Source: Verrucomicrobiota bacterium
Lineage (GTDB): Bacteria > Verrucomicrobiota > Verrucomicrobiia > Opitutales > Opitutaceae
DNA length: 23,167 nucleotides
NCBI GenBank assembly: GCA_030916665.1
Contig: JAUPWC010000072.1
Location: 1-23,167, forward strand
Direction of reading: 5' to 3'
Positions 1 to 23,167 of the stretch are shown here, one piece after another. Both the position numbers and the translations under genes were made by a program. The notes beneath the pieces are model-generated. The model had not been told where the DNA came from, made no database searches, and saw only the letters and a list, made by a program, of their open reading frames with translations. Every line of letters starts with the position of its first letter. The stretch's first letter is position 1.

Positions 1-326
1 CGCACGATCGTATCCACGGTCATCGCCGGATCAATTTTAGTGAGCCACGTGCTGCTGATCAGCACATAAGCCGCCTTCGCGCACGCGCCCAGCGCCGCTC
101 GGGCGGCATCAGCGTCGTAGGCGGTGAAATCCAAAACCAGGTCGAAGCCCGGACGAGCGGGCAAACCGGCCAGCACATCCTGACGTTCCCCGGCCAATAC
201 TTTTGCGCCCGGCGGAGCTCCCTCGGGTCGGCGCGAGCTGACCGTGACGGCATGACCATCGCGCAGCAGGCGCGCCGCAACGGCGCGTCCGGCAAAGCGG
301 GTGCCTCCGAGGAGCAGGATGTTCAT
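1..326 (-). CDS. NAD-dependent epimerase/dehydratase, partial (3' end outside window)
   Basis: The first 108 codons of a Rossmann-fold sugar-nucleotide epimerase/dehydratase are present. The protein begins MNILLLGGTRFAGRAVAARL; the GGTRFAG glycine motif at residues 7-13 is the NAD(P)-binding loop typical of this SDR subfamily. A strand ending in LVLDFTAYD and another reading YVLISSTW follow, as expected for the next Rossmann strands. The catalytic YxxxK would lie beyond the window edge, so activity cannot be judged. The ATG (326-324) lies one base after the TGA of the preceding ATP-grasp/synthase gene, so it is very probably the next gene of the same nonulosonate operon and may modify the sugar. 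The substrate cannot be deduced. Confidence 0.85.
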   Translation of the reverse strand, partial: MNILLLGGTRFAGRAVAARLLRDGHAVTVSSRRPEGAPPGAKVLAGERQDVLAGLPARPGFDLVLDFTAYDADAARAALGACAKAAYVLISSTWLTKIDPAMTVDTIV

Positions 327-327
327 C

Positions 328-2373
328 TCAAGCAGCCGCGGCGGCGGCCAGGCGATCCCACTGCAGGATCTCCTCGGCGGCCACGGAACGGGTCAGCCTG
401 CGGCCGAGCACGTTTTCAAGTTCGCCCGGCGGGATGCCCGAGGCAGGACGGGCAAGATAGACGTCGTCGGCTGTCAGACGATGCCCGGCAGGCAGATCGC
501 GACGGATGATGATGCTCTTGAGGTATTCGCCGCGGTTGCGCAGCTCGCGGGCGGTGGGCGGCAAAAACTCCGCCGGCACCTTCGGTCGACCGAGCGGCGC
601 GGCTCGCAGCGTGGCGATATATTCGGCGAATTCCCCGGGCTGCATCGCGAAGGGATGATCGGGACCGCTCTGTCTGCGATCGAGCGTAATGTGCTTCTCG
701 AACAACACGGCGCCGGCGGCTCGGGCGGCGAGCGCCGCCTCGACGCCCATGGCGTGGTCCGAAAAACCGAAGATCGCGCCGTGGCGTTTCGCGAGGAACG
801 GCAGGTTGCCCAAGCGCAGTTCCTCCGGTTTCGGCGGATAGACCGCACAGCAATGAAAGAAACCTGAGCCCGGTCCGTGCGCCGCGAGGGTTTTCACCGT
901 CGCGTCGATATCCGGCAGCTGACCCATGCCGAAGGACACGAGGATCGGCGCCGGCAGGCGGTTCACCAGGCTGCGCAGGAACGGCAGGTTGTTGTGGTCC
1001 ATGGAGGCGATCTTCACCACGTCGAGACCGATCTGTTCCGCCCAACGAAGCCCATGCGGCCCGTGGATCGTGGCAGAAAAATCCATGCCCAGTTCGTGGC
1101 AGAGATCACGCAGCTCGGGAAACCACTCCTTCGGCGTCTGCAGGTGACGGCCGAACATCTCGCGTGCGGAAATGTCGCCGTAAAGCTTGTCCAGGCCATA
1201 GGCGCTGGCGCGCACCCCCGCGCTGACGATCTCGTCGGGCTCGTAAATCTGGAACTTGGCGCAGTCGCAGCCGGCCGCCGCAATCTCGCGGAGCATGGTG
1301 CGGGCGGTGGCGAGGTCCCGGTTGTGGTTGGTGCCGACCTCGGCCATGATGTAGGGCCGCAGGGCGGCGCCGATCTTGGGCTGACCGCGAACGGAGAGGG
1401 CGGTGGATTCGTTGGGACTCTGGGTGGACATGGCGATGGGTGATTGAAACTCGTTGTGCCAGTGACGGGCTAAGTGCGTGCCGGGAGTAAACGCCGCAGG
1501 GATTGAAGGGTTGCCGTCGTCGGCAAAGAGCGCGAAGGGGTCCACGCCAGCGGCGATCGCGAGGCAGAAGGTCGTGGAGACGCGGGGATTGACCTCGAAG
1601 GGCAGGACCTCGCCTTCAGCGGTGACCATGCACTGGATATTGTAAGGGCCGGTCGGACGAAAAGCTGCTTGGAAAAGGGCTGCGTAGGCGGCGATGCCTT
1701 GATGCAGCTCCGTCGCGGCACGGATGGTGACGCCGCGCTTCGCCTCGACCCGCACGGGCACGACCGCGCGGAGCCGGGCCTGCCGGTCGGCGAGCACAAA
1801 AACGGTGTATTCCTGTCCGGTGACACACTCCTGCGCCACAACTTGTTCCAGGGAGAAGCCCAGCAGTGTAAGGTAAGCCGGCAGCTGCGCCGCATGATCA
1901 AGGCGCATCACACCACGCGATCCGCGACCGGACCGGGGCTTGAGGATAAGCGGAAAGCGCAACTCCGCCGTCTCATTGGCAGGCATGGTTCGCGGGACGC
2001 CGAGACCATGCGCCTGGAGGGCCCGAGCGCAGGCCAGCTTGTCGATCATGGTGCGGACAAAGTCGGCGGAACCAAGAAACACCTCCGGCAATTCTCCCCG
2101 GGCAGCAGCCGCAGCCAGCGGCGGAAGTTCCTCGTCCACGCAGGGCACGACCAGATCAATGCGACGCTCGCGACAGACCCGGCTGAGCACCGACACAAAC
2201 TCCGGAGCTCCGGCCAGGGGGATGGCGACACGTCGGTCGGCGGGAATCACCGGATCGATCGCGTCGGACTGCGCATCGGCAAAATGCAGCTCGTAACGGG
2301 TGTGCAACAACCGCCACAAGGCCTCGTTCCCTGCACCGCCACCGCCGGTGATCAGTAAGCGCTGGGGTTTCAT
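328..2373 (-). CDS. ATP-grasp / NeuB-PseI-type nonulosonate synthase fusion protein
   Basis: A 681-aa two-part enzyme. Residues 1 to about 305 are an ATP-grasp ligase: a Gly-rich start (ITGGGGAGNEAL), a nucleotide lysine loop near K145 (LKPRSGRGSRG) and the metal-binding EVNPR at 260-264, as in carbamoyl-phosphate-synthase-like ligases. Residues from about 335 are a NeuB/PseI-family synthase, which condenses a 6-carbon amino sugar with phosphoenolpyruvate to a 9-carbon acid: YIMAEVGTNH at 341-350, FEKHIT, DHPFAMQPGEF, and a C-terminal SAF (antifreeze-like) domain beginning near SIIIRRDLPAGH. The synthase is divergent (MDHNNLPFL instead of the usual ELTNLPLL). No stop separates the halves. An internal ATG at 1431 could start the synthase alone but has no Shine-Dalgarno. 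The chosen ATG forms an ATGA overlap with the PseG-fusion stop. Which substrate the ligase joins is unknown. Confidence 0.85.
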   Translation of the reverse strand: MKPQRLLITGGGGAGNEALWRLLHTRYELHFADAQSDAIDPVIPADRRVAIPLAGAPEFVSVLSRVCRERRIDLVVPCVDEELPPLAAAAARGELPEVFLGSADFVRTMIDKLACARALQAHGLGVPRTMPANETAELRFPLILKPRSGRGSRGVMRLDHAAQLPAYLTLLGFSLEQVVAQECVTGQEYTVFVLADRQARLRAVVPVRVEAKRGVTIRAATELHQGIAAYAALFQAAFRPTGPYNIQCMVTAEGEVLPFEVNPRVSTTFCLAIAAGVDPFALFADDGNPSIPAAFTPGTHLARHWHNEFQSPIAMSTQSPNESTALSVRGQPKIGAALRPYIMAEVGTNHNRDLATARTMLREIAAAGCDCAKFQIYEPDEIVSAGVRASAYGLDKLYGDISAREMFGRHLQTPKEWFPELRDLCHELGMDFSATIHGPHGLRWAEQIGLDVVKIASMDHNNLPFLRSLVNRLPAPILVSFGMGQLPDIDATVKTLAAHGPGSGFFHCCAVYPPKPEELRLGNLPFLAKRHGAIFGFSDHAMGVEAALAARAAGAVLFEKHITLDRRQSGPDHPFAMQPGEFAEYIATLRAAPLGRPKVPAEFLPPTARELRNRGEYLKSIIIRRDLPAGHRLTADDVYLARPASGIPPGELENVLGRRLTRSVAAEEILQWDRLAAAAAA

Positions 2374-4346
2374 GACGCGGTGATGGCCAACCGGTAGCGC
2401 CGGCCCTGATGTTCGAAGAATGCGGGGTAACGTTCGTTGTCCGCCACGCGCAGTTGGTTGAACTGTTCCGCCAGCGTCCGGGCCGGTTCCAAGCGGCTGT
2501 CCTCGGCGCGCCGACGTGAATAGAAGCTTTCTTCCCCGGACTGCGACCGTGCCTGCGCAACGCAATGCGGGTAGTTCTGCACGAAACTCCGGCAAAGAGC
2601 CAGCGTGGCAGCTGCCTGGCGCTCGCGCAGTTCGGCCACGAGTTCGTCACCGCGCAGCTGGATGAGTTCCTGCGCGTAGATAACCCCGCTGTCCACACGC
2701 TCGACGGCCTCGATCAGCGATACCGGAATCTCGGTTCGCCCCTCCAGCACCTGCCAGGTCAGCGGCGACCAGCCCTTGCCGTGCGGCAGTGCGCTCTCAT
2801 GCACGATGAGGTTGTGCCGGTAACGGGCGCGGATGCCGGCCGGGACCAGCTGTCCGCAGCCGAGGAAGAAACAAAATTCTCCTCCCAGAAGTTCAGCCGG
2901 GTTATGAGCCCATTCGACGCTATGACCCTCGCCCAGCCAACCGAGCACGAGACCGGCTACCGTTTCATTCAGCCAACTAGTGGAGTCCGACAACACGGCC
3001 AGCCGCCGGCCCGAAGATTCCACTGATCCGCGAGCAAGGCCGTCGGGCATCAGGCGGATGTAGCGCCGCTCCGCGGGCAAGGCGGCACGAAATAAGTTGA
3101 GCGCGCCGATCAGCAACCGCGCAGTTGCCGCGGTCGCGCCGTCCGGCTCCAACACCAGCGTTGAAACGGTCAGGCCGTCCTGGTGAGTCCCGAATTCCAG
3201 CTCGGCCACGGGCAGCCCGTCAGCCTGAAGGGTGAAGCGGTGGTTGGACTCATGGCGGATGAAGCAATCCCCGGCTGGCGTGGGCAGCAGACGCTCGGCC
3301 ACCCGCAGCGCGCCAAGGCCGTCAACCAGGCGACACCCGGCTGAAGCCAGATGCCGGCGATTCTCCACCGAACCGAGCAAGGCCTGAAGCTCATCACTGA
3401 GCATTGCCTCGGTAAACTCAGCCAGCGGTCCGAGGTATACGGCGCTGCCATCATGCGCAAGGCTGTGGCAGGCGGTGAGCTGATTGTCCGACACACCGAT
3501 GAGGATCGAGGGCACACCGAGGCAAAGACGCTCCCAGGTGGCACCGCCGCCGGCGCCGATAGCGACATCGGCCTGTAGTAACAGGTCGGCCAGGTGTGGT
3601 CGCCCGGACAGTATCCGCGTGCGACCGCGGCTGGCCGACAGGACTTCGAGCGAGGCGCGGTGCGGGTAGTTGGGACCGATCACCACATCCACGGCCAGTC
3701 CGGCAAACGGTGTTTTCGAGAGCACACGCAACGTCCGGCCCGTGAGATTCTCCTCATCCACGCCGCCAAAGAAAACCAGCACACGCCGCACTTCGCCCGC
3801 TTCCTCCGGTGCTTTCAGCGCCCGTGCGGCGGAATATTCCGGGCGGAGCAAAGCGTAACGCGGCCCAAGCAGCACTTTGCAGCCCGCGGGCAAATGTCCA
3901 TGGGTTGCGCCCAGATTCTGATTGAGAAAGATGTCACATTCGTGCGCGCGGTTGGGCAGGTCATCAATGGCCAGCATCCGGCCGCAATGCGGCCGCAGCG
4001 CGGTCTCCCAAGCATCATCCAACCCGTAATTATCCACGATCAGCCAGTTGGGCTTCTCCGCCCCCAAAGCGGCAATCGTCTCGCGGGCATCCTGCTCCAC
4101 GGACACGCCGCGCCAAACGGCGTAGGCATCGGCGGCCGTTGCAGTCATCTCGGAGCTCGGTGCCGGCAGCAGCGTCACCGGCATCAGCTCGGCGGCGAGC
4201 CGGCCGGCCAAATGACCGTCGTGTGCGCGGGTGATGAAGCGGATCTCGGCCCCGCGCCGACGCAATTCGTGTGCAAGCGTCAGGCACCGCACGACATGGC
4301 CGGTGCCGATCAGCCGGGAGGAATCGCACCGGAAAACAACCTTCAT
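2370..4346 (-). CDS. pseG: PseG-type UDP-sugar hydrolase fused to a formyltransferase domain
   Basis: A 658-aa fusion. Residues 1 to about 355 match PseG, the hydrolase that removes UDP from 2,4-diacetamido-2,4,6-trideoxy-L-altrose in pseudaminic acid synthesis: MKVVFRCDSS start, IGTGHVVRC with His17 (the family's catalytic position), and GAGGGATWERLCLGVPSI at 264-281. Residues about 447-658 resemble methionyl-tRNA/sugar N-formyltransferases: NLIVHESALPHGKGWSPLTW (His516) followed by VDSG (Asp552), the His/Asp of the catalytic triad. Residues about 360-440 are an unassigned linker domain, perhaps a worn-down GNAT (PseH-like) acetyltransferase. The start is certain: AAGGAGG lies 5 nt before the ATG, within the end of the deacetylase gene, and the ATG overlaps that gene's TGA. 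The family usually has about 280-350 residues, so the extension is real. Formylation of the amino sugar is inferred. Confidence 0.88.
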   Translation of the reverse strand: MKVVFRCDSSRLIGTGHVVRCLTLAHELRRRGAEIRFITRAHDGHLAGRLAAELMPVTLLPAPSSEMTATAADAYAVWRGVSVEQDARETIAALGAEKPNWLIVDNYGLDDAWETALRPHCGRMLAIDDLPNRAHECDIFLNQNLGATHGHLPAGCKVLLGPRYALLRPEYSAARALKAPEEAGEVRRVLVFFGGVDEENLTGRTLRVLSKTPFAGLAVDVVIGPNYPHRASLEVLSASRGRTRILSGRPHLADLLLQADVAIGAGGGATWERLCLGVPSILIGVSDNQLTACHSLAHDGSAVYLGPLAEFTEAMLSDELQALLGSVENRRHLASAGCRLVDGLGALRVAERLLPTPAGDCFIRHESNHRFTLQADGLPVAELEFGTHQDGLTVSTLVLEPDGATAATARLLIGALNLFRAALPAERRYIRLMPDGLARGSVESSGRRLAVLSDSTSWLNETVAGLVLGWLGEGHSVEWAHNPAELLGGEFCFFLGCGQLVPAGIRARYRHNLIVHESALPHGKGWSPLTWQVLEGRTEIPVSLIEAVERVDSGVIYAQELIQLRGDELVAELRERQAAATLALCRSFVQNYPHCVAQARSQSGEESFYSRRRAEDSRLEPARTLAEQFNQLRVADNERYPAFFEHQGRRYRLAITAS

Positions 4347-5017
4347 GCGATCCTCCTTCCCAAGATGAATGCCTCGGCGGCCTCGGCGCCGATGGTTGCG
4401 CCGCGCCACCGTGCGAGGTGTTCCACGCCCTGCCGCGAACGCGGATGCGGCCAAGGCCGCAGCTCGACTGCGTAAGCGTCGATCGCGCGCAACTTGCGTT
4501 CGAGCTGCGGCCCGATGTCCACAAACCAGTTGGGGGCAAAAACGGGAGCCGATCCGGGCGGCTGCCATTCCGTGCTGGATGCGACCTCGAAGAAAAGCAG
4601 CGTGCGGACGGACTGACCCGCCTGCGGACGCGTGGCGGCGATCACCGCTTCATGCAGGCGGCGGTGATCGATGTTCACGTCACCGGCGTGGTGCGTATAA
4701 AGTGTATCGGGGTGATGGGCGGCAATCTGCGCCTCGCAAAGCTTCACGATGTCGAGCAGCGGGACCGTATCCAGGCGATTGTCCGGCAGGTCGCCGAACG
4801 AGACCGAACCGACACCTAGTTCCGCCAGCGCGCGGCGTGCGGCATCGCGCCGCGCATCGAAGGCCGTTTGGTCCACCCCGGCCCGCGCGTTCACGCCATC
4901 GGCCAGGAACGCCACGTGAATGATCGCCCCTTCGTCGGCGTGGCGCGCCAGTGCGCCGCCACACCCGAGGACCTCGTCGTCGGGATGAGCGGCAAGCACT
5001 AAGATGCGGGACTTCAA
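4343..5017 (-). CDS. PIG-L/LmbE family zinc-dependent N-deacetylase
   Basis: A 224-aa protein of the PIG-L/LmbE family, which removes acetyl from N-acetylated sugars. The signature HPDDE is at 11-15 (His11 and Asp14 are family zinc ligands, Asp13 the general base). A second motif region reads THHAGDVNIDHRRLHEAV (about 108-125) and supplies the third histidine. Length is normal for the family. There is no ATG at the right place; the likely start is TTG at 5017-5015, whose TTGA overlaps the TGA of the cytidylyltransferase gene by 4 nt, the same coupling as its neighbours. It sits between PseF and the PseG-formyltransferase, so it may deacetylate a nonulosonate intermediate before the free amine is formylated or otherwise acylated. 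That role is inferred from position. Confidence 0.88.
   Translation of the reverse strand: MKSRILVLAAHPDDEVLGCGGALARHADEGAIIHVAFLADGVNARAGVDQTAFDARRDAARRALAELGVGSVSFGDLPDNRLDTVPLLDIVKLCEAQIAAHHPDTLYTHHAGDVNIDHRRLHEAVIAATRPQAGQSVRTLLFFEVASSTEWQPPGSAPVFAPNWFVDIGPQLERKLRAIDAYAVELRPWPHPRSRQGVEHLARWRGATIGAEAAEAFILGRRIA
4352..4358 (-). promoter_or_regulatory. Strong Shine-Dalgarno for the PseG fusion
   Basis: On the minus strand the bases read AAGGAGG, 5 nt before the ATG at 4346. It is the strongest ribosome-binding site I found in this operon, whose other starts mostly rely on stop/start overlap. It fixes the start of the PseG fusion. Confidence 0.8.
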
Positions 5018-5712
5018 GCGACTTGGCGGGAGAGACTGTCGAACATCAGCTCCGCGCGGGTCCAGTCATCGAGATTGTCGATGTCCTGAACGCGCCAACG
5101 CGGAATGATGACGGGATGGGAATGGCGTTCAAAGAAGCGCTTGCCCTCGAGCCAGGCAGCGGGCCGTCCCCAGTAGAACTGGCCGGCGTCGTGCAGTGCC
5201 TTGGGCAGATCCTGGGAGCGGGCGGTGAACTTGTCGGGGAAGAACATTTCCACCCCGCCTTCGGGATGCGGCTGGAAGGAACGGAAGATCGGCGCGGCAA
5301 ACTCCGTGGCCGTGAAGGCGTAGGCCCAAGGGCCGGAAGCCAAAGTCTCGCACCCGCGGCGCAGGTCCGAGATGTGCACGAATGGCGCCGTGGCGTAGAT
5401 ACAGCAAACCGCGTCGTAGGCCCCATGCCGCTCCTGCATCCAGCGGGTGGCATGCGCGATCACCTCGATGGTGCCGGCATGATCGTTGGACAATTCCGGC
5501 GGACGGATGAAAGGGGTCTCGGCGCCGTGGGCACGGGCGATGGCGGCAATCTCCTGGTCGTCGGTCGAGACGATCACATCCGAGAAAAGTCCGCTGGCAC
5601 GCGCCGCGACGATCGAATGGGCGATCATCGGCTTGCCAGCGAAAAGGCGGATATTTTTCCGGGGGATGCGCTTCGAGCCGCCGCGGGCGGGAATGACACA
5701 GAGGTTTTTCAT
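5014..5712 (-). CDS. pseF: CMP-pseudaminic acid cytidylyltransferase (PseF)
   Basis: A 232-aa CMP-nonulosonate synthetase, which activates the 9-carbon sugar with CTP for transfer. It begins MKNLCVIPARGGSKRIPRKN, the family's nucleotide-binding signature, followed by DVIVSTDDQEIA. The stretch FPDKFTARSQDLPKALHDAG with FYWG soon after is typical of PseF rather than of sialic acid NeuA. The ATG at 5712-5710 overlaps the PseC stop as ATGA; an open frame extends upstream, but only this start fits the family. Length is normal. Its presence is the best argument that the pathway product is pseudaminic-type rather than legionaminic or sialic acid. Confidence 0.92.
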   Translation of the reverse strand: MKNLCVIPARGGSKRIPRKNIRLFAGKPMIAHSIVAARASGLFSDVIVSTDDQEIAAIARAHGAETPFIRPPELSNDHAGTIEVIAHATRWMQERHGAYDAVCCIYATAPFVHISDLRRGCETLASGPWAYAFTATEFAAPIFRSFQPHPEGGVEMFFPDKFTARSQDLPKALHDAGQFYWGRPAAWLEGKRFFERHSHPVIIPRWRVQDIDNLDDWTRAELMFDSLSRQVA

Positions 5713-6893
5713 CGGCTGTAGAGGGGAGCTAGGGTCTGGACGGCAGCGATGACGCGGTCCACGTCGGCATCGGTCATGGCGGGAAAAAGCGGCAGGCTGA
5801 GCGCCCGTTGGTAATACGCCTCGGCGGCGGGGCATTTGCCCGGACCGTATCCGTAGGTGCGCCGATACCACGGCTGGAGATGCACGGGGATGTAGTGAAC
5901 CTGCGTGCCAACGCCGGCTTCGCGAAGAGCGCCCATGATCTGGGCACGGGAACGACCCAATGCGCTGAAATCGATTTGCACCGTGTAGAGATGCCAGGAG
6001 GTCGTGGCGGCATCGGCGGCCGCGCGCACAGCGGGCGTTTGCAGCCAATCGAGACCGGAGAAGGCGGCATTGTAGGCCGCGACGATCTCGCGGCGGCGCG
6101 TCAGCACGGCGTCGAGTCGGTCGAGCTGCGAAAGCCCCAGCGCGCACTGCAGATCGGTGAGCCGGTAGTTGAAACCCAGCTCCTGCATCTCGTAGAGCCA
6201 CGGACCGGATTCGGTGGTGAACTCCGTGAAATTATCGGCGACTCGCTCAATGCCATGGGAGCGCAGGCGACGGGCTTGTTCGGCCCAGTCGGCGCGGTCG
6301 GTCACGAGCATGCCGCCCTCGCCCGTTGTCAGCGTCTTGACGGGATGGAAACTGAAAACCGCGAGATCGGCCCACGGATTGCCGCCAATGTTCCAAGCAC
6401 GACCCTCGGCGTGAAAACTCCCGCCGACCGCATGGCAGGCATCCTCGATCACGATCGCGCCGCGCGCACGGGCCACGCGGGCGATCTCCGGCAAGTTGGC
6501 GGCCTGTCCGGCAAAATCCACCGCGATCACGGCGCGGGTGTCGGCGTGCCATTTTTTCTCCATGGCAACCGGATCGAGCGTGTAGCTCACGGGATCGATG
6601 TCGGCAAAGTCCGGCGTGGCGCCGACGTAAGCGGCGCAGTTGGCCGAGGCGAGAAAGGTGTTGGGCGAGGTGACCACGCGGTCACCGGGACCGATGCCGG
6701 CCACCTTCAGTGCCAGATGCAGCGCGGCGGTGGCGTTGTTTACGGCAACGGCGTGCTTCGCACCGACCCGCTCGGCAAAGCGGCGCTCAAATTCGGTGAC
6801 CAGCGGCCCTTGCGTCAGATGGTCCGAACGCAGCGCGGCCACGACGGCGGCGATATCCTGTTCGGTGATGGTCTGGCGTCCGTAGGGCAGCAT
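5709..6893 (-). CDS. pseC: UDP-4-amino-4,6-dideoxy-N-acetyl-L-altrosamine aminotransferase (PseC)
   Basis: A 394-aa PLP-dependent aminotransferase of the DegT/DnrJ/EryC1 (AHBA synthase) fold that converts the PseB 4-keto product to the 4-amino sugar. The start MLPYGRQTIT, then LRSDHLTQGP (21-30), IEDACHAVGG (149-158) and the PLP lysine in FSFHPVKTLTTGEGG (Lys186) are all diagnostic. FNYRLTDLQCALGLSQL near the middle is the family's dimer/active-site segment. An in-frame TTG at 6923 would add 10 residues and nearly touch the PseB stop, but the ATG at 6893 gives the N-terminus seen in family members, so I chose it, 22 nt after the PseB stop. The downstream junction with pseF is an ATGA overlap. 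Confidence 0.93.
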   Translation of the reverse strand: MLPYGRQTITEQDIAAVVAALRSDHLTQGPLVTEFERRFAERVGAKHAVAVNNATAALHLALKVAGIGPGDRVVTSPNTFLASANCAAYVGATPDFADIDPVSYTLDPVAMEKKWHADTRAVIAVDFAGQAANLPEIARVARARGAIVIEDACHAVGGSFHAEGRAWNIGGNPWADLAVFSFHPVKTLTTGEGGMLVTDRADWAEQARRLRSHGIERVADNFTEFTTESGPWLYEMQELGFNYRLTDLQCALGLSQLDRLDAVLTRRREIVAAYNAAFSGLDWLQTPAVRAAADAATTSWHLYTVQIDFSALGRSRAQIMGALREAGVGTQVHYIPVHLQPWYRRTYGYGPGKCPAAEAYYQRALSLPLFPAMTDADVDRVIAAVQTLAPLYSR

Positions 6894-6915
6894 GGTCGCA
6901 TCCGTGCGTGAAGTC

Positions 6916-8013
6916 TCAGGCAACGGTCTTGAGCTCGGTGAAGTGCGGGTGGCGGCTGTCGCGGCCGGGGTCGGCGCGGAGGAACTCGGCGGACTCCACC
7001 TGCTCGGCGATCAGCTCGCGCAGCTCGGTGACGGAGAGGAAGTGCGGGTTCGTGCCGCTGTTGTAACAGAAACCGGCGGGCACGCGGATCGCCTCATGGC
7101 CGGCGGCATACTCGTCCATCGAGTATTCGGCGCCGTTCGGCAGGATCGCGTAGTAGCGGCCGAGATCGACGGTGTTGTAGCTGTCGGAACTGGTGATCAT
7201 CTCCTCGTGGAGCTTCTCGCCCGGGCGCACACCGATGACCGGATGCGGGCACTCGGGAGCGATCGCGTCGGCCACGTCGGTGATGCGGTAGGACGGGATC
7301 TTCGGCACGAGGATCTCGCCGCCCCAGGCGTGCTGGATGCTCCAGAGCACCATGTCCACGCCCTCCTGGAGCGTGATGTTGAAGCGGGTCATCTCCGGGT
7401 CGGTGATTGGGAGCACGCCGGTCTTCCGCTTCTCGAGGAAGAACGGGATGACCGAACCGCGGCTGCCCATGACGTTGCCGTAGCGCACGACGCTCAGGCG
7501 GAGGTCGCGCCCGCCCTTGATGTTGTTGGCGGCGACGAAGAGCTTGTCCGAGCAGAGCTTGGTGGCGCCGTAGAGGTTGATCGGGGCGGCGGCCTTGTCG
7601 GTGGAGAGCGCGACGACGCGGCGGACGCCGCTGTCGAGGCTGGCCTCGATGAGGTTCTGCGCGCCGAGCACGTTGGTCTTGATGCACTCGAAGGGGTTAT
7701 ATTCCGCGGTCGGCACCTGCTTGAGGGCGGCGGCGTGGACGACGATGTCGATGCCCTCCAGGGCGCGGCGCACGCGGCGCTCGTCCCGGACGTCGCCGAT
7801 GAAATAGCGCAGCGCCGGATAGCGGGCCGGCGGGAACTCCTGGGCCATCTCGAACTGCTTCAGCTCGTCGCGCGAGAAGATCACCAGCCGGCGGATCTTC
7901 GGATAACGGGCGAGGACCGTGCGGACAAAGGCCTTGCCGAAGGAACCGGTGCCGCCGGTGAGGAGGATGCTGGCGTGATCGAGGGATTCGAGGGGGCTGT
8001 GGACGGGAGGCAT
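6916..8013 (-). CDS. pseB: UDP-N-acetylglucosamine 4,6-dehydratase (inverting), PseB
   Basis: A 365-aa SDR enzyme that commits UDP-GlcNAc to the pseudaminic pathway by C4 oxidation, C6 dehydration and C5 inversion. It shows the NADP loop LLTGGTGSFGK (17-27), VIFSRDELKQFEM (44-56), HAAALKQVP, the catalytic STDK (137-140; Asp and Lys replace the Asp-Glu pair of retaining dehydratases), and YGATK (148-152). FLEKRKTGVLPITDPEMTRF is the family's substrate-binding segment. The C-terminal extension (YNSGTNPHFLSV) is also usual in PseB. The ATG at 8013 is 16 nt after the stop of the upstream OGT-like gene. It is the first dedicated enzyme of the operon. Confidence 0.95.
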   Translation of the reverse strand: MPPVHSPLESLDHASILLTGGTGSFGKAFVRTVLARYPKIRRLVIFSRDELKQFEMAQEFPPARYPALRYFIGDVRDERRVRRALEGIDIVVHAAALKQVPTAEYNPFECIKTNVLGAQNLIEASLDSGVRRVVALSTDKAAAPINLYGATKLCSDKLFVAANNIKGGRDLRLSVVRYGNVMGSRGSVIPFFLEKRKTGVLPITDPEMTRFNITLQEGVDMVLWSIQHAWGGEILVPKIPSYRITDVADAIAPECPHPVIGVRPGEKLHEEMITSSDSYNTVDLGRYYAILPNGAEYSMDEYAAGHEAIRVPAGFCYNSGTNPHFLSVTELRELIAEQVESAEFLRADPGRDSRHPHFTELKTVA

Positions 8014-8029
8014 GGTTAAACTGGTTGGG

Positions 8030-10240
8030 TTAGGCGGAGAGGGCGGTGGGAGCGGGTTCGGATAGCTTCGCGATCATCGCGCCGGCCTCAGCGCGCAGCT
8101 CGGCATGACCCAGTGACAGGGCGAGATCGGCGAGCAGGTGCCAGGCTTCGACTCCGCGGGGATCGAGCTGCAGGCAGGTCTGAAGGCAATGCACCGCTTC
8201 GGACACTCGGTTGGCTCGGCGCAGGGCGTCGGCGAGGTCGCGCCAGAGCGCGGCGTTTTTCTCGTCGTGCTGGATGGCAGCCAGGAAATAGTCGGAGGCG
8301 CGGGCGGCATCGCCGGCGGCGAGCAGTTCGCAGCCGCGGGCGTGACGATGAGCGGGGGCGGCCACGTCGGCGGCGACCAGCGGGGCTGTTTCGCGCCGGA
8401 AGGCTTCGCGTCCCTTCACGCAAAGGTCATCGTAAGCCTGCTCAAGCAGCCCGCCGAAGGCATCGCTGGCGGCGAGACGGTCGAGGAACAGCGGCGCGCG
8501 CTCCATGGCGACGGAGATGCGAGAGCGGAGTTCGGCGCGGGCGGCCGGTTCGAAGGCCAGCTCCGAGCAAAGCGCGAGATAGGCTTCGTCTTCCTGCACG
8601 ACCAGTTCATCGAGCCCGAGACTGCGCAGCAGGGCGGCGCCGGTGCGGGAACGCAACGTGCCGCCCTCGCAGGTCACGACCGGCAGACCTTGTTCGAGGG
8701 GATCGACGAGGGAGTTGACGCCGGCAAAGGGATGCGTGTCGAGATAGACATCGCCGAGCTTGAGCAGCTCGCCGACATCGGTGCGCGAGGGGAAGCGGAT
8801 GCTGGAGACGATCAGGCGCTCGGAAGCCACGCCGTGGGCCCCGAGCACGCGATCGAACTCCGCGCAGAAGCGCTGGATCACCTGCGGCGGGGATTTTTCC
8901 GTCCTGAAGGGGTGCAGCAGCAGGCGCGCGCCCGGAACCGCGGCCAGCAGACGCACCCACAGCTCGCGCATCTCGGGAGTGATCTTGGAAAAATTGGCGG
9001 CCGAGACGAAGAGCATGGTGTTTTCCGTCAGACCGATATCCGCCCGGGTCCAGGTGCGAGCGGGCGCCTGCCGATCGGTCTCGTGGTTGAAGGCATGCGC
9101 CGGACCGTTCACGAGGGCGAGGCGCTCGGCGAAATGCTCCGGGGCGTCAGCCACTCCGGTCATTGTGCCCGAAAAGAGGAGGTCGATCTCGGGCAGTCCG
9201 GTGGTGACGCAGGAGGAATTGTTCACGACCTGCAGCGGGGCGATCCGGTGCAGCGCGAGGCGGGTGACCCCGTTGCAGACCGCGGTCACGTTGGTGCAGA
9301 AGACCGCGACATCGAGGTCGGCGGCTCGGAGGTTTCTGAGCTGTTCCTCAAGTTTCTCCGGCAGAAGGGTGAAAGCGACAGCGCAACCCCGGGCGTATTT
9401 CTCCAGATTGGTGTCGCCGCTTTGATGTGCGAAGAGCTGCACCTCGAAGCGCGTGGCATCCAGTTCCTCGAACAGCGGCAATGTCGCGCAGGTCCCGGGG
9501 CTGGAATTGAAGTCGCGACTCACAAACCCGACGCGGAGGCGGCGGCCTGCCCGCGAGCGCGGCGCGGCGGCGGCCTTGCGATCGACGGTGCCCCACTCCA
9601 TCAGCAGGCGGCCGCGCAGCTCCATGTGGCGGCGAAGCGAGCCATGGCCAACACAGAGCGGTATGCCGTTGCTCGTGGTGGCGAAGGTGGTGAGCGCGTC
9701 ACGCACGGCCGGAGAACTGCGGCGGGACGACACGAGGCGGTCGAGTTCCTCCAGCCGGCGCAAGGTGTGGGCGGCGTAGGACTCGGCCTCACCGACGGCG
9801 GAGAAATTTTGCGGCGCGTGAAAGAGCCAGGCGGTGTAGGCTGGCCAGAACTCCTCGGGCACGGCGGTCAGTGCCGGGGCCGCGGGCCAGTGCCAGGCAG
9901 GCACCAAGGTCATTGCGGCGAGCAGACCGGCCACACCGCGGGGGGAGAGTTCCGCGGCCAGCTCGATGTCCGCCGCCGCAACCTCGTAGTCCAGCACGCC
10001 GGCAGCAGCTAGCTTGAGCTGAAGTTCGGCGACCAGCCGGGCGACGCTCGCTTCCGTTGACTGGCCGCAATGAGCGGCAGCCTCGCGGGCGACTTCCAGC
10101 CGGGCCGTGTGCAGGGCCTGAGTCTTTTCGACGGACTCCGGCGCATCGAGGTGCGCGGTGAGCGCCGCGAGGCAGGCGTCCACGGACGGCTGAAACGACT
10201 CAAGGGTGGAGGACGAAGCGGAGGGAGAGCGAGGTTTCAC
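8030..10240 (-). CDS. OGT/SPINDLY-like glycosyltransferase with C-terminal TPRs
   Basis: A 736-aa protein. About residues 235-600 match the catalytic half of O-GlcNAc-transferase/SPINDLY family (GT41) proteins: RLRVGFVSRDF, APLQVV, NFSKITPEMRELWVRLLAAVPG (the Lys corresponds to the family's UDP-contacting lysine), VYLDTHPFAGVNSLVDPLEQGLPVVT. The usual TPR superhelix is not at the N-terminus, which is instead an Ala/Glu-rich helical region of unknown kind. Two or three TPR-like repeats occur at the extreme C-terminus (about 625-735: ALWRDLADALRRANRVSEAV, VEAWHLLADLALSLG). The family's GHT histidine is replaced by a TNVT-like segment. The start is GTG at 10240, with GAGGA about 7 nt upstream overlapping the stop of the 160-aa gene. 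It probably transfers the operon's nonulosonate to protein, perhaps flagellin; the acceptor is unproven. Confidence 0.85.
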   Translation of the reverse strand: MKPRSPSASSSTLESFQPSVDACLAALTAHLDAPESVEKTQALHTARLEVAREAAAHCGQSTEASVARLVAELQLKLAAAGVLDYEVAAADIELAAELSPRGVAGLLAAMTLVPAWHWPAAPALTAVPEEFWPAYTAWLFHAPQNFSAVGEAESYAAHTLRRLEELDRLVSSRRSSPAVRDALTTFATTSNGIPLCVGHGSLRRHMELRGRLLMEWGTVDRKAAAAPRSRAGRRLRVGFVSRDFNSSPGTCATLPLFEELDATRFEVQLFAHQSGDTNLEKYARGCAVAFTLLPEKLEEQLRNLRAADLDVAVFCTNVTAVCNGVTRLALHRIAPLQVVNNSSCVTTGLPEIDLLFSGTMTGVADAPEHFAERLALVNGPAHAFNHETDRQAPARTWTRADIGLTENTMLFVSAANFSKITPEMRELWVRLLAAVPGARLLLHPFRTEKSPPQVIQRFCAEFDRVLGAHGVASERLIVSSIRFPSRTDVGELLKLGDVYLDTHPFAGVNSLVDPLEQGLPVVTCEGGTLRSRTGAALLRSLGLDELVVQEDEAYLALCSELAFEPAARAELRSRISVAMERAPLFLDRLAASDAFGGLLEQAYDDLCVKGREAFRRETAPLVAADVAAPAHRHARGCELLAAGDAARASDYFLAAIQHDEKNAALWRDLADALRRANRVSEAVHCLQTCLQLDPRGVEAWHLLADLALSLGHAELRAEAGAMIAKLSEPAPTALSA

Positions 10241-10248
10241 GGATTTCC

Positions 10249-10731
10249 TCAGATGACGCGCGCGTGCGCGGTGGGGTTTTCGGAAGGCCAGACGGTTTCG
10301 ACCAGATTGGCGGCGATGCCGGGAGCGGCGCCGCCGAGCAGGCGGGCGAGCTGGGCCTGGTCGCGCATGAACATCACGCGGTCAAAAACTTCCCCGCCGA
10401 CGTAGCGGAACACCTCGCTCATCTCGGGCTTGTCGCCCGGCCGGTCGGCGAGCAGCAGCACCTTGGTGCCCTTGAACGCGCGGAGATTGACGGGCCGCAC
10501 GCTCCAGCCGGCATCGGCCACACAAACCACGGCATCGGGCGTCTGCGCGGCGGGAATGCGGGAAAGCAGTTGCTCGAGGTCGGTTTCGCCGCTCTCCGTG
10601 CGCATCGAGAGCCAGCGGCCGTCGACCATCTGGGCATCCGGCCATTCGGGGCCGGCCGTGATCTGCTCGTCGCTCAGCTGGAGCAGGCTGTGGTAGATCG
10701 GATGGGAGCCGGTGAGAAGGAGGACGCGCAT
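10249..10731 (-). CDS. Orphan N-terminal domain of a glycosyltransferase-like protein (160 aa)
   Basis: A 160-aa protein starting MRVLLLTGSHPIYHSLLQLS. It carries DEQITAGPEWPDAQ (about 23-36), GRWLSMR, a Leu-rich helix (LEQLLSRIP) and PDAVVCVADAGW, then KVLLLADRPGDKP. The strand/helix order suggests the N-terminal Rossmann-like lobe of a GT-B glycosyltransferase without its C-terminal catalytic lobe; I do not recognise a named family with certainty. The ATG at 10731 is preferred to the in-frame ATG at 10758 because the paralogue at 10984-11259 starts at the same point. Its stop lies 8 nt before the GTG of the OGT-like gene, inside that gene's Shine-Dalgarno, so the two are translationally coupled and may form a two-subunit enzyme. 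Confidence 0.75.
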   Translation of the reverse strand: MRVLLLTGSHPIYHSLLQLSDEQITAGPEWPDAQMVDGRWLSMRTESGETDLEQLLSRIPAAQTPDAVVCVADAGWSVRPVNLRAFKGTKVLLLADRPGDKPEMSEVFRYVGGEVFDRVMFMRDQAQLARLLGGAAPGIAANLVETVWPSENPTAHARVI

Positions 10732-10926
10732 GGGATTAGCATCGTGCTCTTTGCACATGCCGCGCCCGCAGCGGGCCGGTCCCGCGCAAACAACTGTCCG
10801 CTAGTGAATAGAAATATTTTTTCTTGGCCCGACCGCCGACCCGAGACGTCTCTTGCGCCTTCTGTGCGCCCAACAGGCAAAAATTACCCGGCGCGACGGT
10901 CGGACCTGAATGCCGAGAAAACAGAA

Positions 10927-10947
10927 ACGGCGCTCAATGAGCGCCGT
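10927..10947 (-). terminator. Intrinsic terminator after the 91-aa gene
   Basis: A perfect 9-bp stem (ACGGCGCTC / GAGCGCCGT) with a 3-nt loop. On the minus strand it is followed by a T-rich run (TTTCTGTTTTCTC). It lies 37 nt after the stop of the 91-aa gene, separating that gene from the downstream operon, which must then have its own promoter between about 10732 and 10926. I could not identify that promoter with confidence. Confidence 0.8.
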
Positions 10948-10983
10948 CACGACGGTTCAAAAAAAATCTGATACGCTTCAGCC

Positions 10984-11259
10984 TCAGGCGCAGGCCACCA
11001 TGGGCACATCGAAGATCTGGCAGTCAAACGCCACGGCCGAATCACGCAGGTAAATGATCCGGTCGGGCCACTGTTCATCGGGAATCTTCGAGAGCACGAG
11101 ATCGAGGTCATCGATCCCAGTCGGCGCGCGCAGCGAGAGCCAGCGACCTTCTTTATCCTGTGCATCCGGCCAATCGGGGCCGGCGATGATCTGTTCATCG
11201 GCCACTTGGGGGATGTTCAAATGACTGGCCGGGGCGTTGGAAAGGATCAGGGCGCGCAT
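10984..11259 (-). CDS. Small paralogue (91 aa) of the 160-aa orphan domain
   Basis: A 91-aa protein, MRALILSNAPASHLNIPQVA, then DEQIIAGPDWPDAQ, GRWLSLR, LDLVLSKIPDEQWPDRIIYL. It aligns along nearly its whole length with the first 90 residues of the 160-aa protein downstream: DEQIxAGPxWPDAQ, GRWLSxR and LSxIP are shared. The two genes also share the bases AATCCCATGCGCG around the start codon. It ends where the paralogue continues with KVLLLAD, so it is either a truncated duplicate or a stand-alone small domain. It has its own terminator, and a TATAAT box lies about 70 nt upstream. Function unknown. Confidence 0.7.
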   Translation of the reverse strand: MRALILSNAPASHLNIPQVADEQIIAGPDWPDAQDKEGRWLSLRAPTGIDDLDLVLSKIPDEQWPDRIIYLRDSAVAFDCQIFDVPMVACA

Positions 11260-11330
11260 GGGATTGGGCAGTATTCGGCGCTAATAGGCATAACCTGCGC
11301 CCAAAAGAGTCACCCGGATTGCAAGTCTCT

Positions 11331-11336
11331 ATTATA
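11331..11336 (-). promoter_or_regulatory. Candidate sigma-70 -10 box (TATAAT) for the 91-aa gene
   Basis: The minus strand reads TATAAT in an AT-rich island (about 11280-11360) inside otherwise GC-rich DNA, about 70 nt before the ATG of the 91-aa gene. No good -35 box is visible at 16-18 nt, so this is a partial match only. The 187-nt gap between the TPR-OGT gene and the 91-aa gene holds nothing else I can identify. Confidence 0.4.
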
Positions 11337-11446
11337 CAGCGATAAGGGTTTTTATTTATCGACGCTCAAATGCCCGAATACCCTGCCAACGGCCAAGGGC
11401 TTAGGCGTTCAGGCAAATATTACCGCTCCCTCAGCCACTCAACAAA

Positions 11447-13390
11447 TCACGCCACCGCGCGGGCGGGGGTTTGTGACTCACACCAAACGTTCCAGCACTG
11501 GCGAACTGCGGCGGCAAAGCGGGCCGACTGGCCGGGGTGGTCCCCGAGCGGGGAGTTCCGGACCTCATCGCGCAGGCCGGCGCGGATCGCCGCGAGTTTC
11601 GCGGGCTCGGTGGCCAGTTCGATGGCGATGCGCACGTAATCGTCGGGGGTCTGGGCGACCCACTCGCCGCGACCAATGGCTTTGAGCAGGCTGCCGCTGA
11701 CGCGCGCGACGTGACGATCACCCATAAGGGTGACCACGGGCACACCCATCCAGAGGGCTTCGCAGGTGGTCGTGGTGCCGTGGTAGGGAAAGGTGTCGAG
11801 CGAGATGTCCACGCGGCCGTAAAGCGCAAGGTGGTCATCGGTCTTCGCCGTGCGCTCGAGAAATTCGACCCGCTCCACCGGCAGACCGGCGGCGGCGAAA
11901 CGCTCGAAATAACGGCGGCGCACCGGCTCCTCGCCGAATCCCCGGCCCTTCAGCAGCAGTTGCGAACCCGGCACGGCCGCAAGCACACGGGCCCAGAGCC
12001 TGAGGGTGTCGTCGGTGATCTTGGCGACGTTGTTGAAACAGCCAAAGGTAACCGGACCAAAGTTCGTATTACGAACTTTGGACTGGTTGTGTCCGTCAGA
12101 CGGGGTGGCATGAAAGTTCGTATTACGAACATTGACCTCGGGGGTGACGGGCGGGGGCTGGTAGGCCCAGGCGGTCGGGGCGAAACGCACGAGCTTCTCC
12201 GTGGCGAGGGCGTCGGCGTCGCCGACGGGATCGACGGTAGCGTCGGTGAACCGGTAGTGCATCGCGGACAGACCGGTGGTGTTGGGATAGCCGAGATAGT
12301 TCACCTGAACGGGCGCGAGGTGGCGCGCGAAAAGCGGCAGCCGCGAGGTCATGCCGGTGTGGCCGGCAAGGTCCACGATGATGTCGGGGGCATCGGCCCG
12401 GATGACCTTCTCGACGGCCGCCTCGGGCTGGCCGACGAAATTGCGCCAGACGGTGGCAAGTTCCTTGAAGCGGGCCGAGACGGCATCCTCGCGGAAGTGA
12501 TCGTGGTAGAGATAGAGTTCAAACTGCGTCGGATCGAGATGCCGCAGGAGCGGCTCAAGAAACCAGGCGCAGGAGTGGGAGCGCAAATCGGGCGAGAGGA
12601 TGGCCAGCCTCAGACGCCGCTCCGGCACCGGATGGTTGGGGAAGAGCGGCCGCGGGTGCTGACCGGCAGCTTTGCCGTAGGTGGCGTGTTCGGCGAAGAG
12701 CTCCTCGCGGGGCAGGTCGGCGAGATGGTTGAGGGCGTAGAGCCGGTAGCTGCGGGCCTCGAGGTTGGAGGGCTCCAGTTCGAGGAAGCGGTCGTAGGCG
12801 GCAATGGCCTCGGAAATCCGGTGCATCTGTTGCAGCGCCTGGGCGCGGCCGTAGTGGGCCTTGGCGTAGTTCGGATCAACCGCGATGGCGCGCTCGTGGC
12901 AGGCCAACGCTTCGGTTTGGCGTCCGGCGAGACTGAGCGTAAGCCCGAAGTTGTAGAGTCCCTTGAGAAAGGCCGGCTGCAAAGCGATCGCCTTCTGATG
13001 GCACTCGATCGCCGCAGAAAGCCGGTCGAGCACTTTCAGGCAGTGCGCAAGCCCGTCCCACGCATCGGCTGATTTCGGATCGAGCGCGACCGCGGCACGG
13101 AAAGGAGGTTCGGCCTCGGCCGCACGACCGGCGGCGATGAGCGCGAGCCCAAGTCGCAGAGCGCAGGAGGCGTTCTGGGGCCCGAGGCGATGGGCCCTGG
13201 CGAGCAGTTCGACCGCCTCGGCGGTCCGGCCGCGCTGGAGCGCCACGATGCCGGAAAGATGCACGGCATCAAAGTGGTTGGGCAGCGCGGCCCGCACCCG
13301 GCGGTAAAGCGACTCCGCCTGATCCAGCCGGCCGGCACGGTGATGCACGACGGCATCCTGCAGCAGGCGTTGGTATTGGGCGTGTGACAT
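11447..13390 (-). CDS. TPR-containing O-GlcNAc transferase/SPINDLY-family glycosyltransferase
   Basis: A 647-aa protein of classical bacterial OGT layout. About six tetratricopeptide repeats fill residues 1-250 (for example QYQRLLQDAVVHHRAGRLDQ, YAKAHYGRAQALQQMHRISE). The GT41 catalytic region follows: RRLRLAILSPDLRSHSCAWF, IIVDLAGHTGMTSRLPLFAR with the GHT histidine, APVQVNYLGYPNTTGL, FGCFNNVAKITDDTLRLWAR (UDP-contacting Lys), and YHGTTTTCEALWMGVPVVTL. The frame is open upstream to 13609, but only the ATG at 13390 starts a TPR-like sequence. Residues about 420-445 hold an unusual insertion made of two palindromic DNA elements. A sigma-28-like promoter lies about 60 nt upstream. Proteins of this type glycosylate flagellins in several bacteria; that role is inferred here from the adjacent Pse genes. 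Confidence 0.92.
   Translation of the reverse strand: MSHAQYQRLLQDAVVHHRAGRLDQAESLYRRVRAALPNHFDAVHLSGIVALQRGRTAEAVELLARAHRLGPQNASCALRLGLALIAAGRAAEAEPPFRAAVALDPKSADAWDGLAHCLKVLDRLSAAIECHQKAIALQPAFLKGLYNFGLTLSLAGRQTEALACHERAIAVDPNYAKAHYGRAQALQQMHRISEAIAAYDRFLELEPSNLEARSYRLYALNHLADLPREELFAEHATYGKAAGQHPRPLFPNHPVPERRLRLAILSPDLRSHSCAWFLEPLLRHLDPTQFELYLYHDHFREDAVSARFKELATVWRNFVGQPEAAVEKVIRADAPDIIVDLAGHTGMTSRLPLFARHLAPVQVNYLGYPNTTGLSAMHYRFTDATVDPVGDADALATEKLVRFAPTAWAYQPPPVTPEVNVRNTNFHATPSDGHNQSKVRNTNFGPVTFGCFNNVAKITDDTLRLWARVLAAVPGSQLLLKGRGFGEEPVRRRYFERFAAAGLPVERVEFLERTAKTDDHLALYGRVDISLDTFPYHGTTTTCEALWMGVPVVTLMGDRHVARVSGSLLKAIGRGEWVAQTPDDYVRIAIELATEPAKLAAIRAGLRDEVRNSPLGDHPGQSARFAAAVRQCWNVWCESQTPARAVA
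12057..12081. repeat. Perfect 12-bp-arm palindromic element inside the TPR-OGT gene (copy 1)
   Basis: The left arm ccaaagttcgta is the exact reverse complement of the right arm, with one central base (25 nt in all). It shares the core GTTCGTATTACGAAC with a second copy 54 nt away. On the coding strand it is read in frame as KVRNTNF (residues 438-444). Confidence 0.9.
12113..12133. repeat. Second copy of the palindromic element inside the TPR-OGT gene (copy 2)
   Basis: It has the same 15-nt core GTTCGTATTACGAAC, with one flank position no longer complementary. It is spaced 54 nt (18 codons) from copy 1, so the frame is preserved. It is translated as NVRNTNF (residues 420-426). I noticed no other copy of the core in this window. 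Confidence 0.9.
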
Positions 13391-13445
13391 CCGGTGAAAC
13401 GCAAACGCCCGCCACCACGATGGGAGACGGAGATTCGCAGCCGTC

Positions 13446-13473
13446 CCATCGGCACACCATGCGGGTGACTTGA
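13446..13473 (-). promoter_or_regulatory. Candidate sigma-28 (FliA) promoter for the TPR-OGT gene
   Basis: The minus strand reads TCAAG, 15 nt, GCCGATGG, close to the flagellar sigma-28 consensus TAAAG-N14-GCCGATAA. It lies about 55 nt before the ATG at 13390, a sensible leader length. The spacer is one base longer than the standard. Confidence 0.5.
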
Positions 13474-13527
13474 GGGCAAAACCATGCGAGACCCGGCCGT
13501 TACGGTAAAATTGCGCAGGAAATGCGC

Positions 13528-13554
13528 TCAAGATCGTGCGGCGCGGGACGTTGA
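13528..13554 (+). promoter_or_regulatory. Weak sigma-28-like candidate upstream of the first HDOD gene
   Basis: TCAAG, 14 nt, GACGTTGA lies 60 nt before the ATG at 13615. The -35 half and spacing fit, but the -10 half matches only 5 of 8 positions. It sits back to back with the minus-strand candidate at 13446-13473 in the divergent intergenic region. Confidence 0.25.
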
Positions 13555-13614
13555 AAACGCAGTCACAGCGGCCACCGGCAAACCACTCCGGGCGCGATTT
13601 CCGTTTCACACCTC

Positions 13615-14535
13615 ATGTCACCCACCTCCCAACCGCTCCAATCTGCCCGATATAAGGATGAGATCATCCGCAAGCGGATCAACGACTGCCCGAAGCTGGC
13701 CTCGTTGGGGCGCATCAACCAGGCGCTGCGGGAGCTGGTGAACTCCGAAGGCAGCGTGTCGTCGCAGATCGCCGAGATCATCCGCCGCGATCCGTCTCTT
13801 ACGGCGCGCCTGCTGCGGATGGTGAATTCCGTTTATTACGGTCTTTCGAACAGCGTCAGCAACATCGAGGAGGCGATCTTTTTCCTCGGCCTGCGGCAGA
13901 TCCGCGAACTCGCGATGGCCACACCGGTAATCGAGGAAATGTCGTCGTTCCAATCGCAGGGCAAGGCGCCGCTCCCGTGGAAGGACCTCTGGGCGCACAG
14001 CCTCGGCACGGCGATTCTTACGCGCGAGATTCTGAGCGCCCTGCCCATCACCATCGACGATGACACGGACTACCTCGTGGGGATGCTGCACAACGTGGGC
14101 AAGGTCGTGATGGCGCACGCGTTTCCGGAAGAGCTTGAGGAGCTGAACCGCACGGAGTTCGCGACCATCGCCGATGTGTCGCGCCGCGAGATCGAGCTGA
14201 TCGGCTGGGACCACGCCCAGATCGGCGCCATCTATCTCGAACGCCACAAGATGAGCGACGAGATCGTGCTGGCGGTGCAATACCACAACACGCCCGCGGT
14301 CGCTCCGCGCCACCAGATGTTCGCCGCCGCCGTCCAGCTGGCCGACTGTCTCGTGCGCCACGCCGGCATCCTCGGCGGCTTCGAAAAGGTGCCGCCGGTG
14401 GAGAAGGATGCGTGGATCAATCTCGAGGGCTGGCACATCCTTTACGGTGACGAGGGCCCGGAGACCAAGATCGCCCGTGCGGCGATCGACAACGCCCTGC
14501 CCCGCTTGCCGCAGATGCTCAGCGGCCTGCACTGA
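13615..14535 (+). CDS. HDOD domain protein
   Basis: A 306-aa cytoplasmic protein built around one HDOD domain (about residues 20-230), a degenerate HD-phosphohydrolase fold used in signalling rather than catalysis. Typical signatures are LASLGRINQALRELV, IIRRDPSLTARLLRMVNSVY, NIEEAIFFLGLRQIRELAMA and YLVGMLHNVGKVVMAHAFPE, where the HD-equivalent is HN. It is followed by LIGWDHAQIGAIYLERHKM and VLAVQYHNTP, also typical. HDOD proteins often sit beside two-component and motility genes, as here, and act as adaptors in chemotaxis or c-di-GMP related control. No partner domain is fused. The start ATG has no clear Shine-Dalgarno, as with many genes in this window. The histidine kinase gene follows about 215 nt downstream. 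Confidence 0.92.
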   Translation: MSPTSQPLQSARYKDEIIRKRINDCPKLASLGRINQALRELVNSEGSVSSQIAEIIRRDPSLTARLLRMVNSVYYGLSNSVSNIEEAIFFLGLRQIRELAMATPVIEEMSSFQSQGKAPLPWKDLWAHSLGTAILTREILSALPITIDDDTDYLVGMLHNVGKVVMAHAFPEELEELNRTEFATIADVSRREIELIGWDHAQIGAIYLERHKMSDEIVLAVQYHNTPAVAPRHQMFAAAVQLADCLVRHAGILGGFEKVPPVEKDAWINLEGWHILYGDEGPETKIARAAIDNALPRLPQMLSGLH

Positions 14536-14713
14536 GCGGACGCCGGGCGCATCTGTTAAACACGGATTCCGTTATTGGCCGGAAGCCGGGTAGTCCTGCG
14601 CCGGGAGGGCCGGGCAGGAATTCACGACCGCACGGAAAAAATCCGCTGCTCCCGAAGCTCTTGGGCTACACGGGCAATCGCGGAATCCGGGCTAAAAGCA
14701 CGCGAGAGGTTCC

Positions 14714-14740
14714 TCAAGTATGGGCCCGAGAGGCCGATTC
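14714..14740 (+). promoter_or_regulatory. Candidate sigma-28 (FliA) promoter for the hybrid histidine kinase
   Basis: TCAAGTAT, 11 nt, GCCGATTC: 12 of 16 consensus positions (TAAAGTTT-N11-GCCGATAA) with exact spacing. The expected transcription start falls within a few nt of the ATG at 14750, which would give a nearly leaderless mRNA. It also argues against the upstream in-frame ATG at 14720. Confidence 0.55.
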
Positions 14741-14749
14741 CAAAGGTGC

Positions 14750-16651
14750 ATGTCAGTCGTGATCCGTGATTCAACCGCGGGGGGGGTCGCCCTTCCGCCG
14801 CCAGAGGCTTTGCTTGGTGCCTGGACCGGCAGCGCCGCCTTTGTCTATTGCCGCGACCTCGCCGGCCGCTTCCTCGCGGCCAACGAGGCGTTTGCGCGCA
14901 AGTTCGGCCGGCCGGCCGACCAGATCGCAGGCAAACCGGTCTCGGGCGTCGTGCATCAGGATGACGTGAAGTCCTTCGCGCGCGCCGACGAGGCCGTGCA
15001 GCGTGCGCCCCACACCACCGCGCACGAGCAGCGCTGGCTGACACCGCAGGGCTGGCGCTGGGTGGACTGGGAGGAATCCGCCGTATTCTGCGTCGAGGGA
15101 CGCATCATCGGCGTGCGCGCCGTGGGCCACGACATCACGCGCCGCCGCCTCGCCGAGGAACAGTTCCTCAAGCTTTCCAGCGCTGTCGAACAGTCGCCCA
15201 TCGCCATCGCGATCACCGACGCCGACGGCCACGTGCAATACGTGAACGGCAAGTTCACCGCCACGACCGGGCTCACGCTCGAGACCATCCTCGACCGAGA
15301 ACTCGACGTGCTCCGCGAAGGTCACGTGACAGAACAGGCCTATCAGGATTTTCGCGCCCATGTGCGCTCAGGCCGCGAGTGGCGCGGCGAAATCCACCGC
15401 CAGAGCCCCGAGGGCCGCATCGTGTGGGAATCCGTGCAGGTCTGCTGCCTGCGCAATCCCGCGGGGGAGATCTCCAACCTGCTGCTGCTGCGCGAGGACA
15501 TCACCGATCGCAAGACCCTTGAGGGCCAGCTCCGGCAGGTCCAGAAGATGGAGGGCATCGGCACGCTTGCCGGCGGCATCGCCCACGACTTCAACAACAT
15601 CCTCGCGGTCATCAACGGCTACGCCGAGCTCTGCGTGCTCAACAGCAACGAGCCGGCGATCATCCAGAAAAGCGTGCGCGAGATCAAACGGGCCGCCGAG
15701 CGCGCCACCGGTCTAGTGCGCCAGATCCTCACGTTCAGCCGCAAGGCCGAGGTGCGCGTCGCGCCGCTCGACCTCAACCAACACCTGCGCGACCTCGTGA
15801 AGCTCCTGGCCGAGACCTTCCCGCGCAACATCACCTTCAACTTCGCACTCGACGACAGCCTGGCGCCGCTCCTCGCGGACCAGAACCAGCTGCAGCAGAT
15901 CGTGCTCAACCTCTGCGTGAACGCCCGCGACGCCATGCCCGGCGGCGGCACCATCACGCTCATGACCCAGCGGCTCGAGGGCGAGGCCATGCCCGCCAAC
16001 ATGCGCAACCGCCGCGCCTGCGCCTGCCTGAAGGTGAACGACACCGGCACGGGCATGCCCCCCGAGGTGCGCGAGCGCATCTTCGAGCCGTTTTTCACGA
16101 CCAAGGGCCCCAACAAGGGCACCGGCCTCGGCCTCGCCGTCGTCTATGGCATCGTGGCCAGCCACGAGGGCGCCATCGACGTCGAGAGCACCGTCGGTCA
16201 AGGCAGCACGTTCCGCGTCTGCCTGCCCTTCGCCGACGCCGCCGTGCAGGCGCCGATTGCGATCAAACCCAGCGAGTTCCCCGGCGGCCACGAGTCCATC
16301 CTCATCGTCGATGACGAGGCCGCGCTGCGCATGCTGCTCGAAACTACCTTCACGCGCAAAGGCTACACGGTCACGACCGCGTGCGACGGCTTGGAGGCCA
16401 TCGACGTGCTCGGTCGCGGGGACAAGCGCTTCGACATGGTGTTGCTCGACCTCAACATGCCCGGCGCCACCGGCATCGAGGTGCTGAAGGTCCTCAAGGC
16501 CACCCACCCCGAATCCAAAGTTCTCATCCTGACCGGCCACCTCACGCCTGAGGTGCGGGCCGAGTTCGAGTCCCTGGGTCAGCGGGACTTCGTGCGCAAA
16601 CCCTACACGTTGGACGAGCTCGGACGGCAGATCCGAGTTCTGCTGGCCTGA
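14750..16651 (+). CDS. PAS-PAS hybrid histidine kinase with C-terminal receiver domain
   Basis: A 633-aa soluble sensor kinase with no membrane segment. In order: PAS 1 (about 20-130, ending [13 protein letters not shown]), PAS 2 (about 145-255, [12 protein letters not shown] to [13 protein letters not shown]), a HisKA dimerisation helix with the phospho-acceptor His in [13 protein letters not shown] (His279), and an HATPase ([20 protein letters not shown] as N box, [26 protein letters not shown] as F/G2 boxes). A receiver domain follows (about 530-630: [11 protein letters not shown], phospho-acceptor Asp in [18 protein letters not shown]). This is the layout of one-protein hybrid kinases that signal to a separate output protein, perhaps the neighbouring HDOD protein. 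The signal sensed is unknown. An in-frame ATG at 14720 is possible but overlaps the predicted promoter. Confidence 0.93.
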
Positions 16652-16726
16652 GGCCCGGCCCGACTAACCTGCTGCCCGCTGGCTGCTTGGAAAAAACCGG
16701 AAATCTCCGAAGCCATGGAATTTCCC

Positions 16727-16753
16727 TCAAGAAACCAGCTGGCGGGCCGTTTT
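16727..16753 (+). promoter_or_regulatory. Possible sigma-28-like promoter for the secreted/TPR protein unit
   Basis: TCAAG, 14 nt, GCCGTTTT, with the same spacing as the kinase promoter and about 50 nt before the ATG at 16805. The -10 half keeps GCCG and one T only, so it is weaker. The 152-nt gap after the kinase gene holds no convincing terminator. Confidence 0.35.
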
Positions 16754-16804
16754 GGAAAGTCAGCGAATCAGAATCCTCCGCTGAAATGGAAACACTCTCA
16801 TTTC

Positions 16805-17404
16805 ATGCCTCGTGCATTTCCAACGTCTCCGCTTCGCGGCGGGGCAACTGCGACCTTGTGTCGGATGATCTTGGTTTTGCTCCATCTCTCGATGGTCGCG
16901 ACCGCCAACGCGGCGCAGCAAACTCTGGCCATTTCGCGGCCAGCCTCGCGTCCGTACCTGGCGACATTCGGGTCCCCGGCGTTGCGCTTTCAGGAGGCAA
17001 AGCCGGTGCTGCCGCCCGACACCAAGCCGATCGCCAGCGGTCCGCCGGTGGCCGCGAGCGCACCGGAAGTTGCGGAAGTCTCCCTGGCGAACAACCAGGC
17101 CGCCGCCTCGACTCCGCCCATGCCGCTGGACAATCCGGACACGGAATCGAGCAGCGAAGCAGCGGCTCCGGTGATGGTCGAACCAGTGACTCCCGCCAAG
17201 GAATCGCGGCCGCCGTCCAAGGCGCTGCCGATCCTGCCGGACGACACTCGCCGCAAGGTGCAGTCCCAGGACTTCCTGCCGCTCTTCCGTTTTCCGGGCA
17301 GCGCGACCTCCCCCGAGGACGTCACGGTGATCACACCCGGAGTGCCCTCGCCTCCGGCGCCCGCTCCGCTGCCACCCAGCTCCGCCACTTACCGGCAATA
17401 CTGA
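16805..17404 (+). CDS. Proline/alanine-rich secreted protein of unknown function
   Basis: A 199-aa protein with an Arg-containing N-terminus, then a hydrophobic stretch (MILVLLHLSMVATANAAQ) that looks like a signal peptide cleaved after ANA, so it is probably periplasmic or outer-surface. The mature part is low-complexity, rich in Pro, Ala and Ser (LPPDTKPIASGPPVAASAPE), with a more ordered segment near the end (LPDDTRRKVQSQDFLPLFRF). An internal ATG at 16865 would begin directly at the hydrophobic core and is an alternative start; an in-frame ATG at 16715 lies upstream of the candidate promoter and is unlikely. The stop overlaps the likely start of the TPR gene by 3 nt (CTGA), so the two are probably co-translated partners. 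I do not recognise the family. Confidence 0.7.
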   Translation: MPRAFPTSPLRGGATATLCRMILVLLHLSMVATANAAQQTLAISRPASRPYLATFGSPALRFQEAKPVLPPDTKPIASGPPVAASAPEVAEVSLANNQAAASTPPMPLDNPDTESSSEAAAPVMVEPVTPAKESRPPSKALPILPDDTRRKVQSQDFLPLFRFPGSATSPEDVTVITPGVPSPPAPAPLPPSSATYRQY

Positions 17405-18717
17405 GCCTCTGCCTCGGTCTTGCCGCGCCCCTCCGCGCAAGCGAGCCAACCGCGGCCCACCCGGAACCGGAAACCGCGCCCGAAGTCCACGCCGAAGCGC
17501 CCGCATCTCTACCTGTTCAGGCCGTCCCGGCTGCTTTCAGCCAGGACGACGATTGGCTGAAGGAGGCGCGCGGCCTCAATCAGCTGGGCGACAGCCTCTC
17601 CGAGCGCGGGGACTTCGCCGCTTCGGAAATCGCGTTCCGCCGGATCCTGAGCGACCGGCGCTACCCGGCGCAGGAGCAGCGCGATGCGCTCCTTGGGCTG
17701 GCCCGCATGTATCGCAAGCAGGGCGTGTTCATCAAGTCCTCGGCTGTTTACGAGAAATTCCTCAAAATCCACAGCGACGATCCGCGTGTGCCCGATGCCC
17801 TGCTGGAGTTGGGTCGCGCGCAGCGCGCCATGGGCGCCTACAAGAACGCGTTGAACCGTTTCTACAGCGTCATCAACTCGACGCTGAAGCTGTCCTCCGA
17901 GAGCTACGAACACTACCAGTTGCTGGCCAAGACGGCGCAGTTCGAGATCGCCGAGACCCACTTTGAAACCGGCAACTTCACGGAAGCCGCCAAGTTCTTC
18001 GACCGCCTGCGCTTGCTGGACCTCGCGCCCGAGGACCGCGCGCGCGCGCACTTCAAGGCCGCCGGTTCGCTGCTTTACGCCAATCAGGCCGAGCCCGCCA
18101 TCGCCAAGCTCCAGCAGTTTCTGGAACAGTGGCCGGCTGACGCCAATGCCCCCGAAGCCCGCTACCTGCTGGCGCACACGCTGCGCAAAATCGGCCGCAC
18201 CGAGGAAGCGCTGGGCATCACGCTGGCGCTGCTGCGCGACGAACACAGCAACGCCGCCGCCAACCCCAAGGGCTGGGCCTACTGGCAGCGCCGCACCGGC
18301 AACCAGCTGGCCAACGATTTTTTCCAGAACGGCGACACCTTGAGCGCCGTGGCCATCTACGAAAGCCTGGCCCGGCTCTCGCCGGAGAACGACTGGCGCC
18401 TGCCCATCCTCTATCAGACGGGACTCTGCTACGAGCGCCTGCGCCAGAGTGACCGGGCCGGCAAAGCCTACCGCGAGATCGTCGAGGTGGTGGCCAGCCT
18501 GAAGGACAAAGAGCCCTCCGCCGAGCTCAGCGAGCTGTCCCGCATGGCCTCCTGGCGCATTGGCCAGCTCGAGTGGAGCCAACAGACCGAGCGCCAGTTG
18601 CAGCAATTCTTCAGCGCCGCCTTGCCACCTGCGGCATCCCCGGCAACGGTGTCGGCAACCCCCGCCACCGACCATGACGCCCATGCAAGCGCTGCAGCAG
18701 CACCAGGATCTCTGTAA
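17401..18717 (+). CDS. Secreted tetratricopeptide-repeat protein with apparent CTG start
   Basis: A protein of about 438 aa made largely of TPR/Sel1-like helical pairs: DDDWLKEARGLNQLGDSLSE, AQEQRDALLGLARMYRKQGV, RVPDALLELGRAQRAMGAYK, ANAPEARYLLAHTLRKIGRT, WRLPILYQTGLCYERLRQSD. The overall plan resembles periplasmic BamD/YbgF-type TPR scaffolds. The N-terminus (LSLCLGLAAPLRA, then SEPTAAHPE) looks like a signal peptide. No ATG, GTG or TTG occurs near it in frame; the first in-frame ATG is at about 17707, inside the repeats. A CTG at 17401 overlaps the upstream TGA and would supply the start. The signal-like region extends a few residues upstream of CTG, so another non-standard codon (such as the ATA just before) is possible. 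The role is probably protein assembly or binding in the envelope. Confidence 0.75.
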   Translation: MSLCLGLAAPLRASEPTAAHPEPETAPEVHAEAPASLPVQAVPAAFSQDDDWLKEARGLNQLGDSLSERGDFAASEIAFRRILSDRRYPAQEQRDALLGLARMYRKQGVFIKSSAVYEKFLKIHSDDPRVPDALLELGRAQRAMGAYKNALNRFYSVINSTLKLSSESYEHYQLLAKTAQFEIAETHFETGNFTEAAKFFDRLRLLDLAPEDRARAHFKAAGSLLYANQAEPAIAKLQQFLEQWPADANAPEARYLLAHTLRKIGRTEEALGITLALLRDEHSNAAANPKGWAYWQRRTGNQLANDFFQNGDTLSAVAIYESLARLSPENDWRLPILYQTGLCYERLRQSDRAGKAYREIVEVVASLKDKEPSAELSELSRMASWRIGQLEWSQQTERQLQQFFSAALPPAASPATVSATPATDHDAHASAAAAPGSL

Positions 18718-19057
18718 CGAACTTCATCAGCTCGCGTTGGCAGAGAACAGTTTTCTCCAGCAACACCGCCGCACGCCCGACGCCGCGCTGCTGGAGCGAA
18801 AAAAAGGGTTGCTGGCCCGGCTCGACGAGACCCTCGCCGCCCTGCGTGAAGTCCCGCGCAACAGTGCCGACAGCGCCGCCTTTCGTGCCGCCCTCGACAA
18901 GACCCGCGCGCGCATCCTCCAGATTCTCCAGCTCGACAAGGAAAACGAGCAGCTGCTGCTGCGTTTCAGCCTGACCAGTGCCGCCCCCGCCGCCGCCTCG
19001 GCGCCCGCGGCACCGAGCGCCTCAATGCTGCAGAAGATTTATCAACGACACTCCTGA
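18674..19057 (+). CDS. Small coiled-coil protein, possibly FlgN-like
   Basis: A 127-aa, almost fully helical protein starting MTPMQALQQHQDLCNELHQL. Heptad-like leucines continue through LLERKKGLLARLDETLAALR and RILQILQLDKENEQLLLRFS, then an Ala/Pro linker and the end MLQKIYQRHS. Length, helix pattern and the KKGLLARL and KENEQLL segments recall the flagellar chaperone FlgN, but similarity is weak and I would not transfer the name. It overlaps the end of the TPR gene by 44 nt in another frame, so the two are co-expressed. An alternative start is the ATG three codons downstream (18683). The frame is open further upstream to 18560, but that part only shadows the TPR gene. Confidence 0.7.
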   Translation: MTPMQALQQHQDLCNELHQLALAENSFLQQHRRTPDAALLERKKGLLARLDETLAALREVPRNSADSAAFRAALDKTRARILQILQLDKENEQLLLRFSLTSAAPAAASAPAAPSASMLQKIYQRHS

Positions 19058-19103
19058 GTAGGGCGACTGATGAGGAAGGCCGAGGATCGTGGCAGGTCCG
19101 CTT

Positions 19104-19140
19104 AACGGTGCGAACCGTTGAAGCGCGCCCGCATGCGGGC
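19104..19140 (+). other. Two adjacent hairpins in the intergenic region before the second HDOD gene
   Basis: AACGGT-GCGA-ACCGTT forms a 6-bp stem with a GNRA-type loop, followed 7 nt later by the self-complementary GCCCGC-AT-GCGGGC. No T-run follows, so this is not a classical intrinsic terminator. It may be a transcript 3' end, an RNA element or a protein-binding site. The rest of this 188-nt gap holds the promoter-like site at 19212-19239. Confidence 0.4.
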
Positions 19141-19211
19141 TGACCACATGAGTGTTGAGGGCCGGAATGCGCGGGAGCTTTAACGGAAATTCACAAAAGT
19201 CAGCGAACTGC

Positions 19212-19239
19212 AAAAGCTTTCTGTAAAAGCTGCCGATAA
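19212..19239 (+). promoter_or_regulatory. Candidate sigma-28 (FliA) promoter for the second HDOD gene
   Basis: AAAAG, 15 nt, GCCGATAA: the -10 half is a perfect match to the sigma-28 consensus, while the -35 half is imperfect and the spacer one base long. The predicted transcription start coincides with the GTG at 19246, implying a leaderless mRNA. Confidence 0.5.
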
Positions 19240-19245
19240 GAGGAC

Positions 19246-20187
19246 GTGCTTCGCCTGACTGCATCCCCCTTCGGCAACGGCCTCACCTTGGACGAGGTGG
19301 TGCGCGACTTGGAGCATCTGCCCTCTGCGCCACGCGTGCTGCCGCGACTCAAACAGTTGCTCTGCGACGGCAACACCGCCATGAGCGAAGTCGTGGAGAT
19401 GGTCCGGCTCGACCCCGGAATCGCGGCCCGTGTGCTCCAGTTCGGCAACAGCGCCTATTTCAGCCACGGCCTGCGCTGCTACACCGTCGAGGAGGCGGTC
19501 AACCGCGTCGGCTATGAGCACATCTACGAGCTGGTCTGCACCGCCGTCGCATCGCAGGTGCTGGTGCGTCCGCTCTGCACCTACGGTCTGGAGGCCGAAG
19601 ATCTCTGGCAGAACTCGATCGCGTGCGCCTTGGCCACCGAAGTTCTGGCGGACAGGTTGAATGCTGATCGCGACGTCGCCTATACGGTCGGGCTGCTCCA
19701 TTGCCTGGGCATGGTGGTGATCGACGACTGGGCGACATGCCGGCAGCCATCATTGCGCCTGATTTCTAAGGGTCTGCCGCTCGAGAGCTGCGAGGAAGAG
19801 CGGGCCGTGCTGGGATTCCATCAGGCTGAAGCCGGTGCCGCGCTGCTGCGCCATTGGGCCTTTCCGCCGGTGATTTCCGAGCCCGTGCGCTGGCAATATC
19901 TGCCCGGCGGCACCGCCGCGCATTACCGGTTCGCGGCGCTCTTGCACGCCGCCAAATGGGTGCGCACCCGCGTGCTTCACTCCGATATGCACCCGGCGAC
20001 GCCCCAGGCACAGCTGCTCAACCGGCTTGGCCTCACCCTGGCCCAGCTTGAAACAATCGCCATCGACGTGGACCAGCGTCTGCGGGCCATCAACCGCCAG
20101 CTGGAGACCGGCGCCCCCACCCTTTCGCTGCTTTTTCCCGGTGGTGAACGGCAGATCACCGAATCGGGGGTTCGTCGCACAGGATAG
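19246..20187 (+). CDS. HDOD domain protein (second)
   Basis: A 313-aa protein with one HDOD domain (about residues 15-225): LEHLPSAPRVLPRLKQLLCD, EMVRLDPGIAARVLQFGNSA, TVEEAVNRVGYEHIYELVCT, then VGLLHCLGMVVIDDW where the HD-equivalent is HC, so phosphohydrolase activity is not expected. VLGFHQAEAGAALLRHWAFP follows as in other HDOD proteins. It is only distantly similar to the HDOD protein at 13615 and is not a recent duplicate. The start is taken as GTG at 19246; an in-frame TTG 14 codons on is an alternative. A perfect sigma-28-type -10 element immediately upstream suggests control with motility genes. Confidence 0.88.
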   Translation: MLRLTASPFGNGLTLDEVVRDLEHLPSAPRVLPRLKQLLCDGNTAMSEVVEMVRLDPGIAARVLQFGNSAYFSHGLRCYTVEEAVNRVGYEHIYELVCTAVASQVLVRPLCTYGLEAEDLWQNSIACALATEVLADRLNADRDVAYTVGLLHCLGMVVIDDWATCRQPSLRLISKGLPLESCEEERAVLGFHQAEAGAALLRHWAFPPVISEPVRWQYLPGGTAAHYRFAALLHAAKWVRTRVLHSDMHPATPQAQLLNRLGLTLAQLETIAIDVDQRLRAINRQLETGAPTLSLLFPGGERQITESGVRRTG

Positions 20188-20275
20188 CCGCCGGCACCGC
20201 CGGACCGGCCTGATTATTTGAAGGACATCGTCCCTGGGCGGTGTTATGCCTTGGGTTGCAGGCAGCCCTACCGTC

Positions 20276-20608
20276 ATGACACCTCCACCCGACCCGCTGG
20301 ACCAGTTGCTCGACCGCTGGTCCGATACCCCCGATCCCTCTCCAAAACTCACGGCCAGCGTGTGGCAGCATATCGCGCTGGACGACCGGCCGGCGGGCCC
20401 GGCCGGCTGGTGGGCGACCGTCGAGAGCTGGCTCGCGCGCCCGGCGTTTGCCGTCGGCTTCGTGACCGCGTGCGCCCTGCTCGGGCTCTTCCTGGCGGAA
20501 ATCCGGGTGAGCCACCTGCAGCGCGAGCGCAGCGCCGAGCTGGCCCGCAGCTACCTGCGGCTGATCGATCCGCTGCTCAACGCCCCGCCGCCGGAGGACC
20601 GCTCATGA
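20276..20608 (+). CDS. Single-pass membrane protein, likely anti-sigma factor (CnrY position)
   Basis: A 110-aa protein with an N-terminal cytoplasmic part (DPLDQLLDRW, SPKLTASVWQHIAL), one transmembrane helix (AFAVGFVTACALLGLFLAEI, residues 57-76) and a short periplasmic tail (RERSAELARSYLRLIDPLL). This size and layout fit small one-TM anti-sigma factors of the CnrY type, which hold an ECF sigma at the membrane. It is first in a three-gene unit ending with an ECF sigma factor. The ATG at 20276 is preferred over the in-frame ATG at 20246. The stop overlaps the next start as ATGA. Function is inferred from topology and order, since the short cytoplasmic segment has no firm motif. Confidence 0.7.
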   Translation: MTPPPDPLDQLLDRWSDTPDPSPKLTASVWQHIALDDRPAGPAGWWATVESWLARPAFAVGFVTACALLGLFLAEIRVSHLQRERSAELARSYLRLIDPLLNAPPPEDRS

Positions 20609-21057
20609 AACGCGCCCTGCTCACGCTCCTGCTCGGGCTGGCCGCCGGCACCGTAGTTCACTTCGCCTACTTTGCCCACCATCACCGCCAGGCCGACACC
20701 CTGGAAGGCCAGCTGGCGTGGATCCGTTCGGAGCTCAGGCTCAGCGACACGCAGTTCGAACGCATCCGCGACCTGCACCAGGCTTCGCACCCTCGCCTGC
20801 GGGAGATGGCCGCGCAGGTGGCGCAGATGCACGCCGAGTTCACGGAGTTCGAACGCACGCGCCTCACGAGCGACCGCGTCGATTTCCTGGAGTTCGCGCG
20901 CTTTGTCGAAACCCGGCGCGAGCTGAACCGCGAGTGCCTCGACTCCACGCGCCAGCTGGTGCTCGCCTCGGCCGAGGTGATGACCCCCGAACAACGCGAA
21001 CGCTACATCCGCCTCGTCGCCACGGCCGAGCCGCTGATGGGAACCCTCACGAACTGA
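20605..21057 (+). CDS. Periplasmic Spy/CnrX-like (heavy-metal resistance family) protein
   Basis: A 150-aa protein with an N-terminal signal anchor (ALLTLLLGLAAGTVVHFAYF, residues 4-23), then a His cluster (HHH, 25-27) and a four-helix part typical of the CpxP/Spy/CnrX superfamily: LAWIRSELRLSDTQFERIRD, LHQASHPRLREMAAQVAQMH, RRELNRECLDSTRQLV and VMTPEQRERYIRLV (the MTPEQR helix is characteristic). Such proteins sense metals or misfolded protein in the periplasm. His25-27, His58, His62 and Met75 are potential metal ligands, but I cannot superpose them on CnrX sites by eye. It is coupled by ATGA overlap to the one-TM protein and lies 19 nt before the ECF sigma gene. Confidence 0.8.
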   Translation: MKRALLTLLLGLAAGTVVHFAYFAHHHRQADTLEGQLAWIRSELRLSDTQFERIRDLHQASHPRLREMAAQVAQMHAEFTEFERTRLTSDRVDFLEFARFVETRRELNRECLDSTRQLVLASAEVMTPEQRERYIRLVATAEPLMGTLTN

Positions 21058-21076
21058 AGCGCCCGCCCCGCGCTCC

Positions 21077-21679
21077 GTGCCCAACGACCCTGCAACCGAC
21101 CAAGCCGCCCTGCTGGCGTTGCAGCAAGGCGATGCCGCCGCCCTCAACCGCCTGATCGCGCGTTGGCAGCGGCCGTTGCACAGCTTCGCCTACCGCTACT
21201 GCCAGAACCGCACGGACGCGGAGGACCTGGTCGCACAGGCCTTCGCCCGGCTCTACCAGCAGCGCCTCCGCCTCCGGCCCGACACCCGGCTCAGCGCCTG
21301 GCTGTTCACCACGCTGACCAACCTCTGCCACAACCACCATCGCTGGAAGCGCCGTCACCCGACTGTCAATTTTGAGACCGGTCCCGCTGACCCGGAATCA
21401 TCCGCTCCGCGCGGACCTGCGCAGGAGAATCTTCCCGCCGAGGGCCTGACGCCGGAGCTGGCGATGGAACACGACGAATCGTTGCGTGCCCTGCGTGCCG
21501 CCATCGACCGGCTTCCGCACGACCTCAAGGTCACGCTGCTGCTGCACCACTACGACCACCTCTCCTACCGGGAGATTGGCGAGATCACCGGGTGCTCGGA
21601 GCGCGGTGTGGAAACACGCCTCTACCGTGCGAAAAAACAGCTCAGGGACCTGCTCCTCCCGCACGTGGCGACCGGCTGA
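21077..21679 (+). CDS. RNA polymerase ECF sigma-70 factor
   Basis: A 200-aa group-IV sigma factor. Region 2 spans about residues 20-90 (LIARWQRPLHSFAYRYCQNR, DAEDLVAQAFARLYQ, LSAWLFTTLTNLCHNHHRWK). A charged linker follows, then region 4 (about 138-195: RAAIDRLPHDLKVTLLLHHY, LSYREIGEITGCSERGVETR, LYRAKKQLRDLL), the helix-turn-helix that reads the -35 element. Length is normal. The start is GTG at 21077; no ATG fits. Being last after an anti-sigma-like and a Spy/CnrX-like gene gives the order of CnrY-CnrX-CnrH. It probably activates its own operon and unlinked targets. No metal-efflux genes are adjacent within the window. Confidence 0.93.
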   Translation: MPNDPATDQAALLALQQGDAAALNRLIARWQRPLHSFAYRYCQNRTDAEDLVAQAFARLYQQRLRLRPDTRLSAWLFTTLTNLCHNHHRWKRRHPTVNFETGPADPESSAPRGPAQENLPAEGLTPELAMEHDESLRALRAAIDRLPHDLKVTLLLHHYDHLSYREIGEITGCSERGVETRLYRAKKQLRDLLLPHVATG

Positions 21680-21697
21680 GCGGCGTGGGAAGGTCCG

Positions 21698-22417
21698 TTA
21701 CTTGGGCTGGAACTTGAATTCCTGCTCCGCGTAAACGAGCACGGGTTCGCCCTTGCGCATCGGCGGCTCGAAGCGCCACTGCTCCACCGCGGCCACCGCT
21801 GCGGCCGCATACTCGTCGTCGGCGGCGTCCCGCTCCACCGCCGGCATGCGCACACGCCCCTCGGTGTCGATGTAGAACGCCACGGTCACCACGCGCGCCC
21901 GGCTGGTTCGGGGCGCCACGGGCTGCACGACCTGCACGGGATTCGGAATCCGGTCGAGTTCGCCCAGCTTGCAGGGCGAAAAGCTATAGCGCTCACGCAG
22001 TTCCCCGAGAATCATCCGCTGCTCCATCGCCCCGGGAAGACTTTGCACGATCACTCCCCGTTCGCGGAAGACGAACTGCACCTCGGTTCTTGCAGCGCGG
22101 GCGGTTCCCCGGGCGCGGGCCGGTTCGAAGCGCCAGCGCTTGAGCGCATCCACCGCGGCCTCGGCGAAGACTTTGTGCGTGTAGCCGGTCACGAGGCAGT
22201 CGGTCAGGTCGCCGTCGGCATCCACGCTGATCACCACCCGGGCTTCTCCGGAATAAATCGCCTCGTAGAGCATCCGGGGCGGGTAGGCCAAAACACTCGT
22301 CTGGTGGATCGCGATACCCGCCTCGGCGTCAGGCACCGGCAAGGGGGCGGCCGACGAGGGAATCTGGCCGACGACAAGGATTAAGACCCACAGGACGGGC
22401 AGTGCGCGCATGTTCAT
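21698..22417 (-). CDS. Secreted protein with two TonB C-terminal-like domains
   Basis: A 239-aa protein with a signal peptide (MNMRALPVLWVLILVVGQIP, cleaved near SSAA). Two copies of a TonB-C fold follow, each with the strand ARVVISVDADGDL or RVVTVAFYIDTEGRV and the helix-end motif KRWRFEPA (93-100) or EQWRFEPP (212-219). TonB itself needs an N-terminal membrane anchor and a Pro-rich stretch, and neither is clear here, so this is probably a periplasmic TonB-like protein rather than a true energy transducer. Tandem TonB-C secreted proteins of unknown role are frequent in Opitutaceae-type genomes (general recollection). Alternative ATG starts at 22432 and 22411 change the N-terminus by a few residues. 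It converges with the ECF sigma gene, 18 nt apart, with no terminator visible between them. Confidence 0.85.
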   Translation of the reverse strand: MNMRALPVLWVLILVVGQIPSSAAPLPVPDAEAGIAIHQTSVLAYPPRMLYEAIYSGEARVVISVDADGDLTDCLVTGYTHKVFAEAAVDALKRWRFEPARARGTARAARTEVQFVFRERGVIVQSLPGAMEQRMILGELRERYSFSPCKLGELDRIPNPVQVVQPVAPRTSRARVVTVAFYIDTEGRVRMPAVERDAADDEYAAAAVAAVEQWRFEPPMRKGEPVLVYAEQEFKFQPK

Positions 22418-22511
22418 GTCACTCGCCCGCATAACCCCGCCGCCCGGCCCATCCCTTCATCCAAGGATGTTTTGGGCACGATCTGCCGCAGATACGCACG
22501 CATGGGACGGT

Positions 22512-22742
22512 TCAGAACTTCAGCCGGACGTTTTCATGTCCGCACTTGGGGCAGACCGCGGTATCGGTGCCCTGCTTTTCCGTGTAAAGGTGGTCGCAGC
22601 GGATGCAGTGGAAGGTGATCTTGCGCCGTTCGGCGTCGTAGAAAGCCCGATCACGCCGGTCGTAATAGATCCACAGGAACCCAACCACACCCAGCACCAG
22701 AAAACCGTAAACGACGACATCGATGGTGTAGCTCGGGGGCAT
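22512..22742 (-). CDS. Membrane-anchored zinc-ribbon protein
   Basis: A 76-aa protein with one N-terminal transmembrane helix (DVVVYGFLVLGVVGFLWIYY, residues 8-27), a charged stop-transfer segment (DRRDRAFYDAERRK), and a cytoplasmic zinc ribbon with two knuckles, CIRC (46-49) and CPKC (64-67), ending GHENVRLKF. The open frame continues 15 codons upstream, but that part is not membrane-like, and the ATG at 22742 gives the expected helix. It lies between the rplQ terminator and the TonB-C gene, so it is transcribed apart from the ribosomal protein operon. Function unknown. Confidence 0.82.
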   Translation of the reverse strand: MPPSYTIDVVVYGFLVLGVVGFLWIYYDRRDRAFYDAERRKITFHCIRCDHLYTEKQGTDTAVCPKCGHENVRLKF

Positions 22743-22790
22743 GGGGGAACTGTCCGGCAGACTCACGCAAAGACAGCCGCCCGCCAAGGG

Positions 22791-22827
22791 GAAAGAAAAA
22801 CGCGCCGACCCGGAGGTGCGGCGCGTT
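22791..22827 (-). terminator. Intrinsic terminator of the rplQ operon
   Basis: A perfect 9-bp GC-rich stem (AACGCGCCG / CGGCGCGTT, 22799-22827) followed on the minus strand by TTTTTCTTT. It begins 22 nt after the rplQ stop and ends the ribosomal protein transcript. Confidence 0.93.
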
Positions 22828-22849
22828 GAGAATCTGGTAAGAAGAAAAC

Positions 22850-23167
22850 TCAGCTCTTCGCTTCGTCGGCCTTGGGGGCCTCGGCGGCGGGAGCTTCGGC
22901 GGCCGGCTTGGCGGCCTTCTTGCCCTTCTTCTTGCCGCGGGACTTGGAGTAACCCGTGTCCTCGGCGCCCACGAACTCGATCAGGGCCATCTCGGCGGCA
23001 TCGCCGATGCGCTGCGGACCGAGCTTGTAGATGCGGGTATAACCGCCGGAACGGTTGGCGAACTGGGCCGCCTTCTCATTGAAGAGGAGCGTGACCGCCG
23101 CCTCGTCGCGAATGTCCTTGAGGGCCATGCGGCGGAGGTGGAGACCATCGGCCTTGACCTTCGCCGA
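22850..23167 (-). CDS. rplQ: Large ribosomal subunit protein L17, partial (5' end outside window)
   Basis: The last 105 residues of L17, a component of the 50S subunit near the exit tunnel. The visible part starts within AKVKADGLHLRRMALKDI and includes NRSGGYTRIYKLGPQRIGDA and AEMALIEFVG, which are diagnostic for L17. After the normal end there is a Lys/Ala/Glu-rich tail of about 35 residues (SKSRGKKKGKKAAKPAAEAP onward), as in several Verrucomicrobiota and other bacteria with extended L17. Only the internal ATG at 23128 falls in the window; the real start lies to the right of the edge. L17 is normally last in the alpha operon, which agrees with the terminator right after it. Confidence 0.96.
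   Translation of the reverse strand, partial: SAKVKADGLHLRRMALKDIRDEAAVTLLFNEKAAQFANRSGGYTRIYKLGPQRIGDAAEMALIEFVGAEDTGYSKSRGKKKGKKAAKPAAEAPAAEAPKADEAKS

Follow-up and report, generated by a model that had tools for sequence, protein, structure and literature searches.

A fused ATP-grasp ligase and NeuB/PseI-type synthase in a verrucomicrobial pseudaminic acid operon, with a possible role in acyl exchange

One gene on a contig of the Opitutaceae (Verrucomicrobiota) joins an ATP-grasp ligase to a NeuB/PseI-type synthase, and on balance we favour the view that its product is a single enzyme with two activities in a variant of the pseudaminic acid (Pse) pathway, in which PIG-L deacetylation would be followed by re-acylation by the ATP-grasp half and by condensation with PEP. 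The gene lies in a stretch of 23,167 nucleotides (the window) and occupies 328..2373 on the minus strand as a single open frame of 681 residues, with its ATG at 2373, its stop at 328-330 and zero internal stops. A sequence-only reading of the window had described a stop-free frame joining the two enzymes; this observation is confirmed, and G017, a second genome of the genus, and the public proteins P0001 and P0002 all carry the same fusion with an unbroken frame. The ligase half (residues 1-307; 1453..2373) is followed by a variable linker (residues 308-333; 1375..1452) that includes Met315 (1429-1431), by the synthase barrel (538..1374; PF03102, residues 361-591, E 4e-52) and by a SAF domain (349..516; PF08666, residues 620-675, E 2.2e-11), all on the minus strand. 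The synthase and SAF matches are both above the Pfam cut-off, giving the architecture of a NeuB/PseI-type PEP-dependent synthase. The ligase half matches ATP-grasp_3 (residues 111-268) and ATPgrasp_Ter (residues 176-283), and its domain is complete in a structure model with a pLDDT of 95, so the earlier impression of a complete ligase followed by a complete synthase with SAF is borne out. The fold of the model, compared with VIA-align, and the presence of the conserved Lys, Glu and Asn residues place this half in the ATP-grasp superfamily. Its relation to the "carbamoyl phosphate synthase-like" proteins of PRK12767 is more distant, with a best score of 123.1 bits against an NCBIfam cut-off of 218. 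Unlike ATP-grasp proteins of that type, one of which has a solved structure (2pn1) whose title gives no tested function, the window ligase falls below the NCBIfam cut-offs and has a family-specific C-terminal R-x-W-x-N signature of its own.

The synthase half is an active-looking member of the NeuB/PseI family. When 14 active-site and metal positions (Neisseria meningitidis numbering) were mapped by hand onto an alignment with N. meningitidis NeuB, 12 were unchanged. The other two, E134 (here D459) and N184 (here A510), also vary among 85 other NeuBs: D stands at the first site in 21 of the 85 and N at the second in just one. The half was said earlier to diverge at normally conserved motifs, which does not hold for the catalytic residues; it is the protein as a whole that is divergent, scoring 180.3 bits in the PseI equivalog test (TIGR03586; cut-off 340.25) and 214.1 bits in the NeuB_NnaB test (TIGR03569; cut-off 399.65), and it is not classed here as PseI proper. 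The window synthase thus shares with known NeuB/PseI/SpsE enzymes (PF03102 with PF08666; solved structures 1vli, 1xuu and 8h2c) their domain order and the 12 active-site residues, and it too stands in a PseB-PseC-PseG-PseF operon, but it differs from them in being fused to a ligase, in lying below both curated cut-offs and in its deep position in the tree. In a tree of 96 synthases, the window type forms a clade of eight rows (the window, G017, P0001, L055, L023, P0003, P0004 and P0005) on a long, fully supported branch, and ligase-linked synthases occur in three places, a distribution that a label test finds compatible with a single origin. The statement that NeuB/PseI enzymes normally stand alone proved overstated. 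The same phylum has two further NeuB fusions, one of CBS, NeuB, SAF and TIM-barrel domains (L161:9272-11524, 751 aa) and one of cytidylyltransferase, NeuB and SAF (L154:9483-11201, 573 aa), and a report on Leptospira describes a NeuB-phosphatase fusion (PMC3438082). The Leptospira protein likewise combines a nonulosonic acid synthase with another pathway step, its partner being a C-terminal phosphatase rather than an N-terminal ligase.

The genes upstream of the fusion, on the same strand and adjacent or overlapping, make up a Pse pathway operon that includes a formyltransferase and a PIG-L protein. They encode a PseG hydrolase fused to a formyltransferase (2370..4346; TIGR03590, 273.8 bits; PF00551), a PIG-L family de-N-acetylase (4343..5017; PF02585, E 3.2e-23), the CMP-pseudaminic acid synthetase PseF (5014..5745; TIGR03584, 306 bits), the aminotransferase PseC (5709..6923; TIGR03588, 472 bits) and the dehydratase PseB (6916..8013; TIGR03589, 513 bits), all on the minus strand, with all four Pse enzymes above their NCBIfam equivalog cut-offs. 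A search for the N-acetyltransferase PseH with a model from 17 sequences found no GNAT in the window at a domain E<1e-3; the formyltransferase is present instead. The segment between PseG and the formyltransferase is weakly GNAT-like, in a profile match that includes the shared PseG tail and in which the window's own segment scores below 0 bits, and it may be a decayed PseH. Downstream of the fusion lies the start of an SDR/epimerase-like gene (1..326, minus strand; PF01370, E 1.5e-4), the rest of which is lost at the contig end. In G017 the gene next after the SDR gene encodes an inositol-monophosphatase-like (IMPase) protein, and the corresponding phosphatases of L021, G522 and G547 score best against CysQ, below the CysQ cut-off. 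On its other side, the operon adjoins two GT41-like glycosyltransferase genes (8030-10240 and 11447-13609, both minus strand), with TPR repeats C-terminal in one product and N-terminal in the other. The Caulobacter protein FlmG, which combines TPR and glycosyltransferase domains, modifies flagellin with Pse (PMC7591256), and by analogy the two window proteins are candidate Pse transferases. Between their genes lie two related orphan frames (10249-10758 and 10984-11259, minus strand; 45% identity over 75 residues); a search with the longer one found 21 proteins, including the window's own, and 0 of these carry a precomputed Pfam domain.

How might the fused gene have arisen? A search for the fusion and for adjacent gene pairs in other genomes, which the earlier reading had proposed, found both. 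In a set of 57 genomes close to that of the window, of which 21 belong to its genus, full-length matches occur in two, the window's own and G017, where the frame has an identical length of 681 residues and 86% identity; P0001 and P0002 are also of 681 aa, with the same architecture and 87% and 86% identity, respectively. In a Verrucomicrobia record of the same family and a related genus (L021, which is G335), the ligase and synthase are separate genes with a 4-base ATGA stop/start overlap, and in Sulfuritalea (L023) they are separate adjoining genes. Because the related genus and Sulfuritalea keep them as separate neighbours, the fusion looks like a local, genus-level variant, and the overlap in L021 suggests that the fused gene was probably born from a small frame-changing indel at an ATGA-type overlap. 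Both halves have evolved under purifying selection between the window and G017 (dN 0.14 / dS 1.15 in the ATP-grasp half; dN 0.03 / dS 0.69 in the synthase half), and residues 284-334 drift (63% amino acid identity; dN 0.27 / dS 0.40).

These comparisons also bear on whether there is one fused product at all. The window belongs to a fragmented assembly (698 contigs, 85% complete), in which two genes might be fused by an assembly or sequencing error, but the recurrence of the frame in G017, an assembly of 2 contigs that is 100% complete, and in two further proteins leaves that explanation a negligible chance. A real open frame might still give two proteins if translation began also, or only, at the internal Met at 1431 (residue 315). 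This Met is kept in all four fused sequences, within an otherwise fast-changing linker, and its position is that of the start of the unfused L021 synthase, and Met315 is likely to be the ancestral synthase start. The observation that 1431 is preceded by no Shine-Dalgarno sequence, which had been offered as an argument for a fused product, is correct and can be set against internal initiation. As an argument it carries no weight, because the ATP-grasp start lacks one as well; among the eight starts inspected (1431 included) only that of PseG has one, so that starts of this kind are usual in the operon. Against a second product, the stop that a coupled restart needs is gone, and the frame has stayed open and of constant length in four diverged sequences. 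We consider two proteins quite improbable, and a single fused protein, as originally supposed, the likely translation product.

Close relatives of the ligase, defined by E<=1e-50 except for G017, which entered through the fusion itself, are rare and patchy in the samples searched. They were found in eight genomes (G000, G017, G335, G058, G373, G426, G522 and G547). In one of the searches behind this list and in the class and phylum samples, many genomes had just a fraction of their first-look candidates scored, and some relatives may have been missed; close relatives occur in 3 of 369 genomes of the class of G426, in 1 of 398 of its phylum (the sole match being the centre genome) and in 0 of 247 of the phylum of G425; at the family level they occur in 1 of 2 genomes for G522, 1 of 71 for G426 and 1 of 71 for the window, each match again being the centre genome. 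Plasmid records gave just two weak matches to the ligase, with 26.0% and 25.5% identity. Elsewhere the ligase is joined to a GNAT (P0006, P0008, P0009 and P0092, and P0014, in part and by eye), to a formyltransferase (P0007 and P0010), to PseG and a formyltransferase (P0011 and P0013, with PseG recognised by eye) or, in P0012, to a methyltransferase; partner domains were scanned in P0006, P0007, P0011 and P0012 and taken from precomputed Pfam matches in the others. In a search with the ligase half alone, whose length limit leaves out the 681-residue fusions, such fusions make up 6 of the 120 matches listed among 391 found. The partners other than the methyltransferase all act between PseC and PseF, which suggests that the ligase works in this part of the pathway too. 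On a Lokiarchaeal contig (L024:8040-13499), NeuB, ATP-grasp, formyltransferase, PIG-L and PseG genes lie inside 6 kb. The islands of G017 (C2, L026) and L023 share a similar extra run of genes, identified mostly by eye (methyltransferase, MocA oxidoreductase, DegT aminotransferase, GNAT and a WbuX-like start), which suggests that a whole glycosylation island was transferred between the verrucomicrobial and betaproteobacterial lineages of G017 and L023.

The close ligase keeps a characteristic company. It shares a contig with NeuB in 7 of the 8 genomes, and PIG-L is present in all seven loci; in the eighth, G058, the ligase is on contig C48, and NeuB, two PIG-L-like genes and an IMPase gene are on C61. 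For comparison, we assembled 80 NeuB loci (60 from the top of the NeuB list, 15 from further down it and five from the fusion search), of which 72 span at least 9 kb, and searched them using phmmer with a handful of queries; some of them overlap or share a genome. PIG-L was found in 4 and IMPase in 1 of the 72. Removing L132, which belongs to G058, a genome whose close ligase is on another contig, leaves 71 controls, so that PIG-L occurs in 7/7 loci with close ligase and NeuB against 3/71 other NeuB loci (Fisher p 5e-8, the loci not being independent), or, within the phylum and with the two same-genus genomes counted once, in 3/3 against 3/71 (p 3e-4). IMPase is present in 6/6 close-ligase loci where the contig reaches far enough (G017, G335, G373, G426, G522 and G547) against 0/71, and in each of the six it adjoins an SDR-type gene, identified by eye in G373 and G547. 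Three of the seven ligase loci come from outside the window's phylum sample, and all close-ligase loci were found through the ligase or the fusion itself. Within the 72 control loci alone, PIG-L accompanies none of the five ATP-grasp loci, all of which encode distant ATP-grasp proteins; the association of ligase and PIG-L is limited to the close subfamily.

Counting the acylating enzymes extends this picture. We counted them in 33 loci: nine with the ligase of interest (including the Lokiarchaeal locus and one half of G058), 23 controls, and L059, included since both fusion halves matched it weakly. Of the 24 loci without this ligase, 22 have no PIG-L; among these, a single acylator, either a PseH-like GNAT or a formyltransferase, is present in 13, one of which (L118) is just 4.6 kb long, and no locus has two. 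In four PIG-L-less loci (L059, L170, L149 and, by eye, L174) the sole acylator candidate is an ATP-grasp protein of another subfamily, and five of the 24 Pse-like loci (L152, L163, L182, L184 and L185) show zero acylators with the queries used, which counts against an acyl-exchange reading. The two PIG-L-bearing loci without the ligase, L126 and L130, both have two acylators, and L146, which is not among the 33, combines PIG-L with two formyltransferases. Six of the nine ligase loci (window, G017, L055, L057, L023 and L074) have a formyltransferase together with the ligase in the pathway operon, G017 having a further GNAT in a neighbouring operon, and L075 and L056, the ligase half of G058, have a GNAT and the ligase. 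The Lokiarchaeal locus, with PIG-L, formyltransferase, ligase, two GNAT-like genes and no IMPase, breaks the pattern of exactly two. These counts suggest that PIG-L frees a second amine, with the ligase among the enzymes that fill it. Because the ligase is paired with either an acetyl- or a formyltransferase, it is no simple replacement of one of them, and its site is probably the other nitrogen.

We therefore favour the following scheme. PseB and PseC would convert UDP-GlcNAc into the 4-amino sugar, and the formyltransferase fused to PseG would formylate the 4-amine in place of PseH. PIG-L would then strip the GlcNAc-derived acetyl group from the other nitrogen, which is N2 in the hexose and becomes N5 in the nonulosonic acid. 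Activating a carboxylic acid as an acyl phosphate, the ATP-grasp half would couple it to the amine so freed; condensation of the re-acylated hexose with PEP by the synthase half and activation of the product with CMP by PseF would follow. The gene context leads us to regard the ligase as a carboxylate-amine ligase acting on a sugar amine by ATP-dependent amide formation; we infer that it acylates, which nitrogen it uses, in what order the steps run and that one half hands over to the other. Our guess for the acid is a hydroxy acid such as glycerate, with the SDR and the phosphatase helping to make it; these two genes and the TylF-like methyltransferases near the ligase in G522 (by Pfam) and G373 (by eye) would suit such an acid. 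Against the scheme, amidino-forming genes of the WbuX/HisF2 type, which could use the same nitrogen as that proposed for the ligase, are found in the G522 locus and, by eye, near the G017 and L023 loci.

Two other assignments have to be weighed against this scheme. PIG-L might free an amine for the formyltransferase, and the ligase might have some other target: the 4-amine, where it would stand in for PseH, the carboxylate or a second sugar. PIG-L does stand beside a formyltransferase without a close ATP-grasp in three loci, as a neighbour in L126 and L146 and within one protein in L130, and the distant ATP-grasp is the sole acylator candidate in the four PIG-L-less loci named above. Against this, G547 and G058 (the latter over two contigs) have the ligase, PIG-L and a PseG-GNAT protein and yielded no formyltransferase, and among the loci compared IMPase and PIG-L occur together only in genomes that encode the close ligase; we thus regard the assignment as unlikely. 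(The L130 protein, 695 aa at 10435-12519 in a Pse locus, has no Pfam match in its first ~225 residues.) Somewhat less unlikely is that the ligase acylates the freed amine with an amino acid or another acid, and that SDR and IMPase belong to another branch. ATP-grasp proteins of the same fold include the amino-acid ligases PylC and D-Ala-D-Ala ligase, yet a separate branch fits poorly with the presence of SDR and IMPase beside the ligase in all six visible loci and with the lack of IMPase in the 71 other NeuB loci, controls in which IMPase was counted and SDR was not. The predicted re-acylation of the PIG-L-freed amine by the ligase, which the sequence-only reading had suggested, is strengthened by gene association, acylator counts and the other ligase fusions, and the supporting arguments from the Shine-Dalgarno sequence and the catalytic motifs fall away.

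Several known systems offer parallels. Shewanella oneidensis mutants that lack the ATP-grasp gene sfmE show a pronounced drop in apparent flagellin mass, slightly less than that for the other four operon genes, and the 274-Da flagellin sugar carries a single acetyl group and probably a basic amine (PMC3765264). SfmE (SO_3265) resembles the window ligase in its gene context, an operon for flagellin modification that also includes a NeuB-domain gene (PMC3765264); it differs in being a standalone protein of 412 aa whose operon adds a TPP enzyme, a reductase and a methyltransferase. A flagellin-modification locus of Clostridium difficile also has an ATP-grasp gene (PMC5207246), and this gene of RT027, CDR20291_0245, unlike that of the window, belongs to PF13535 and to a peptidylamido-glycan system for which the available text describes no NeuB partner. 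For Campylobacter jejuni, the proposal is that Cj1295 cleaves the acetamido group at C5 and that a methylglyceroyl group can then take its place (PMC3068675). The resulting Pse with a 5-(2,3-di-O-methylglyceroyl)amino group matches our proposal in the exchange of the C5 acetyl for another acyl group, but Cj1295 has an aminopeptidase-like domain rather than PIG-L, and the available text names no ATP-grasp protein (PMC3068675). By analogy, these three precedents would fit the proposed mechanism. For the C7 glyceroyl group of Tannerella forsythia Pse, a candidate gene was said in 2018 to remain 'elusive' (PMC6120980). Our search of the open-licence literature, which says little on print generally, found no description of this fusion or of this ligase subfamily in a Pse pathway.

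Bacterial sialic-acid-like sugars vary widely at their two nitrogens, and the enzymes for the rarer groups are poorly known. A gene set that predicts both the nitrogen exchanged and the kind of enzyme involved can be tested with a single protein in which the ligase is joined to the enzyme of the following step. As a more general and more tentative proposal, which we think possible rather than probable, PIG-L, SDR, the CysQ/IMPase-like phosphatase and ATP-grasp may form a transferable acyl-exchange module for nonulosonic acids, one that would remove the GlcNAc-derived acetyl group and add another acyl group without acyl-CoA or acyl-ACP. Such a module would have been joined to several synthase lineages, and in this genus its last step would have been fused to a synthase of a separate clade, specific for the exchanged sugar. 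This wider point, a predicted Pse acyl-exchange module, would be a more useful result than a genus-level fusion.
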